A DNA stretch of 64,000 nucleotides, taken from contig NC_016622.1 of the NCBI RefSeq assembly GCF_000283655.1, positions 1,686,501 to 1,750,500 on the forward strand, given 5' to 3'. Positions 1 to 64,000 of the stretch are shown here, in pieces. The position numbers were made by a program, and so were the translations under genes. Source of the DNA: Azospirillum lipoferum 4B (GTDB taxonomy: Bacteria; Pseudomonadota; Alphaproteobacteria; Azospirillales; Azospirillaceae). Position 1 is the first letter of the stretch, and every line of letters begins with the position of its first letter. Under the pieces are notes generated by a model. That model had not been told where the DNA came from and did not search any database. It saw nothing but the letters and a program-made list of their open reading frames with translations.

Positions 1-100
1 CGGTACGGCTGTCGATCTTGCCGGTGTCGCCGGCAGGCTTCCCGGGCTGGTCGTCGCGCTTTGCGTCGTCCGGCTGCTGCTGTTTGGGCTGGTCCGTCAT
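1..100 (-). CDS. Hypothetical protein, N-terminal fragment (runs off the window)
   Basis: Reading from the ATG at 98-100 on the minus strand gives 33 codons, beginning MTDQPKQQQPDDAKRDD, before the window ends. The fragment is very polar and disorder-like, rich in Q, D, K and P, with no signal peptide or membrane segment. A GAGGAGCG ribosome-binding site lies just upstream of the ATG, which supports the start. It follows the DUF1289 gene on the same strand after about 70 bp. No family can be assigned from this fragment. Confidence 0.55.
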   Translation of the reverse strand, partial: MTDQPKQQQPDDAKRDDQPGKPAGDTGKIDSRT

Positions 101-170
101 CGGGGCGCTCCTCGGTCGCATGTGGTGTGACGAGGAGAAAACAGCCGGAGTCCGGGATCATCCCGGCCGG

Positions 171-305
171 TCAGCCCACGGGCCGCTCGGCCACGGTGTC
201 GGACTCGTCGCGGGCGGCGTTGATCTGGTCCAGAGTGCGGCCGCAGCCGGTGCAGATCTCGCCGTCGATGGCGCACATGCCCAGGCAATCGGGATCGTCG
301 CTCAT
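171..305 (-). CDS. Small cysteine-rich DUF1289-type protein
   Basis: This 44-residue ORF is too short for most gene callers. Cysteines fall at 7, 11, 18 and 21, giving C-x3-C-x6-C-x2-C, followed by a GRTLDQI-like segment. That is the layout of DUF1289 proteins, small probable metal-binding proteins with sequences such as CIDxxxxCxGCGRT. Their function is not established; the four cysteines suggest a zinc or Fe-S site (inference). It stands upstream of the truncated minus-strand gene and diverges from the ATP-grasp gene, so it may have its own promoter in 306-490. Confidence 0.8.
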   Translation of the reverse strand: MSDDPDCLGMCAIDGEICTGCGRTLDQINAARDESDTVAERPVG

Positions 306-491
306 GCGGTCGGGCCTTTCCGGCTGGTGGTGGAGCCGTTCCATCCCTAGCCGAAAGCCTCTCGTTCCTCAAGATGTGCGCCGGCATGGATTGTCATGGC
401 ATGACCTGCCCCGGTTTACATGGCGGCCCTTCGACGGGGTAGCCCGGATTGCGGCACACGCGCGACTGCATTAGAAGCTCTGCGTAGCCTG

Positions 492-1655
492 ATGATTGCG
501 AAGGTATTCATGCCGACGGCGTTGCTGGTGTCCTGCGCGATGTATCGTTACGGCACGGCACGGATGCCGGCGGCACTGAAGGCTGCGGGCTTTCGCGTCT
601 TCGCGATTTGTCCGCAAAACTCCCTGCTGGAGTTCAGCGACAGCATCGACGGCAGGCACAGTTTTCCTGCCGGAATCAGTCCCGACGACCTGACCGTGAT
701 CGCAGCGCGGGCCACAGCACAGCTTCGCGCCGATATCGTGATCGCCTGCGAGGAAACCGCCGTCAAAGTGCTGAACTCCGCCGACCGGTTGATCGCGCAG
801 GTGCCGGCGGACAGTGCCGATGCGCGATGCCTTCGCATGGTCGGGGCGTGGTATGGGGGCCAATGCTGGGAGTCGTTGCGGTCGCAATGCGTGGAGCATG
901 CCGCCGCCGCCGGTATCCGCACGCCACGGCAGATCATCGTCGAGCCGGGCCGAACCGGCATCGACGATCTGGCCGGACTCGGCACGCCGCTGCTGTTGAA
1001 GTGGGACTACAGCTCGGCCGGCCGCGGGGTTCAACTGGCCCGCTGCCCCCGGAAGGCGCTGGAGCTGGCGGCGCGGGCCGCGACCGGCCGGCCGGAGCAG
1101 GACGCCGCGATGCCCGCCGACGGACGGATCGTCGCGCAGGACTTCATCCGGGGACCGGCGGCGTCGGTGTCGTTCAGCGCGCTGCACGGCCGGATGCTGG
1201 AGGGATTCGCCTATACCGCGCTTCACCACCAGCCGGAGCCCTTCGGTCCGGCGTCCGTGATCGAGGTGGGCGACCATCCCGCGCTGATCGACATGGCCAG
1301 ACGCATAGTGGAGCTGACCGGATATTCCGGCTTCGGCGGCATCGACGCGATCCTGCCGGACGATGGCAGCCCGCCGGTCTTTCTGGAGTTCAATGCCCGT
1401 CCGACCCAGACCGGCCATCTCGGCAGCCTGGTGGGGGCCGATCTGTGCCGGGCGATGGCCTGTGCGCTGGAAGGCCGCCCCTATGACGGCAGCGTCGGCC
1501 GGAGCGCCGCCATGCCGATCGCCCTGTTCCCGGCGGAATGGATCCGCGATGCCAACAGCCGCTACCTCACGACCGCACACCATGATGTGCCATGGAACGA
1601 GCGCCGGATGACGGCAGCGATCCTCACCATCACCCCGCAGCTCCACCCGGCCTGA
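492..1655 (+). CDS. ATP-grasp domain protein (carboxylate-amine ligase-like)
   Basis: This 387-residue protein has a variable N-terminal half (about 1-130) and an ATP-grasp core. The phosphate-binding segment LLLKWDYSSAGRGV supplies the lysine and glycine-rich loop. The metal-binding end VFLEFNARPTQTGH supplies the Glu and Asn that bind Mg-ATP. ATP-grasp enzymes join a carboxylate to an amine or thiol through an acyl-phosphate; the substrate here cannot be told. The ATG at 492 (MIAKVF) was preferred to an in-frame ATG at 420, because the extra residues look non-coding. It stands alone between divergent and convergent neighbours. Confidence 0.75.
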   Translation: MIAKVFMPTALLVSCAMYRYGTARMPAALKAAGFRVFAICPQNSLLEFSDSIDGRHSFPAGISPDDLTVIAARATAQLRADIVIACEETAVKVLNSADRLIAQVPADSADARCLRMVGAWYGGQCWESLRSQCVEHAAAAGIRTPRQIIVEPGRTGIDDLAGLGTPLLLKWDYSSAGRGVQLARCPRKALELAARAATGRPEQDAAMPADGRIVAQDFIRGPAASVSFSALHGRMLEGFAYTALHHQPEPFGPASVIEVGDHPALIDMARRIVELTGYSGFGGIDAILPDDGSPPVFLEFNARPTQTGHLGSLVGADLCRAMACALEGRPYDGSVGRSAAMPIALFPAEWIRDANSRYLTTAHHDVPWNERRMTAAILTITPQLHPA

Positions 1656-1724
1656 CGCCTCACCCCGGCCATCGTTTCAGCGACAGCGCGCCGGAGAGTC
1701 CGCCCGACCGCTGCGCACACGACA

Positions 1725-1753
1725 AAGGCACCGGTCGGGACGACCGATGCCTT
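1725..1753. terminator. Hairpin between convergent ATP-grasp and dksA genes
   Basis: The arms AAGGCA-c-CGGTCG and CGACCG-a-TGCCTT pair around a short loop with one mismatch. The minus-strand copy runs into CCTTTGTC and the plus-strand copy into CCTTGTTC. It lies between the ends of two convergent genes and probably acts as a bidirectional terminator. Confidence 0.55.
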
Positions 1754-1842
1754 GTTCGGAACTGCGTGACGGCAGCGGCGGCAACGCAGGGCTTCGCCGC
1801 CGGCGACCGGGACCGGCGGCTGTTCCCTGCGGCCGCGCGACG

Positions 1843-2262
1843 TCAGTCGTCGCGCTGGGTGCGTTCCATCCGCTCGTGCCGCTCCTGGGCTTCCAGGCTC
1901 AGCGTCGCGATGGGGCGGGCATCCAGCCGGCGGACGGAGATGGGGTCGCCCGTCTCCTCGCAATAGCCGTAGCTGCCGTCGACGAGACGTTCCAGCGCCG
2001 CGTCGATCTTGGAGATCAGCTTGCGTTCGCGGTCACGCGTTCGCAGTTCCAGCGCGCGGTCGGTCTCCGCCGAGGCGCGGTCGGCGATATCCGGTTCCTG
2101 GATACCGCCTTCCTGGAGGCTGTTCAGCGTGCCGGTGGATTCCGCGAGCAGTTCCGCGCGCCAGCGCAGCAGCTTCTGGCGGAAATACTCCCGCATGATC
2201 GGGTTCATGAACTCCTCGTCTTCCGACGGGGAATAGTTCTGGGGCAGAAGCGGCGACGTCAT
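1843..2262 (-). CDS. dksA: DksA/TraR-family RNA polymerase-binding transcription factor, single-cysteine type
   Basis: This 139-residue protein has the long coiled coil of DksA. At its tip is DIADRAS with Asp58 and Asp61, matching the two acidic tip residues needed for action with ppGpp. It also has a C-terminal globular domain, SYGYCEETGDP to ARPIATLS. The normal four-cysteine zinc finger is reduced to C101-x2-T104 and S122-x2-A125, so it should fold without structural zinc, as described for the Rhodobacter RSP2654-type and Pseudomonas DksA2 proteins. It probably binds the polymerase secondary channel and mediates stringent control. The start at 2262 gives family length; an upstream in-frame start would add unrelated residues. 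Confidence 0.93.
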   Translation of the reverse strand: MTSPLLPQNYSPSEDEEFMNPIMREYFRQKLLRWRAELLAESTGTLNSLQEGGIQEPDIADRASAETDRALELRTRDRERKLISKIDAALERLVDGSYGYCEETGDPISVRRLDARPIATLSLEAQERHERMERTQRDD

Positions 2263-2304
2263 CCGAAAGCATCCAGCGAAAAAGGGGTGATCCGGGCGGC
2301 GCGG

Positions 2305-2333
2305 AGTATAGGCACGCCACGTCAGGACCGCAA
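2305..2333 (-). promoter_or_regulatory. Sigma-70 type promoter of dksA
   Basis: On the minus strand TTGCGG (2328-2333) and TATACT (2305-2310) are separated by 17 bp. This is close to the housekeeping consensus, and it ends about 43 bp before the dksA ATG. It is predicted from sequence only. Confidence 0.55.
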
Positions 2334-2451
2334 CCCTATGGTTCGCCCCCGCAACGACCAAACAAGCCCTTGGAATAAAAAAGATTTGTCACCGTGGCGA
2401 ATCAGCCGCCCCAACCCGTGCGCGCAGGGCGGCCAGATCGCCGCCGGCCTG

Positions 2452-2877
2452 TCAGGAGGTGAGCTTCGCCAACTCCACCTGCGCGCGCAGGTCGATTTCG
2501 TCGAGAATCTCGGCCAGTCCGGGGTCGTCGACCTGGGCGCGGCGGGACTGGACCACCTTGGCGAGATCCACCAGCTTCTGAACCGACAGGGTGCCGGACA
2601 GCAGGCCGTGCTGGATTTCCTCCAGCCGGTCAAGCATCTCTTCCGCCCGCATCTTCCCGCGCGAGGCACGCGCGGTGGCGTCGTCGGTCGCATCGACCTC
2701 CTGCAAGGCCAGCACGCCCGCAACCCCGGCCGTCGCGGCGGTGCCGCTGACCCCGTGGGCGGAGCCGGTCTCTCCCACCAGCTGCTTGGAGAACGCGGCG
2801 CCGGAAGAGCCTTCGGCCTTGCCGGTGCGGCGGACCGAACCGCTGCCGCGTATGTTTCCGGTGCCTTCGACTTTCAT
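2452..2877 (-). CDS. fliX: Flagellar assembly regulator FliX
   Basis: This 141-residue protein has a disordered Gly/Ser/Arg-rich N-terminus (MKVEGTGNIRGSGSVRRTG) and a helical C-terminal half (about 75-140). Both match alphaproteobacterial FliX. In Caulobacter FliX couples class II flagellar structure assembly to FlbD-dependent transcription. As there, the gene is divergent from flgI, which strongly supports the call. The start at 2877 was chosen because the residues upstream of it are unlike the family. dksA follows on the same strand after 189 bp but has its own promoter candidate. Confidence 0.88.
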   Translation of the reverse strand: MKVEGTGNIRGSGSVRRTGKAEGSSGAAFSKQLVGETGSAHGVSGTAATAGVAGVLALQEVDATDDATARASRGKMRAEEMLDRLEEIQHGLLSGTLSVQKLVDLAKVVQSRRAQVDDPGLAEILDEIDLRAQVELAKLTS

Positions 2878-3057
2878 GATCCGTGCAACCGTTTGCAGTA
2901 AAGGATGCGTAAACGCGCGCACTGTAGATGGATCAACCTTAACATCCGGTCAAGGCTTGCCGCAATCGGGCAAAAATTGCCGGGCGGCTGTGACCGAAAC
3001 GCGTCATATCGCGGGCGTTTTTCGGGACATTGACCGAGCGCTGCCGTTTGCTGCGTC

Positions 3058-3073
3058 TGGCACGGCGTTTGTA
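3058..3073 (+). promoter_or_regulatory. Sigma-54-like promoter upstream of flgI
   Basis: TGGCAC-N5-TTGTA occurs 35 bp before the flgI ATG. The spacing of 10 bp between GG (-24) and the -12 dinucleotide is correct; the only deviation is GT instead of GC at -12. Sigma-54 control of the fliX-flgI region is known in Caulobacter. Prediction only. Confidence 0.5.
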
Positions 3074-3107
3074 TAGGACCGGGCACGAGTTCAGGAGTGT
3101 CCGCGTC

Positions 3108-4250
3108 ATGATCCCCACCGCCCTTCGCCTTCTGCGCCGCCGCGCCGTTCTGGTCGTGCTGACCGCCCTGCTGGCGTTCGGTGTCCAGGCGGCGCCGGCA
3201 TTCGCCGCGTCCGCCCGTATCAAGGACATCGTCGATGTGGAGGGCGTGCGCGACAACATGCTGATCGGCTATGGGCTGGTGGTCGGCCTGAACGGTTCGG
3301 GCGACAGCCTGAACAACTCGCCCTTCACCGAACAGAGCCTGACCGGCATGCTGGAGCGGATGGGCGTCAACACCCGCGGCACCAACCTGCGCACCAAGAA
3401 CGTCGCGGCGGTGATGGTGACGGCGACGCTGGGCGCCTATGCGGCCCAGGGCACGCGCATCGACGTCACCGTGTCGGCGATGGGCGACGCCAAGAGCCTG
3501 CTGGGCGGCACCCTGCTGGTCACCCCGATGATCGGCGCCGACGGCGAGGTCTATGCCGTGGCGCAGGGACCCATCGCGGTGTCGGGCTTCACCGCCCAGG
3601 GCCAGGGCGCCAGCGTGACGCGCGGCGTGCCGACCTCCGGCCGCATCTCCTCCGGTGCCATCGTCGAGCGGGAAATCCAGTTCTCGCTGGCCGAACTGCC
3701 GGTGCTGCGCCTCAGCTTGCGCAATCCCGACTTCACCACCGCCCAGCGCGTGGCGACCGCCATCAACATCCAGCTGCGCGGCAACCGCGCCCAGGCGACC
3801 GACCCCTCCTCCGTCCTGATCAACGTGCCGGAGACGCGGCGTGGCGACGTGGTGGGGCTGGTGACGGAGATCGAACAGCTGCGCATCACCCCCGACCAGG
3901 TCGCCCGCGTGGTGGTGGACGAGAAATCCGGCGTCATCGTGATGGGCGAGAATGTCCGCATCTCCACCGTCGCCATCGCCCAGGGCAACCTGACGATCCG
4001 CATCACCGAAACCCCGCAGGTCAGCCAGCCCGGCCCCTTCAGCCAGGGCCAGACCGCGGTGGTGCCGCGCACCGACATCCAGGTCGACGAACAGTCCAAC
4101 AACCGCCTCGCCGTGATGAATGCCGGGGTGACGCTGCAGGAGTTGGTACAGTCCTTGAATGCGCTTGGCGTGGGACCGCGTGACATGATCGCCATTCTCC
4201 AGTCGATCAAGGCCGCCGGAGCCCTGCAAGCCGAGATCGAGGTGATCTGA
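3108..4250 (+). CDS. flgI: Flagellar P-ring protein FlgI
   Basis: FlgI polymerises in the peptidoglycan layer to form the P ring, the bushing around the flagellar rod. The 380-residue protein begins with a Sec signal peptide (arginine-rich n-region, hydrophobic core, cleavage near AFAASA). The mature part has typical FlgI blocks: RIKDIVDVEGVRDN, YGLVVGLNGSGD, FTEQSLTGMLERMGV, and a C-terminal ALGVGPRDMIAILQSIKAAG. The length matches the family. The ATG at 3108 places the signal peptide correctly. Its stop overlaps the next ATG by one base (TGATG), so translation of the operon is coupled. Confidence 0.97.
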   Translation: MIPTALRLLRRRAVLVVLTALLAFGVQAAPAFAASARIKDIVDVEGVRDNMLIGYGLVVGLNGSGDSLNNSPFTEQSLTGMLERMGVNTRGTNLRTKNVAAVMVTATLGAYAAQGTRIDVTVSAMGDAKSLLGGTLLVTPMIGADGEVYAVAQGPIAVSGFTAQGQGASVTRGVPTSGRISSGAIVEREIQFSLAELPVLRLSLRNPDFTTAQRVATAINIQLRGNRAQATDPSSVLINVPETRRGDVVGLVTEIEQLRITPDQVARVVVDEKSGVIVMGENVRISTVAIAQGNLTIRITETPQVSQPGPFSQGQTAVVPRTDIQVDEQSNNRLAVMNAGVTLQELVQSLNALGVGPRDMIAILQSIKAAGALQAEIEVI

Positions 4251-4579
4251 TGTCCATGAGCTCCGCCATTTCCGCCGGTTTCGGCGTGCGCACCCAGGCA
4301 AGGATTTCCGATCTGGAGGCAAAGACCGACCCGGCAAAGCTTGCCCAGCTGCGCAAGTCGGCCAACGAGTTCGAGAGCCAGTTCATCTCGCAGATGCTGG
4401 GCCCGATGTTCGAGGGGATCGGCACCGACGAGACCTTCGGCGGCGGGCGCGGCGAGGAGATGTTCCGCCCGATGCTGATCGAGCAGTTCGGCAAGCAGAT
4501 CACCCAGCGCGGCGGTTTCGGCATCGCCAATCAGGTTTACGGAGAGCTTCTTCGCGCCCAGGAGGCCAGCCATGGATAA
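4250..4579 (+). CDS. FlgJ-type rod-binding protein without muramidase domain (CheL-like)
   Basis: This 109-residue protein corresponds to the N-terminal rod-binding domain of FlgJ: NEFESQFISQMLGPMF, then GGGRGEEMFRPMLIEQFGKQI. The C-terminal peptidoglycan hydrolase domain of enterobacterial FlgJ is absent. Short versions next to flgI are usual in alphaproteobacteria and are often annotated CheL. It likely caps or scaffolds the growing rod in the periplasm; a separate hydrolase would have to open the wall. It overlaps flgI by one base and the following gene by eight bases. Confidence 0.9.
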   Translation: MSMSSAISAGFGVRTQARISDLEAKTDPAKLAQLRKSANEFESQFISQMLGPMFEGIGTDETFGGGRGEEMFRPMLIEQFGKQITQRGGFGIANQVYGELLRAQEASHG

Positions 4580-5081
4580 GGTCGACGTCCGTTTCCCCCA
4601 GCAGGCCAAGCCGGCCGCCAACCTGCCGAAGAACGCGCAGGAGCGCGCGGTGGCCCTCGTCGAGCTGATGGGCCGCCTGACCGCCCTGCTGGAGCGCGAG
4701 GCCGCCGCCGTCCGCGCCCGCCGCCCGGCGAAGGAGCTGGCCCAGATCGTCAAGGACAAGCAGCCGATGACGCTGGTCTATGAGGAGATCAGCCGTCTGC
4801 TGCGCGTCGACCGCGAAGGGTTGATGGCGCTGCCGACGGAGCTGAAGACCGCGCTGAAGGAGGCGACCGGCAAGCTCTATGCCGCCACCGCCGACAATGC
4901 CGAGGCCCTGCGCATCGGTGGCGAGGCCCAGAAGGTGATGGTCGACACCGTGGTCACCGTGATCACCCGCCAGCAGAAGGCGCCCACGACCGCCTATGCC
5001 GCGCATATGGGCGGCGGCCGCGGCTATTCCCCGCCGCCCAGCGGCCCGCGCACTTCGGCGGCGCTCAACACCCGGCTTTGA
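4572..5081 (+). CDS. FlbY/FlgN-like flagellar protein
   Basis: This 169-residue, largely helical protein has a FlgN-like core: an N-terminal helix ERAVALVELMGRLTALLERE, then KELAQIVKDKQPMTLVYEE. FlgN-type chaperones escort hook-filament junction proteins to the export apparatus. The tail (about 145-169) is Gly/Pro-rich and probably disordered. It is the last gene of the flgI operon, overlaps its predecessor by 8 bp, and is followed by a strong terminator. Assignment rests mainly on position and helical pattern; FlbY of Caulobacter is the nearest named parallel. Confidence 0.68.
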   Translation: MDKVDVRFPQQAKPAANLPKNAQERAVALVELMGRLTALLEREAAAVRARRPAKELAQIVKDKQPMTLVYEEISRLLRVDREGLMALPTELKTALKEATGKLYAATADNAEALRIGGEAQKVMVDTVVTVITRQQKAPTTAYAAHMGGGRGYSPPPSGPRTSAALNTRL

Positions 5082-5130
5082 GCGACGCTCGCCGACAGCC
5101 TTCATCCGTGACTGCCGAGACGTTTCGGAC

Positions 5131-5166
5131 GGCCGCCTTCCCGATCTGGAGGGCGGCCTTTTTCTT
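5131..5166 (+). terminator. Rho-independent terminator of the flgI operon
   Basis: GGCCGCC (5131-5137) pairs with GGCGGCC (5152-5158) and is followed directly by a T-rich run, TTTTTCTTT. It lies 50 bp after the last gene of the flgI operon. Confidence 0.88.
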
Positions 5167-5324
5167 TGCGGGGGGCGGCTCTTGCGTCGCCGGCGGATCG
5201 CTGCGGCAAGAAAGACCCCGAGGAGGGGATTTTTTGCCGGTCTCGGCCCTGTCATGGGGCCGGAACTGCCGCCCTGCTCCTCCCCTGCCCCTCCCCGGGA
5301 CGTCCGCGGAGCCCGTCCGGCAAC

Positions 5325-5340
5325 TGGCCCGCTCGTTGCA
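5325..5340 (+). promoter_or_regulatory. Sigma-54 promoter of fliK-flgD
   Basis: TGGCCCGCTCGTTGCA matches the sigma-54 consensus TGGCACG-N4-TTGCA with one change. GG (-24) and GC (-12) are exactly 10 bp apart. The predicted start of transcription is about 43 bp before the fliK ATG. The rest of the 5082-5394 gap holds only the upstream terminator and no gene. Confidence 0.72.
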
Positions 5341-5394
5341 TTGATACCGCCGCATCGCCGTCGGTGCGTTCCGCCGTCCCAATGAGGCCGTTCC

Positions 5395-7227
5395 ATGGAT
5401 ATCCAATCGAACAACATCGCCGCGTCCTTGTTCGACGGTCTCGCCCAGTCCCAGCAGACCCAGGGGACGGCGGCGAAGAATGATATGTTTTCCAAGATGA
5501 TGGACCGCATGCTGGCCGATGCCGCCGCGCGCAAGCGCGAGCAGGCCGCCGATGCAGCCCGCGAGTCCGCCAACGACGCGAAGGAGGCCCGCGCGGCCGA
5601 CGCGCAGCGCAAGGCTGCCGTCCGGGCGGAGCCCAAGCCCGATCCAAACCGCGACACCCGTGCCCAGGCCGCCCGCCGGAGCGATGCGGATGCCGAGCCG
5701 GCCCGGACGCAGGACACGAAGGCCGCCAGGACGGACGGCGACCGCGATGTCCAGAACGACCGCAAGCCGGTCAAGAACGACAAGCCGAAGGAGTCCGCCA
5801 AAGCCGACGGCACCAAAGCCGACACCGGCAAGGCCAAGATCGCCAAATCCGATGCGGCAAAGACCGGTACGGAAGCCGCGGGCAGCGATCAGGCTGAGGC
5901 CGGCGATGGGACGGATACGGCAGTTGCGGATGCCGGAGTTGCACGGACCGGCATCGACGCGGCGACGACCGACGGGGGCGGGACCGGTGACGCGTCCGCC
6001 GAGGATGCCGGGACGGAAGAGCAGACCGCCGACCAGCCGCCGTCCGCCACCATTGCCCCCGTCCCGCAGCCGAGCGATCCGATCCTCGCCGGATTGACGG
6101 TGGCTGGCCAGCCGGGCGCCGCCGGTGCGGCCGGCGATGAAGGCCAGGGCGGCGATGCGGCTGCCGGTGCGGCCGCCGCCGGCGCGACGGCCGGTGCCGT
6201 CGATCCGGCCGCCCAGCTTGCCCAGGCACAGGCCGCGGCCGGCACGCCGAATGCGGCGCAGGCCGGTGCAGACGCCGCGGCCAAGGGTGCCGCCGATGCG
6301 CACCCCCTGGACGGAGACGCCGCCCGGCAGGCCCAGGCCGCGGCCATGACCGGGGTCGATGGCGGCGCGAAGAGCGGAGAGGAGGCGGCGGCGGCTCTGC
6401 CGGACGATGACGCCGCCCTGCCCGACCGTTTCGCCGATCTGCTCGCCGCCGCCAAGGCCAAGTCCGGCGAGGCCAAGCAGGGCGGCAAGCAGGCCGGCGC
6501 CGATGGCGGCAGCCGGAACGACGCGCAGCCCCAGACCATGCCGCAACCGACCGCAACCGCTCAGGCGGTTCCGCCGGTCGCGGAAACGGTTGCCGCGTCG
6601 ACCGCCGCCAGGGCGACCGGCGCGCTCGAGGGGATCGAAGGCGCAGGTGCCGCCGCGGCCCACGGCCATGGCGCCGCCGGCGTCCACACCCATCCGGCGC
6701 TGGCCGCCATGGAGGGGATGCACGGCAGCATTCCCGGCATCGACCAGCCGCAGGCGACCGCGACGCTGCGCCCGTCGCGCGGCAGCGCCGGCATGCCGAT
6801 GGGCGTGCATGACCAGATCGCCGTCCATATCAAGAAGCAGGTCGGCGACGAGGTCGACCAGTTCACCATCAACCTGCACCCGGCCGAACTGGGGCGGATC
6901 GACATCAAGCTGGACATCGGCGCCGACGGCCGGGTCAGCGCGATGGTCGCGGTGGAACGGGCTCAGACCCTCGAACTTCTGCAGCGCGACAGCCGCGGTC
7001 TGGAACGCGCCTTGCAAGAGGCTGGACTGCAGACGGACTCCAACAGCCTGAACTTCAGCCTGCGCGGCGAAGGCAACCCCTTCGGCAATGACGGGCGGGG
7101 CGACGGCAAGGGGAACGGCGGGGGGCGGCGTGGCCGCGGCCTCGACGGAGGTGGCGATCAGGACACGTCCGACACCGCCGTCTACACCGCGACGCTCGGC
7201 AACGGACGTCTCGACATCCGCGCCTGA
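5395..7227 (+). CDS. fliK: Flagellar hook-length control protein FliK
   Basis: FliK is a secreted molecular ruler that switches the flagellar export gate from hook to filament substrates. In this 610-residue protein the first 450 residues are low-complexity, Ala/Asp/Lys/Gly-rich and probably unfolded, as in the ruler part of the family. The conserved C-terminal switch domain (about 480-575) reads DQFTINLHPAELGRIDIKL, then SAMVAVERAQTLELLQRD, and a residue stretch ending LNFSLRGEG. The ATG at 5395 follows a sigma-54 promoter. flgD follows 66 bp later. The repetitive GC-rich codons create long antisense reading frames that are not genes. Confidence 0.93.
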   Translation: MDIQSNNIAASLFDGLAQSQQTQGTAAKNDMFSKMMDRMLADAAARKREQAADAARESANDAKEARAADAQRKAAVRAEPKPDPNRDTRAQAARRSDADAEPARTQDTKAARTDGDRDVQNDRKPVKNDKPKESAKADGTKADTGKAKIAKSDAAKTGTEAAGSDQAEAGDGTDTAVADAGVARTGIDAATTDGGGTGDASAEDAGTEEQTADQPPSATIAPVPQPSDPILAGLTVAGQPGAAGAAGDEGQGGDAAAGAAAAGATAGAVDPAAQLAQAQAAAGTPNAAQAGADAAAKGAADAHPLDGDAARQAQAAAMTGVDGGAKSGEEAAAALPDDDAALPDRFADLLAAAKAKSGEAKQGGKQAGADGGSRNDAQPQTMPQPTATAQAVPPVAETVAASTAARATGALEGIEGAGAAAAHGHGAAGVHTHPALAAMEGMHGSIPGIDQPQATATLRPSRGSAGMPMGVHDQIAVHIKKQVGDEVDQFTINLHPAELGRIDIKLDIGADGRVSAMVAVERAQTLELLQRDSRGLERALQEAGLQTDSNSLNFSLRGEGNPFGNDGRGDGKGNGGGRRGRGLDGGGDQDTSDTAVYTATLGNGRLDIRA

Positions 7228-7293
7228 CGCCCGGCAAAGCCTGCCGCCGCCGCCCCGAAGACATCGGCCGAACGGCCAAGAAGGACAACCGCC

Positions 7294-8037
7294 ATGACGA
7301 CGACCAGCACCACCCCGACCGTGAACCAGTTCGGCACCTATTCGGGCGGCTTGTCCACCGGGTCGAAGACGGCGACCGAGACCTCCAAGACCCCGCAGAC
7401 CGACGCCGACAAGACCGCGTCGGCAACCAAGGGCCTCGGCGACAATTTCCAGACGTTCCTCACCATGCTGACCACGCAGATGAAGAACCAGGACCCGCTG
7501 AAGCCGTTGGACACCAACGACATGACCAAGCAGCTGGTCGATTTCGCCAACGTCGAGCAGAACATCGGCACCAACAGCCGCCTGGACAAGCTGGTGCAGT
7601 TGCAGTCCACCGGCACCGCCTCGACCAACCTGGCCTATCTCGGCCGCATGGTCGCCTTCGAAGGCGACAGCTTCCAGTACACCCAGGGCATGACCCAGGC
7701 GCCGCTGGGTTACGAGCTGGCGACCTCCGCCAAGTCGGTGCGCGTCGACATCCTGGACTCCAAGGGCAACATCATCCGCTCCATGCAGGGCGAAACCACC
7801 GCCGGGACCAAGCACACGGTCGATTGGGACTTCAAGGACAACAACGGCCGTCCCGTGCAGCCGGGCGCCTATCGCCTGAACATCGCCCCGGTGTCGGAGA
7901 ACAAGGACACCACCATCAAGACGACCACCTATACCTTCGGCACCGTCGCCGGCATCGGCAACAACAAGGCGGGCGAGACCGTGCTGAACATCGGCTCCAG
8001 CGAAGTCCCGCTGTCCAAGCTGACGATGGTTTACTGA
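7294..8037 (+). CDS. flgD: Flagellar hook capping protein FlgD
   Basis: FlgD forms the scaffold cap on which FlgE subunits assemble. The 247-residue protein has a flexible Thr/Ser-rich N-terminus. It then has the FlgD signature NFQTFLTMLTTQMKNQDPL followed by KPLDTNDMTKQLVDFANVEQ (about 50-90). The C-terminal half is the Ig/FlgD-Tudor domain, with VDWDFKDNNGRPVQPGAY. AAGAAGGA precedes the start. It is probably co-transcribed with fliK from the sigma-54 promoter at 5325. Confidence 0.96.
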   Translation: MTTTSTTPTVNQFGTYSGGLSTGSKTATETSKTPQTDADKTASATKGLGDNFQTFLTMLTTQMKNQDPLKPLDTNDMTKQLVDFANVEQNIGTNSRLDKLVQLQSTGTASTNLAYLGRMVAFEGDSFQYTQGMTQAPLGYELATSAKSVRVDILDSKGNIIRSMQGETTAGTKHTVDWDFKDNNGRPVQPGAYRLNIAPVSENKDTTIKTTTYTFGTVAGIGNNKAGETVLNIGSSEVPLSKLTMVY

Positions 8038-8137
8038 CGGGCATTTTCCGATGGGGCGGCCGGCGATCTCCGGCCGCCGGACAGGGGCGGCGCCCCGGCT
8101 CATCCGTTCGGGACGGGGGCTACCCCGCGATAAAAAG

Positions 8138-8166
8138 TTAACCCTATCGTTTAGCCATTTGTTAAG
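8138..8166 (+). promoter_or_regulatory. CtrA-like boxes upstream of sciP
   Basis: TTAG-N7-TTAAG occurs at 8151-8166, one base off at each half-site from the CtrA consensus TTAA-N7-TTAAC. A third half-site, TTAA, lies at 8138-8141. They stand 60-90 bp before the sciP start. In Caulobacter sciP is a CtrA target, so the site fits its gene. Prediction only. Confidence 0.55.
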
Positions 8167-8227
8167 TGCCGGCGCCTAAAGTACCCCGAAATCGTGGAAT
8201 CCATAGTTTGGGTTGGAGCGTCCGCGC

Positions 8228-8554
8228 ATGGCACTCATAGAACTCGACACCGGTGACGACTCTGCGGCCGGTGCATCGGTCATTGGTCCTGAGGGGCGTC
8301 CCATGACCGAAAGCGATCTTCCCCCGCCCGACACCAAGCGTTGGGTGATGCGCCGCAAGGCGGAAGTGGTCGCGGGCGTCCGATCCGGCCTGATCAGCCT
8401 GGAGGAGGCCTGCCGCCGCTATACCCTGTCGGTGGAGGAATTCCTGTCCTGGCAGCGGCTGATCGACAGCCACGGCATGCGGGGCCTGCGCGCCACCCGC
8501 CTGCAGGACTACCGTCCCGGCCAGCCCGTCCGCGACCGGGTCGGCGCCGACTGA
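8228..8554 (+). CDS. sciP: CtrA inhibitor SciP (DUF1153 family)
   Basis: This 108-residue protein contains the near-invariant DUF1153 core (about 31-95): LPPPDTKRWVMRRKAEVV, then LISLEEACRRYTLSVEEFLSWQ, ending GLRATRLQDYR. This is a helix-turn-helix protein. In Caulobacter SciP binds CtrA or its target promoters and stops CtrA-activated transcription in G1 cells. The ATG at 8228 has GGAG nine bases upstream; an in-frame TTG at 8213 is less likely. Its place just after the flagellar genes is usual in Rhodospirillales. The N-terminal 30 residues are variable, as in the family. Confidence 0.93.
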   Translation: MALIELDTGDDSAAGASVIGPEGRPMTESDLPPPDTKRWVMRRKAEVVAGVRSGLISLEEACRRYTLSVEEFLSWQRLIDSHGMRGLRATRLQDYRPGQPVRDRVGAD

Positions 8555-8573
8555 CCCATCGGGCGGAATTGAA

Positions 8574-8606
8574 GAAGCGCCGCAGGTCTGGCCTGTGGCG
8601 CTTTTT
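8574..8606 (+). terminator. Rho-independent terminator after sciP
   Basis: AAGCGCCGCAGG pairs with CCTGTGGCGCTT (one G-T/A mismatch) around a short loop and is followed by TTTTTGCG. It ends the sciP transcript just before the convergent tetR gene. Confidence 0.85.
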
Positions 8607-8611
8607 GCGTT

Positions 8612-9235
8612 TCAGGCGGTGACGGTTGGGAGGGTGTCGGCTGACGATGGCTTTCCGCCGCACGCCCCGTCGATCAGCGTCGCCGCCGCACTCGCCACCG
8701 CCCCGTTGCCCGGCCCCAGATCCAGCGCGCGGCCGGCGGCGTAGGCGCCTTCCATCAGCAGTTGCAGTTGCCCGGTCAGCCGGTCCGGATCGTCCGCTCC
8801 GGCAGCGGCGGCCAGCGCGCGCAGGCGGTCGCGGACCATGCGCTTGTGGGCCAGCGCCATCGCGTGGGCGGGGTTGGCCGGGTCGCGCAATTCGGCGGCG
8901 GCGGTGGTGAAGGGACAGCCCTGGAATTTCGGGTGGTCGATCCAGTGGCCGAGCGCCACGAACAGCGCCTTCATCTGCGCCCGCGGGTCGCCGGGATGGC
9001 GGGCGGTCACCCGGTCCCACCATGCCGCATGCTGGGCGCTGTTGCGCTCCAGATAGGCGCAGACCAGATCGTCCTTGGACGCGAAGTTGCGGTACAGGCT
9101 CATCTTCGCGACGCCGGATTTGGCGATGATCGTGTCGATGCCGACCGCGCGGATGCCCTCGCGGTAGAACAGTTCCGCCGCCGTATCGAGAATCCGTTCC
9201 CGCGCCGGTTTCCTGGCCGTTGCCGTCTCTGCCAT
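8612..9235 (-). CDS. TetR-family transcriptional repressor
   Basis: The 207-residue protein has the TetR DNA-binding domain at about 12-60: RERILDTAAELFYREGIRAVGI, then IIAKSGVAKMSLYRNFASKDDL, the typical HTH and following helix. The remaining helical region is the ligand-binding and dimer domain. It is divergent from a MaoC-type hydratase, and the shared promoter region carries two perfectly symmetric copies of a palindromic operator. It very likely represses itself and the maoC gene; an acyl-CoA or related inducer is a guess from the target. Confidence 0.92.
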   Translation of the reverse strand: MAETATARKPARERILDTAAELFYREGIRAVGIDTIIAKSGVAKMSLYRNFASKDDLVCAYLERNSAQHAAWWDRVTARHPGDPRAQMKALFVALGHWIDHPKFQGCPFTTAAAELRDPANPAHAMALAHKRMVRDRLRALAAAAGADDPDRLTGQLQLLMEGAYAAGRALDLGPGNGAVASAAATLIDGACGGKPSSADTLPTVTA

Positions 9236-9278
9236 CCGACCCCACCCGTTCAGGACGGCCCCGCTGCAAGCTTGGCCG

Positions 9279-9308
9279 TTGACAATGATACAGACCTGTC
9301 TCTACCAT
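9279..9308 (+). promoter_or_regulatory. Sigma-70 promoter of the MaoC-family gene
   Basis: TTGACA (9279-9284) and TACCAT (9303-9308) are 18 bp apart on the plus strand. The first TetR operator copy lies exactly in the spacer, so bound repressor would block polymerase. Confidence 0.6.
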
Positions 9309-9335
9309 CGGGCGGAAGAGACAGGTCTGTATCAT
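9285..9335. promoter_or_regulatory. Double TetR operator (perfect 19-bp inverted repeat)
   Basis: ATGATACAGACCTGTCTCT (9285-9303) recurs as its exact reverse complement at 9317-9335, with a 13-bp spacer. Each arm also contains its own near-palindrome, ACAG-AC-CTGT, and the two centres are 31 bp (three helical turns) apart. This fits two TetR dimers bound on the same face of the DNA between the divergent genes. Confidence 0.82.
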
Positions 9336-9383
9336 AGCCGGCCGATCCGGCCCTGACCACCACGACGAACGGAGTTCCGGGGG

Positions 9384-9827
9384 ATGCGCTATTTCGAGGA
9401 TATTGCGGTGGGCGACCGCTTCACCGGCGGGCCGCTGACGGTCGAGGCGGCGGAGATCGTCGCCTATGCCGAAAAGTTCGATCCGCAGCCCTTCCATCTG
9501 GACGCGGAGGCGGCGAAGGACACGCTGTTCCGCGGGCTGGCGGCGAGCGGCTGGCACACCGCCGGGATGACGATGCGCATGATCGTCGGCAGCAATGCGG
9601 AGTTGGCCGGCGGCTATGTCGGCATGGGGGTCGATCAGATCGGCTGGCCCCGCCCGACCCGTCCCGGCGACGTGCTGCGCATCGAGATGGAGGTGCTGGA
9701 GGCCCGGCGCTCCGTCAAGCGGCCCCACCAGGGCGTGCTGCGGGTGAAGACCACCACCTTCAACCAGAATGACGAGGTGGTGCAGACCATGATCGCCAAC
9801 CTGCTGGCGCCCGGCCGCCCAACCTGA
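9384..9827 (+). CDS. MaoC-family (R)-specific enoyl-CoA hydratase-like protein
   Basis: The 147-residue hot-dog-fold protein starts MRYFEDIAVGDRFTGGPLTV and contains the MaoC hydratase-type segment AEKFDPQPFHLDAEAAKDTLF. The Asp and His there correspond to the catalytic dyad (D-x4-H). It then has GLAASGWHTAGMTMRM. Such proteins hydrate or dehydrate 2-enoyl-CoA thioesters. It is monocistronic and apparently controlled by the divergent TetR repressor through the double operator. The substrate is not evident. Confidence 0.9.
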   Translation: MRYFEDIAVGDRFTGGPLTVEAAEIVAYAEKFDPQPFHLDAEAAKDTLFRGLAASGWHTAGMTMRMIVGSNAELAGGYVGMGVDQIGWPRPTRPGDVLRIEMEVLEARRSVKRPHQGVLRVKTTTFNQNDEVVQTMIANLLAPGRPT

Positions 9828-9844
9828 ACAAGAAAACGCCTGAC

Positions 9845-9883
9845 CAAGAAGAAAGCCCCCGCAACCGGTCCGGTCGCGGGGGC
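9845..9883 (-). terminator. Terminator of the TRAP receptor gene
   Basis: GCCCCCGC (9855-9862) pairs with GCGGGGGC (9876-9883). On the minus strand the stem is followed by TTTCTTCTT. It lies 46 bp downstream of the minus-strand TRAP receptor gene. Confidence 0.8.
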
Positions 9884-9929
9884 CGTGATTGTCGATACGG
9901 CCTGCCGATAGAGCTTGCCGATAGAGCCG

Positions 9930-11592
<1,663 letters not shown>

Positions 11593-11667
11593 ATGAACCA
11601 AATCCTCACTCTCCTGATCCTGCTGTTGCAGTTGCTCAAGCTGATGCTTGAGTCTCTGAACCGCTGA
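11593..11667 (+). CDS. Candidate leucine-rich hydrophobic micropeptide
   Basis: The 24-codon ORF encodes MNQILTLLILLLQLLKLMLE plus four more residues. It is almost entirely Leu/Ile with charges only near the C-terminus, so it would form one short transmembrane or amphipathic helix. A purine-rich GAGGGCAAGAGG lies directly before the ATG. A GC-rich palindrome follows 20-30 bp after the stop, which suggests a complete short transcription unit. Size and composition resemble type I toxins and small membrane regulators, but no specific family is recognised, and translation is unproven. Confidence 0.4.
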   Translation: MNQILTLLILLLQLLKLMLESLNR

Positions 11668-11677
11668 TCGGGTGGGC

Positions 11678-11701
11678 GTGCCGGGGGTGATCACCCCGGC
11701 G
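11678..11701. terminator. Palindromic hairpin after the leucine-rich micro-ORF
   Basis: GCCGG-GGGTGATCACCC-CGGC is almost perfectly self-complementary, with the core GGGGTGATCACCCC exact. A T tract is weak (CGCGCCTTCCCC), so termination is plausible but not certain. It could equally be a protein-binding palindrome. Confidence 0.45.
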
Positions 11702-11850
11702 CGCCTTCCCCGAAAATAATGCGTTTTCACGCCGTCGGCAACGGCTCACCCCAGCGCGCGCTTCACCATCGGCGACAGCGTGTCCAGCATCGCCGGATCG
11801 CGGTGGGAGTATTTCGGGCATGGAAACGGACTGCAATCGCCGTGGCGCCG

Positions 11851-12594
11851 TCAGCGGCCGCCGCGATCCGGCCGCAGCGGCCCGGCCAGACACAGCAGCA
11901 GCGCTCCCAACAGCAGCCCGGCGGCCAGCCCGCCGGCATGGGCGCCCCATCCGACCTCCGCCAGTGGCGACCCGGCGGGCGGCGGCACCAGCGTCATCGC
12001 CGCGTTGAGTAGCGCGAAGACGACGACCGCTCCCTGCACCAGCCGCCGGGGAAGGCGGCGCGACAGCAGCCCGAAGCGCGGGCGCATCCACAGGAAGGCC
12101 CCCATCAGCGCGCAGATCGCCCCGCTCGCCCCGATCAGCGGCGCCATCCGGTCGGCGGCCAGCAGCCCCTCCGTCAGCGCCGCCGCCACCGTGCCGGCGA
12201 AGAACAGCAGCAGATAGCGCAGATGCCCGGCCTCGCGCTCCACCACGTCGCCCAGCAGCCACAGCACCGCCATGTTGGAGGTCAGGTGCGTCAGGTCGCC
12301 ATGGATCAGCACATGCCCGAACAGCCCGCGCCACAGGGCGGCGGTGGGCAGCGGCCCGGCCAGTTCGACCGTTCCGAAGAAATAGGCGGGGACGAAGGCA
12401 AAGGATTCGGGCGGAAGCCGCAGCACGAAGGCAAGGACGCACAGCAGGATGACGGTGCGGTTGGCATAGGGCGGAACCGCTGCGGCGGTGACCGGCCGCT
12501 TCCCGCCGCCCCTGCCCCGCTCCTGCCGATCCCCTGGCCGATCCCCTGGCCGATCCCCTGGCCGCTCCCCCGGCCGGTCCAGAGCCAGCGCCAT
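11851..12594 (-). CDS. Rhomboid-family intramembrane serine protease
   Basis: The 247-residue membrane protein has about six transmembrane helices. Rhomboid hallmarks are present: HVLIHGDLTHLTSN in TM2, GASGA with the catalytic Ser157, and GWGAHAGG with the catalytic His219. These proteases cut other membrane proteins within the bilayer; the substrates are unknown. The cytoplasmic N-terminus (about 8-24) is a repeat RPGD/RPGE made by a 12-bp tandem DNA repeat. The ATG at 12594, preceded by GGAGG, was chosen over a GTG at 12660. It stands alone, divergent from an enoyl-CoA hydratase. Confidence 0.9.
   Translation of the reverse strand: MALALDRPGERPGDRPGDRPGDRQERGRGGGKRPVTAAAVPPYANRTVILLCVLAFVLRLPPESFAFVPAYFFGTVELAGPLPTAALWRGLFGHVLIHGDLTHLTSNMAVLWLLGDVVEREAGHLRYLLLFFAGTVAAALTEGLLAADRMAPLIGASGAICALMGAFLWMRPRFGLLSRRLPRRLVQGAVVVFALLNAAMTLVPPPAGSPLAEVGWGAHAGGLAAGLLLGALLLCLAGPLRPDRGGR
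12528..12575. repeat. 12-bp tandem repeat inside the rhomboid gene
   Basis: Three exact copies of GATCCCCTGGCC (12528-12563) are followed by one copy with two changes. They are in frame and encode RPGD repeats in the N-terminal tail of the rhomboid protein. Copy number could vary between strains without a frameshift. Confidence 0.85.
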
Positions 12595-12827
12595 TCCCCG
12601 CCTCCGCCCTTCGGTCACGCCATGCCGGTCCCCAAGCGTTGCCGCGGCGATCGGTCTCACCCCAATGTAGGAAGGGGTATTGTGGAAGAACAGGCGTTTT
12701 CCGCAGCATCCGCCCCCTTCCTATACCGGTCGGACGGATTGGAGAGGCGCCCGCCAGCTGTCACAGTGGCTCTACCATCCGGCGAGGATCCCTCCGCCGG
12801 ACAATGACAACCGGGGAAGAAACGACC

Positions 12828-13625
12828 ATGAACGAACGTCAGGATACCGGCATCATGACGGTGGAACGCCAGGGCCGCGTCATGGTGCTGACCATGAGCG
12901 ACGCCGGCACCCGCAACGCGCTCGGCCTGCGGATGATGGCCGCCGGCCGCGACGCCCTGGACGAGGCGACGCACGACTCCGGCATCGGCGCCGTCGTGCT
13001 GACGGGGGCCGGCGGCGCCTTCAGCTCGGGCGGGCACCTGACCAATCTCTATCACCATGGCAGCCGCTCGCGGTCGGAGAACCGGGACGGGATCGAGCGC
13101 TTCCACGGCTGGGTCCGCGCCATGCGCGAATGTCCGAAGCCCATCGTCGCCGCGGTGGAAGGGCCGGCCGCCGGCGCCGGATTCTCGCTGGCGCTGGCCT
13201 GCGACCTGATCGTCGCGGCGGAGGATGCCCAGTTCCTGACCGCCTATGTCAAGGTCGGGCTGACGGCGGACGGCGGCGCCTCCGCCTCGCTGGCCCGCGC
13301 GCTGCCGCCGCAGCTTTATGCCGAACTGATGCTGACCGGCGGCCCGGTCGACGCCGCCCGCCTGCATGCGGCCGGAGTCGTCAACCGGGTCACGGCACCG
13401 GGACAGGCGCTACCGGCGGCCATCGCCTGGGCGCAGACCATCGCGGAGGGGCCGAGCGGCGCCATGGGCCGGGCCAAGAAGCTGATGGAGCTGGCCTATG
13501 GCAGCTTCGCCACCCAGCTCGCCCGCGAAAGCGACCTGTTCGTCGAAGCCCTGCACCATGGCGAAGCGAAGGAGGGCATCACCGCCTTCTTCGAAAAGCG
13601 CCCGCCGGTATTCCACAAGCGCTGA
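12828..13625 (+). CDS. Enoyl-CoA hydratase/isomerase family protein
   Basis: The 265-residue crotonase-fold protein has the oxyanion-hole segments AVVLTGAGGAFSSGGHL and IVAAVEGPAAGAGFSLALAC, then CDLIVAAEDAQFLTAYVKVG. The usual catalytic acids are not both obvious: the position after the second oxyanion loop reads LTADGGAS, with Asp rather than Glu. This suggests an isomerase- or DpgB/PaaG-like activity instead of a plain hydratase. GGGGAAGAAA precedes the ATG. It is monocistronic, between the rhomboid gene and a chemoreceptor. The substrate is unknown. Confidence 0.88.
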   Translation: MNERQDTGIMTVERQGRVMVLTMSDAGTRNALGLRMMAAGRDALDEATHDSGIGAVVLTGAGGAFSSGGHLTNLYHHGSRSRSENRDGIERFHGWVRAMRECPKPIVAAVEGPAAGAGFSLALACDLIVAAEDAQFLTAYVKVGLTADGGASASLARALPPQLYAELMLTGGPVDAARLHAAGVVNRVTAPGQALPAAIAWAQTIAEGPSGAMGRAKKLMELAYGSFATQLARESDLFVEALHHGEAKEGITAFFEKRPPVFHKR

Positions 13626-13658
13626 CGGATCCGGCCGACGGCCGTCAGCGGAGCAGGG

Positions 13659-15137
13659 TCAGCGGACCAGGACGTGAGCAGCCTCCTTGGTCCGCGCGAC
13701 CGCCCCGGCCACCTGATTGACCGCCGTGGAGATCGCCGCGATGTTGGATGTCACGGTCGCCACGGCGGCGGACGCGGTCTGCATGTTGGCCGACATGTTC
13801 TGAGTGACCGCACTCTGCTCCTCGACCGCCGAGGCGGTGCCGGTCACATGCTCCCGCACCACGGAAACCGCCTCGCGGATGGCGTTCAGCGCAGTGGCGA
13901 CTTCGGTCGAGGTCGACTGGATGCCTTCGATTTCGGTGGAGATCTGCTCGGTCGCCCTGCCGGCCTGATTGGCGAGGTTCTTCACCTCCGACGCCACGAC
14001 GGCGAATCCCTTGCCGGCCTCCCCCGCACGGGCCGCCTCGATGGTGGCGTTCAGGGCCAGCAGGTTGATCTGCCCGGCGATGGAGTTGATCAGCCCGACG
14101 ATGCCGTTCATCGCCTGGGCGGCGGCGGCCAGCCGATCGGTGCTTTCACCCACCGCGACGGAGCGGTCGAAGGCGCCGTCGGTCGCGGCACGGGCACGGG
14201 CCATGCTCTGCGAAATCTCGCCGATCGAGGCGACGAGTTCCTCCGCGCTGGCCGCCACCGCCTGGACACTGGCGGACGTCGAGCCGGCGGCGTCGCTGGC
14301 GGAGCCCGCCTCGCCCAGCGACAGGTGAAGCGCCTGATCGACCTCGCCGAAATTTTTGTCGATCATCACCTTCAGATTGTTGAGGAGGACGATCTGGGCG
14401 GTGATGTCCACCGCAAACTTCACGACCTTCGTCACCTGCCCCTTCTCGTCGAAGATCGGGTTGTAGGCGCCTTCGATCCACACCGGATTGCCGGACTTGG
14501 CGATGCGCTTGTACTGCGCGGCCTGGAATTCGCCGCGGCGCAGCGTCTCCCAGAAGCGGGCATAGTCGGCGCTGTCGCGCACGGCCGGCTCGACGAAGAT
14601 ACGGTGGTGCTTGCCGATCACCTCGTCCCGTCGGTAGCCCATCACCTTGAGGAAGTTGTCGTTGGCCTTGGTGATGGTTCCGTCCGTTGTGAACTCGATC
14701 ACCGCCTGAGATCGGTCGATCGCCGCCATCTGAGCCGCATAGTCGAGATTCTCCAGCCGCTCCTTGGCATCGGCCCATTCGACCACGAAGCCGATCCGCT
14801 GCCCGTTGTCGGTCAGCGGCGTGACCAGCAGGTCGAACTGGTGACCGCCGACCTTGATGGTGGCGCTGTACGGCTTGGTCAGGGTGGCCAGCATCCGGCG
14901 CTGGTGATCGGGATTCTTGTGGAACGCGTCGATGTTGCTGCCGACCAGCCGGCTCACATCCAGCCGGGGCAACTCCTTGCGCAGGTCTCCCTCGACCTCG
15001 CGCAGCAAGGAAACCACGGCGGGATTGACGTGAACGATCGTCAGATCCTCGTCGGCCACCATCACCTTGGCCCGCAGAGCGTCCAGCGCCGACATCTTCC
15101 GCATCAGCGCCTGTTTGATTTTCCCCCGTCCGAACAT
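13659..15137 (-). CDS. Soluble PAS-domain methyl-accepting chemotaxis protein
   Basis: The 492-residue cytoplasmic chemoreceptor has no transmembrane helix. An N-terminal PAS-like domain (about 20-125, [20 protein letters not shown]) is followed by a second, Aer/PAS_3-type domain (about 140-255, with [23 protein letters not shown]). The C-terminus is an MCP signalling domain (about 270-490) with the hairpin tip [22 protein letters not shown] domains often bind heme or FAD, so it may sense oxygen or redox state; no heme ligand is certain. The start MFGRGKIKQ at 15137 is typical of this class; an upstream in-frame ATG at 15188 is an alternative. Confidence 0.92.
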
Positions 15138-15254
15138 TGCCTGCCCCGCCCCTTGTCCAAAACTCTGCACCCGATGATACATAGGCATGCAACCGGTTCA
15201 ATTGGGGGAACTCCGGCATACGCCGCTAATCCAAAATATTCACAAACCACTGAT

Positions 15255-15284
15255 TTGACAGCAGTTGATAATTTTCAATAGAAT
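15255..15284 (+). promoter_or_regulatory. Strong sigma-70 type promoter pointing to the 15.5-kb micro-ORF
   Basis: TTGACA (15255-15260) and TAGAAT (15279-15284) are 18 bp apart on the plus strand, in an AT-rich patch. The only plus-strand gene candidate downstream is the micropeptide at 15536, so a transcript would carry a leader of about 245 nt. Nothing else with coding character is seen in 15138-15535. Confidence 0.55.
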
Positions 15285-15535
15285 GCAGCCTTCGCCCCGA
15301 CACGCTTTGGTGGAATGCCGCCGCCGCAAACGGTCGTCAGCGGGCCGAAACCATATTACTTCTTATGCGTAATTTATTTCCTTGAGCGGCAACGCATCCA
15401 TTTGCCTTCCCGGGGGGCCTCCCGCACGCAGCCACGCGCTACCCCGCCGCAATTGACACATGCGCAGGTTCCACATGGTGTTGCCGGGCCGGCAGGGATG
15501 TGTCCCGGCCGGCGATCCGAAAGGAGGTGACGCGA

Positions 15536-15625
15536 GTGAAGACGTTCCTGAAGTGGCTCGACCGCTTCTGGTTCAAGTTGAAGATCGAGTTCCAAGCCGG
15601 CTTCAACAAGGACCGGGATAGCTAA
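15536..15625 (+). CDS. Candidate cationic amphipathic micropeptide with occluded start
   Basis: The 29-residue ORF starts at GTG and begins MKTFLKWLDRFWFKLKIEF. It alternates aromatic and hydrophobic with basic residues, as in a membrane-active amphipathic helix; the tail is QAGFNKDRDS. The ribosome-binding site AAGGAGGTGA is a perfect anti-16S match, unusual for a chance ORF. A GC-rich hairpin follows the stop, and a 16-nt segment beyond it is exactly complementary to the ribosome-binding site and start. This fits a tightly controlled small protein, perhaps of type I toxin kind (inference). No named family is recognised. Confidence 0.6.
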   Translation: MKTFLKWLDRFWFKLKIEFQAGFNKDRDS

Positions 15626-15634
15626 GGGCCGACG

Positions 15635-15663
15635 GGCGGGGCCGGGAAACCGGCTCCGCCTTC
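15635..15663 (+). terminator. Hairpin after the cationic micropeptide gene
   Basis: GGCGGGGCCGG pairs with CCGGCTCCGCC (one G-T pair) around a GAAA tetraloop, and TTCAGG follows. There is no long T tract. Termination here would exclude the downstream complement of the ribosome-binding site, whereas read-through would include it. Confidence 0.6.
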
Positions 15664-15867
15664 AGGATGGAAACTCGCGTCACCTCCTGCCCACAAAGCT
15701 ACCATGGCCGCTGTGGAGTTCAAGGAGGCAGACGGACGGCACGATGCCACCCACCGGATTGCGGCAGCGATGGCGCACACCATTGAGAGGCGATTTTCCC
15801 GGAGTATCACGTCACCATACGTTCGCATGTTGATGTCCTGTATGGAATGGTTGTATTAATTCCAAGC

Positions 15868-17004
15868 ATGACACAACCGCGCCGCCCCTTGTCCGATGCC
15901 GAACGGCTCGACTGGATCCGCCTCATTCGCACCGAGAATGTGGGGCCGATCACCTTTCACCGCCTGCTGGAGCAGTATGGCAGTGCCCGCGCGGCGCTGG
16001 ACGCCCTGCCGGACTTGGCACGGCGGGGCGGGCGGACCAAACCGCTGCGCGTCGCTTCCAAGGCGGAGGCGGAGCGGGAGATGCAGGCGAACCGCCGCTT
16101 CGGCGCCCGCCTGATCTGCGCCTGTGAACCCGACTACCCCGAACCGCTGGCCGCGGTCGACGATGCGCCCCCGGTGATCTCGGTGGCGGGTCACGCCCAT
16201 CTGCTGAAACGGCGCGCGGTCGCCATCGTCGGCGCACGCAACGCCTCGCTGAACGCCAAGAAGTTCGCCGAGTCGCTGGCGCGGGAGCTTGGCGCCGCCG
16301 GGCTGCTGGTCGTTTCCGGCCTTGCCCGCGGCATCGACACCGCGGCCCATGCCGGCTCCATCGCCAGCGGAACCGCCGCGGTGCTGGCGGGCGGCATCGA
16401 CGTCGTCTATCCGCCGGAAAATGAAGGACTCTACCGCGACATCGTGGCGCAGGGCGTGGTGGTGGCGGAATGCGCCATCGGCACCCAGCCGCAGGCCCGC
16501 CATTTCCCCCGCCGCAACCGCCTGATCTCCGGCCTGTCGCTGGGCGTGCTGGTGGTGGAGGCGGCGTTGCGCTCCGGCTCGCTCATCACCGCGCGGATGG
16601 CGCTGGAACAGGGGCGGGAGGTGATGGCGGTTCCGGGATCTCCGCTCGACCCGCGCTGCCACGGCACCAACAACCTGCTGCGCCAGGGGGCGACGCTGGT
16701 GGAACGGGTCGACGACGTGCTGCACACCATCGAGAACCTGCGGCCGCCGACGCTGGCGGAACGGCCGCGCGACCTGTTCAGCGCCGCCGGACTGACCCCC
16801 GGCCCCGCCGCGGAACCGGACGAATCCGACCTTGAAAAGGCACGCGCCCTGGTCCTGGAAAACCTGGGCCCCTCGCCCGTCACCATTGACGAACTCGTCC
16901 GCGGGTGCCAATTGTCCGCTCCGGTGGTGCTGACCGTGGTTCTGGAACTTGAGCTTGCCGGCCGAGTCCAGCGTCTTCCCGGTCATCAGGTCTCTCTCGC
17001 CTGA
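15868..17004 (+). CDS. dprA: DNA-processing protein DprA
   Basis: DprA binds incoming single-stranded DNA and loads RecA during natural transformation. This 378-residue protein has an N-terminal SAM/HhH-like part (ERLDWIRLIRTENVGPITFHRL). It then has the Rossmann DprA core (about 105-310) with VAIVGARNASLNAKKFAESL, SGLARGIDTAAHAG and FPRRNRLISGLSLGVLVVEA. A C-terminal winged-helix domain (about 315-375) closes it. The ATG at 15868 gives normal length; an in-frame ATG seven codons upstream is possible. It is followed by topA on the same strand after about 46 bp, a common pairing. Confidence 0.95.
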   Translation: MTQPRRPLSDAERLDWIRLIRTENVGPITFHRLLEQYGSARAALDALPDLARRGGRTKPLRVASKAEAEREMQANRRFGARLICACEPDYPEPLAAVDDAPPVISVAGHAHLLKRRAVAIVGARNASLNAKKFAESLARELGAAGLLVVSGLARGIDTAAHAGSIASGTAAVLAGGIDVVYPPENEGLYRDIVAQGVVVAECAIGTQPQARHFPRRNRLISGLSLGVLVVEAALRSGSLITARMALEQGREVMAVPGSPLDPRCHGTNNLLRQGATLVERVDDVLHTIENLRPPTLAERPRDLFSAAGLTPGPAAEPDESDLEKARALVLENLGPSPVTIDELVRGCQLSAPVVLTVVLELELAGRVQRLPGHQVSLA

Positions 17005-17050
17005 TCGGCACCGCCGTGGTTTGGGTGGGCATACGCGAAGGGCTGGTTTC

Positions 17051-19837
17051 TTGCCGGGCAGCAACGTCGTCATCGTCGAATCGCCGGCCAAGGCGAAGAC
17101 CATCAACAAGTATCTGGGCGACGACTATACCGTCATCGCCAGCTTCGGCCATGTCCGCGACCTTCCGGCGCGGGACGGTTCGGTGCGCCCGGATGAAGAC
17201 TTCGCGATGGAATGGGAGCTGGGCGACCGCTCCAAGCGCCACATCGACGAAATCGCCAAGGCGGTGAAGTCGGCCGATCGCGTCTATCTCGCAACCGACC
17301 CGGATCGCGAGGGAGAGGCCATCGCCTGGCACCTGTCGGAGCTGCTGCGCGAAAAGCACCTGACCGACAATCGCGACGTCCAGCGCATCACCTTCAACGA
17401 GATCACCAAGAGCGCGGTGCAGGCCGCCATCGCCAACCCGCGCGACGTGTCGCGCGAACTGGTCGACGCCTATCTGGCGCGCCGGGCGCTGGATTATCTG
17501 GTGGGCTTCACGCTGTCGCCGGTGCTGTGGCGCAAGCTGCCGGGCTCCAAGTCGGCCGGCCGCGTGCAGTCGGTGGCGCTGCGCCTGATCTGCGAGCGCG
17601 AATCGGAGATCGAGGTCTTCAAGCCTCAGGAATACTGGTCCATCGCGGTCGGCTTCACCACGCCGGCCGGGGCCGGCTTCACCGCGTCGCTGACCCAGCT
17701 GGACGGCAAGCGGCTCGACAAGTTCGGCCTGCCCAACCGCGAGGCCGCCGAGGCCGCGGTGGCGAAGATCCTGCCGCAGAGCTTCGCCGTGTCGTCGGTG
17801 GAGCGCAAGCAGAGCCGCCGCAACCCGTCGCCGCCCTTCACCACCTCCACCCTGCAGCAGGAGGCCTCGCGCAAGCTGGGCTTCGGCGCCACCCGCACCA
17901 TGCGGACCGCGCAGAAGCTGTATGAGGGCGTGGACATCGGCGGCGAGACGGTCGGCCTCATCACCTATATGCGAACCGATGGCGTCAGCCTGTCGCAGGA
18001 GGCCATCGACGGCGCCCGCAGCCTGATCGGCAGCCAGTATGGCGAGCGCTATGTCCCGGCCCAGCCGCGTGTCTACAAGACCGCCGCCAAGAACGCCCAG
18101 GAGGCCCACGAGGCCATCCGGCCGACCGACCTGCAGCGCCGTCCCGACTCGGTCGCCGGCTATCTGGAAAGCGACGAGCTGCGGCTCTATGAGCTGATCT
18201 GGAAGCGCACTCTGGCCAGCCAGATGGAAAGCGCCGTGCTGGATCAGGTGGCGGTGGACATCGCCAACCCGTCGAAGGACGTGGTGCTGCGCGCCACCGG
18301 CTCCATCGTCGTGTTCGACGGCTTCCTGAAGGTCTATCAGGAGGACCGCGACGACGCCGCCGAGGACGACCAGCAGGAACGCCGCCTGCCGGCGATGGAC
18401 CAGGGCGACGCTCTGGCCCGCGGCGACATCGCCCAGGACCAGCATTTCACCCAGCCGCCGCCGCGCTATTCCGAAGCCAGCCTCGTCAAGAAGCTGGAGG
18501 AGCTGGGGATCGGCCGGCCGTCCACCTACGCCTCGATCCTGCAGGTCCTGCAGGACCGCAACTATGTGCGGCTGGACAAGCGGCGCTTCATCCCGGAAGA
18601 CCGCGGCCGGCTGGTGACCGCCTTCCTGGAGAATTTCTTCCACCGCTATGTGGAGTACAACTTCACGGCGGAGCTGGAGAACCAGCTGGACGAGATATCC
18701 GACGGCAAGATCGACTGGAAGACCGTCCTGCGCGACTTCTGGACCGCCTTCGACGTGGCGGTGAACGGCACCAAGGATCTGACGATCACCCAGGTGCTGA
18801 CCACGCTCGACAACGAACTCGGTGCCCATTTCTTCCCCGCCGCCACCGCGGACGGCCACGACCCGCGCGTCTGCCCGGTCTGCCGCGAGGGCCGGCTGGG
18901 GTTGAAGCTGGGCAAGATGGGCGCCTTCATCGGCTGCTCGCGCTATCCCGAATGCCGCTACACCCGGCCGCTGGCCGTCGCCAACGACGAGAACGGCGAG
19001 GCGCAGGAAGGCCCGCGCGAGCTGGGCAACGATCCGGAAACGGGTCTGCCGGTGACGGTGCGCCGCGGCCCCTATGGCGCGTACATCCAGCTGGGCCCGG
19101 CGCCGACCGTCGCCGCCCCGCCGGAGGAACCGGCCGTCGAGGAACCTGCGGCGGACGGCAAGAAGCCCAAGGCGAAGAAAAAGAAGAAGGACGAGGCGCC
19201 GAAGCCCAAGCGGGTGTCGCTGCCCAAGGGCATGGCCGCGGCGGACGTCGATCTCGACACCGCGCTGAAGCTGCTGGCCCTGCCCCGCACCATCGGCAAC
19301 CATCCGGAGACCGGCGAGGAGATCAGCGCCGGCATCGGCCGCTTCGGTCCCTACCTGAAGCACGGCAGCGTCTACAAGTCGCTGACGCCCGATGACGACG
19401 TGCTGACCATCGGCATCAACCGCGCCGTCGACCTGCTGGCCGGCGCCGCCAAGAAGGCGTCGGCCCCGGCCAAGACGCTGGGCGACCACCCCAAGACCGG
19501 CAAGCCGATCACCATGGGGTCGGGCCGCTTCGGCCCCTATGTTAAGCACGCCAGCGTCTATGCCTCGATCCCGAAGGGGACCGAGCCGGACAGCGTCACG
19601 CTGGAACAGGCGCTGGAACTGATCGACGCCAAGGTTGCCAAGGACGCCGCCAAGAAGGGCAAGGCTCCGAAGGACGCCGAACCGGCAAAGGCCGAGGGTG
19701 CGGAGGCGGAGAAGCCCGCAAAGGCCAAGGCTGCGGCCAAGAAGCCCGCCGCCAAGAAGGCGACCAAGGCCAAGGCCGCCAAGGACGCTCCGGCGGAAGC
19801 CGCCGCGCCGAAGAAGAAGACCGCCAAGGCATCGTAA
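17051..19837 (+). CDS. topA: DNA topoisomerase I (type IA)
   Basis: TopA relaxes negative supercoils by cutting one strand through a 5'-phosphotyrosine. The Toprim domain starts NVVIVESPAKAKTINKYLG and has the acidic DPDREGEAIAWHL. The active tyrosine (about 306) lies in GLITYMRTDGVSLS. One C4 zinc finger, CPVCREGRL to GCSRYPEC, follows around 615-645. TopA_C repeats and a Lys/Ala-rich tail (about 870-928) that should bind nucleic acid come last. The start is uncertain: no ATG fits, so TTG at 17051, just before the conserved N-terminus, is chosen. At 928 residues it is somewhat longer than E. coli TopA. Confidence 0.95.
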   Translation: MPGSNVVIVESPAKAKTINKYLGDDYTVIASFGHVRDLPARDGSVRPDEDFAMEWELGDRSKRHIDEIAKAVKSADRVYLATDPDREGEAIAWHLSELLREKHLTDNRDVQRITFNEITKSAVQAAIANPRDVSRELVDAYLARRALDYLVGFTLSPVLWRKLPGSKSAGRVQSVALRLICERESEIEVFKPQEYWSIAVGFTTPAGAGFTASLTQLDGKRLDKFGLPNREAAEAAVAKILPQSFAVSSVERKQSRRNPSPPFTTSTLQQEASRKLGFGATRTMRTAQKLYEGVDIGGETVGLITYMRTDGVSLSQEAIDGARSLIGSQYGERYVPAQPRVYKTAAKNAQEAHEAIRPTDLQRRPDSVAGYLESDELRLYELIWKRTLASQMESAVLDQVAVDIANPSKDVVLRATGSIVVFDGFLKVYQEDRDDAAEDDQQERRLPAMDQGDALARGDIAQDQHFTQPPPRYSEASLVKKLEELGIGRPSTYASILQVLQDRNYVRLDKRRFIPEDRGRLVTAFLENFFHRYVEYNFTAELENQLDEISDGKIDWKTVLRDFWTAFDVAVNGTKDLTITQVLTTLDNELGAHFFPAATADGHDPRVCPVCREGRLGLKLGKMGAFIGCSRYPECRYTRPLAVANDENGEAQEGPRELGNDPETGLPVTVRRGPYGAYIQLGPAPTVAAPPEEPAVEEPAADGKKPKAKKKKKDEAPKPKRVSLPKGMAAADVDLDTALKLLALPRTIGNHPETGEEISAGIGRFGPYLKHGSVYKSLTPDDDVLTIGINRAVDLLAGAAKKASAPAKTLGDHPKTGKPITMGSGRFGPYVKHASVYASIPKGTEPDSVTLEQALELIDAKVAKDAAKKGKAPKDAEPAKAEGAEAEKPAKAKAAAKKPAAKKATKAKAAKDAPAEAAAPKKKTAKAS

Positions 19838-20121
19838 CCGAAATCCCCTCTCCCGCCATGGGGCTAGCGGATCCACACATTTCGCGTTTGCGAAAAGACG
19901 TGCAGCTTGGCATTGAGGACAGCCCCTCTCCCCTCGCGGGAGAGGGGTTGGGGTGAGGGGGCGCAAATCAGGATCGCACCGGCCTTGCGGCCGCCGCACC
20001 CCTCATCCCAACCCTTCTCCCGCAAGGGGAGAAGGGCTTTTCACCACCGGTGGTTGCCGATATTTAGCAGAGGCGAGATGTGTGAATGCCATAGCCCGCC
20101 ATGGGAGGGGGGATTTTTCGG
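19838..20121. repeat. MITE-like element with about 48-bp imperfect inverted ends around a REP pair
   Basis: Left end (19838-19885) CCGAAATCCCC...GGATCCACACATTTCGC and right end (20073-20121), read on the minus strand, CCGAAAAATCCCC...GGCATTCACACATCTCGC are clearly related inverted repeats. Between them is a composite REP made of two GGTTGGGRTGAGGG-type units facing each other (19922-20042). The element starts right after the topA stop codon and contains no ORF with coding character. It may also end the topA transcript. The mobilising enzyme is not in the window. Confidence 0.65.
19922..20042 (+). repeat. Composite REP/BIME element, copy A
   Basis: A hairpin CCCCTCTCCC...GGGAGAGGGG followed by TTGGGGTGAGGGG faces a second unit CCCCTCATCCCAACCC followed by a TTCTCCC...GGGAGAA hairpin. 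The two units are separated by about 37 bp that contain GGCCTTGCGGCCG. The same arrangement recurs in opposite orientation at 37443-37564. Such REP pairs are usually dispersed by RAYT transposases. Confidence 0.8.
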
Positions 20122-20300
20122 GGCTATTTTCCTACCAATAAAGAAGACATATAACCGCTTCAGACAGAATTTTCTGTTGAAACCCCCGTCGGCCTGTCGT
20201 CTCATTGTCCCTGCCCTGCAGGTTCCCCGTGTCACCCGCAGTCCCGGCGCGTTAAGCTGCCGGCGGTGCGCAACCAAAGGAATACGGGAGGACAACGACC

Positions 20301-21119
20301 ATGAGCGCCGCGGTTTCGACACATGAGCCCCATGCCCCGCAGGATGCCCCGCTGGTCCTGCGCCAGGACCGCGATGGGGTTGCCACGCTGACGCTGAACC
20401 GGCCGAAGGCCCGCAACGCGCTGTCGGTGGGGCTGATGGCGGCGCTGCAGGACGCGCTGGACGCCATAAACGAGGATAGCAGTGTCCGCGCCGTGGTGCT
20501 GGCCGGGGCCGGCGGCGCCTTCTGCGCCGGGCATGACCTGAAAGAAATGCGCGCCGCCCCGTCGCGCGAGCTGTACGAGGCGCTGTTCACCCAGTGCTCC
20601 CGCCTGATGCTGACGATCAACCGCGTCCGCCAGCCGGTGATCGCCAAGGTGCGCGGCGTGGCGACCGCCGCCGGCTGCCAGTTGGTCGCCACCTGCGACC
20701 TTGCCTATTGCGAGGAGGAGGCGCGCTTCGCGACGCCGGGCGTGAATATCGGGCTGTTCTGCTCGACGCCGATGGTGGCGCTGACCCGCGCGGTCGGGCG
20801 CAAGGCGGCGATGGAGATGCTGCTGCTGGGCGACCTGATCGACGCCGAGGAGGCGGAGCGCATCGGCCTCGTCAACCGCGCGGTGCCGGCCGACCAGCTG
20901 GACGAGGTGGTGGACAGCGTCGCCGCCAAGATCGCGGCCAAGTCGCCGCTGACGCTTGCCACCGGCAAGGAGGCCTTCTACCGCCAAATCGAGCTGGATA
21001 CCGAGGGCGCCTATGCCTATGCGGCCAAGGTGATGACCGAGAACATGATGGCGCAGGACGCCGCCGAGGGCATCGACGCCTTCCTGGGCAAGCGCACGCC
21101 GGTGTGGTGCGGCCGATGA
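20301..21119 (+). CDS. Enoyl-CoA hydratase (crotonase family)
   Basis: The 272-residue crotonase-fold protein contains the oxyanion-hole loops AVVLAGAGGAFCAGHDLKEM and IAKVRGVATAAGCQLVATCDLAY, then EARFATPGVNIGLFCSTPMV. The last block resembles ECHDC3-like and short-chain enoyl-CoA hydratases. The strong GGGAGGA site precedes the ATG. Its stop overlaps the start of the CoA-binding protein gene (ATGA), so the two are translationally coupled, with metY 21 bp further on. It is probably soluble and acts on acyl-CoA; the exact substrate is not shown. Confidence 0.9.
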   Translation: MSAAVSTHEPHAPQDAPLVLRQDRDGVATLTLNRPKARNALSVGLMAALQDALDAINEDSSVRAVVLAGAGGAFCAGHDLKEMRAAPSRELYEALFTQCSRLMLTINRVRQPVIAKVRGVATAAGCQLVATCDLAYCEEEARFATPGVNIGLFCSTPMVALTRAVGRKAAMEMLLLGDLIDAEEAERIGLVNRAVPADQLDEVVDSVAAKIAAKSPLTLATGKEAFYRQIELDTEGAYAYAAKVMTENMMAQDAAEGIDAFLGKRTPVWCGR

Positions 21120-21637
21120 GCGAGACCAGGATTACCGAGCCGGCCGACTATACCGACGCCTTCCTGCGCGGCGTGCTGGAAACCACGAAGAGCATCGCCG
21201 TGGTGGGGGCCAGCGCCGATCCGGTGAAGGCCAGCTTCTTCGTGATGAAGTACCTGCGCGACAAGGGCTACACGGTCATCCCGGTCAACCCGAAGATGGC
21301 GGGACAGACCATCCTGGGCCTGCCGGTCTATGCCAGCCTCAAGGATCTGCCGGAGCCGCCGGACATGGTCGACATCTTCCGCAACTCCGCCGCCGCCGGC
21401 GGGGTGACGGACGAGGCCATCGCCGCCGGGGCCAAGGTGGTGTGGATGCAGCTGGGCGTGCGCAACGACGATGCGGCGGCGCGGGCGCAGGCGGCCGGAC
21501 TGACCGTGGTGATGGACCGCTGTCCGAAGATGGAGATCCAACGCCTCTATGGCGAGATCGGCCGGATCGGCGTCAATTCCAACCTATTGGTGACGCGCCG
21601 CATGGCGCCGGCGAAATCGTTCAAAAAACTGATCTGA
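21116..21637 (+). CDS. CoA-binding domain protein (YccU family)
   Basis: The 173-residue protein is a single Rossmann-type CoA-binding domain like that of succinyl-CoA synthetase alpha. It has KSIAVVGASADPVKASFFV, then GYTVIPVNPKMAGQTILG and VDIFRNSAAAGGV, with VVWMQLGVRNDDAAA near the end. No catalytic histidine domain follows, so it likely binds CoA or an acyl-CoA without being a synthetase. It overlaps the enoyl-CoA hydratase gene by 4 bp and is followed by metY. In many bacteria this family sits next to metY; the functional link is unknown. Confidence 0.9.
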   Translation: MSETRITEPADYTDAFLRGVLETTKSIAVVGASADPVKASFFVMKYLRDKGYTVIPVNPKMAGQTILGLPVYASLKDLPEPPDMVDIFRNSAAAGGVTDEAIAAGAKVVWMQLGVRNDDAAARAQAAGLTVVMDRCPKMEIQRLYGEIGRIGVNSNLLVTRRMAPAKSFKKLI

Positions 21638-21658
21638 AAAATTGGGGGAATCACGCAG

Positions 21659-22954
21659 ATGACTGAGCAGAAGAACTTCGGTTTCGAAACCCGCGCCATC
21701 CATGCCGGCGCCGCTCCCGATCCGGCGACCGGCGCGCGGCAGACGCCGATCTACCAGACCACCAGCTTCGTCTTCGACGATGTCGACGACGCCGCCTCGC
21801 TGTTCAACCTGCAGAAGGTCGGCTTCATCTATTCCCGCCTGACCAACCCGACGGTGGCGGTGCTGGAGGAGCGGCTGGCGAACCTGGAAGGCGGCGCCGG
21901 CGCCACCGCGACCTCGTCCGGCCATGCGGCGCAGCTGCTGGCCCTGTTCCCGCTGATGGCGCCCGGCGACCACATCGTCGCGTCGAAGAAGCTCTATGGC
22001 GGCTCGCTGAACCAGCTCGGCATCAGCTTCCCGCGCGCCTTCGGCTGGCAGCCCAGCTTCGTCGACACCGATACGGTCGACAACGTCAAGGCGGCGCTGA
22101 CCGAGAAGACCAAGGCGATCTTCGTCGAAAGCCTCGCCAACCCCGGCGGCGTGGTGACGGACATCGAGGCCATCGCCAGGATCGCCGATGAGGCCGGCAT
22201 CCCGCTGATCGTCGACAACACGCTGGCCACCCCCTACCTGATCAACCCGATCCAGTGGGGCGCCACGCTGGTGGTGCATTCGACCACCAAGTTCCTGTCC
22301 GGCAACGGCACCTCGGTCGGCGGCGTGGTGGTGGACAGCGGCAAGTTCGACTGGAGCAAATCCGGCAAGTTCCCGGCGCTGAGCGAGCCGGATCCCGGCT
22401 ATCACGGCCTGCGCTTCCACGAGACCTTCGGCCATCTGGCCTTCACCATCCACGGCCATGCCGTGGGCCTGCGCGACCTGGGGCCGAGCCAGGCGCCGAT
22501 GAACGCCTTCCTGACGCTGAACGGCATCGAAACCCTGCCGCTGCGCATGCAGCGCCACGCCGACAGCGCGCTGAAGGTGGCGCAGTTCCTGGAAAGCCAT
22601 CCGGCGGTGAGCTGGGTCAGCTATGCCGGGCTGGAATCGTCGAAGTACCGCGATCTCGCGAAGAAGTACCTGCCGCGCGGTGCCGGTGCGGTGCTGACCT
22701 TCGGCGTCAAGGGCGGCTTCGAGGCCGGCGTGAAGGTGGTGGAGAGCGTCGAGCTGTTCAGCCACCTCGCCAACATCGGCGACGCCCGCTCGCTGATCAT
22801 CCACCCGTCCTCGACCACCCACCGCCAGCTGTCGGCGGAGGCCCAGGCCTCGGCCGGCGCCGGTCCCGAGGTGATCCGCCTGTCCATCGGGCTGGAGACG
22901 CCGGAGGACATCATCGCCGACCTGGATCAGGCGCTGAACAAGACGATTGCGTGA
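21659..22954 (+). CDS. metY: O-acetylhomoserine sulfhydrylase (PLP enzyme)
   Basis: The 431-residue Cys/Met-metabolism PLP enzyme makes homocysteine (or methionine) from O-acetylhomoserine and sulfide or methanethiol. The N-terminus has FETRAIHAGAAPDPATGARQ and TPIYQTTSFVFDDVDDAA. The PLP phosphate region is ATSSGHAAQ. The Schiff-base lysine is in VVHSTTKFLSGNGT. The length and the insertion around HGLRFHETFG favour MetY over cystathionine gamma-synthase. GGGGGAA precedes the ATG. It is last in the run with the hydratase and CoA-binding genes. Confidence 0.93.
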   Translation: MTEQKNFGFETRAIHAGAAPDPATGARQTPIYQTTSFVFDDVDDAASLFNLQKVGFIYSRLTNPTVAVLEERLANLEGGAGATATSSGHAAQLLALFPLMAPGDHIVASKKLYGGSLNQLGISFPRAFGWQPSFVDTDTVDNVKAALTEKTKAIFVESLANPGGVVTDIEAIARIADEAGIPLIVDNTLATPYLINPIQWGATLVVHSTTKFLSGNGTSVGGVVVDSGKFDWSKSGKFPALSEPDPGYHGLRFHETFGHLAFTIHGHAVGLRDLGPSQAPMNAFLTLNGIETLPLRMQRHADSALKVAQFLESHPAVSWVSYAGLESSKYRDLAKKYLPRGAGAVLTFGVKGGFEAGVKVVESVELFSHLANIGDARSLIIHPSSTTHRQLSAEAQASAGAGPEVIRLSIGLETPEDIIADLDQALNKTIA

Positions 22955-22965
22955 GGATTTGCCGG

Positions 22966-22994
22966 GGGGCGCGCCGGGAGGACCGGCGCGCCCC
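22966..22994 (+). terminator. GC hairpin after metY
   Basis: GGGGCGCGCCGG (22966-22977) pairs exactly with CCGGCGCGCCCC (22983-22994) around a five-base loop. No T tract follows, so it may be a Rho-assisted or RNA 3'-end-protecting hairpin. Confidence 0.6.
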
Positions 22995-23016
22995 GACGGC
23001 GGACAGGTCGGTTCGT

Positions 23017-23031
23017 AATGACATTGTCATT
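23017..23031. promoter_or_regulatory. Palindromic operator candidate of the toxin-antitoxin pair
   Basis: AATGACA-T-TGTCATT is a perfect 7-bp inverted repeat 41 bp before the antitoxin ATG. Ribbon-helix-helix antitoxins of the TacA type bind such palindromes and repress their own operon. Confidence 0.6.
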
Positions 23032-23071
23032 GCGCTGTGGCAGGCTGTCTCCCTAACCGGAGGTGGCCGCC

Positions 23072-23368
23072 ATGCAGCCTGTCGAACCGTCAGAAGAGAA
23101 GTCCCGGCGCGAGACGCTGAACATCCGCATCCGCCCGGAAGAGCGCAGCCTGATCGACCGGGCGGCCCAGGCGCAGGGCAAGAACCGCACGGATTTCATC
23201 CTGGAGGCCGCCCGCCGCGCCGCCGAGGATGCTCTGCTCGACCGCGCGATCATCGCGGCCAGCCCCGAGGCCTACGCCGCGTTCCTCGCCCGGCTCGACG
23301 CGCCGCCCAAGCCGAACGAAAAGCTGCGCCGGACCTTGCGGACACCGGCACCCTGGGACAGCGAATGA
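23072..23368 (+). CDS. Antitoxin of TacA type (DUF1778, ribbon-helix-helix)
   Basis: The 98-residue protein has the DUF1778 ribbon-helix-helix domain at about 13-60: RETLNIRIRPEERSLIDRAA, then QGKNRTDFILEAARRAAEDALL. The C-terminal tail is the toxin-wrapping part. TacA-type antitoxins neutralise GNAT toxins and repress their operon. GGAGG lies nine bases before the ATG at 23072, which is preferred to an in-frame GTG at 23063. Its stop overlaps the toxin start (ATGA). Confidence 0.9.
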   Translation: MQPVEPSEEKSRRETLNIRIRPEERSLIDRAAQAQGKNRTDFILEAARRAAEDALLDRAIIAASPEAYAAFLARLDAPPKPNEKLRRTLRTPAPWDSE

Positions 23369-23856
23369 CGCTGTCCGCGCCCGAGCCGCTTGCATCCCAC
23401 CATCGCGTCGACCTGTTCGAGTCCGGCACGCCGTCCTTGGACAATTGGTTGAAACGCCGCGCCATCGCCAATCAGGCCAGCGGCGCATCACGGACATTCG
23501 TCGCCTGCGCCGGGGACGAGATCGCCGGCTATTACGCTCTGGCATCGAGTGCGGTCGCGGTTGCCGGTGCGCCGGAACGCTTCCGCCGCAACATGCCCGA
23601 TCCGATCCCGGTGGTGGTGCTGGCGCGGCTCGCCGTTTCCCGGACACGGCAGGGGCAGGGCCTCGGCCGGGCGCTGTTCCGTGACGCCGCCCTGCGGGTG
23701 GTGCAGGCCGCCGATCTGATCGGCGTCCGCGGGCTGATTGTCCATGCGCTGTCGGAAGAGGCGAAGGGGTTTTACCTTCGCCTCGGCCTCGATACCTCGC
23801 CGATGGACCCGATGATGCTGATGGTCACGCTGGCCGAGCTGCGGGACAATCTGTAA
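23365..23856 (+). CDS. GNAT-family toxin of TacT type
   Basis: TacT toxins acetylate the amino group of aminoacyl-tRNAs and stop translation. The 163-residue protein has the typical start LSAPEPLASHHRVDLFESG and LDNWLKRRAIANQASGASRTFV. The acetyl-CoA loop is RTRQGQGLGRALF (about 93-105). The catalytic Tyr137 lies in EEAKGFYLRLGL. All key residues are present, so the toxin should be active. It is translationally coupled to its antitoxin by a 4-bp overlap. Confidence 0.92.
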   Translation: MTLSAPEPLASHHRVDLFESGTPSLDNWLKRRAIANQASGASRTFVACAGDEIAGYYALASSAVAVAGAPERFRRNMPDPIPVVVLARLAVSRTRQGQGLGRALFRDAALRVVQAADLIGVRGLIVHALSEEAKGFYLRLGLDTSPMDPMMLMVTLAELRDNL

Positions 23857-23862
23857 TGCACC

Positions 23863-25104
23863 TCACTCCGCCGCGGGCAGCGGCGCCGCCACCGGTTCGG
23901 CCTTGCGGCGGTCGTCGGGCAGCAGCAGGGCGGCGGCAAAGGCCAGGGCGGCCAGCGCCGACAGGGTCAGGTAGAGCATGGTGAATTCGCTGGTGCGCTC
24001 ATAGACCCAGGCGACCAGCTGGACCGCCAGCGGGCCGGAACCGAAGGACAGGATGTATTTGGCGCCGAAGGCCAGCCCGCGATGCTTGTCCGGGGTATAG
24101 CGGGCCAGCAGCATGTTCTCCGCCGGGATCTGCGTCTGCGAGGCGATGACGACCAACGCGGCGGCCGCCACCAGCGGCAGGTCGGCCAGCACCGCGACCG
24201 CCGCCATCAGCGGGATCTGAAACATCAGGCAAAGCATATAGACCCGCTTCAGCGAATGGCGGTCGGCCAGAACGCCGCCGATCATCTGCGGCAGGGCCGA
24301 GATCAGATAGACCGCCGTCACCAGCCCGCCGACCCCCAGCGTTCCGCCGCCGAGCCAGCCGCCCAGCCGCGCCTCGAACAGCTTGGGCAGCACCACCTGC
24401 ATGGCGTTGAAGATCAGGCCGGCGCAGACCATGGTCAGCGACAGCACGAAGAAGGCGCGCACCACGTCGCCGCGCGACGGCTTGGGCTGCGGTTTCACGT
24501 CGGCATGACGGTCCTGGACGATGCCGCTCATGATCAACAGGGCCAGGGCGGCGCCCATCGCGAGGCAGATCGCGCCGGGGATGATGAAGGCCATGCGCCA
24601 GTTCAGCCAGTCCGTCAGGCTGCCGGCGACCACCGCGGCGGTGGCGACGCCGAAGGTGCCGAACAGGCCGAGCCAGCCCATCGCCTTGCCGCGATTCTCC
24701 GCATTCGCCATCATCCAGGCCATGCCGACGGGGTGGTAGATCGACGCCCCCAGCCCGAGCAGGGCCAGCGACCACATCAGCATCTCCGGCCCGTCCGACA
24801 GCCCGGCCAGCACCGCCCCGCCGCCGGTCATCAGGTAGAAGACCGCCATCATGCCGGCCGAGCTCCAGCGGTCGCCCAGCCATCCGGCCAGCGGCGCCCC
24901 CAGCCCAATCATGAAGGCCCCCAACGTCCACAGCCGGATCAGCTCGTCATAGGAGAGCTTCCATTCGGTTTCCAGCGCCAGCACGATGGTCAGGAACAGC
25001 GCCGACACGATGTGCATCAGCGTGTGCCCGACCCAGGCGAACCCGACCGACAGACGGGCCGAGGTCGGCGACGGCAAGGCGGCACTGGCGGATGGATGAC
25101 TCAT
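23863..25104 (-). CDS. Major facilitator superfamily transporter
   Basis: The 413-residue protein has 12 predicted membrane helices. Between TM2 and TM3 is GAPLAGWLGDRWSSAGMM, the conserved MFS loop G-x3-D-R. LGLGASIYHPVGMAWMM resembles the fosmidomycin-resistance (Fsr)-like and related efflux proteins. It is probably a proton-driven exporter, with an unknown substrate. It stands alone, downstream of arfB on the same strand and convergent with the toxin gene, whose end is only 6 bp away. Confidence 0.88.
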   Translation of the reverse strand: MSHPSASAALPSPTSARLSVGFAWVGHTLMHIVSALFLTIVLALETEWKLSYDELIRLWTLGAFMIGLGAPLAGWLGDRWSSAGMMAVFYLMTGGGAVLAGLSDGPEMLMWSLALLGLGASIYHPVGMAWMMANAENRGKAMGWLGLFGTFGVATAAVVAGSLTDWLNWRMAFIIPGAICLAMGAALALLIMSGIVQDRHADVKPQPKPSRGDVVRAFFVLSLTMVCAGLIFNAMQVVLPKLFEARLGGWLGGGTLGVGGLVTAVYLISALPQMIGGVLADRHSLKRVYMLCLMFQIPLMAAVAVLADLPLVAAAALVVIASQTQIPAENMLLARYTPDKHRGLAFGAKYILSFGSGPLAVQLVAWVYERTSEFTMLYLTLSALAALAFAAALLLPDDRRKAEPVAAPLPAAE

Positions 25105-25238
25105 CGAACGTCTCCGGCCCCGGATTTGTCGTCACGGGGGAATGTTTCGCGGGCAAGCTATGGGCAAAGGCTGGCACGGGATGGTTGAACCGTCCAATGC
25201 GCCTGCCTCATGGCGGGCATGCCCATTGCGGCCCCGGA

Positions 25239-25658
25239 TCAGTCGTTAACGTTCCCGCGCATCTTCTTCACCTCCGACCGCTTGGCCTTGCCCTCCAGCC
25301 GCCGCTCCTTCGAGCCCTTGGTCGGTTTGGTCGGGCGGCGGGGCGGCGGCGGTGGGGCGGCGGCGTCGCGGATCAGGTCGATCAGGCGCTCGCGGGCATC
25401 TTCCCGGTTGCGGATTTGCGAGCGGTGGCGGTCGGCCACCAGGATCAGCACGCCGTCCTGGGTCAGTCGGGAGCCGGCGAGCCGTTCCAGCCGGTAACGC
25501 ACCGGATCGGGCAGATTGGGCGAGCGGCGCACGTCGAAGCGCAGCTGGACCGCCGACTCCGTCTTGTTGACATGCTGGCCGCCGGGGCCGGAGGCGCGGA
25601 CGAATTCCTCCTGCAGCTCGCTTTCGTCCAGGCTGATTCGGGGGGTGACCCTGATCAT
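25239..25658 (-). CDS. arfB: Alternative ribosome-rescue factor ArfB (GGQ peptidyl-tRNA hydrolase)
   Basis: ArfB enters ribosomes stalled on truncated mRNA and hydrolyses the peptidyl-tRNA. The 139-residue protein has the GGQ motif at 26-28 in [19 protein letters not shown], and the basic C-terminal tail that reads the empty mRNA channel ([20 protein letters not shown]). The length matches the family. Its start overlaps the rsmA stop by 3 bases (ATGA), so both ribosome-related genes are coupled. Confidence 0.95.
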
Positions 25659-26557
25659 TCAACCCTCTCCGACGGTGGCTCCAGCGGATTCCGGGCACGG
25701 AAGGCGCGGGCGAGCGCGGCGAAGCCGGCGACGTCGATCTCCTCCGCCCTTGCGGTCGGGGTCAGGCCGGTTTCCTCTAGCAGGGCTTCGGCATTGCCCA
25801 GCGACTTCAGGCTCTGGCGCAGCATCTTGCGGCGCTGGCCGAAGGCGGCGGCGGTGACCTGCTCCAGCGCGCGCCAGTCGGCCGGCTCCGGATTGGCCCG
25901 CGGGGTCAGGTGGACGACCGTCGATTCGACCTTCGGCGGCGGGGTGAAGGCGCGCGGCGGCAGGTTGAACAGCACGCGGGCGTCGGAACGCCATTGGGTG
26001 ATGACCGACAGCCGGCCATAGGCCTTGCTGCCCGGCTTGGCCACCAGCCGGTCGGCGACCTCCTTCTGGAACATCAGCGTCAGGCTGACATAGGCCTCGA
26101 TCCGCGCCAGCCAGCCGAGCAGAAGCGGCGTCGCGACGTTGTAGGGAAGGTTCGCGACGATGGCGCGCGGGGCGGGCGCCAATTCCTCCGGGTCCACCGT
26201 CAGGGCGTCGGCCTCGACGATGGACAGCCGGCCCTGGGACGCTTCGATCACGTCCTGCAGCGCCTCGATGAAGCGGCGGTCGCGTTCGATGGCGATGACC
26301 TTCACCGCGTCGGTCGCCAGCAGCGCGCGGGTCAGACCGCCGGGACCGGGGCCGACCTCGATGGCGGTGGTGCCGGCCGGCAGATTGGCCGAGCGCGCGA
26401 TCCGCCCCGTCAGGTTCAGGTCGAGCAGGAAGTTCTGCCCCAGCGCCTTGCGCGCCTCCAGCCCGAAGCGCGCGATCACGTCGCGCAGCGGCGGCAGGGC
26501 GTGCGGGTCGAAAGCGGCGGCGGCGGGAGCGGCGGGGGCGGAGATCGGGTCGGTCAT
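25655..26557 (-). CDS. rsmA: 16S rRNA dimethyladenosine transferase RsmA (KsgA)
   Basis: RsmA dimethylates two adjacent adenosines near the 3' end of 16S rRNA late in small-subunit assembly. The 300-residue protein has [20 protein letters not shown], the SAM-binding [13 protein letters not shown], and the catalytic motif [11 protein letters not shown]. The C-terminal helical domain ends near [12 protein letters not shown]. The ATG at 26557 gives family length. arfB follows with a 4-bp overlap; pdxA, a common partner, is not here. Confidence 0.96.
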
Positions 26558-26613
26558 TCCCGACTTATAGGCATCCCCCGCGCGCTTCACCAGACGGCAG
26601 TTTGCAACAGTTG

Positions 26614-26922
26614 CTACAGCAGGCGGCGCAGCAGCACGACGGCGACCACGCCACCCGCCACCGCCACCACCATAGGCACCCGCCGGGCGATCAGGCAGAC
26701 GAAGGCGGCGGCCAGCGCGTCGGACGGGCGCGACAGGGCGGCGGGCGTCACCAGCGCCACCAGCACCGCGCCCGGCGTTGCCTCCAGCGCGGCACTCGCC
26801 GCCGGACCCAGCTGCACCCGCGCGATCAGCCACGGCCCGCCGATCCGGGTCATCCAGGTGACCAGCGCCCCGCCCAGCACGATGGCGAAGACGTTCCAGT
26901 CCAGATGCAGCGACTCAAGCAT
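26614..26922 (-). CDS. azlD: AzlD-family branched-chain amino acid exporter subunit
   Basis: The 102-residue protein has three to four membrane helices and the AzlD signature [15 protein letters not shown] near its N-terminus. With AzlC it forms a branched-chain amino acid export permease. It overlaps azlC by 8 bp. The ATG at 26922 is chosen because it starts the family-like segment [17 protein letters not shown]. Confidence 0.9.
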
Positions 26923-27649
26923 TGGGCGCCCTCCCCTGCCACTTGGCTTGAACGGCGGCGACGGCGCCGCCGGCCAGCGCACCGGCGATGATGTGCCAGG
27001 TCCCGCCGGGCGACAGCGCATGGACGGCCAGCGCGGCGGCGGCACTCGCCAGCCAGGGCGGCAGCGAGCCGACACCGCGCCAGAATCCGGCGAGCAGGCA
27101 GAGGAAGACGGCGATGAAGGTGAAATCCAGCCCCCAGGCGGCGGGATCGGCGATCAGGGCACCGGCCAGCGTCCCGGCCACCGTGCTGGTCAGCCACGCC
27201 AGATACAGCGTCGCCGCCACCCCGTACCAATAGGCCAGCGTCAGTTCCGGCCCGCGGCGCAAGGCCAGCGCCCATTGCTCGTCGGTCATGAAGAACAGCG
27301 CCAGACCGGCCCGCGCGCGCGGGATGCCGCGGAAGCGCGGCTCCAGCGTCGCCCCCATCAGCAGGTGGCGCAGGTTGACCAGCAGGATCGCGCCGACCAC
27401 CGCCAGCGCGGCGCTGCCCCCGCTCCCATTCTTGTCCAGCAGTTCGACCGCGACGAACTGGGAACTGCCGGCGAAGACCAGCGCGCTCATCAGCCCCATG
27501 TCGAGCGCCGACAGCCCGGCCTTGGCGGCGAGGCTGCCCAGCAGGAAGCCAAAGGGAACCGCGCCCGCCACGATGGGCAGGCAATGGACGATACCCGCCG
27601 CGAATTCCTGCCGCGGGGATGCCGGGATGGTGATGCTTTCCATACTCAT
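26915..27649 (-). CDS. azlC: AzlC-family branched-chain amino acid exporter, large subunit
   Basis: The 244-residue integral membrane protein has about seven helices and the family blocks GIVHCLPIVAGAVPFGFLLG, LVFAGSSQFVAVELL and LVNLRHLLMGATL, then LALFFMTDEQWALAL. AzlC works with AzlD to expel branched-chain amino acids. Two ATGs two codons apart (27649, 27643) are both possible starts. The AraC regulator gene ends only 10 bp upstream, so regulator and exporter form one operon. Confidence 0.93.
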   Translation of the reverse strand: MSMESITIPASPRQEFAAGIVHCLPIVAGAVPFGFLLGSLAAKAGLSALDMGLMSALVFAGSSQFVAVELLDKNGSGGSAALAVVGAILLVNLRHLLMGATLEPRFRGIPRARAGLALFFMTDEQWALALRRGPELTLAYWYGVAATLYLAWLTSTVAGTLAGALIADPAAWGLDFTFIAVFLCLLAGFWRGVGSLPPWLASAAAALAVHALSPGGTWHIIAGALAGGAVAAVQAKWQGRAPNA

Positions 27650-27659
27650 GTGCGGCAAG

Positions 27660-28544
27660 CTAGACGGCGGCGGCGGGCGCGTCTTGGATGGGATTGCTGC
27701 CGCGCCGGTATTGGCCGGGGGAGACGCCGACCCGGCCCTTGAACACCCGGTTGAAATGCGCCTGATCGCAGAAGCCGCAGGCCAGCGCCACATCGGCCAG
27801 CGGCAGCGGCCCGATCAGCATCCGCTTGGCTTGCGCGACCCGGCGGTCGGTCAGATAGCCGTGCGGGGTCGTTCCCACCGCCGCGCGGAAGACGCGCAGC
27901 AGATGGAAGCGGCTGAGCCCCGCCGCCTCGGCGAGATCGGCCAGTTCCACCGCACTGTCAAGATGGGCGTCCAGATACTCCCGCGCGCGGCGAACGGCTG
28001 CCGGTTCCTGCCCCGCCTCGCGCGGGCGGGCGGTCAGGTCGCCATGGCGCAGGGCCAGCGCGGTGAAGGCGCGCAGTGCGTCGGTGTCGGTGCGCAAGGG
28101 TTCGCGATGTGGCCCCTCCAGCCCGTGGTGCAGGCCGCGCAACAGCTGGAACAGTTCCGGGTCGTCGAGTTCGGTCGCGGCGAAATGCGGCGTGACGGGG
28201 CGGCCGAGCGCGTCGGCCATCGCCTGCTCGAACAGGGCCACCGACGGGTAGAACATGCGGTAGGCATAGCCGTCCTCGGCCGGGCGGCCGTCGTGCAGAA
28301 TCTCCGGGTCGAGCACCACGACCTGCCCGGCCCGCGCCACCCGTTCGGCACCGCGGCAGCGATACAACTCGGTTCCGGCGGTGATGACGCCGACCACATA
28401 GGTCTCATGCGTGTGCGGCGCATAGATGTGGCGCTGGAAACGGGCGTTCAGGCACTCCATGCCGTCGAAGCGCGCTTCCCGCCACAGCCGGGCGAAGTCG
28501 CCGTGGGCCGCCGGAGTCTCCAACAGTGCGGATTGCTGGTCCAT
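27660..28544 (-). CDS. AraC-family transcriptional regulator
   Basis: The 294-residue protein has an N-terminal cupin-like ligand domain (about 30-150; HIYAPHTHETYVVGVITAG). The C-terminal double helix-turn-helix (about 190-285) has LADLAEAAGLSRFHLLRVFRAAV and ADVALACGFCDQAHFNRVFK, followed by GVSPGQYRRG. It is directly upstream of azlCD on the same strand and probably activates that operon in response to an amino acid. A 19-bp direct repeat lies both in its last codons and just upstream of its start. Confidence 0.93.
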   Translation of the reverse strand: MDQQSALLETPAAHGDFARLWREARFDGMECLNARFQRHIYAPHTHETYVVGVITAGTELYRCRGAERVARAGQVVVLDPEILHDGRPAEDGYAYRMFYPSVALFEQAMADALGRPVTPHFAATELDDPELFQLLRGLHHGLEGPHREPLRTDTDALRAFTALALRHGDLTARPREAGQEPAAVRRAREYLDAHLDSAVELADLAEAAGLSRFHLLRVFRAAVGTTPHGYLTDRRVAQAKRMLIGPLPLADVALACGFCDQAHFNRVFKGRVGVSPGQYRRGSNPIQDAPAAAV

Positions 28545-28622
28545 GCCGCAGTCTAACAGGCAGGAGAGGCGCTCGTCTTGGATAGGATTGCTGGGACAGG
28601 ATTGCCGGGACAGGATCGCGGC

Positions 28623-30173
28623 CTACCCCACGCGCCGGCCGACGGCATGTTCCGCCGGGTCGCCGGGATGGTCGGGGAACGGGACGCCATGGCCGGGCTG
28701 GTGGCTGTCATGGACCAGACAGGCATCGGCGATCAGCGGCCACAGGTGGGAACGGAGAAAGCGCTGGTCCTGCCAGCGGTCGGCCTCCGCCGCGGCGAAG
28801 CTTGCGGTCAACGGTTCCAGCGGCGGCAGCAGCCCGGCAACCCCGCCCCACATGCCGGCCAGCATCAGTTCGCTGTGCAGCGGGTGGTCGCGCATGACGT
28901 GGAAGGGCTTGCCGGAGGCGATCCATGCCTCGACCGCCGCTCGCTCGCGCGGACCGACCCGCGAATCGCAGTCACGGCAGACGAAACGGCGGACGGTCGG
29001 ATCGTCGGAGGCCAGGAAGCGCCAATAGAGGCCGCTGACCGGACCGCTGCCGGGCGGCATGACCACCCGTTCCGCCCCCAGCGCATCCAGCTCCGCCAGA
29101 ATCTCCGGCGGCACGCTGTCGTCGTGGTAGATCCGGCAGGTCCAGCCGGGATAGACCGACCGCACCAGCCGGGCATTCTCCACCGCGCCGTGGCGGTAGA
29201 TGTCGGCCGTCCCCCACAGGCTGAAGGCCACCACGTCGCGGATTCGTCCCTCCGGGGCGGCGGGACGGTCGCGAAGCCGCTGCAGGGCAAGCGCCGCGCC
29301 CTCCTGCGCCGCGATCCGCGCCTTCATCGCGAGGAGCCTGTCGCCCTGGGCCAGCGCCTCCGCCTCCCGGTAGGACTGGAAGAGAAGGATGGCGAGGTTC
29401 TCGCGCGCGTCGAGAAAATCGGGCGCCAGCGCCACCGCCCAGCCCATGATGGCAGCCGCCCGCTCCAGCGCCGCCAGATCCAGGCCCGCTGCCCGCCGGG
29501 TCAGGACGCCGAGGTTGAAGAGCGCCCCGACATGGTCGGGCTGCAGCGCCAGCGCATGCCGGTAGCAAGCCAGCGCATCCTCCGCCCGTCCGGCGCGGGA
29601 GAGGGCGTTGCCGAGTTGGAACAGCCGCTCCGCCGTCGGCGGCTCCACATCTATCAGGCGCGACAGGTCGGCGACCGCCTCCTCCGCCCGGCCCCGTTCC
29701 AGCCGGTGGATGCCGCGCAACTCCAGAAGCAGGGCCAGCCGTTGCCGGGTCTCGCCGTCCTGCGGGTCGAGCCTCAGGGCCCGGCCCAGCGCGTCGATGG
29801 CGGCGCCGGTGTCGCCCGTCATCTGCGCCGCCACGCCGAGCAGAGCCAGCGCCGCCGCGTCTTCTGGCCGCAGGGCGGCGGCGCGGCGCTGGCCGACCAT
29901 GGCCTCCGCCGGAAGCCCGAGCGCCAGATAGATCTTGCCGAGGTCGCGGTGGTAATCGGCGATGTCCGGCTGGGCGCGAACCGCCGCGGCGATCCGCGGC
30001 GCCGCGTCCTGCAGGCGGCCGGTCTGTGCCAGCAGCATGCCCAGCAGATGGGACGCGGCATGCGTTGCGGGAGCGGCGGCGAGGATGCGGCCATAGAGGG
30101 TTTCCGCCTCCCGCAGCCGCCCGGCCCCGTGATGGTCGATTGCGACCCGCAAGGCTTCCTGAACCGAGGCCAT
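28623..30173 (-). CDS. TPR-repeat protein with a C-terminal glycosyltransferase-like domain
   Basis: The 516-residue protein has about seven tetratricopeptide repeats in the first 290 residues (for example AETLYGRILAAAPATHAASH and AEDALACYRHALALQPDH). A C-terminal domain (about 310-500) then has VVAFSLWGTADIYRHGAVEN, YPGWTCRIYHDDSVPP and FVCRDCDSRVGPRE. The CRDCDSR stretch resembles a DxD-type metal and nucleotide-sugar site. It might glycosylate a protein or a surface polymer bound by the TPRs (inference). GGGGAG precedes the ATG at 30173. No export signal is seen. Confidence 0.72.
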   Translation of the reverse strand: MASVQEALRVAIDHHGAGRLREAETLYGRILAAAPATHAASHLLGMLLAQTGRLQDAAPRIAAAVRAQPDIADYHRDLGKIYLALGLPAEAMVGQRRAAALRPEDAAALALLGVAAQMTGDTGAAIDALGRALRLDPQDGETRQRLALLLELRGIHRLERGRAEEAVADLSRLIDVEPPTAERLFQLGNALSRAGRAEDALACYRHALALQPDHVGALFNLGVLTRRAAGLDLAALERAAAIMGWAVALAPDFLDARENLAILLFQSYREAEALAQGDRLLAMKARIAAQEGAALALQRLRDRPAAPEGRIRDVVAFSLWGTADIYRHGAVENARLVRSVYPGWTCRIYHDDSVPPEILAELDALGAERVVMPPGSGPVSGLYWRFLASDDPTVRRFVCRDCDSRVGPRERAAVEAWIASGKPFHVMRDHPLHSELMLAGMWGGVAGLLPPLEPLTASFAAAEADRWQDQRFLRSHLWPLIADACLVHDSHQPGHGVPFPDHPGDPAEHAVGRRVG

Positions 30174-30300
30174 GACACTCCCCAAACACATCGCGGACAC
30201 TGACGGACGAAGCCTGCCGATAGCATGGCGGCCGGCGCGTTACACACTGTTACACAGCCGCACCCCGCCGGATATTGTCCAGTTACAGTCGCGCGCGATC

Positions 30301-30852
30301 ATGGCCGCCAACAAGAACGACACCGGATCGAAGGCGCCTGCCATGACCGTTTCCAAGACCATGACCCGCGACGTGGTCACCCCCGTCACCATCGTCACCT
30401 TCGTCGTGTCCACCGTGACCGGCATCATGCTGCTGCTGCACTGGAACACCGGGCTGGTGCGCTTCTCCCACGAATGGCTGAGCGTGGTGTTTTCCGCCAT
30501 CGCGCTCTGGCATCTGGTGAAGAACTGGCGCGCCTTCGTCGGCTATCTGAAGCGGTACGCCGCCCAAGCCGCCTTCGTCGCCAGCATCGTCGTGTCGGTG
30601 GTCTTCACCGGCATGACCGGCACCACCGGCGGCGGCGGCGTCAATCCGGGCGCGGTGTTCGGCGCGCTGTCGAGCGCCACGCTCGAAGCGGCGGCGCCGG
30701 CGCTGGGGCTGCCCGCCGACAAGGCGGTGGAGGTGCTGAAGGCCGCCAACATCGAAGCTGCACCGGGCGAGACGCTGACCGCCATCGGCGAACGCGCCGG
30801 CAAGACCGGGGCGGCGGTCGCCAGCCTGCTGGCTGCCAAACGGCCGCTCTGA
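30301..30852 (+). CDS. DUF4405-type membrane protein
   Basis: The 183-residue protein has three predicted membrane helices in its first 110 residues. Histidines lie at regular places in them: LLLHWNTGLVRFSHEW, then ALWHLVKNWRAF. Such His pairs resemble b-type heme ligands of the DUF4405/cytochrome b561-like group. The C-terminal part (about 120-183) is a soluble helical domain (GLPADKAVEVLKAANIE). An in-frame ATG at 30343 (MTVSKTM) is an alternative start. The gene is convergent with the helicase gene, 3 bp apart. The function is not known. Confidence 0.65.
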   Translation: MAANKNDTGSKAPAMTVSKTMTRDVVTPVTIVTFVVSTVTGIMLLLHWNTGLVRFSHEWLSVVFSAIALWHLVKNWRAFVGYLKRYAAQAAFVASIVVSVVFTGMTGTTGGGGVNPGAVFGALSSATLEAAAPALGLPADKAVEVLKAANIEAAPGETLTAIGERAGKTGAAVASLLAAKRPL

Positions 30853-30855
30853 CGC

Positions 30856-34320
<3,465 letters not shown>

Positions 34321-34508
34321 GCGGTGCGGAAGTGACCTGGCCGGAACGGAACAGAAACGGGGCGTCGGTATAGGACCTTGCGCCGTGGGACGCAAGCCCC
34401 TGGCTCACGCTTGCGGGGGTGCCGGGCTTCCGGGGGCTGGAACCTCCGGGTCACGCGCGACCGCCCGTCATACCACAGGACGCCGCCGGCTTCATCCCGA
34501 TTGGTGGC

Positions 34509-35174
34509 TTATCCGCGGGTGCCTGGGAAGACCCGGCCGGCCAGCTCGCACAGTCCGGCGCCGCTGCCGAAATGGTATGCCACGCGGCGGATGGTCCCCT
34601 CGACGAAGGAGGGGTCGCCGGCATGGACCAGCAGGGCGAGGCCGAGCGCCAGCGCCCCCAGCAGCCAGGGCGACACGCGCAGGCGCGGCGCGCCGTCCTT
34701 GCGGCTGGTCCACAGGAACAGCAGGACCGACAGGCCGCCGATCAGCAGACCGGCCACCACCTCCGCACCCGAATGGGCCGACACCGCGACACGGGACACG
34801 CCGATGGCCAGCACCAGCGCGACCGCCGCCAGCGGCAGCCCGACCCTGAGCCAGACGGAGCCGGCGTTGCGCGCCGCCAGCGCCGCCACCGATCCGTAGA
34901 AGACGGCGGCGAAGGCGGCATGACCGCTGGGGCTGACGAAGCGGTCGCCGGCGAACAGCGAGGGAAACAGCGGAAAGTCAGGCAGGCCGCAGCCATGCCC
35001 CACCAGCTTCAGCACCACCATGGCACCGAGGCAGAGCGACAGCGCCAGCAGCCAGCGCAGCGCCAGCGGCGCCGAATGGTGCCGCCAGAGGGCGGTGGCG
35101 TAGAGGGCGGAAAGCGGAACGAGAAGGCTGCTGCTGCCCAGATGGGTGATGGCGCCGCTGGCGGTGGCGAACAT
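34509..35174 (-). CDS. PAP2-family membrane phosphatase
   Basis: The 221-residue protein has about six membrane helices. Phosphatase motifs are: a first part near LKLVGHGC, PSGHAAFAAVFYGS for motif 2, and SRVAVSAHSGAEVVAG for motif 3. In the family the last motif ends H-x3-D; here it is H-x3-E, a conservative change. Such enzymes dephosphorylate phosphatidic acid, undecaprenyl diphosphate or similar lipids. It is upstream of nothing on its strand except the helicase gene 190 bp away, and pleD precedes it. Confidence 0.85.
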   Translation of the reverse strand: MFATASGAITHLGSSSLLVPLSALYATALWRHHSAPLALRWLLALSLCLGAMVVLKLVGHGCGLPDFPLFPSLFAGDRFVSPSGHAAFAAVFYGSVAALAARNAGSVWLRVGLPLAAVALVLAIGVSRVAVSAHSGAEVVAGLLIGGLSVLLFLWTSRKDGAPRLRVSPWLLGALALGLALLVHAGDPSFVEGTIRRVAYHFGSGAGLCELAGRVFPGTRG

Positions 35175-35275
35175 CGGGACCCCGTGGATGGCGGTGGAGG
35201 GAACGGCTCTGCCAGATGGTGCGGCGCAGCACGGACAGCAAGGGGACTAAAAAGGGGTGCGGATGTCCCGTCCCC

Positions 35276-36670
35276 TTACCCCTCCACCCGATCGGCGCGC
35301 GCGTCGGCGATGACGCAATTGCGGCCCGACCGCTTCGCCTCGTACAGCGCCTCGTCGGCGCGGCGGATCAGTCCCTCGGCGGTGTCGCCCAGCCGGCCGC
35401 CGATGGAGATTCCGATTGAGACGGTCACGTTGATCTCGCCGCGGTCGGCCGACACGGCGAAAGGGGTGTCGGCGATGCGCGAGCGCAGGCGCTCGGCGAC
35501 GATCAGCGCGGCCTCCCCGTCGGTGTCCGGCAGGATGACCACGAACTCCTCGCCGCCCAGCCGGGCGACGAGATCGAAGGTGCGCAGGTTGCGGCTGGCG
35601 CGCGTCGACACCTCGCGCAGCACCTCGTCGCCGATGGTGTGGCCATAGGTGTCGTTCACGACCTTGAAGTGGTCGATGTCGAACATCAGCACCGACACCG
35701 GCTTGTGGCTGTCGATGGCGCGCTCCAGCAACCGCGGCAGATGGGCGTTGACGTAACGGCGGTTGAAGACGCCGGTCAGGCTGTCGGTCAGCGCCATCGA
35801 CAGGCTCTGCTCGTAATTGGAGCGCAGCCGTTCCTGGTAGCGCTTGCGCCGGATCTGGGTGCGGGCGCGGGCCAGCAGCTCGTTCCGGTCGACCGGCTTG
35901 ACGACATAGTCGTTGGCGCCGAGTTCCAGCCCTTTGGCCACCTGCGCCAGATCGCCCTCGTCCACCATCAGCAGGATCGGCACCTGCCGCGTCCGCTCGT
36001 GCGAGCGCAGCTGCGAACAGAGCCGCAGCCCATCCTCGTTCAGCAGGGTCAGACTGACCACCACGAGGTCCAGCTCGCTGCCCAGCGCGCGCTCCAGCGC
36101 CTTGGCGCAGGTGTCGGCCGACATCACCGTGTTGTGGTCGCGCCGCAGCGTCTCCGTCACCTTCTCCAGGTCGAGCATGGAATCCTCCAGCACCAGCACG
36201 GTTGCGTGCTCGAAGGATTCGCTCAGCATGGTGCCGCTGCGTTCGATGACGCCGAACTGGCCGGACGTGCTTTCGCGCAGGCGCCATTCGTCCATCATCA
36301 TCTTCAGGCGGACCAGCGAGCGCACGCGCGCGAACAGCGCGATGTCATTCACCGGCTTGGTCAGGAAATCGTCGGCGCCGGCCTCCAGCCCGCGCACGCG
36401 GTCGGCGATGTCGGACAGCGCCGTCACCATCACCACGGGGATGTGCATGGTGGCGGGATCGGAGCGGATCTTCTCGCAAACCTCGAAGCCGTCCATGCCC
36501 GGCATCATCACATCCAGCAGGACGATGTCCGGCGATTCCCGCCGCACCATCTCCAGCGCGTCCGGCCCGTTGTACGCCGTCAGCACATTGAAGTACTCGC
36601 GCGTCAGTTTCGCCGCGAGCAGCTTCACATTGGGCAGGACGTCATCGACGACAAGGACACGCGCGGACAT
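35276..36670 (-). CDS. pleD: Diguanylate cyclase response regulator PleD
   Basis: PleD makes cyclic di-GMP at the pole and controls the motile-to-sessile switch in Caulobacter. This 464-residue protein has REC1 with phospho-acceptor Asp53 (LLDVMMPGMDG), REC2 (about 155-270) and a GGDEF domain. The active loop is GGEEF (372-376), preceded by the inhibitory-site RxxD, RTFD (363-366). REC2 reads VVVSLTLLNEDG where the phospho-Asp would stand, so it is an adaptor domain as in Caulobacter PleD. It is co-directional with divK, which lies 42 bp upstream. Confidence 0.96.
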   Translation of the reverse strand: MSARVLVVDDVLPNVKLLAAKLTREYFNVLTAYNGPDALEMVRRESPDIVLLDVMMPGMDGFEVCEKIRSDPATMHIPVVMVTALSDIADRVRGLEAGADDFLTKPVNDIALFARVRSLVRLKMMMDEWRLRESTSGQFGVIERSGTMLSESFEHATVLVLEDSMLDLEKVTETLRRDHNTVMSADTCAKALERALGSELDLVVVSLTLLNEDGLRLCSQLRSHERTRQVPILLMVDEGDLAQVAKGLELGANDYVVKPVDRNELLARARTQIRRKRYQERLRSNYEQSLSMALTDSLTGVFNRRYVNAHLPRLLERAIDSHKPVSVLMFDIDHFKVVNDTYGHTIGDEVLREVSTRASRNLRTFDLVARLGGEEFVVILPDTDGEAALIVAERLRSRIADTPFAVSADRGEINVTVSIGISIGGRLGDTAEGLIRRADEALYEAKRSGRNCVIADARADRVEG

Positions 36671-36712
36671 TGGAAGGTAAATTCCTGCAGAATTGCTACA
36701 GAGAAAACCGAC

Positions 36713-37120
36713 TCACCCAAGAAACTTCTTGACGGTCTCGAGAAACTTCACGACTGAAATGGGCTTCGCCACATAATCCTCGCATCCGCCCTGACGGATC
36801 TTCTCCTCGTCACCCTTCATCGCGAAGGCGGTGACAGCGACGACGGGGATCGATTTCAGGTCCGGATCGTCCTTGATCCAGCGGGTGACCTCCAGCCCCG
36901 ACACTTCGGGCAGTTGGATGTCCATCAGGATCAGGTCGGGACGGTGCTGCCGGGCCAGCCGCATCGCATCCATGCCGTCGCGGGTTTGCAGCGTGTCGTA
37001 GCCGTGCGCTTCGAGCAGGTCATGAAAGAGCTTCATGTTCAGCTCGTTGTCCTCGACGATGAGGACGGTCTTCGTCGGCTTACCACCGGCCAAGGATGGA
37101 CCGCCCGGCTCCGCTGACAT
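36713..37120 (-). CDS. divK: Single-domain response regulator DivK
   Basis: DivK is a stand-alone receiver that links PleC/DivJ kinases to CckA-CtrA control of the cell cycle. The 135-residue protein has the acidic pair VEDNE, the phospho-acceptor Asp67 in [13 protein letters not shown], and [12 protein letters not shown], with the lysine in YVAKPISV. No output domain follows. GGGGAGGAT precedes the ATG at 37120. Its N-terminal 13 residues exceed Caulobacter DivK. divK-pleD is the same order as in Caulobacter, and a CtrA-like box lies upstream. Confidence 0.96.
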
Positions 37121-37255
37121 GCATCCTCCCCTGAGACTGGCCCCCGCCCTCACGCCGTCCGAAACCCGGTTGCGCCCGTCATTCGACCGTCGGGCAGCGG
37201 GAATCCGTGCGGCATTGCACTCCGGTATACCCCCTTTCTGAATAGGTCGCGACGG

Positions 37256-37270
37256 TTAAATAGTCGTTAG
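37256..37270. promoter_or_regulatory. CtrA-like box upstream of divK
   Basis: TTAA (37256-37259), seven bases and TTAG (37267-37270) match the CtrA consensus with one change. The box is about 136 bp before the divK ATG. divK is a CtrA target in Caulobacter. Prediction only. Confidence 0.5.
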
Positions 37271-37326
37271 CCGGCCAATGGACGTCTTCCCTGAGGCTGT
37301 CCATCGCCCTGTCCGGATGGCAAGAA

Positions 37327-37356
37327 GCCGCCCGCGTCGGGGCGCGGGCGGCTTTG
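37327..37356. terminator. Isolated GC-rich hairpin with short T run
   Basis: GCCGCCCGCG (37327-37336) pairs exactly with CGCGGGCGGC (37343-37352), and CTTTGG follows on the plus strand. No annotated plus-strand gene precedes it. It may end an unannotated small RNA, or serve in the region between the divK leader and the repeat. Confidence 0.45.
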
Positions 37357-37442
37357 GTACAGCAATGATCAGGTAAAAGCGGGGTCTCCAACGCTGCAGA
37401 GTTATGGCATTTCGAGTTGGAGTATCGATTTCCGACGGAGAT

Positions 37443-37564
37443 GCCCTTCTCCCCTTGCGGGAGAAGGGTTGGGATGAGGGGTGCGGCCGGCCACAAGGCC
37501 GGCGGAAGTATCAGTTCGCGCCCCCCTCACCCCAACCCCTCTCCCACAAGGGGAGAGGGGCTTG
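37443..37564 (-). repeat. Composite REP/BIME element, copy B (inverted relative to copy A)
   Basis: Read on the minus strand this element has the same order as the one after topA. A CCCCTCTCCC...GGGAGAGGGG hairpin and TTGGGGTGAGGGG are followed by a spacer with GGCCTTGTGGCCGG. Then come CCCCTCATCCCAACCC and a TTCTCCC...GAGAAGG hairpin. Just to the left, GTTATGGCATTTC (37401-37413) resembles the outer end of copy A. The 37121-37597 gap contains only this, the CtrA-like box and one hairpin. Confidence 0.8.
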
Positions 37565-37597
37565 AGGAGCCGATCGGACGCAAAAGAGATTGTTTTG

Positions 37598-38314
37598 TCA
37601 GGCAACCCGCTTGGTCCGGCGCTTGGCGTCGCGGCGGCGGGCACCCTTGGCGCCGTACATCATGGCGTCGGCGCGGCGCATCACCTCGTCCTCGCTGTCC
37701 TCGGCACCATAGGGCTGGGTACCGACGGAGAAGCGGACCGGCAGGCTGTGCCCGCCCCATTCCACATGGGTGGCGTCGGCGATGGCCGCCAGCTGGCGGG
37801 CGCGGGCGAGGCCGGTGGCGGTATCGGTGTTGGTCAGCAGCACGGCGAACTCGTCGCCGCCCAGCCGGGCAACCACGTCCTCCTGGCGGACATTGCCGAC
37901 GATCATGCGCGCGACCTGCCGCAGATAGGCGTCGCCGGCGACATGGCCGTGGGTGTCGTTGATCGCCTTGAACCCGTCCAGGTCGATCATGACCAGCAGG
38001 CCGCCGGCGGACCCGTTGCGGCGGGCCGACGCCAGTTCGCGGCGGAAGTGGCTGTAGAAGCCGCGCCGGTTCAAGAGGCCGGTCAGCTCGTCCGTCATCG
38101 TCAGGCTTTCGAGGTAGGCGATGCGCTCCTGCAACTCGGCGATCGTCTCCTTGGCCTCGGAGAGCAGCGCGATCGTCTCGTCCAGCGTCTGGCGCTCGGT
38201 CCCCCGCAGAAGCCCGACGCGCGAAGCCAGCGCGACCGGCGACCAGCCCACCGGCACGTCGAAACGGTCGGAGGCGTGATGCTTCAGGTCCAGGGCGGCG
38301 ACGATGGCGTTCAT
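37598..38314 (-). CDS. GGDEF diguanylate cyclase
   Basis: The 238-residue protein makes cyclic di-GMP from two GTP. The N-terminal 70 residues are an uncharacterised helical region with a coiled coil (ETIAELQERIAYLESLTM). They are followed by the GGDEF domain, which starts DELTGLLNRRGFYSHFRREL. The catalytic loop is GGDEF (152-156), with the inhibitory site RQED at 143-146. There is no membrane segment or receiver domain. The very basic C-terminus (RRRDAKRRTKR) is unusual. It stands alone near pleD, giving two cyclases within 4 kb. Confidence 0.93.
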   Translation of the reverse strand: MNAIVAALDLKHHASDRFDVPVGWSPVALASRVGLLRGTERQTLDETIALLSEAKETIAELQERIAYLESLTMTDELTGLLNRRGFYSHFRRELASARRNGSAGGLLVMIDLDGFKAINDTHGHVAGDAYLRQVARMIVGNVRQEDVVARLGGDEFAVLLTNTDTATGLARARQLAAIADATHVEWGGHSLPVRFSVGTQPYGAEDSEDEVMRRADAMMYGAKGARRRDAKRRTKRVA

Positions 38315-38554
38315 GGGGTCGGCTCCTCTGATGAAGGTCGGAACACTTCGACCTCATATAAGCAACCACCGTGCCAACCCGGCGCACCCCGGAGATATCA
38401 AGCATTTTATCGATCGGCGGAGAATTGTGCCTGCCGATCACCGGCCGGGCATGGAGAGTCTTTCCCACCCGGCCGGCATCTTCTGCCCAGCGCCGCCCGT
38501 TGGAGGCAGGAAATCCCTGCCGGGCACCGTTCGGCACTGTCCGGTCGCGGTGGC

Positions 38555-39556
38555 TTACACCACCCGGTCGGGCGCCGGCCGGCCGGCCATCACCGCGTCG
38601 ATGTTGTCCAGGGCCTTGAAGCCCATGGCGTTGCGCGTCTCCACCGTGGCGCTGCCCAGATGCGGAAGCAGGAAGGCGTTGGGCAGGTCGCGATAGCCGG
38701 GATGCAGGTTCGGCTCGTTCTCGAACACGTCGAGCCCGGCCGCCGCCAACCGTCCGCTCTTCAGCGCGGCGATCACCGCGGCGTCGTCCACCACGCTGCC
38801 GCGGGCGGTGTTGACCAGGATGGCCCCCGGCGGCAGCCGCCCGATCCGCTCGGTATTCAGCCAATGGCGGGTTTCCACCGTGGCGGGGAAGTGGAGCGAC
38901 AGCACATCGCAGACCGGCAGCATCTCCTCCGGGTCGGCGTGGTAGGTGGCGCCCAGCTCCAGCTCCGGGGGCAGGCGGCGGCGGTTGCTGTAGTGGATCG
39001 CCATGCCGAAGGCGCGGGCGCGGGCCGCCACCGCCTGACCGATGCGGCCCATCCCGACGATGCCCAACCGCTTGGCCCCGACATGGGTTCCCATCAGCTG
39101 GGTCGGGGTCCAGCCGGTCCAGGCATTCGCCCGGATCATCCGTTCCCCCTCCGACGCGCGGCGCGCCGCACCCAGCAGGAGAAGCAGGGCGATGTCGGCG
39201 GTGGCGTCGGTCAGCACGTCGGGCGTGTTGGTGACGGTCAGGCCGCGGGCGCGCGCCGCCTCCAGGTCGATGTGGTCGGTCCCGACGGAGAAGGTCGCCA
39301 GCACCCGCACCCGCTCCGGCAGGGCGGCGATGGCGGCGGCGTCGAGCCGGTCGCCGGCACAGCACAGAACGGCGTCGGCCCCCGCCTCCGCGGCGCGGGC
39401 GGCGATCTCAGCCCCGCTGAACGCCCGGTCTTCCGGGTTGAGGACCGCCCGGTAATCGCGCGACGCCCGCGCCTCCACCGCATCGGGAAGGCGGCGGGTC
39501 AGCAGCACCACCGGACGGGCGGCGGTGTCCGGCGGGGTCTCGGCAGGGCTTGTCAT
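38555..39556 (-). CDS. D-isomer-specific 2-hydroxyacid dehydrogenase (glyoxylate/hydroxypyruvate reductase-like)
   Basis: The 333-residue NAD(P)-dependent enzyme reduces 2-oxoacids such as glyoxylate. The Rossmann loop is KRLGIVGMGRIGQAVAARA, followed by YSNRRRLP, whose arginines favour NADPH. The catalytic Arg lies in VNTARGSVVDDAAVI, the Glu in GLDVFENEPNLHP, and the His in LLPHLGSATVETR. The N-terminal FSVGTDHIDLEAARARG is typical of GyaR/GhrB. The ATG at 39556 follows GGAAGGGAAC. It is divergent from eipB. Confidence 0.93.
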   Translation of the reverse strand: MTSPAETPPDTAARPVVLLTRRLPDAVEARASRDYRAVLNPEDRAFSGAEIAARAAEAGADAVLCCAGDRLDAAAIAALPERVRVLATFSVGTDHIDLEAARARGLTVTNTPDVLTDATADIALLLLLGAARRASEGERMIRANAWTGWTPTQLMGTHVGAKRLGIVGMGRIGQAVAARARAFGMAIHYSNRRRLPPELELGATYHADPEEMLPVCDVLSLHFPATVETRHWLNTERIGRLPPGAILVNTARGSVVDDAAVIAALKSGRLAAAGLDVFENEPNLHPGYRDLPNAFLLPHLGSATVETRNAMGFKALDNIDAVMAGRPAPDRVV

Positions 39557-39653
39557 TCCGGCTGTTCCCTTCCATTGATTAGGAATTGAGGGTGGCGGGT
39601 CTTTCGGACCGCGGCGAAAACACCCATACTTCACCCAGAGCCGTCAATCACCT

Positions 39654-40523
39654 GTGGATCCCGTCTTGCTCGACCGTCTCTCTGCCCTGCCGGCGACCGT
39701 CGGCACGGTCCTCGCCGCCACCGTCACCGCCGGTGCGCTCCTCGCGGCCACTCCCGTCCTGGCACAGCCGGCCGCCACCTCCATGGCGGCTGTCGCGGCC
39801 AAGATCCAGCCGCACCGGGCGATCTACGCCATGTCGCTGGGATCGGCACGCAACGGGTCGAAGGTCAGCGACGTCCGCGGCCGCATGATGTTCGAATGGG
39901 CCGACGCCTGCGACGGCTGGACGACGGAGCAGCGCTTCCAGCTGCGCTTCGTCTACAGCGAGGGCGACGACATGGCGATGAACACCAACTACACGACCTG
40001 GGAGGCGAAGAACGGCCTGCGCTACCGCTTCAACGTCCGCAAGCTGGTGAACGGCGAGCTGGACGAGGAGGTGCGCGGCGAGGCGAACCTCCAGGCCGAC
40101 GGCGCTGGCAGCGCCCAGTTCACCAAGCCGGAACCGCAGGAGATGGAGCTGCCGGCCGGCACCATGTTCCCCACCGCCCACACGCTGGCGATCCTCGACC
40201 ATGCCGAGCGGAACGAACCCTTCTTCACCCGCACCATCTTCGACGGATCGGACGCCGAGGGGCCGACCGAGGTGTCGACCGTCGCCGGCAAGCCGGGCGC
40301 CCCGAAGGAAGCCGGCAAGGATCCTCTGCTGAAGGTGGGCAAATCCTGGCCCGTCCGCATGGCCTTCTTCCCCCTGCAGAGCGATTCCGCGCAGCCGGAA
40401 TATGAGATGAGCCTGCGCCTGCTGGAGAACGGCATCGCCGAGTCCATGCAGATCGACTATGGCGATTTCACCGTCAACGCCGTGCTGGAGAAGATCGAGG
40501 CGCTGCCCAAATCGGGCTGCTGA
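39654..40523 (+). CDS. eipB: EipB-like periplasmic cell-envelope protein (DUF1849)
   Basis: The 289-residue protein has an N-terminal export signal (hydrophobic VGTVLAATVTAGALLAA, cleavage near VLAQPA). The DUF1849 domain follows: KIQPHRAIYAMSLGSAR, then ISDVRG-like KVSDVRGRMMFEWADACDGW and EQRFQLRFVYSEG. In Brucella EipB is a beta-spiral protein needed for envelope integrity, and two conserved cysteines form a disulfide. Here Cys lies in ADACDGW and at the very C-terminus (SGC), consistent with that. The start is a GTG at 39654 with no clear ribosome site, so it is the weakest point. Confidence 0.88.
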   Translation: MDPVLLDRLSALPATVGTVLAATVTAGALLAATPVLAQPAATSMAAVAAKIQPHRAIYAMSLGSARNGSKVSDVRGRMMFEWADACDGWTTEQRFQLRFVYSEGDDMAMNTNYTTWEAKNGLRYRFNVRKLVNGELDEEVRGEANLQADGAGSAQFTKPEPQEMELPAGTMFPTAHTLAILDHAERNEPFFTRTIFDGSDAEGPTEVSTVAGKPGAPKEAGKDPLLKVGKSWPVRMAFFPLQSDSAQPEYEMSLRLLENGIAESMQIDYGDFTVNAVLEKIEALPKSGC

Positions 40524-40694
40524 ACGGGCGCCGGCCCGTGACAATCATACCCATGTCATCGCACCGGATGGAAAAACCGCGGTTTCCCTGTTGATCGCGA
40601 CTCGTTGCTGCGCTTAACTGTGGGTTGAGTTTTGTGCAACAGGCCGACCTGTCCCCTCCTGGAGGACGGGCCGCCGTCCGAGGGTTTATCCGTC

Positions 40695-40922
40695 ATGAGC
40701 AAGAAGCATGTCCAGATCGGGCAGGTTTTCCAACCGGTTGGCACGGCCGGCGGCCGCGGTTGGCGGGTGACGGCGACGGTCAACCTGCTGGGCATTCCCC
40801 ACGCCCGCGTCGTCAGCACCGAAGACGATGGCGTATCCAAGACCCTGAGCTGCTCGGTCCTGGCCGACACCAGCCACTACCGCCTGATCGCATCGGCACC
40901 GCAGGGCGGGATGGCGGCGTAA
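40695..40922 (+). CDS. Conserved-looking small hypothetical protein
   Basis: The 75-residue protein begins MSKKHVQIGQVFQPVGTAGG and continues GWRVTATVNLLGIPHARVV. It looks like a small all-beta domain, with alternating hydrophobic residues and no signal or membrane segment. Its codon usage agrees with its neighbours. I do not recognise a named family. It stands alone after eipB and is followed by a repeat region. Confidence 0.65.
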   Translation: MSKKHVQIGQVFQPVGTAGGRGWRVTATVNLLGIPHARVVSTEDDGVSKTLSCSVLADTSHYRLIASAPQGGMAA

Positions 40923-40959
40923 CGTTTCCGCCAAGAATCAAGGGTTTACAAGAGTACCC

Positions 40960-41073
40960 GGCCCCCTCCCTAACCCTCCCCCACCTTTGGTGGGAGAGGG
41001 GATAAGTGCCTATTTGGGAGAGCGGCGGCAGTCTCCTCCCCCACCCAGCGGGGGAGGATTAAGGTGGGGGTCT
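40960..41073. repeat. Intergenic palindromic repeats of a second family
   Basis: CCCTCCCTAACCCTCCCCCACC with TTTGGTGGGAGAGGG is followed after about 35 bp by CTCCTCCCCCACCCAGC with GGGGGAGGATTAAGGTGGGGG. Both units are imperfect palindromes carrying a TAACC/GGTTA-type tail. They differ from the GGTTGGGRTGAGGG family of the other two repeats. The position between convergent genes suits transcript ends. Confidence 0.65.
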
Positions 41074-41095
41074 AACGCGGCAAGACGCAGCCCCC

Positions 41096-42415
41096 CTACT
41101 CCTCCCCCCGCCGCTCGCGCAGCTTGGCCCAATAATCGAGCCGCTTGCGCAGGTCGCGCTCGAATCCCCGCTCCACCGGCTGATAGAATTCGCGCCGTGC
41201 CATCCCCTCGGGGAAGTAGTTCTGGCCGGAGAACCCCTCCGCGGTGTCGTGGTCGTACTCATAGCCCTTGCCGTAGCCGATGGTCTTCATCAGCTTGGTC
41301 GGCGCGTTCAGGATATGCTTGGGCGGCATCAGCGAGCCGGTTTCCTTCGCCGCGCGCACCGACGCCTTGTAGGCGGTATAGCCGGCATTCGACTTCGGCG
41401 CCGTCCCCAGATAGATCACCAGCTGCGCCAGCGCCAACTCGCCTTCCGGGCTGCCGAGCCGCTCATAGGCTTCCCAGGCGGCGATGGCCTGGGTCAGGGC
41501 GTTGGGATCGGCCAGCCCGATATCCTCCACCGCGAAGCGGGTCAGCCGGCGGGCGATGTAGCGCGGATCCTCGCCGCCATCCAGCATGCGGCTGTACCAA
41601 TAGAGCGCCGCATCGGTGTCCGATCCGCGCAGCGATTTGTGCAGGGCGCTGATGAGGTTGTAATGCCCCTCCTGCGCCTTGTCGTACAGCGGGGCGCGGC
41701 GCTGGATGGTGGCGGCAAGCGCGTTGGTGTCCAGCACCGTCTCGCCGGGCAGCGCGAACAGCTCCTCGCACAGGTTCAGGCAGAAGCGGCCGTCGCCGTC
41801 CGCCATCGCCTTCACCGCGGCGCGCGCATCGGCGTCCAGCGGCAGCGGGCGGCCCATCTCCACCTCCGCCCGCGACAGCAGCTTTTCCAGCGCCGCATCG
41901 TCCAGCCGGTTCAGCACGAACACCTGGGCCCGCGACAGCAAGGCCGCGTTCAGCTCGAAGGACGGATTCTCGGTGGTGGCGCCGACCAGCGTGACGGTGC
42001 CGTCCTCGACGAAGGGCAGGAAGCCGTCCTGCTGCGACCGGTTGAAGCGATGGATCTCGTCGATGAACAGCAGGGTCCCCTGCCCCGCCACCCGCCGGGC
42101 GCGGGCGGCGTCGAAGACCTTGCGCAGGTCGGCGACGCCGGAGAAGACCGCCGACAAGGGTTCGAAATGCAGGTCGGTGCTGTGGGCCAGCAGGCGGGCG
42201 ATGGTGGTCTTGCCGCAGCCGGGCGGCCCCCACAGGATCATGGAGGCCAGCCGCCGCGCCGCGACCATGCGGCCGAGCGGCCCGTCGGGCTTCAGCAGAT
42301 GGTCCTGTCCGACCACCTCGTCCAGCGTGCGCGGGCGCAGCCGGTCGGCGAGCGGGCGGGGAGCCGCCGACTCGAACAGGCCGGCACCCTCGCCCGACTC
42401 GCCGCGTTTCGCCAT
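41096..42415 (-). CDS. rarA: Replication-associated recombination protein RarA (MgsA)
   Basis: RarA is a clamp-loader-like AAA+ ATPase that acts at stalled replication forks. The 439-residue protein starts with FESAAPRPLADRLRPRTLDE and VVGQDHLL. It has Walker A GPPGCGKTTIARLL, Walker B LLFIDEIHRFNRSQQD, and sensor 1 VTLVGATTENPSFELN. The C-terminal MgsA domain reads ALYWYSRMLDGGEDPRYIARRL, then YPEG-type NYFPEGMARREFYQP. All nucleotide-binding residues are intact. It follows a small lipoprotein gene by 10 bp, so both may be co-transcribed. Confidence 0.96.
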   Translation of the reverse strand: MAKRGESGEGAGLFESAAPRPLADRLRPRTLDEVVGQDHLLKPDGPLGRMVAARRLASMILWGPPGCGKTTIARLLAHSTDLHFEPLSAVFSGVADLRKVFDAARARRVAGQGTLLFIDEIHRFNRSQQDGFLPFVEDGTVTLVGATTENPSFELNAALLSRAQVFVLNRLDDAALEKLLSRAEVEMGRPLPLDADARAAVKAMADGDGRFCLNLCEELFALPGETVLDTNALAATIQRRAPLYDKAQEGHYNLISALHKSLRGSDTDAALYWYSRMLDGGEDPRYIARRLTRFAVEDIGLADPNALTQAIAAWEAYERLGSPEGELALAQLVIYLGTAPKSNAGYTAYKASVRAAKETGSLMPPKHILNAPTKLMKTIGYGKGYEYDHDTAEGFSGQNYFPEGMARREFYQPVERGFERDLRKRLDYWAKLRERRGEE

Positions 42416-42425
42416 GGCAGGTGCC

Positions 42426-42797
42426 TCAGCGGGCCGCGGTGCAGCGCTGGTAGCACTGCTTCAGCTGGAAGCCGCAGTTGTCGGTCGGGCTGAAGGGGGT
42501 CGACTCCGTACGGTCGATGCCGCCCTGGTTGCGCGCAGCCACCGAATCCATGCAGACATTGTGGCTGCGCTCGCACTGGGCCTGGCAGGAGGCGCCGGCA
42601 CCGGCCCCGCTGCCGTTGTCCAGGCGCAGCGACTGATCGTCGGCGCCGCCACGCGGGGTCGACGGGCCGGGCACGACGGTGACGGTGGGCGCCGGACCCG
42701 AAGCGGCCGGGCGGTCGGACGGACGGTCGGCGCAGGCCGACAGGCCGAGCAGGGCGACGGCCACCAGCGGGGCAATGAGACGGACCGGACGGAACAT
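42426..42797 (-). CDS. Small cysteine-rich lipoprotein
   Basis: The 123-residue protein has a lipoprotein signal peptide with lipobox LGLSAC (Cys about 22). A Pro/Ser-rich linker follows, and then a C-terminal region with six cysteines: CQAQCERSHNVCMD, CGFQLKQCYQRC. The paired C-x3-C pattern looks like a small disulfide-bonded helical hairpin. No family is recognised. It is upstream of rarA on the same strand. Confidence 0.75.
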   Translation of the reverse strand: MFRPVRLIAPLVAVALLGLSACADRPSDRPAASGPAPTVTVVPGPSTPRGGADDQSLRLDNGSGAGAGASCQAQCERSHNVCMDSVAARNQGGIDRTESTPFSPTDNCGFQLKQCYQRCTAAR

Positions 42798-42927
42798 AGC
42801 CACGACGGCTCCTATTCTTCTTGTTGTGAGGACGGCCGCGGGCATGGCGGAATGCCACACCCCTCTGGACCATCCCCCGTTCGCCCCCCACTATGCCGAC
42901 AACCGCATCAAGAAGGGAATGACTGAA

Positions 42928-43200
42928 ATGACACCGGAATCGGACGGCAGATCAACACGCAACCCGCCGCGCAACCGCTCCCTGCGGCTGCTGCTGGCGC
43001 TGCTCGTCCTCGGTCTCGTCATGCTGGGATCGCGCGTGCTGGCATTGCCCAACATCGGCATGGCCGAGATGATCATCCCGATGCTGGGCGGGCTGTTCGT
43101 GGCGGTCGCCATCGTCATGATCGTGCGCCGCGACCGCGCCGACCGCGACGCCCTGCCCCCGTCCCGGCGCAACCGCCAGGACCAGGGCATGCCGGACTGA
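42928..43200 (+). CDS. Small membrane protein of unknown function
   Basis: The 90-residue protein has two predicted membrane helices (LRLLLALLVLGLVMLGSRV and a second around EMIIPMLGGLFVAVAIVMIV). Its C-terminal tail is polar and basic. AAGAAGGG lies ten bases before the ATG at 42928, which is better placed than the ATG at 42919. No family is recognised. It is divergent from the lipoprotein gene and convergent with the DedA-like gene. Confidence 0.65.
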   Translation: MTPESDGRSTRNPPRNRSLRLLLALLVLGLVMLGSRVLALPNIGMAEMIIPMLGGLFVAVAIVMIVRRDRADRDALPPSRRNRQDQGMPD

Positions 43201-43214
43201 TCGGGCGCTCCCGA

Positions 43215-43793
43215 TCAGACGAACTTGAAGCTGAGCAGGCCGCCGACCACGACGACGAGCAGGACGGTGGCCACCAGCATCAGGCGCTTCTCGATGATCT
43301 CCTGAACCTGCGGCCCGTAGAAATGCAGCAGGATGGCGATCATGTAGAAGCGCGAGAAGCGCGCGACGATCGAACAGAGGATGAAGACCGTCAGGTCGAG
43401 ATGGGCGAATCCGGCGGTGATCGTCAGCAGCTTGTAGGGGATCGGCGTCACCCCCTTCAGGATCAGGAACCAGGGGCCGAACTCGGCGAACATTTCCTGG
43501 AAATGCTGGAACGACTCCTGCGCATTGTAGAAGTCGATGATCATCCGTCCGACGCTCTCGAACAGATAGAAGCCCAGCGCATAGCCAAGCAGCCCGCCCA
43601 GCAGCGACGCCAGCGCGCAGATGTTGGTGTAGAACCACAGCTTCTTGGGCTTCTCCAGGCACATCGGCACCAGCATCACGTCCGGCGGCAACGGGAAGAA
43701 GGAGCTTTCGGCGAAGGAAATCGCCGACATCCACCAAACGGCATCGTCGCGGGCGGAGAGGCGCTGAAGGCGCGTGTAAAGAGAACGCAACAT
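43215..43793 (-). CDS. YqaA/DedA-family membrane protein
   Basis: The 192-residue protein has about five membrane-associated segments and the SNARE-associated (VTT) family blocks FAESSFFPLPPDVMLVPM, then LLGGLLGYALGFYLFE. Later it has GPWFLILKGVTPIPYKLLTI, the conserved G-x-P-x-P-x-K region. DedA-like proteins help phospholipid or undecaprenyl phosphate flipping and envelope homeostasis. The ATG at 43793 is the family-like start. Confidence 0.9.
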   Translation of the reverse strand: MLRSLYTRLQRLSARDDAVWWMSAISFAESSFFPLPPDVMLVPMCLEKPKKLWFYTNICALASLLGGLLGYALGFYLFESVGRMIIDFYNAQESFQHFQEMFAEFGPWFLILKGVTPIPYKLLTITAGFAHLDLTVFILCSIVARFSRFYMIAILLHFYGPQVQEIIEKRLMLVATVLLVVVVGGLLSFKFV

Positions 43794-43810
43794 TCGACCG
43801 GCCACATAAG

Positions 43811-43849
43811 AGAAAACCCCTCCTTCGGGGGGTGGCCCGAAGGAAGGGT
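43811..43849 (-). terminator. Terminator of the rpsM-rpsK-rpoA-rplQ operon
   Basis: On the minus strand CCCTTCCTTCGGG pairs with CCCGAAGGAGGGG and is followed by TTTTCTCTT. It lies about 100 bp after the rplQ stop codon. Confidence 0.88.
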
Positions 43850-43948
43850 CTAATATATCACCGATATCGGCGGTTCCGTCCCGTGCAACACGGGGTCCTG
43901 GGACCCGATGCCGCACGGTCAGGATAACCGGCGCGATGCCCGGTCATG

Positions 43949-44377
43949 TTACTCGGCGGTCTCGCCTTCGGCCTCGGCGACATCCTGCGTCGGGCCGGAG
44001 TTCTGGCCCTTGGCGGAGACGTCGCGGTCGACCAGCTCGAACACGGCCATGTCGGCGGCGTCGCCATAGCGGAAGCCGGCCTTCAGGACGCGGCTGTAGC
44101 CACCCTGACGGTCCTTGTAGCGGTCCGCCAGAACGGTGAACAGCTTGGTGACCGTCTCGTTGTCGCGCAGCTGGGCGAAAGCCAGACGGCGGTTGGCCAA
44201 GCCACCCTTCTTGCCGAGCGTGATCAGCTTGTCGACGATCGGACGCAGGTCCTTCGCCTTCGGCAGGGTGGTGGTGATCTGCTCGTGCTTGATCACCGCG
44301 TTCGCCATGTTCGAGAACATGGCCTTGCGGTGGCTGCTGGTCTTGCTGAACTTACGTCCCGAAACGCCGTGACGCAT
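43949..44377 (-). CDS. rplQ: 50S ribosomal protein L17
   Basis: L17 is a primary-binding protein around the peptide exit region of the large subunit. The 142-residue protein starts [20 protein letters not shown] and has the core [20 protein letters not shown] and RLAFAQLRD. The C-terminal part (about 120-142, [16 protein letters not shown]) is an acidic tail. It is last in the operon with rpsM, rpsK and rpoA. Confidence 0.98.
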
Positions 44378-44487
44378 GGCGGTCCTCCTTCATGGCTTGG
44401 CCCCCCTCGGGGAGCCGATCGTGAACCCCGCCGCCCAGTCGAAACGCTGGTACGGCTGCGGGGTCGGGCCGTGGCGGCCCTGGGAAA

Positions 44488-44522
44488 TGCGCCCTTCCCG
44501 GCCGAAAGACGGAAAGGGCGCA
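44488..44522 (-). other. Intercistronic hairpin between rpoA and rplQ
   Basis: TGCGCCCTT (44488-44496) and AAGGGCGCA (44514-44522) pair exactly; on the minus strand the stem is followed by TTTCCC. It may be a partial terminator or a processing and stability element that lowers rplQ relative to rpoA expression. Prediction only. Confidence 0.5.
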
Positions 44523-44537
44523 GAAAACGCGAGATGC

Positions 44538-45554
44538 TTAGTACGGCTCTTCCAGACGCTTGGCCAGCTCTTCGATGTTCTCCGGCGGCCAGTTCGGGAT
44601 TTCCATACCGAGGTGCAGGCCCATCTGGGACAGCACTTCCTTGATCTCGTTCAGCGACTTGCGGCCGAAGTTCGGGGTGCGGAGCATTTCCGCCTCCGTC
44701 TTCTGCACCAGGTCGCCGATGTAGACGATGTTGTCGTTCTTGAGGCAGTTGGCCGAACGGACCGACAGTTCCAGCTCGTCCACCTTGCGGAGCAGGTTCT
44801 TGTTGAACGGAACCTCCTCGTGCTTCTCCTCGGAGACGGCGTGCGTCGGCTCCTCGAAGTTGATGAAGAGCTGCAGCTGGTCCTGCAGGATGCGGGCGGC
44901 GAGCGCCACCGCGTCGTCCGGCTTGACCGAACCGTTGGTCTCCACCGTCATCGACAGGCGGTCATAGTCGGTGACCTGCCCGACGCGGGCATTGTCGACC
45001 TTGTAGGACACCTTGCGGACGGGCGAGAACAGGGCGTCGATCGGGATCAGGCCGATGGGCGCGTCTTCCGGACGGTTCTGGCTGGCCGGGACATAGCCCT
45101 TGCCGGTCTCGACCGTCAGTTCCATGTTCAGCCGCGCGCCGTTGTCCAGCGTGCAGATGACCAGTTCCGGATCCATGACCTGGATGTCGGGACCGGTCTC
45201 GATCATGCCGGCCTTGACCTCGCCCGGGCCTTCGGCGCGCAGGCGCATGCGCTTCGGGCCGTCGCCGCCCATGCGCAGACCCATCGTCTTGATGTTCAGG
45301 ACGATGTCGGTCACGTCCTCGCGGACGCCGGGGATCGACGAGAACTCGTGCAGCACGCCGTCGATGTGGATCGAGGTGACGGCGGCACCCTGCAGCGAGG
45401 AGAGCAGGATGCGGCGCAGCGCGTTGCCCAGCGTCAGACCGAAGCCGCGTTCCAGCGGTTCGGCGACCACGGTCGCGAAGCGGTCGGCGTCGTCACCGGG
45501 CTGGATGTCCAGCTTGCTCGGCTTAATCAGTTCCTGCAAGTTCTTCTGAAGCAC
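44538..45554 (-). CDS. rpoA: DNA-directed RNA polymerase alpha subunit
   Basis: The alpha subunit nucleates RNA polymerase assembly, and its C-terminal domain contacts promoters and activators. The 338-residue protein has the N-terminal domain (about 1-235) with [20 protein letters not shown] and [15 protein letters not shown] linker and the alpha-CTD (about 255-320) follow, with [20 protein letters not shown] and [20 protein letters not shown]. The length is normal. It lies between rpsK and rplQ. Confidence 0.99.
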
Positions 45555-45588
45555 GGATCGACCTCAAGATGCCATCGGGTGAACACGA

Positions 45589-45672
45589 ACCCGCGGGGTC
45601 CGAACCATTCCCATGCTGAGGGGACCGCGATGGCTGCGGCCCCCTGTCCCGGAATGGCTGGTCCCCGCGGGT
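45589..45672 (-). other. Extended stem-loop between rpsK and rpoA
   Basis: The outer arms ACCCGCGGGGT and ACCCCGCGGGT (about 45589-45599 and 45662-45672) pair. Inside them CCATTCC (45605-45611) pairs with GGAATGG (45651-45657), and an AGGGG/CCCCT pair lies further in. The fold takes up most of the 136-bp intercistronic space, so it could set rpoA expression or be a processing site. Based on pairing by eye. Confidence 0.5.
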
Positions 45673-45690
45673 GCGGAAACGGTACTGGAC

Positions 45691-46089
45691 TTAGACGCGA
45701 CGCTTCTTCGGCGGGCGAACGCCGTTGTGCGGGATCGGCGTGACGTCGCGGATCGACGTGATCTGGAAGCCGATCGACTGCAGGGCGCGCAGGGCGGACT
45801 CACGCCCCGAACCCGGACCCTTCACTTCGACTTCCAGGGTCTTCATGCCGTGCTCCTGGGCCTTGCGGCCGGCGTCCTCGGCAGCGACCTGGGCGGCGTA
45901 GGGGGTCGACTTGCGCGAACCCTTGAAGCCCATGGTGCCCGACGACGACCAGGCAATGGTGTTGCCCTGCGCGTCGGTGATGGTGATCATCGTGTTGTTG
46001 AACGAGGCGTTCACATGAGCGACGCCGGCGGTGATGTTCTTGCGCTCGCGACGACGCAGGCGCTGAGAAGCGGCGGAGGGCTTGGCCAT
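45691..46089 (-). CDS. rpsK: 30S ribosomal protein S11
   Basis: S11 forms part of the platform of the small subunit. The 132-residue protein shows [20 protein letters not shown], then [20 protein letters not shown], and ends with [20 protein letters not shown]-like [20 protein letters not shown] and PKKRRV. It is 15 bp from rpsM on the same strand. Confidence 0.99.
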
Positions 46090-46104
46090 TTTGCGTTCGT
46101 CCTC

Positions 46105-46473
46105 TTACTTCTTCTTGCCGGCGATCGGCTTGGCCGGACCCTTGCGGGTGCGGGCGTTCGTATGGGTGCGCTGGCCGCGGACCGGCAGGCCCTTGCGGTG
46201 ACGCAGGCCACGGTAGCAGCCCAGGTCCATCAGACGCTTGATGTTCATGGCGACTTCACGACGAAGATCGCCCTCGACGCGGTAGTCGGCGTCGATGGTC
46301 TCGCGGATCTTCAGGACTTCGTCGTCCGTCAGCTCGTTCACGCGACGCTCGGCCGGGATGTCCAGCTTCGCGCAGATTTCCTTGGCCTTGAAGGGGCCGA
46401 TGCCATGGATGTAGGTCAACCCGATCTCCACGCGCTTCTGCGCGGGGATGTTGACGCCAGCGATACGCGCCAC
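46105..46473 (-). CDS. rpsM: 30S ribosomal protein S13
   Basis: S13 lies in the head of the small subunit and contacts the P-site tRNA and L5. The 122-residue protein starts [20 protein letters not shown], has [14 protein letters not shown] with the helix-hairpin-helix type fold, and ends [20 protein letters not shown] plus a lysine tail. It is first in the operon; secY and adk, its usual upstream neighbours, are absent. Confidence 0.99.
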
Positions 46474-46611
46474 GCTACTCTCCTCAGTCTCGATATCTCA
46501 ACGGCAGCCCGTCGGGCCGCCTACACACCGAGCAAATCCCGCCCGGCACAAGGCCGGACCCGGGAACGCACAATGTTACCCGCCACCCCGGCGGGGCAGC
46601 GAGAGGGTGGG

Positions 46612-46639
46612 ACTATAGAAAAACCCCGGAACTTGTCAA
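46612..46639 (-). promoter_or_regulatory. Consensus sigma-70 promoter of the rpsM operon
   Basis: On the minus strand TTGACA (46634-46639) and TATAGT (46612-46617) are 16 bp apart. The start of transcription would be near 46605, giving an rpsM leader of about 130 nt. It makes the four-gene operon independent of any spc-type upstream genes. Confidence 0.75.
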
Positions 46640-46645
46640 GGCCGA

Positions 46646-48037
46646 TTACTCGGCGGGAACCGCCGGCCGGACAAGCTCCGGCCCGGTTTCCGGCGGTTCG
46701 CGGCCGCTGTCAGTGTCGTTGACTGCGATATCCCGGACCGGACCCGGAGTCCGCGGCAGCCGCCCGGCATTCAGCAGCGCACGGTCGCGGTTCACCTGCG
46801 GCAGGTCGAGGCTGAGCTTCAGTTCGATGTTGCGCCAGATCTGACGCAGCCGCTGCACATGCAGATCCTCGCCGATGGCCTGCACCACCGACTCCAGATT
46901 CTCCAGCGTGATGCCGCGGTCGGCCAGCAGCACCGTGCCCTTGCCGTCGGTCTTGGGGCAGTTCAGCGCCTGAACCAGCCGGGGCTGCGACTCCGGCCGC
47001 GCCATGAAGCGTTCGATGTCGAAGATGGTGCGGACATTGACGACGCGCAGCGCCTCGATCTGATCGAGGTCGAGCGCCAGGATCAGCTGGGCCTGCGCCA
47101 CCCAATCCATCGTCTCGTAGATGCCATAGGGCGTCTCGACAAACAGCAGGATCGGATTCGCGGTGGCAAGGTTCTGCACATCCTCGATCTCGAACTCGGC
47201 CAGCCGGAATTTGATGGACGAATCGATCCCCAGGATCATGTCGATCGGATATTCGCGGACGAATCCCTGCGCCCGGGGATCGATCCGCCGCACCTGCAGC
47301 TGCGGCACCCGGCTGAGCAGGGTCTGCAAGCCGAGCCTGGGAAAGAAGCCGATCAGGAATGCCACGATCAGCTCCGGCACCCGGTCGCCGACCGCCCCCT
47401 CCGGCGCCATTTGTGCAAGATCCATATAGCCGTGATGCAGGGTGACCGAGGTGACGCAGGCCAGGATGATATGACCGGTCACCCGCAGGAAGGAAATCGG
47501 CGACAAATCATAGTTGGAGATGCGGCGGATCAGATAGTCGATCGACCAGACATAAGCGCCGAAGAAGGTGAAGGACAGCACCGCCACGGTCTGAAGCTGG
47601 TAGTGCACAAGATCGATCGGCGTCACCCCGTCGACACCGTACAGCGTCATCCCGCTGAACAGCGGCTGAAAATGGTCCAGCCGGTCCTTGCCCAGCAGCA
47701 TGCCGCTGGAGGTCAGGAAACCGCTGAAGGACACCATGATGAAGACGAGGACAGGAAAGAAATAGGCCCGCCATTCCGATGGATGCGTGTTGTCGGGTCC
47801 CTGAGGCAGGGCGCGGTATTTGTAGGCGGCGAATTCGAAGGACGGGATCAGCTGGTCATGATCGCACCCCTCGATGCGGAAAACCGATTCCAGATCGGCG
47901 ATGATCTTCTGCCGCACATTCTTGATGTTGCTGCGGCCGATGAAGATCGTCAGCGGCAGTATGAAAGACAGGGCGAGCAGGCCCATCGCGCTCAGCACCC
48001 GCAGCTCGCCGATCACATGAATCACTTGGTCGAACAT
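46646..48037 (-). CDS. Integral membrane protein of unknown function with a cytoplasmic C-terminal domain
   Basis: The 463-residue protein has about six hydrophobic segments in its first 240 residues. These include LSAMGLLALSFILPLTIFIG, FFPVLVFIMVSFSGFLTSSG and VAVLSFTFFGAYVWSIDYLI. The C-terminal 200 residues are soluble and helical, with LDLDQIEALRVVNVRTIFDI and ENLESVVQAIGEDLHVQRLR; they look like a repeat of short helix-hairpin units. I recognise no family. Its end is close to the rpsM promoter, so it is transcribed towards the ribosomal operon but separated by that promoter. The ATG at 48037 is preceded by GGGGG. Confidence 0.7.
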   Translation of the reverse strand: MFDQVIHVIGELRVLSAMGLLALSFILPLTIFIGRSNIKNVRQKIIADLESVFRIEGCDHDQLIPSFEFAAYKYRALPQGPDNTHPSEWRAYFFPVLVFIMVSFSGFLTSSGMLLGKDRLDHFQPLFSGMTLYGVDGVTPIDLVHYQLQTVAVLSFTFFGAYVWSIDYLIRRISNYDLSPISFLRVTGHIILACVTSVTLHHGYMDLAQMAPEGAVGDRVPELIVAFLIGFFPRLGLQTLLSRVPQLQVRRIDPRAQGFVREYPIDMILGIDSSIKFRLAEFEIEDVQNLATANPILLFVETPYGIYETMDWVAQAQLILALDLDQIEALRVVNVRTIFDIERFMARPESQPRLVQALNCPKTDGKGTVLLADRGITLENLESVVQAIGEDLHVQRLRQIWRNIELKLSLDLPQVNRDRALLNAGRLPRTPGPVRDIAVNDTDSGREPPETGPELVRPAVPAE

Positions 48038-48197
48038 CGCACCCCCGGCATCCGGCCCGGCCACACCGATTGTGGACGTGCGGGATCTGCGCAGCGACCG
48101 CCCCCTGGTCGAATTGCCGGGCACTATACCTCTTTAGCGCGTCTTTTAGGAGAGTATTGCTCGCGTCAACCGTTGGCAGCCGATCCTGCCCGTCTGC

Positions 48198-48755
48198 CTA
48201 GAGGTCGGTTCCAGCGGCACGATGTCGAAGAGCGTCGGCCTGCGCCCGGACCCGGCCGAGATGGGGATTGATCTCCAGCGCCGCATCGAAGGCACGCAGC
48301 GCCGGCTTCTCGTCCCCAAGCGCCAGATAGACCAGCCCCAATTCCACGAATGCACCGAAATGGCGCGGCTCCAAGGACAGGGCGTGGCGCAGGTCGAGCA
48401 TGGCCGAGCGGTAATCGCCCAGCATGTAATGGGCCGCGGCACGCTTGTTCCAGCCTTCCGCATAGGAGGGGTCGCGGGCGACCACTGCGTCGAATGCGCG
48501 CAGTGCCGAGTGGTAATCGTCGCTGTTCAGGCTGAGAACGCCGGCACGCATGTCGCGAACCATCGCCGGGTCGGGATGGTCGAGCCAGTATTCCCAGATA
48601 TGCTCTTCCACCGATTCGGCATAGGCGGCGTCGGTGGTGCTGTGCAAGGCTTGAAAAAGGCCGTCCAGACGCACATTGCCCTGCCCCGCCCCGGCCGGCA
48701 CCCCGAGGGTCAGCAGCAAAAGCACAGTCAAGGAAAAGAAGCGCCGAATCATCAT
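48198..48755 (-). CDS. Secreted tetratricopeptide repeat protein
   Basis: The 185-residue protein has a Sec signal peptide (MMIRRFFSLTVLLLLTLGV, cleavage near AGAGQ). Three TPR units follow from about residue 70 (DYHSALRAFDAVVARDPSYA, then GDYRSAMLDLRHALSLEP and GDEKPALRAFDAALEINP). TPRs bind partner proteins; the partner here is unknown and probably periplasmic. It stands on the minus strand 160 bp upstream of the membrane-protein gene. Confidence 0.85.
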   Translation of the reverse strand: MMIRRFFSLTVLLLLTLGVPAGAGQGNVRLDGLFQALHSTTDAAYAESVEEHIWEYWLDHPDPAMVRDMRAGVLSLNSDDYHSALRAFDAVVARDPSYAEGWNKRAAAHYMLGDYRSAMLDLRHALSLEPRHFGAFVELGLVYLALGDEKPALRAFDAALEINPHLGRVRAQADALRHRAAGTDL

Positions 48756-48965
48756 GCCCCAAATTTGGGCACGGATTCGACTCTCTGCCAACTATTTTTT
48801 TGTTGCAAATTGCTAATGAATTCGACAAAGGCGCCCGACGCCCCGCCCTGACCGCGGTCCCAATGCTGCCGGACCATCCCGCCTAAGCCGCCCGCCCGCC
48901 CCCTTCACCCTTGGCATGGCTGTCGGGCGAGTGCCGCAACGGTCCTCAACGGCCCTTCCGAACGC

Positions 48966-49004
48966 CGAAAAAGCCAACGGCCGGCGGATTGCTCCGCCGG
49001 CCGT
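48966..49004 (-). terminator. Terminator of fusA
   Basis: ACGGCCGGCGGA (48977-48988) pairs exactly with TCCGCCGGCCGT (48993-49004). On the minus strand it is followed by TGGCTTTTTCGG. The stem-loop lies 39 bp after the fusA stop codon. It also has TTTT on the plus side. Confidence 0.9.
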
Positions 49005-49042
49005 CGGTTTTACCGGATGTGTCCCGATTGCCAGGAAGGCGA

Positions 49043-51184
49043 TCAGGCGGCCTTGTTGCGGCCGGCCACGATTTCGTCGGTGACGTTGCGCGGCACCGGC
49101 TCGTAGTGGCTGAACTCCATCGAGTAGGACGCACGGCCCGAGGTCATGCCGCGCAGCTGGCCGATGTAGCCGAACATCTCGTTCAGCGGGACATTGGCCT
49201 CGACGGCGATATTCGAACCACGCTCCAGCTGGCCCAGGACGGTGCCGCGACGACGGTTCACGTCGCCGATGACGTCGCCCAGGTAATCCTCCGGCGTGAC
49301 GATCTCGACCTTCATCACCGGCTCGAGCAGGATCGGGCCGGCCTTCGGCAGAGCCTCACGGAAGCAGGCCTTGGCGGCGATTTCGAACGTCAGGGCGTTC
49401 GAGTCGACGTCGTGGTACTTGCCGTCCACCAGGCGGGCGCTGAAGTCGACAGTCGGGTAGCCGGCGAGGACGCCGTCTTCCTTCTGCATTTCCAGACCCT
49501 TGCCGACCGACGGGACATATTCGCGCGGAACCGAACCGCCGACCGTCTCGTCCTTGAAGGTGAAGCCGGCGCCACGCTCCAGCGGCTCGAAGATGATCTT
49601 CACTTCGGCGAACTGGCCCGAACCGCCGGTCTGCTTCTTGTGGGTGTAGGTGTATTCGACCGGCTTGGTGATCGTCTCGCGGTAGGCGACCTGGGGCTTG
49701 CCCATGTTGCCTTCCACGCCGAACTCCGTGCGCATGCGGTCCAGCGTCACTTCCAGGTGCAGCTCGCCCATGCCGCGCAGGATGGTCTGGCCGGTTTCAC
49801 GGTCGGTCTCCAGGCGGAGCGACGGATCGGCGCGGACCATCTTGCCGAGCGCGATGGAGAACTTCTCCTGCTCGCCCTTGGTCTTCGGCTCGACCGAAAC
49901 GCTGATGACGGGGTCGGGGAAGCGCATGCGCTCCAGGATGACCGGGTGGGCGGCGTCGCACAGCGTGTCACCGGTCTCGGTCTCCTGCAGGGAGACGAGC
50001 GCGATGATGTCGCCGGCGCGGGCTTCCTCGATCGGGTTGGCTTCCTTGGCGAACATCTCGACCATGCGGCCGATCTTCTCGCGCTTGCCGCGGGTCGAGT
50101 TCAGGATCGACATGCCCTTCGTCAGCACGCCCGAATAGACGCGGATGAAGGTCATCGAGCCGTAGGTGTCGTTCAGCACCTTGAAGGCCAGCGCCGAGAA
50201 GGGCGCGTCGTCGGAGCTGAGACGCTCGCCGTTCGCGTTGCCGTCCTCATCCACCGTCTTGATCGCCTCGACGTCGGTCGGGGCGGGCAGCAGATCGACG
50301 ACCGCGTCCAGAACCTGGCACACGCCCTTGTTCTTGTAGGACGAGCCGCACAGAACCGGGGTGAAGGCGCCGGTGATGGTGCCCTTGCGCAGGCAGGCGC
50401 GCAGCACGTCGGCCGACGGCTCCTCACCCGACTCCAGGTAGGCTTCCATCGCCGCGTCGTCCTGCTCCAGGGCGGTGTCGACGAGTTCGGCGCGCAGGGC
50501 CGGAATGCTGGCGACGTTGTCCAGGTCTTCCTTGACGGTCAGGTTGAGCTTCTGGGCGAGATCGTCGGTGATCTCCCAGGTCTCCCACTTGGCGTCCTTG
50601 TCGTCGGAGAACCAGACATAGGCCTTCATCTCGACGAGGTCGACCATGCCGCGGAAGTTGTCTTCCGAGCCGAGCGGAACCTGGATGCAGACCGGGCGCG
50701 CGTTCAGGCGCTGACGGATCATGCTGACGCAGCGCTGGAAGTTGGCGCCGGAGCGGTCCATCTTGTTGACGTAGCAGATGCGCGGAACGTTGTAGTTGTC
50801 CGCCAGACGCCAGTTGGTCTCCGACTGCGGCTCCACGCCGGCGACGCCGTCGAACACCACGACCGCACCGTCGAGCACGCGCAGAGAGCGGTTCACCTCG
50901 ATGGTGAAGTCGACGTGGCCCGGGGTGTCGATGACGTTGATCTTCTTGTCGCGCCAGAAAGCCGAAACCGCGGCGGACTGAATGGTGATGCCGCGCTTCT
51001 GCTCCTGCTCCATGTAGTCGGTCGTGGTCGACGTCTTCAGATCCTTCGTCTCGTGGACGTCGATGATCGTGTGCTTGCGACCCGTGTAGTACAGAATGCG
51101 TTCGGTGGTCGTCGTCTTGCCCGCGTCGACGTGGGCGATGATGCCGATGTTCCGAATGTCAGACAGTGGCGTTTGGCGCGGCAT
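49043..51184 (-). CDS. fusA: Elongation factor G (likely a second, divergent copy)
   Basis: EF-G moves tRNAs and mRNA after peptide-bond formation and helps recycle ribosomes. The 713-residue protein has all GTPase motifs: [38 protein letters not shown] and [15 protein letters not shown]. Domains II-V end with [20 protein letters not shown]-like [15 protein letters not shown]. Switch I is longer than usual, with an insert [20 protein letters not shown] where the normal protein reads ATMDWMEQEQERG. It is not in a str operon (no rpsL, rpsG or tuf beside it), so it is probably a paralogue of the main gene. A perfect CtrA box lies upstream. Confidence 0.93.
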
Positions 51185-51280
51185 GTTGCGGTTCCATTGC
51201 AGTAACGCGACAACCGAAGCGCGACCGTCAGGGTCGTCCGCTTCGGCGGCAGAGGTTGGTCGGGGTTTTACGGGCGATCT

Positions 51281-51297
51281 GTTAAGGCGTCATTAAC
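51281..51297. promoter_or_regulatory. Perfect CtrA box upstream of fusA
   Basis: GTTAA-GGCGTCA-TTAAC matches the CtrA consensus TTAA-N7-TTAAC at every fixed base, and the flanking G makes it symmetric on both strands. It lies about 100 bp before the fusA ATG and downstream of the ridA gene. Prediction only. Confidence 0.6.
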
Positions 51298-51412
51298 ATT
51301 CCGTAAACCGACAAGCAATTTGTCGGAATATTGAAGCGCGCGGCCCTCACAGCGTTCGGGCCACGCCGGCACACCCCAACCGAGGCTGCCGGGTCGCCCC
51401 GTTTCCGCCGCC

Positions 51413-51760
51413 TTATTTAGCAGCGGTGACCTGAATTTCAACGAGATACTCCGGGGCAGCCAGCTTGGCTTCCACCGTGGCGCGGGCTGGCGGATTGGCC
51501 GGATCGACCCAGGCCTCCCACGCCTTGTTCATCGCGCCGAAGCTGGCGATGTCCACCAGATAGATCGTGGCCGACAGCAGCTTGCTCTTGTCGCTGCCCG
51601 CTTCCGCCAGCAGGGCGTCGATCTGGGCCAGGATTTGGGCGGTCTGACGCTCGACGTCGGGCGTCGGCTCGTCGGCGACCTGACCGGCGAGATAGACCGT
51701 GTCCTTATGGACGACCATCTGGCTCATGCGCGGTCCGGTGTGGAAGCGCTGGATCGACAT
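51413..51760 (-). CDS. RidA-family enamine/imine deaminase
   Basis: RidA proteins hydrolyse reactive enamines and imines made by PLP enzymes. The 115-residue protein has HKDTVYLAGQVADEPTPDVE, then QTAQILAQIDALLAEAGSDK, and the conserved Arg of the active site in PPARATVEAKLAAPEYLVEI. The length is normal for this trimeric family. It stands alone, upstream of fusA on the same strand but with a separate 228-bp gap. Confidence 0.93.
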   Translation of the reverse strand: MSIQRFHTGPRMSQMVVHKDTVYLAGQVADEPTPDVERQTAQILAQIDALLAEAGSDKSKLLSATIYLVDIASFGAMNKAWEAWVDPANPPARATVEAKLAAPEYLVEIQVTAAK

Positions 51761-51856
51761 GACGAATAGACTCCGGGTTCCGGGGGCTCGAAAAAGACGC
51801 GCGTACGTCTATGCCATTCGGAGCCCCGCGCGAAGTAAAAAATGCGCCTCCCCCGC

Positions 51857-52618
51857 TCAGGGCTGCTCCGCGGCGGTATCCTTCGCCAAAACTGCGGCGA
51901 ACCGGCCGGCGGCGACGGCGAAATTGCGCACGGCCGGCGCATTTCCGGCGGCGACGCCGACTCCGGCGACAGCCCAGCCGCCCCCCGCCGGGCCGTCGCC
52001 GCTCGCGAACCGCACCAGCAGCGGCCCGCCGCTGGTTCCGCGCGTGGCGTCGCAATCATGCACCAGCAGCCCGGCGCTCTCCCCCAGCATCCGGCAATCG
52101 CGGTCGGCCATCAGGATCTGCGCCCGGTCCTGGCTGTAGCCGCCGAGCATCAGCGGCGTCCCGGCCGGCAGGGGCACGGCGCTGACGGGAAGCGGCGGCA
52201 CCGATTCCGGCGCCGCCTCGGCCAGCGTCAGCACCGCCCAGTCGGCGGAAACCACCGGATTGGCCGCGGCGGGATCATAGGCCGGATCGGTCGCGACGCG
52301 GGCCACCCTGACATGCCGGGTGTAATCTCCCCGGTCATAGCCGAACAGGACATGCAGCGAAGACGCCTCCAGGAATCGCCGCGTGCGCGGGTTGAACAGG
52401 CAATGGCCGGCGGTCACCACCGTGCGCCGCCCGACCAGCGCCCCGGTGCAGCGTCCGGCCAGATTGGTCTGCACGCGGACGACGCTGCGCCAGGGAGCGG
52501 CCGACGCATCCACCGGCACCCGCCGGTCCCCCGGCCCGACGCCGGGCAGCAGCGGCCGTTCCGCATGGGCAGCGGGCGCACCGGCCAGAACGACGAGCAC
52601 CAGCGCGGCTGCGACCAT
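51857..52618 (-). CDS. Secreted trypsin-like serine protease
   Basis: The 253-residue protein has a short signal peptide (MVAAALVLVVLAGAPAAHA). A chymotrypsin-fold domain carries the catalytic triad: His in TVVTAGHCLFNP, Asp in VVSADWAVLTL and Ser in TRGTSGGPLLVRF. Two cysteine pairs (near NLAGRCTGALV and HCL; DRDCRM and HDCDA) suit disulfides. It lacks a PDZ domain, so it is not a DegP type. It is likely periplasmic or secreted. The start is chosen at the signal peptide; an upstream basic n-region start is not seen. It is divergent from the topoisomerase gene. Confidence 0.87.
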   Translation of the reverse strand: MVAAALVLVVLAGAPAAHAERPLLPGVGPGDRRVPVDASAAPWRSVVRVQTNLAGRCTGALVGRRTVVTAGHCLFNPRTRRFLEASSLHVLFGYDRGDYTRHVRVARVATDPAYDPAAANPVVSADWAVLTLAEAAPESVPPLPVSAVPLPAGTPLMLGGYSQDRAQILMADRDCRMLGESAGLLVHDCDATRGTSGGPLLVRFASGDGPAGGGWAVAGVGVAAGNAPAVRNFAVAAGRFAAVLAKDTAAEQP

Positions 52619-52693
52619 ACGGCCGAGGCCAGGGTGGTGCCGACCGCGCGCATGTTCTTGCTCCGTTTCCCTCAATCCCGTATTCTCCCGCGC

Positions 52694-54952
52694 ATGGCGA
52701 CGCTGATCATCACCGAAAAATCCAGCCAGGCGAAGGACCTGCGCGCGGCCCTGGGCGACCGTTACGGCCGCATCCTGCCGGCCGAGGGGCACCTGTTGCG
52801 GCTTGCCGAGCCGGACGAGGTCGATCCCGCCTGGAAACGCTGGTCGCCGACCCTGCTGAAGCCGGACGGGCTCTATCCCACCCGCCCCGACCAGGGCGGC
52901 AACAAGGCGGCGAAGCTGCAGGCCATCACTGCCGCGCTGCGCGCCTGCGACGAGGTGATCCTCGCCACCGACTGCGACCGCGAAGGCCAGCTGATCGGTC
53001 AGGAGATCCTGGAGCATGTCGGCTATCGCGGCAAGGTGCGGCGCGCTCTTTTCACGGCGCAGGACCCGAAGACCCTGCGCGACGCCTTCTCCGCGCTGAA
53101 GCCCAACGACAGCATGCGCCCGCTCTACGAGGCGGCGGTGGCGCGCCAGCAGGCCGACCAGATCTACAACCTGTCGCTGACCCGAACCGCGACCAAGACC
53201 CTGCTGGCGCCCGGCACCCGCGGCGTCATCGGCATCGGCCGGGTGAAGACCCCGACGCTCGCCATCGTCTGCCTGCGCGAGCTGGAAATCCGCAACTTCA
53301 AGCCGGAGGATTATTTCGAGGTCGTGGCGACCGCCAGCGTGGCGGAGGGCAGCTTTCAGATGCGCCACGCCCCGGCGCCGAAGGACCGCATCAAGGACCG
53401 GGCGACGGCCGAGGCCATCGCCCGCGCCGCCGACAACCACCGCGGCCCGCTGACCGTGACGGTGGAGGAGAAGCGGCAGGTCCCGCCCAAGCTCTACGAC
53501 CTGCCGGCGCTGCAGAAGACCTGCGGTCAGCGCTGGGGCTGGACCGCCGACCGCACGCTGGCGGTGGCGCAGGAGCTGTATGACGGCGACGGCAAGAAGC
53601 TGATAACCTATCCGCGCGCCGAGGCACGCTATCTGTCGGAGAACCAGATCGCCGACGTGCCGGCCATCGTCGGCGCGCTGACCCGGCTGCGCGGCTTCGC
53701 CCATCTCGACATTGCGCGGCCGGTGATCCGCAAGGGCAAGTCCGGCCATTTCTGCGACAAGGCGCTGGAGGGCGTGTCGCACCATGCGGTGATCCCCAAC
53801 GTCAATGTGCTGGACGATCTGGAATCGCGGCTGGTCCGCCTGACCGACGATGAGAAGCGGCTGTATGCGCTGATCTGCCGCTCCTATCTAGCCGCGGTGA
53901 TGCCGGATTACGAGTATCGCCAGACCAGCGTGACCATGCCGGTGCCGATGCCGACGCCCGGGGGGACCAAGCCGGTCGCCTTCCGCGCCGTCGGCCGTAT
54001 CCCGCTGAAGCTGGGCTGGAAGGCCGCCTTCGGCTCTGCCGAGAGCGATGACCGCTCCGGCGGGAAACCGGAGGAGGAGGCCGAGCAGACCCTGCCGCCG
54101 CTGACCGATGGGGAGCCGGCGACCCTGAGCGATCCGAAGTTGGAGGCCAAGCGCACCCAGGCGCCGCCGCGCTACAACGAAGGCACGCTGGTGGACGCCA
54201 TGCAGAACGCCTGGCGGTTCGTCGAGGAGCCGTCCCTGCGCGACCGGCTGAAGGAGGCCAAGGGGATCGGCACCCCGGCCACCCGCGCCGAAGTCATCAA
54301 GGGGCTGCGCAAGCAGAACCTGCTGGGCGCGGACGGCAAATGGCTGGTCCCGACACCGGCCGGCCTGCACCTGTTCGAGACGCTGCGCGCCGCCGCCCCG
54401 ACCCTGGTCGATCCCGGCACCACCGCGCTGTGGGAAATGAAGCTGGACGATGTGGTCACCGGACGCGCCGATTTCCGCCGGGTGATCGACGCCATCGCGA
54501 CGGAGGCGGAGCGGCTGATCGGTGCGCTGGTCGGGCAACGCGGCACGCTGCTCGACCTCGGCATGCCCGCACCCAAGGCACGATTCGCCCGCCGCGGCAC
54601 TGGTGGGCGCACCACCGGCGCCGCAGCGGGTGCTGCCAAGCCGGTGCGGCGGCGGACCCGCAAGGCCGAAGCTCCGGTGGAGGGTGGGGCTGCCGCGCCG
54701 AAGCCGCGCCGTGTCCGCAAAGCCAAGGCTCCGGCATCGGCACCGCCGACGAGCGCGCAGGCGGATAACGGACGGCCTGCCGCTCCGGCCACCGCTCCTG
54801 CGCCGCCGAATGGGCTTCGCCGCCGCGAGCCGACGGAGCGCATGGTCGCCTTCGCCCGCAGTCTGGCGGAGCGCAAGGGAATCGACCTGCCCGATCCGTG
54901 CCTGCGCGACTTCGATCAGTGCCGCAGCTTCCTGGACCAGCACGCACGCTGA
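52694..54952 (+). CDS. Type IA topoisomerase (topoisomerase III-like)
   Basis: The 752-residue protein starts with a Toprim domain (MATLIITEKSSQAKDLRAAL; acidic DCDREGQLIGQEIL). The type IA core follows, with NLSLTRTATKTLLAPGTRG and IGRVKTPTLAIVCLRE. The predicted active tyrosine is 306 in KLITYPRAEARYLS, where family members have YxRTDS. KGIGTPATRAEVIKGL is intact. No zinc fingers are present. An Arg/Lys/Ala-rich linker (about 620-700) leads to a C-terminal domain, EPTERMVAFARSLAERKGID, as in many alphaproteobacterial forms. It would decatenate or relax DNA with topA in the same cell. Confidence 0.88.
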   Translation: MATLIITEKSSQAKDLRAALGDRYGRILPAEGHLLRLAEPDEVDPAWKRWSPTLLKPDGLYPTRPDQGGNKAAKLQAITAALRACDEVILATDCDREGQLIGQEILEHVGYRGKVRRALFTAQDPKTLRDAFSALKPNDSMRPLYEAAVARQQADQIYNLSLTRTATKTLLAPGTRGVIGIGRVKTPTLAIVCLRELEIRNFKPEDYFEVVATASVAEGSFQMRHAPAPKDRIKDRATAEAIARAADNHRGPLTVTVEEKRQVPPKLYDLPALQKTCGQRWGWTADRTLAVAQELYDGDGKKLITYPRAEARYLSENQIADVPAIVGALTRLRGFAHLDIARPVIRKGKSGHFCDKALEGVSHHAVIPNVNVLDDLESRLVRLTDDEKRLYALICRSYLAAVMPDYEYRQTSVTMPVPMPTPGGTKPVAFRAVGRIPLKLGWKAAFGSAESDDRSGGKPEEEAEQTLPPLTDGEPATLSDPKLEAKRTQAPPRYNEGTLVDAMQNAWRFVEEPSLRDRLKEAKGIGTPATRAEVIKGLRKQNLLGADGKWLVPTPAGLHLFETLRAAAPTLVDPGTTALWEMKLDDVVTGRADFRRVIDAIATEAERLIGALVGQRGTLLDLGMPAPKARFARRGTGGRTTGAAAGAAKPVRRRTRKAEAPVEGGAAAPKPRRVRKAKAPASAPPTSAQADNGRPAAPATAPAPPNGLRRREPTERMVAFARSLAERKGIDLPDPCLRDFDQCRSFLDQHAR

Positions 54953-55081
54953 GCCACCGCAGGATCGCTGGGTGGCAGCCGCCCCATTGATTGCGGTGGC
55001 GCGGAGATTCGCTCTTTTTTGGCAAGATTGGTCACTGGACGATACCCGCGTCGCCAGCAATTCTCTTGGCATTCTCAATCA

Positions 55082-56266
55082 ATGATGAGCCGTGCCATGG
55101 AATTCTTCACTTCGGCCACCCGCACCGTGACCGCAGCGGCACTGAGCCTCGCCGTCGCCAGCCCTGCCCTGGCCCAGAGCCAGCCCGGCTATGACGGCGC
55201 CAGCGTTACCCAGTGCATTCCCTTCGCGAACTTCCAGCCGGTGTCCTTCACCGATGCGCCGCAGCTGAATTTCAGCATTGCCGGCGACAGCACCATCCAC
55301 TCCGTGACGATGGACACGGGATCGGTCGGCATCGCCATTTCGGCCACCAACATCCCCAACTATGAACAGCTGAAGACGGCCACCGGTGCCACGGCCGGCA
55401 CGCAGTTCCTGTCCAGCAGCAAGGTGCTGTGGGTCGGCACCTGGGTGCCGATGACGGTCACCCTGTATGACCGCAACAAGAAGCCGGTGGCGACCTCCGA
55501 GGTCTTCGTGCTGGGCGTCGAGCAGGCCGGCAAGTGCGACAGCTACCAGACCGACCAGAAGATTTGCCCCAACCTGCCGGCACCGCAGAAGCCCGTGCTC
55601 TACATGGGCGTCGGATTCGGCCAGGAGGCGGATTTCCAGCCGCAGGGCACGCCGGACAAGAATGTCCTGCTGAACCTGCGCAGCGTGAACGGCCAGCCCA
55701 TCGCCCCGGGAACGCTGAACAGGGGATACATCATCGGCCGCCAGGGCATCCAGGTCGGGCTGACCGCGGCCAACACGGCGGGATTCCGCTTCGCCAAGCT
55801 GCAGCCCTATCAGCAATATCCCGGCGACTGGATGATGCCGCGCGGCTGCATCACGGTGAATCCGAACGAGAACCGCGATGCCAACGGCCCGATCTGCACC
55901 CCGGCGAACATCCTGGTCGATACCGGCATCCCGCAGAGCTACCTGACGGTGCCGTCCACGATCAAGTTCGACACGGTGCAGCAGCCTGACAGGAGCGAGC
56001 CGAGCAAGACCGTCGGCGTATTGGCACCGCAAACCTCGGTCGCCGTGCAAATCCCCGATGCCGCCAATCCCATCGCCACCGATGCCTTCATCGTCGGCGG
56101 CGGCGCGCCGAACGAGCCGGAACAGGTGATCCCCTGGAGCACCGACAAGCGCCCGCCCTTCATCAACACCGGCCGCCATTTCCTGCGGCAGTACCAGTTC
56201 CTGTATGATGCGAGCCAGGGCTATGTCGGCATGAAGGACCAGCCGAACCCTTGCGGCGAGCAGTGA
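55082..56266 (+). CDS. Secreted pepsin-like (aspartic protease fold) protein
   Basis: The 394-residue protein has a Sec signal peptide (hydrophobic TVTAAALSLAVASPALA, cleavage near ALAQSQ). It then has two pepsin-type motifs: LNFSIAGDSTIHSVTMDTGS with Asp78, and ANILVDTGIPQSYLTVPS with Asp280. They are about 200 residues apart, as in the two lobes of family A1 proteases. Cysteines occur at several places (for example AGKCDSY, KICPN, RGCIT, PICTP). Pepsin-like proteins are rare in bacteria; activity is inferred from motifs only. ATGs at 55082, 55085 and 55097 are all possible starts. Confidence 0.7.
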   Translation: MMSRAMEFFTSATRTVTAAALSLAVASPALAQSQPGYDGASVTQCIPFANFQPVSFTDAPQLNFSIAGDSTIHSVTMDTGSVGIAISATNIPNYEQLKTATGATAGTQFLSSSKVLWVGTWVPMTVTLYDRNKKPVATSEVFVLGVEQAGKCDSYQTDQKICPNLPAPQKPVLYMGVGFGQEADFQPQGTPDKNVLLNLRSVNGQPIAPGTLNRGYIIGRQGIQVGLTAANTAGFRFAKLQPYQQYPGDWMMPRGCITVNPNENRDANGPICTPANILVDTGIPQSYLTVPSTIKFDTVQQPDRSEPSKTVGVLAPQTSVAVQIPDAANPIATDAFIVGGGAPNEPEQVIPWSTDKRPPFINTGRHFLRQYQFLYDASQGYVGMKDQPNPCGEQ

Positions 56267-56274
56267 CCGCCAAA

Positions 56275-56303
56275 GGGGCGCCCATCCGGCGCCCCTCACT
56301 TTT
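56275..56303 (+). terminator. Terminator of the pepsin-like gene
   Basis: GGGGCGCC (56275-56282) pairs with GGCGCCCC (56288-56295) around CATCC and is followed by TCACTTTT. It starts 8 bp after the stop codon. Confidence 0.8.
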
Positions 56304-56310
56304 CGGGCAT

Positions 56311-56332
56311 GAAAAAAGCCCCGGATCGGGGC
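56311..56332 (-). terminator. Terminator of tRNA-Val
   Basis: On the minus strand GCCCCG and CGGGGC pair around a tiny loop, followed by TTTTTT. The stem ends 26 bp after the tRNA. Confidence 0.8.
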
Positions 56333-56357
56333 CTGGTGGTGGAAACGCGGATGGGAA

Positions 56358-56432
56358 TGGTGGGCGATGAGGGGATCGAACCCCCGACATTCTCGGTGTA
56401 AACGAGACGCTCTACCGCTGAGCTAATCGCCC
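56358..56432 (-). tRNA. tRNA-Val (anticodon TAC)
   Basis: The minus strand gives the acceptor arm GGGCGAT...ATCGCCC, D arm TAGCTCAGCGGTAGAGC, anticodon stem TCTCG/CGAGA around loop TTTACAC (anticodon TAC, valine), and T arm GGGGGTTCGATCCCC. The CCA end is encoded. Length is 75 nt with CCA. Confidence 0.95.
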
Positions 56433-56467
56433 GAAACCCTGGAAAAAGCCTTTGCTTTCAAACACAA

Positions 56468-56493
56468 GCCGGCCGGGAGGAAGCCCGGCCGGC
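56468..56493 (-). terminator. Terminator of hupB
   Basis: GCCGGCCGGG (56468-56477) pairs exactly with CCCGGCCGGC (56484-56493). On the minus strand it is followed by TTGTGTTTG. It lies 50 bp after the hupB stop codon. Confidence 0.7.
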
Positions 56494-56543
56494 CGCACTA
56501 TGCCCTGAATGGGCCGGAAACTTCAAGCCCATCCGGCTGAACC

Positions 56544-56816
56544 TCAGTTCAGAGCGTCCTTGAGGGTCTTGCCGGCCTTGAACTTCGGCTGCTTGGACGC
56601 CGGAATGTCGATCTTCTCGCCCGTGCGCGGGTTGCGGCCTTCGGTCGCGGGACGCTCAGCCACCGCGAAGGTGCCGAAGCCGACCAGACGGACCTCATCG
56701 CCGTTCTTCAAGGATTCGGCAATGCTGTCGAACACGGCGTCGACGGCCTTCGTGGCGTCGGTCTTGGACAAACCGGACGCTTCGGCAACATGCGCCACGA
56801 GATCGTTCTTGTTCAC
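56544..56816 (-). CDS. hupB: Nucleoid-associated protein HU
   Basis: HU bends and compacts DNA. The 90-residue protein starts MNKNDLVAHVAEASGLSKTD and has the conserved VRLVGFGTFAVAERPATEGR and NPRTGEKIDIPASKQPKFKA, with the proline at the tip of the DNA-clasping arm (RNPRTG). The length is typical. It is downstream of lon, as in most proteobacteria, with its own promoter. Confidence 0.98.
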   Translation of the reverse strand: MNKNDLVAHVAEASGLSKTDATKAVDAVFDSIAESLKNGDEVRLVGFGTFAVAERPATEGRNPRTGEKIDIPASKQPKFKAGKTLKDALN

Positions 56817-56897
56817 GCAATCCCCCTTCCAAATTCAGCAAATACTGAAAGACAAAAGCCGCCCCAGGACTTTTCGTCCACGACTTATTGGAAGCAA

Positions 56898-56927
56898 AGG
56901 ATAAGCACAGCGATTGCCGCCCGTCAA
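56898..56927 (-). promoter_or_regulatory. Sigma-70 promoter of hupB, with an overlapping hairpin
   Basis: On the minus strand TTGACG (56922-56927) and TATCCT (56898-56903) are 18 bp apart. The -35 hexamer sits in the hairpin GCCGCCCGTC...GACGGGCGGC (56916-56942), which may be the lon transcript end. The two signals therefore overlap. Confidence 0.6.
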
Positions 56928-57013
56928 TTCCCGACGGGCGGCATAGCTCATCATGTCCCAAAAGTCGCCCGTCCAGTGGCGGCCACGATCGGATCGTAAC
57001 CGCCGACCCCGGA

Positions 57014-59428
57014 TCAGTGACGCAGGACCTCTCCGTCCGCGCCCTTCTCCTGGGCCTTCGCCGCGGCCGGATCGACCTCCGGCTCGGTCCACTCGATGGG
57101 CTCCAACGGACGCACCAGCGCGTTGCGCAGCACCTCGTCCACCGTGCTGACGGGCATGATCTCCAGCCCGCGCTTCACGTTGTCCGGGATGTCCGCCAGG
57201 TCCTTCTCGTTGTCCTTCGGGATCAGCACATGCTTGATGCCGCCGCGCAGGGCGGCCAGCAGCTTCTCCTTCAGGCCGCCGATCGGCAGCACCCGGCCGC
57301 GCAGCGTGATCTCGCCGGTCATCGCCACGTCCTTGCGCACCGGAATGCCGGTCAGCACCGAGACGATGGAGGTGGCCATGGCGACACCGGCAGACGGGCC
57401 GTCCTTCGGCGTGGCGCCTTCGGGAACGTGGACGTGGATGTCCTTCTTCTCGAACAGCGTCGGCTTGATGCCGAAGGCGACGGCGCGCGACTTGACGTAG
57501 CTTTCGGCCGCCTGGACCGACTCCTTCATCACGTCACCCAGCTTGCCGGTGGTGGTGACGCGGCCCTTGCCGGGCAGGCCGACGGCTTCGATCGACAGCA
57601 GCTCGCCGCCGACCTCGGTCCAGGCCAGACCGGTGGTGACGCCCACCAGATCCTCCAGCTCCGCCTCGCCATAGTGGAAGCGGCGGACGCCGGCATACTT
57701 GTCCAGGTTGCGGCGGGTGACCGACACCTTGGCGCCGCCGCTGCCCTTCAGCAGGATCTCCTTCACCGCCTTGCGGCAGAGGTTGGCGATCTCGCGCTCC
57801 AGGCTGCGGACGCCGGCTTCCCGCGTGTAGTAGCGGACCAGATCGCGCAGCGCGTCGTCGGAGATGGTGAACTCGCCCTTCTTCAGGCCGTTCGCCTCGA
57901 TCTGCTTCTCGATCAGGTGGCGCTTGGAGATCTCGACCTTCTCGTCCTCGGTATAACCGGCGACGCGGATGATCTCCATGCGGTCCAGCAGCGGCTGCGG
58001 CATGCGCATCGTGTTGGCGGTGCAGACGAACATCACGTCGGACAGGTCATAGTCGACCTCCAGGTAATGGTCGTTGAAGGTGCCGTTCTGTTCCGGATCC
58101 AGGACCTCCAGCAGGGCGGACGACGGGTCGCCGCGCCAGTCGGCGCCGAGCTTGTCGATCTCGTCCAGCAGGAAGAGCGGGTTGGAGGACTTCGCCTTCT
58201 TCATGCCCTGGATGACCTTGCCGGGCATCGAGCCGATATAGGTGCGGCGGTGACCGCGCACCTCGGCCTCGTCACGGACGCCGCCCAGCGACATGCGGAC
58301 GAAGTTGCGGCCAGTGGACTTGGCGATCGACTTGCCGAGCGAGGTCTTGCCGACGCCGGGCGGGCCGACGAGGCAGAGGATCGGACCCTTGACCTTGTTC
58401 ATCCGGTTCTGGACGGCAAGATACTCGAGGATGCGCTCCTTGACCTTCTCCAGACCGTAATGGTCGGCGTCCAGCACCTTCTGGGCCAGCTTCAGGTCGC
58501 GCTTCACCTTGGTGCGCTTCTTCCACGGAATGGACAGCATCCAATCCAGATAGTTGCGGACCACGGTGGCTTCCGCCGACATCGGGCTCATCGACCGCAG
58601 CTTCTTCAGCTCGGCCAGAGCCTTTTCGCGGGCTTCCTTGGAGAAGCGGGTCTTGTTGATCTTCTCTTCCAGCTCGGCCGATTCGTCGCGGCCGTCCTCG
58701 GTCTCGCCGAGTTCCTTCTGGATCGCCTTCAGCTGCTCGTTCAGATAGTACTCGCGCTGGGTCTTCTCCATCTGCCGCTTGACGCGGTTGCGGATGCGCT
58801 TTTCCACCTGAAGAACGCCGATCTCGCCTTCCATGAAGGCATAGACCCGCTCCAGCCGCTCCGACACGGTGGCGCATTCCAGAAGCTGCTGCTTTTCCGG
58901 AATCTTCAGCGCCAGATGCGAGGCGACGGTGTCGGCCAGCTTGCCGGCTTCCTCGATCTGGTTGATCGAGACCAGCACTTCCGGCGGGATCTTCTTGTTG
59001 AGCTTGATGTACTGCTCGAACTGGGAGACGACGGCGCGGCTCAGGGCTTCGAGCTCCTGGTTCTCGCCGGTCTTTTCCTCGACCAGTTCGGCCTGGGCCT
59101 GGAAGAACTCCTCATTGTCGGCGAACTTGGTGATGGCGGCGCGCTGGCCACCTTCCACCAGCACCTTGACGGTCCCGTCCGGCAGCTTGAGCAGCTGCAA
59201 CACGGTGCCGACGGTGCCGACGCTGTAGATGTCGGCCGGAGTCGGATCGTCCTGCGCAGCGTTCTTCTGGGTGACGAGCAGGATCTGCTTGTCATCCTTC
59301 ATCACGTCTTCCAGCGCGCGCACGGACTTCTCGCGCCCGACGAACAGCGGCACGATCATGTGGGGGAAGACCACGATGTCGCGCAGCGGCAGGACCGGGT
59401 AGAGGGCACCACGGGAGAGTTCGATCAT
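57014..59428 (-). CDS. lon: ATP-dependent protease Lon
   Basis: Lon degrades misfolded and short-lived regulators, among them CcrM, DnaA and SciP in Caulobacter. The 804-residue protein has the N-terminal substrate domain (about 5-200, [20 protein letters not shown]). The AAA+ module has Walker [16 protein letters not shown] and Walker [14 protein letters not shown]. The C-terminal Ser-Lys protease has [12 protein letters not shown], with the lysine in [13 protein letters not shown]. The ATG at 59428 gives normal length. It lies between clpX and hupB, all minus strand. Confidence 0.98.
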
Positions 59429-59905
59429 CGGCAGGGCCTCAATGAATGGATCGCCGCCAGCCCGGAATGGGCCTGACACAGCCCCCGCCTCGGGTTGAGC
59501 GCGGGGATCGCCTACGGCACCCGACTAACGTGGCACACGCCCATGCGCCCTTCAAGTGGCTGCGGTTTCCTTCGCGCCGTTTCCACGGGGTGAGAAGGCC
59601 ATTCCACCGGCCAACTCCGCGTTTATTCCTCTTTCGGACGGCTTGAACGGCACTTCGGACCGGTTTCGTACCCATTCGGCCGCCTGATGGGGAGCATTAC
59701 GGCCCCGTTCGCGCCCCAACCCGGGCCAGGACCGCCATGACGGCTCCGGAGTGGCGACGATTCGGATTGGAAGCCGGCCGCCCCATGGCACCGGCGGCAC
59801 CGGGACCGTGCTGATAAAGGAAATGGCCGCAGGCAAAAGAAAAGGGGCGCCGAAGCGCCCCTTTTATTCGCCGCATCGCGACAGGCGCGACGGAGTCTCA
59901 CCGGG
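59429..59905. other. 477-bp region between clpX and lon
   Basis: It contains the clpX terminator (59836-59866) and the lon leader. No ORF with coding character is seen on either strand. On the minus strand a CTTGAA is present near 59551, but no convincing -10 partner for a heat-shock promoter was found. Confidence 0.45.
59836..59866. terminator. Terminator of clpX (bidirectional)
   Basis: GGGGCGC-CGAA-GCGCCCC is flanked by AAAAGAAAA on the left and TTTTATT on the right. On the minus strand the hairpin is followed by TTTTCTTTT. It lies about 40 bp after the clpX stop codon. Confidence 0.88.
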
Positions 59906-61168
59906 TCAGGCGCCCGGCGCCTCGCTGCGCCGTTCGGCATGGACGTAGAGCGGCTTGGCACGCCCTTCGACCACTTCCTTGTTGACCAGGATGCTCTCGA
60001 TGCCGGTGAGGCCCGGCAGGTCGAACATCGGGTCGAGCAGGATGGCCTCCATGATCGACCGCAGGCCGCGGGCACCGGTCTTGCGGGCAATAGCCTTGTG
60101 GGCGATGGCGCGCATGGCGTCCTCGGAGAACTCCAGATGGACGTCCTCCATCTCGAACAGGCGCTGGTACTGCTTGACCAGGGCGTTCTTCGGCTTGCTG
60201 AGGATCTCGACCAGCGCGCCCTCGTCCAGGTCGGACAGGGTGGCCAGCACCGGCAGGCGGCCGATGAACTCGGGGATCAGGCCGAACTTCAGCAGATCCT
60301 CGGGCTCGACCTCGTGCAGGATCTCGCCGGTCGCGCGCTCGTCGGCCGACCGCACATCGGCGCCGAAGCCGATGCTGGTGCCCTTGCCGCGCTGGGCGAT
60401 GATCTTGTCCAGGCCGGCGAAGGCGCCGCCGCAGATGAACAGGATGTTGCTGGTGTCGACCTGCAGGAATTCCTGCTGCGGATGCTTGCGCCCGCCCTGC
60501 GGCGGCACGGAGGCGACGGTGCCCTCCATGATCTTGAGCAGGGCCTGCTGCACGCCCTCGCCCGACACGTCGCGGATGATCGACGGGTTGTCGGACTTGC
60601 GGCTGATCTTGTCGACCTCGTCGATGTAGACGATGCCGCGCTGCGCCCGCTCCACATTGTAGTCGGCGGCCTGCAGCAGCTTGAGGATGATGTTCTCGAC
60701 ATCCTCGCCGACGTAACCGGCTTCGGTCAGCGTCGTGGCGTCGGCCATGGTGAAGGGAACGTCGATGATGCGGGCCAGGGTCTGGGCCAGCAGCGTCTTG
60801 CCGCAGCCGGTCGGACCGATCAGCAGGATGTTCGACTTCGCCAGTTCGACGTCGTTGTGCTTCGTCCCGTGGGCGAGGCGTTTGTAATGATTGTGGACCG
60901 CCACCGACAGCACGCGCTTGGCGTAGGACTGTCCGATGACGTAATCGTCGAGCACCGCATGAATGTCGCGCGGAGTCGGAACCCCATCGCGGGACTTCAC
61001 GAGGGTCGTCTTGTTCTCCTCGCGAATGATGTCCATGCACAGTTCGACGCATTCATCGCAGATGAACACCGTCGGACCGGCAATCAGCTTGCGGACCTCG
61101 TGCTGGCTCTTGCCGCAGAAGGAGCAGTAGAGCGTATTCTTCGAATCGCCGCTGCTGGACTTGCTCAT
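59906..61168 (-). CDS. clpX: ClpX, ATP-dependent unfoldase of the ClpXP protease
   Basis: ClpX recognises and unfolds substrates and feeds them to ClpP. The 420-residue protein has the N-terminal zinc-binding domain with Cys15, Cys18, Cys37 and Cys40. The AAA+ domain contains [20 protein letters not shown] (Walker A), [16 protein letters not shown] (Walker B), the pore-loop region and [16 protein letters not shown] (box VII). The C-terminal part has [23 protein letters not shown] at 61168. ClpXP in alphaproteobacteria degrades CtrA, so it fits with the DivK/PleD/SciP theme. Confidence 0.98.
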
Positions 61169-61424
61169 CGGTACTCCGTCATCTCGCGGGAGGCGTGGTC
61201 CTTGAGAACCATGCCCGTTCGCGGCGCCCCCCGACGCCGGTCCTACTCAGGTTATCGCGGACGACGCCCGCGACAAGGTCATGCGCCGATCTGGCGACGC
61301 ATCACGATCCGCATATCCGGGTCCCTCATCGGGACGTCCCCTATGACCGGATCGTGTCACTGCCATTCAACAACAGCGTCACGACCCGATCAACCCTTTG
61401 TTGGGAGGGCTCAGGTCCAGCGGC

Positions 61425-62048
<624 letters not shown>

Positions 62049-62160
62049 GTGTTCTTCCCTGCCCCCGCAGTTGGCTGAACCGGTGATCGTCGCCGGTACG
62101 GAACCACATATAGGAACCTTTGGGGGCGGATGGTAGTCCGCCCCCACTCCTTTTGGGGAG

Positions 62161-63504
62161 TTAGGCGGCCACGGACTCGTTGCCTGCCTCGTCCTCGTCC
62201 TTCGTCAGGTCTTCGACGCTGACGGTCTTCTCGGTCACCTTGGCCTGATCCAGGATGTGATCGACGACCTTGTCCTCGAAGATCGGGGCACGGAGATTCT
62301 CGAGCGCCTGCTGGTTCTGCTTGAAGAACTCGAACACCTGACGCTCCTGACCGGGGAAGCGGCGGGCTTCGTTGATCAGGGCGCGGTTCACCTCGTCCTG
62401 GGTGACCTGGATGTTGTTGCGGCGGCCGACTTCCGACAGCAGCAGACCCAGGCGGACGCGGCGCTCGGCGATCGAGCGGTACTCGGCCTTCAGCTCGTCC
62501 TCGGACTTGCTGGCGTCCTCGCCGGCCGTGCCGTTCTTCAGCTCTTCCTGCAGGCGGGCCCAGATGCCCTCGAACTCGATGTCGACCATGCCGGCCGGCA
62601 CCTCGAACGAATGGGCCTCGGCCAGCTTGTCGAGCAGCTGGCGCTTCACGCGCAGGCGCGACAGGCCGTCATACTCGCCCTTGATGCGGTCGCGGATGGC
62701 TTCGCGCATCTTCTCCAGGCTTTCCATGCCGAACTCCTTGGCGAGTTCGTCATTGACCTCGGCCGGGACGTTCTTGCGCAGCTCCTTCACGTCGACCTCG
62801 AAGACCGTCGCGGCGCCCTTCAGGCGCTCGTGCGGATAGTCTTCCGGGAAGGTGACGTTGACGGTGCGGTGCTCGCCGGCCTTGGCGCCGACCAGCTGCT
62901 CCTCGAAGCCCGGCACGAAGCGGCCGGCACCGAGCTCCAGCGGGTAGTCCTTGCCGTCCATGCCCGGCAGGGCCTCGCCATCCACCGAACCGGCGAAGTC
63001 GATCACGGCGATGTCGCCGGTCTCGGCAGCGCGGTCCTCGGTGACCGGGGCCTGGGTCGAGTGGGCCGAGGCCAGACGTGCCAGCGCCTCTTCCACCGAC
63101 TCGTCGGTGACCTCGGCGACCGGCTTCTCCAGCTCGATGCCGGTGAAGTCGCCCGGCTCGACGTCCGGCAGCAGCTCGACCGCCATCTTGTAGGTGAGGT
63201 CGCCGCCGTCCTCGTACTTCTCGACCTCGATCTTCGGCTGCAGGGCGACGCGCAGGCCGCGCTCGCTCAGCGCCTGACGCGAGCTGTCGGAGATGGCGTC
63301 CTCCAGCACCTCGGACAGCACGCCACCGAAATAGCGCTGCTTGATCACGGTGACCGGCACCTTGCCCGGACGGAAGCCCGGCAGCTGGACCGTGCGGCGC
63401 AGCTCTTCCAGCTTGCCGTTCACCTTCTCTTCGATGTCCTTGGCGGAAATGACGACCTGAAATTCGCGCTTGAGGCCGTCGGTGCTGGTCTCGGTGATGT
63501 TCAT
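62161..63504 (-). CDS. tig: Trigger factor, ribosome-associated chaperone
   Basis: Trigger factor binds near the exit tunnel and shields nascent chains. The 447-residue protein has the ribosome-binding domain with the signature [20 protein letters not shown]. The FKBP-type PPIase domain is at about 150-245 ([20 protein letters not shown]). The C-terminal helical arms form the substrate cavity. An acidic tail ends it. It is first in the tig-clpP-clpX-lon-hupB cluster. Confidence 0.98.
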
Positions 63505-63595
63505 CGGAACGAAAGCCTATCTCGTTGGTCCGGCCCGGCGGCGCCCGTCCGGGCGGCCCGAATCCGTGTTGTCCATGCGGTCCAAGGTGTTGCCA

Positions 63596-63680
<85 letters not shown>

Positions 63681-63774
63681 GTTCATGGCAAAGGCAGCCG
63701 CGACGGGTGCGCAAACACCCGCCGGACCGCCGGCGAAGTCCGGTCTATAGCACAGCGCGCCGGAAGCAAACAGG

Positions 63775-63804
63775 CAAAATGGCCCCACTCAAGAGAGTGA
63801 GGCC
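63775..63804 (-). terminator. Terminator of the malonyl-CoA decarboxylase gene
   Basis: On the minus strand GGCCTCACTC pairs with GAGTGGGGCC (one mismatch) around TCTT, followed by ATTTTG. It lies about 15 bp after the stop codon. Confidence 0.75.
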
Positions 63805-63817
63805 CGGTCTGTTCCCG

Positions 63818-64000
63818 TCAGCCGCCGGACTTGGCCATCGACCGCACGGCGGAGGAGGCGATGATGCGCCCCTCGCCGGTATAAGCCTCGTGGTTGGCAT
63901 CGATCTCGCCCAGCCGATAGCGGTAGTTGATCATCATCCCCAGCGACTGTTTCAGACCCTTGCCCGACCGGTCGGCCAGCCAGTTCAGCCGTTCCATCCG
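63818..64000 (-). CDS. Malonyl-CoA decarboxylase, C-terminal end (partial)
   Basis: The last 60 residues of a minus-strand gene are visible: MERLNWLADRSGKGLKQSLG, then MMINYRYRLGEIDANHEAYT. This is the conserved C-terminus of malonyl-CoA decarboxylase (MatA/MLYCD), which turns malonyl-CoA to acetyl-CoA; ERxNWLAD and IxANHEAY are diagnostic. The catalytic Ser and His lie further upstream, outside the window. The protein lacks the long peroxisomal tail of animal forms. Confidence 0.8.
   Translation of the reverse strand, partial: RMERLNWLADRSGKGLKQSLGMMINYRYRLGEIDANHEAYTGEGRIIASSAVRSMAKSGG

Follow-up and report, generated by a model that had tools for sequence, protein, structure and literature searches.

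A conserved micropeptide unit with a long-range Shine-Dalgarno helix in Azospirillum, probably a phage-derived locus of type I toxin-antitoxin kind

We describe a unit of ~210 nt in Azospirillum lipoferum 4B in which the ribosome-binding site of a micropeptide ORF is matched by a distant anti-Shine-Dalgarno (anti-SD) segment beyond the ORF. We read it, with a probability of roughly 0.6, as a type I toxin-antitoxin-like locus of phage origin that would work like aapA/IsoA or hok/sok. The copy that we began with lies in a stretch of 64,000 nucleotides, called the window below, and all positions are counted from the first letter of that stretch. Its parts are as follows.

15453..15481, plus strand: presumed sense promoter read directly from the DNA, TTGACA, a 17-nt spacer and a weak -10, TGGTGT
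15485..15519, plus strand: 5' hairpin ahead of the ribosome-binding site, present in the MFE fold and in the consensus structure, where columns 12-38 contain compensatory pairs
15521-15530, plus strand: Shine-Dalgarno (SD) sequence AAGGAGGTGA, by direct reading
15522..15537, plus strand: 5' arm of the long-range helix, spanning the SD and two of the three GTG bases
15536..15625, plus strand: GTG-started ORF of 29 codons, MKTFLKWLDRFWFKLKIEFQAGFNKDRDS, with TAA at 15623-15625, homologues elsewhere and conservative replacements in frame
15635..15660, plus strand: GC hairpin with a GAAA loop and no T tract, GGCGGGGCCGG-GAAA-CCGGCTCCGCC
15673..15688, plus strand: 3' arm of the long-range helix, containing the anti-SD CACCTCCT
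15696..15723, minus strand: antisense promoter, -35 TTGAAC (15718-15723), a 16-nt spacer and an extended -10, TGG-TAGCTT (15696-15701)
15484..15690, minus strand: putative antisense RNA across the 3' arm, hairpin and ORF, as expected from that promoter

A preliminary description of this DNA had reported the SD, the GTG-started ORF of 29 codons and an exact 16-nt inverted repeat, all of which were borne out. The arms are 16 nt each, 100% complementary and spaced 135 nt apart, and they form the only exact inverted repeat of at least 14 nt with a gap of 30-200 nt in the window. In 20 Markov-simulated windows there were no such repeats of 16 nt and a mean of 0.15 of 14 nt. The unit is flanked by a PAS/MCP chemotaxis-receptor-like gene and dprA, as identified with Pfam, and no Rfam family matched it at threshold. 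A consensus-like promoter, TTGACA-N18-TAGAAT (11/12), is found at 15255-15284 (plus strand), ~240 nt upstream of the unit and between it and the divergent chemotaxis-receptor-like gene, and could drive transcription into the unit. Elsewhere in the window, at 12488-12670, there is a short tandem repeat that can be read in ORFs of both strands (RSPGRSPGRSPG...) and that overlaps a 269-aa ORF on the minus strand.

The DNA from 15400 to 15860 matched 32 of the 45 genomes of the genus in 46 rows, of which 43 copies were retained once three fragments of ~30 nt had been dropped; the aligned set comprises 44 copies. Most of these alignments run from just ahead of the SD to slightly past the 3' arm. 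From 34 of 49 copies we built a covariance model, R1, whose E-values are rough. Of the 15 copies outside the model, 14 are close relatives of rows that were kept, among them L014, in which a single arm pair is mismatched; the fifteenth is the broken copy L063. The preliminary description had suggested looking for the unit across the same order, where R1 matched 34 of 82 genomes: 33 of the 45 in the genus and the genome of a metagenome-assembled (MAG) contig, L072 (G048, identical coordinates). When the exact two-arm pattern was sought in 84,980 genomes, it was found in 26 stretches, 21 from Azospirillum, two from 'Roseomonas genomospecies 6' and three from MAG contigs assigned to Rhodospirillales (L072), Alphaproteobacteria (L085) and Caulobacter (L091). 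The L085 and L091 contigs carry tandem copies, and tandem arrangements also occur within the genus.

The sole full-length R1 hit in a class sample of 385 genomes came from one Azospirillum. Four other hits covered the hairpin only; three of these (L099-L101) have no arm by eye, resemble ordinary terminators and were rejected, and the fourth is L102. A protein-profile search of the same class gave 2 of 385, the second at an E-value of 0.005 over 15 residues. Among relatives of the MAG behind L091 the only match in 61 genomes was that MAG itself, and the phylum sample gave 0 of 398, a result that shows little since that sample lacked any genome known to match. One plasmid record, from Azospirillum sp. 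TSH58, matched both the window unit and the unit of copy L069; GenBank phage records gave no match to the L069 unit.

The genes beside the unit vary and include dprA (window, L003), an Lhr-type helicase gene (L004, L013) and tamB (L067), a list that is partial because 14 of 20 flanking ORFs scanned had no Pfam match. In L003 the immediate neighbours of the unit are an enoyl-CoA hydratase gene and dprA; in the window the gene on the side away from dprA is the chemotaxis-receptor-like one. A role as the leader of a particular downstream gene was rejected, as contexts and orientations differ. Four copies are broken: L065 has an internal stop, and the start codon is missing from L002, L003 and L063. 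Tandem and broken copies are common among type I loci.

The preliminary description had proposed that the start site is hidden by long-range pairing and had suggested folding the region. In the predicted fold of the RNA from 15484 to 15700 both arms are fully paired; its energy is -125.1 kcal/mol, with z = -8.3 relative to 200 shuffled sequences. In the RNAalifold structure of all 44 copies there are 45 pairs, 17 of them with a compensatory change. Over the arms and hairpin of the 44 copies, 98.8% of cells were paired, compared with 39.1-50.1% when the alignment was slid, and changes on both sides of a pair occurred in 55 cells versus 18.3 in shuffles. Other counts were less telling: the number of pairs with a both-sided change (8) was reached by 15 of 500 shuffles and so stands out little, and the number of further pair types (21) was reached by 198 of 500 and does not stand out. 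An alignment of 34 rows that includes the MAG copies (33 distinct) behaved similarly, with 97.5% paired and 35 both-sided cells versus 12.7; there, 67 of 500 shuffles reached the count of both-sided pairs and 309 of 500 that of further pair types. A loss of the repeat in relatives that keep the ORF would have spoken against start-site hiding; the result was the opposite, with the pairing kept through compensatory changes. The arms occur in three main forms, GACGCGAGT/ACTCGCGTC, GACGCGCTT/AAGGCGCGTC and GATGCGCTT/AAGGCGCATC.

Because an inverted repeat in DNA looks alike on both strands, we counted G-U pairs against their mirror mismatch, A-C, which tells the strands apart. Over the 44 copies the hairpin has 70 G-U against 2 A-C, and the arms have 42 against 3; for the 33 distinct rows of the alignment with MAG copies the figures are 48 against 2 and 31 against 8, respectively. 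This excess indicates that it is the plus-strand (sense) RNA that has been selected to fold. The predicted probability that the SD is unpaired was below 0.1 in 40 of 43 full-length folds (L071 left out) and rose to a median of 0.31 in folds that lacked the 3' arm. For a transcript ending ~45 nt past the SD it was 0.26, and the nascent RNA may thus be protected by local folding, though less strongly. Covariation, strand-specific wobble and the folds together argue that, at the level of structure, the SD of the full-length mRNA is sequestered by the distant 3' anti-SD, and the start-site hiding envisaged earlier is thus supported.

For the ORF, we used 36 distinct chromosomal-type sequences, leaving out three copies with an adjoining XRE-family regulator gene (XRE-type) and the four broken ones. 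Stops were present in none of the 36 sequences in the ORF frame, in 35 in frame +1 and in 4 in frame +2. Single-base replacements were milder than expected in the ORF frame (BLOSUM -0.03 versus -0.62) and hardly milder in frame +1 (-0.92 versus -1.03) or frame +2 (-0.83 versus -0.99). Minus frame 0, which mirrors the ORF codons, showed a smaller effect (-0.48 versus -0.67). That frame is stop-free in 36 of 36 sequences, so openness alone does not exclude a minus-strand peptide; such a peptide was rejected on the alignment, where by eye no conserved start follows the SD-like arm of the minus strand. The ratio pN/pS was set aside as proof of coding, since it does not separate the ORF frame (0.58 in the full count, 0.55 for single changes) from frame +1 (0.58; frame +2, 2.04). 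Third codon positions of the ORF are not the most variable. Judged from the replacement pattern, the chromosomal copies have their 29-codon frame under constraint at the level of the protein.

ORF lengths across the unit are 22-35 aa, in keeping with the small proteins of type I toxin-antitoxin systems, and no Pfam, PHROG or NCBIfam family matched the three peptides that were tried. The peptides of the window, L085, L072 and the viral contig L139 are amphipathic rather than transmembrane, with maximal Kyte-Doolittle (KD) values of 0.14-0.56. Hydrophobic moments pointed to an N-terminal amphipathic helix and, after it, an alternating stretch; the guess of a helix plus a strand drawn from them found no support in the AlphaFold model of the L139 peptide, which at moderate confidence (pLDDT 72, from 8 sequences) is a single helix at 3-30.

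It could be supposed that the repeat acts at the level of DNA, as in a MITE-like or other palindromic element in which the ORF and the pairing arose by chance. The 16-nt inverted repeat at the ends and the presence of up to two matches per genome would suit such an element. However, G-U far exceeds A-C, replacements in the ORF frame are conservative, and conservation does not stop at the arms but takes in the 5' hairpin and the antisense promoter as well. On the wobble bias and the coding constraint we rejected the MITE or transposon reading, to which we give next to no credence.

The preliminary description had also raised a termination switch, in which transcription ending at the GC hairpin would leave the start open and read-through would close it. 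The position of the hairpin, between the ORF and the 3' arm in all 44 aligned copies, would allow this, and the hairpin was correctly described as having no T tract. However, none of the 44 copies has more than two T in a row within 12 nt downstream of the hairpin, and a scan of 15200-15900, including the region after the 3' arm, found no terminator-like site. The hairpin is kept as far off as the phage contig L163. A hairpin kept without a T tract fits a block to an exonuclease better, and the order of ORF, hairpin and 3' arm likewise fits removal of the 3' end better than a switch in termination, which we regard as very improbable.

The suggestion that an antisense RNA from the minus strand would cover the start has gained a conserved minus-strand promoter aimed at the unit. 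The pattern TTGnnn-N16-TAnnnT, 8-9 nt past the 3' arm, is present in 42 of the 44 copies (41 with a spacer of 16 nt and one with 15), with TG-n preceding the -10 in 40 of these; it is missing in L001 and L063. A best-score scan that included five MAG copies found the pattern in 41 of 46 non-XRE copies compared with 0.3% of 4000 random anchors drawn from the same loci (mean score 8.96 versus 5.62), a count that is not to be taken as a probability because the copies share ancestry. The letters of the spacer diverge and the hexamers and their spacing stay; many copies of group B have TTGACG-N16-TATTTT, and the MAG copies have a site with 17-nt spacing. In the window the antisense RNA is predicted to start near 15688-15690, where the 3' arm has its outer end, and would cover the ORF; it would also fold on itself using the same arms.

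Promoters for the sense RNA are less uniform. A consensus-like one, such as TTGGCA-N17-TATTCT, is present in 15 of the 44 copies, and many others have TTG at about the place of the -35 and no clear -10. The window, L001 and L002 fall outside the pattern, with TGGTGT at the -10 place, and because of this poor -10 the sense promoter of the window may be weak or lost. The window copy may therefore be decaying, considering also that the similar copies L002 and L003 lack a start codon and that L001 lacks the antisense promoter. L001, the closest match, keeps the SD and ORF, a combination hard to square with a potent toxin unless the sense promoter of L001 is inactive as well.

A search by tblastn with three XRE proteins found an XRE/HTH gene within 1.6 kb on either side in only three of the 44 copies, L069, L070 and L071. 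There the gene begins just past the 3' arm, and its product matches Pfam HTH_3 (4.2e-08 for L069, 2.3e-09 for L071). The same XRE-type unit is carried by the viral contigs L139-L142, with R1 scores of 114-124 bits. In L140 it is flanked on one side by packaging genes (terminase large subunit, portal) and on the other by replication genes (primase, helicase); in L141 a terminase gene adjoins it, and L139 and L142 have primase genes on the same contig. A palindrome lies between the -35 and -10 of the sense promoter, GGCGAAATGATTTCGCC in L139 and L141, CGAAATGATTTCG in L140 and GGCGAACCCTGTTCGCC in L142, and in the phages the XRE protein would probably bind it and repress that promoter. A palindromic operator in every copy was rejected, as only 11 of 48 exceed shuffles and the window's own does not. 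The DNA that follows the 3' arm in the window (ATGGCCGCTGTGGAGTTCAAG) agrees with the start of the phage XRE gene (ATGACCGCTGACGAGTTCAAG) at 18 of 21 places, from which the chromosomal copies look like phage units that have lost XRE. A decayed XRE-type unit (63 bits), with its arms and XRE start changed yet recognisable, lies at L137:910-1093; L138 looked like a chance match by eye and was rejected.

The phage units invite comparison with the acr-aca operons of phages, in which acr genes are under the control of Aca proteins (PMC9638941). On that model the unit would be a 'moron' operon with a small non-toxic effector (anti-defence or regulatory), an autorepressing HTH partner and translation held low by the RNA fold, and the chromosomal copies would be remnants. 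The phage-type copies, though not the others, resemble such operons in that a small phage ORF precedes an HTH gene, in the order SD, peptide, hairpin, arm and XRE behind a palindrome-bearing promoter, and the L069 XRE protein, besides its HTH_3 match, reaches Aca2_YdiL at 0.015, below the cut-off. However, the peptides are much shorter, at just 22-35 aa, and we know of no anti-CRISPR as short as that. The unit also differs in its RNA closure and its antisense promoter, which has no place in acr-aca logic and yet is kept in copies that lack XRE, and 41 of the 44 copies are without XRE within 1.6 kb on either side, most of them keeping the ORF. We consider an acr-aca-like operon unlikely.

Another possibility is a leader-peptide attenuator, in which translation of the peptide would open or close the fold and so control the XRE gene downstream. 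The ribosome-binding site of the phage XRE gene comes directly after the 3' arm, and the fold of L139 leaves it partly open (0.30) and the peptide SD closed (0.001). Against this, the ORF and fold persist in the 41 of 44 copies that have no XRE match nearby, in contexts as different as dprA, the Lhr-type helicase gene and tamB, and the peptide is wholly changed in the viral contig L163. Attenuation thus appears quite improbable, and we return to the reading of the unit as type I toxin-antitoxin-like.

A looser viral scan gave 26 stretches, among them L163 (R1, 85.3 bits, E = 2.8e-19). This contig contains the 5' hairpin, the SD, the GAAA hairpin, the anti-SD arm and an XRE gene (HTH_31, 3.8e-07), together with a promoter palindrome, AGCGTACAATGTACGCT, and, by reading, a minus-strand TTGAAC-N18-TACAAT. 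Its ORF, MKLLKLAILVALLILADTHAAW, encodes an unrelated 22-aa peptide that is strongly hydrophobic (KD 2.52 over 15 residues versus 0.14 for the window peptide), as seen in this single contig. Membrane toxins of type I are strongly hydrophobic. The earlier characterisation of the peptide as amphipathic and cationic thus holds for the window copy (net charge +3) and fails for the peptide that L163 carries in the same RNA frame. In the viral collection the hairpin-plus-arm pattern was found only in L140-L142 and L163. Four tRNA genes lie beside the unit at L163:1241-1701, on a viral contig of 53 kb.

Other stretches of the scan look alike in plan, not in sequence. At L149:1850-2030, SD and anti-SD arms surround a 25-aa peptide and are followed by a 58-aa protein with no Pfam match (R1, 19.8 bits). 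L152:5470-5750 and L156:4365-4645 contain tandem units with arms GGAGGTGAGGAGGT/ACCTCCTCACCTCC and peptides of 21-25 aa, scoring 26.2 bits at best. These unrelated phages may have reached the SD/anti-SD design independently. With less than even odds, the phage form could be a cassette that holds unrelated micropeptides in an ORF slot, which has the operator promoter, 5' hairpin and SD ahead of it and the GAAA hairpin, anti-SD arm, antisense promoter and XRE repressor gene behind it: a type I system of three layers, namely repressor, RNA closure and antisense RNA, with an exchangeable toxin, domesticated in Azospirillum without the repressor.

On the type I reading, a sense mRNA ending just past the arm would be ~210 nt long and would consist of the 5' hairpin, SD, ORF, GAAA hairpin and anti-SD arm. 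Once made, the 3' arm would pair with the SD, a pairing that covariation supports, and the full-length mRNA would be closed to translation. The SD would be freed by loss of this arm, for which trimming from the 3' end as far as the GAAA hairpin is the most plausible route, and the antisense RNA expected from the conserved promoter would silence any mRNA that had opened. The target of the peptide would be the cell itself, probably its membrane. In the phages the arm is internal, ahead of XRE, so simple 3' trimming would not apply unless the mRNA were first cut. Two further points weigh against this reading: the four window-like peptides named above do not look transmembrane, and the scan of the window found no terminator-like site downstream of the 3' arm. 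The chromosomal copies would have lost the XRE gene and kept the peptide, fold and antisense promoter.

The closest studied case that we found is aapA/IsoA of Helicobacter pylori, and we infer the same logic for the unit. In aapA3/IsoA3 there are a 30-aa peptide, a 225-nt mRNA and a cis-antisense RNA; a 5'-3' helix closes the mRNA as long as it is full-length, and the active form lacks the last 35 nt (PMC6733600). The predicted layout of the unit resembles this in a peptide of ~30 aa, an mRNA of ~210-225 nt, a long-distance SD/anti-SD helix, a 3' segment past the ORF that would have to be lost, a putative cis-antisense RNA and several chromosomal copies. The antisense promoter, however, is beyond the 3' arm here and inside the ORF in aapA; the Azospirillum-type unit has a GAAA hairpin between the ORF and the 3' arm, and the phage copies add XRE.

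The comparison with Hok-type control made in the preliminary description is also apt. In hok/sok, 3'-end processing and refolding raise the activity of the mRNA, and the antisense RNA binds near an SD (PMC8309996); the opening of the mRNA by loss of its 3' end and the antisense RNA would be shared with the unit. In bsrG/SR4 and yonT/SR6 of Bacillus, an antisense RNA overlaps the 3' end (PMC8309996; PMC5848175), and yonT/SR6 lies on a prophage. The unit differs from both in that its 3' arm is the lock on the SD and the predicted antisense RNA starts at the arm. In the open-licence literature searched, we found no paper that mentions Azospirillum, a type I toxin and antisense RNA together, which is weak evidence of novelty.

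The natural compensatory variants of the arms and the exchanged peptide would allow tests of how closed toxin mRNAs open. With a phage form, a domesticated form and a possible repressor layer, the unit would also allow tests of how antisense RNA and repressor interact, and of how a phage toxin may become a chromosomal gene.
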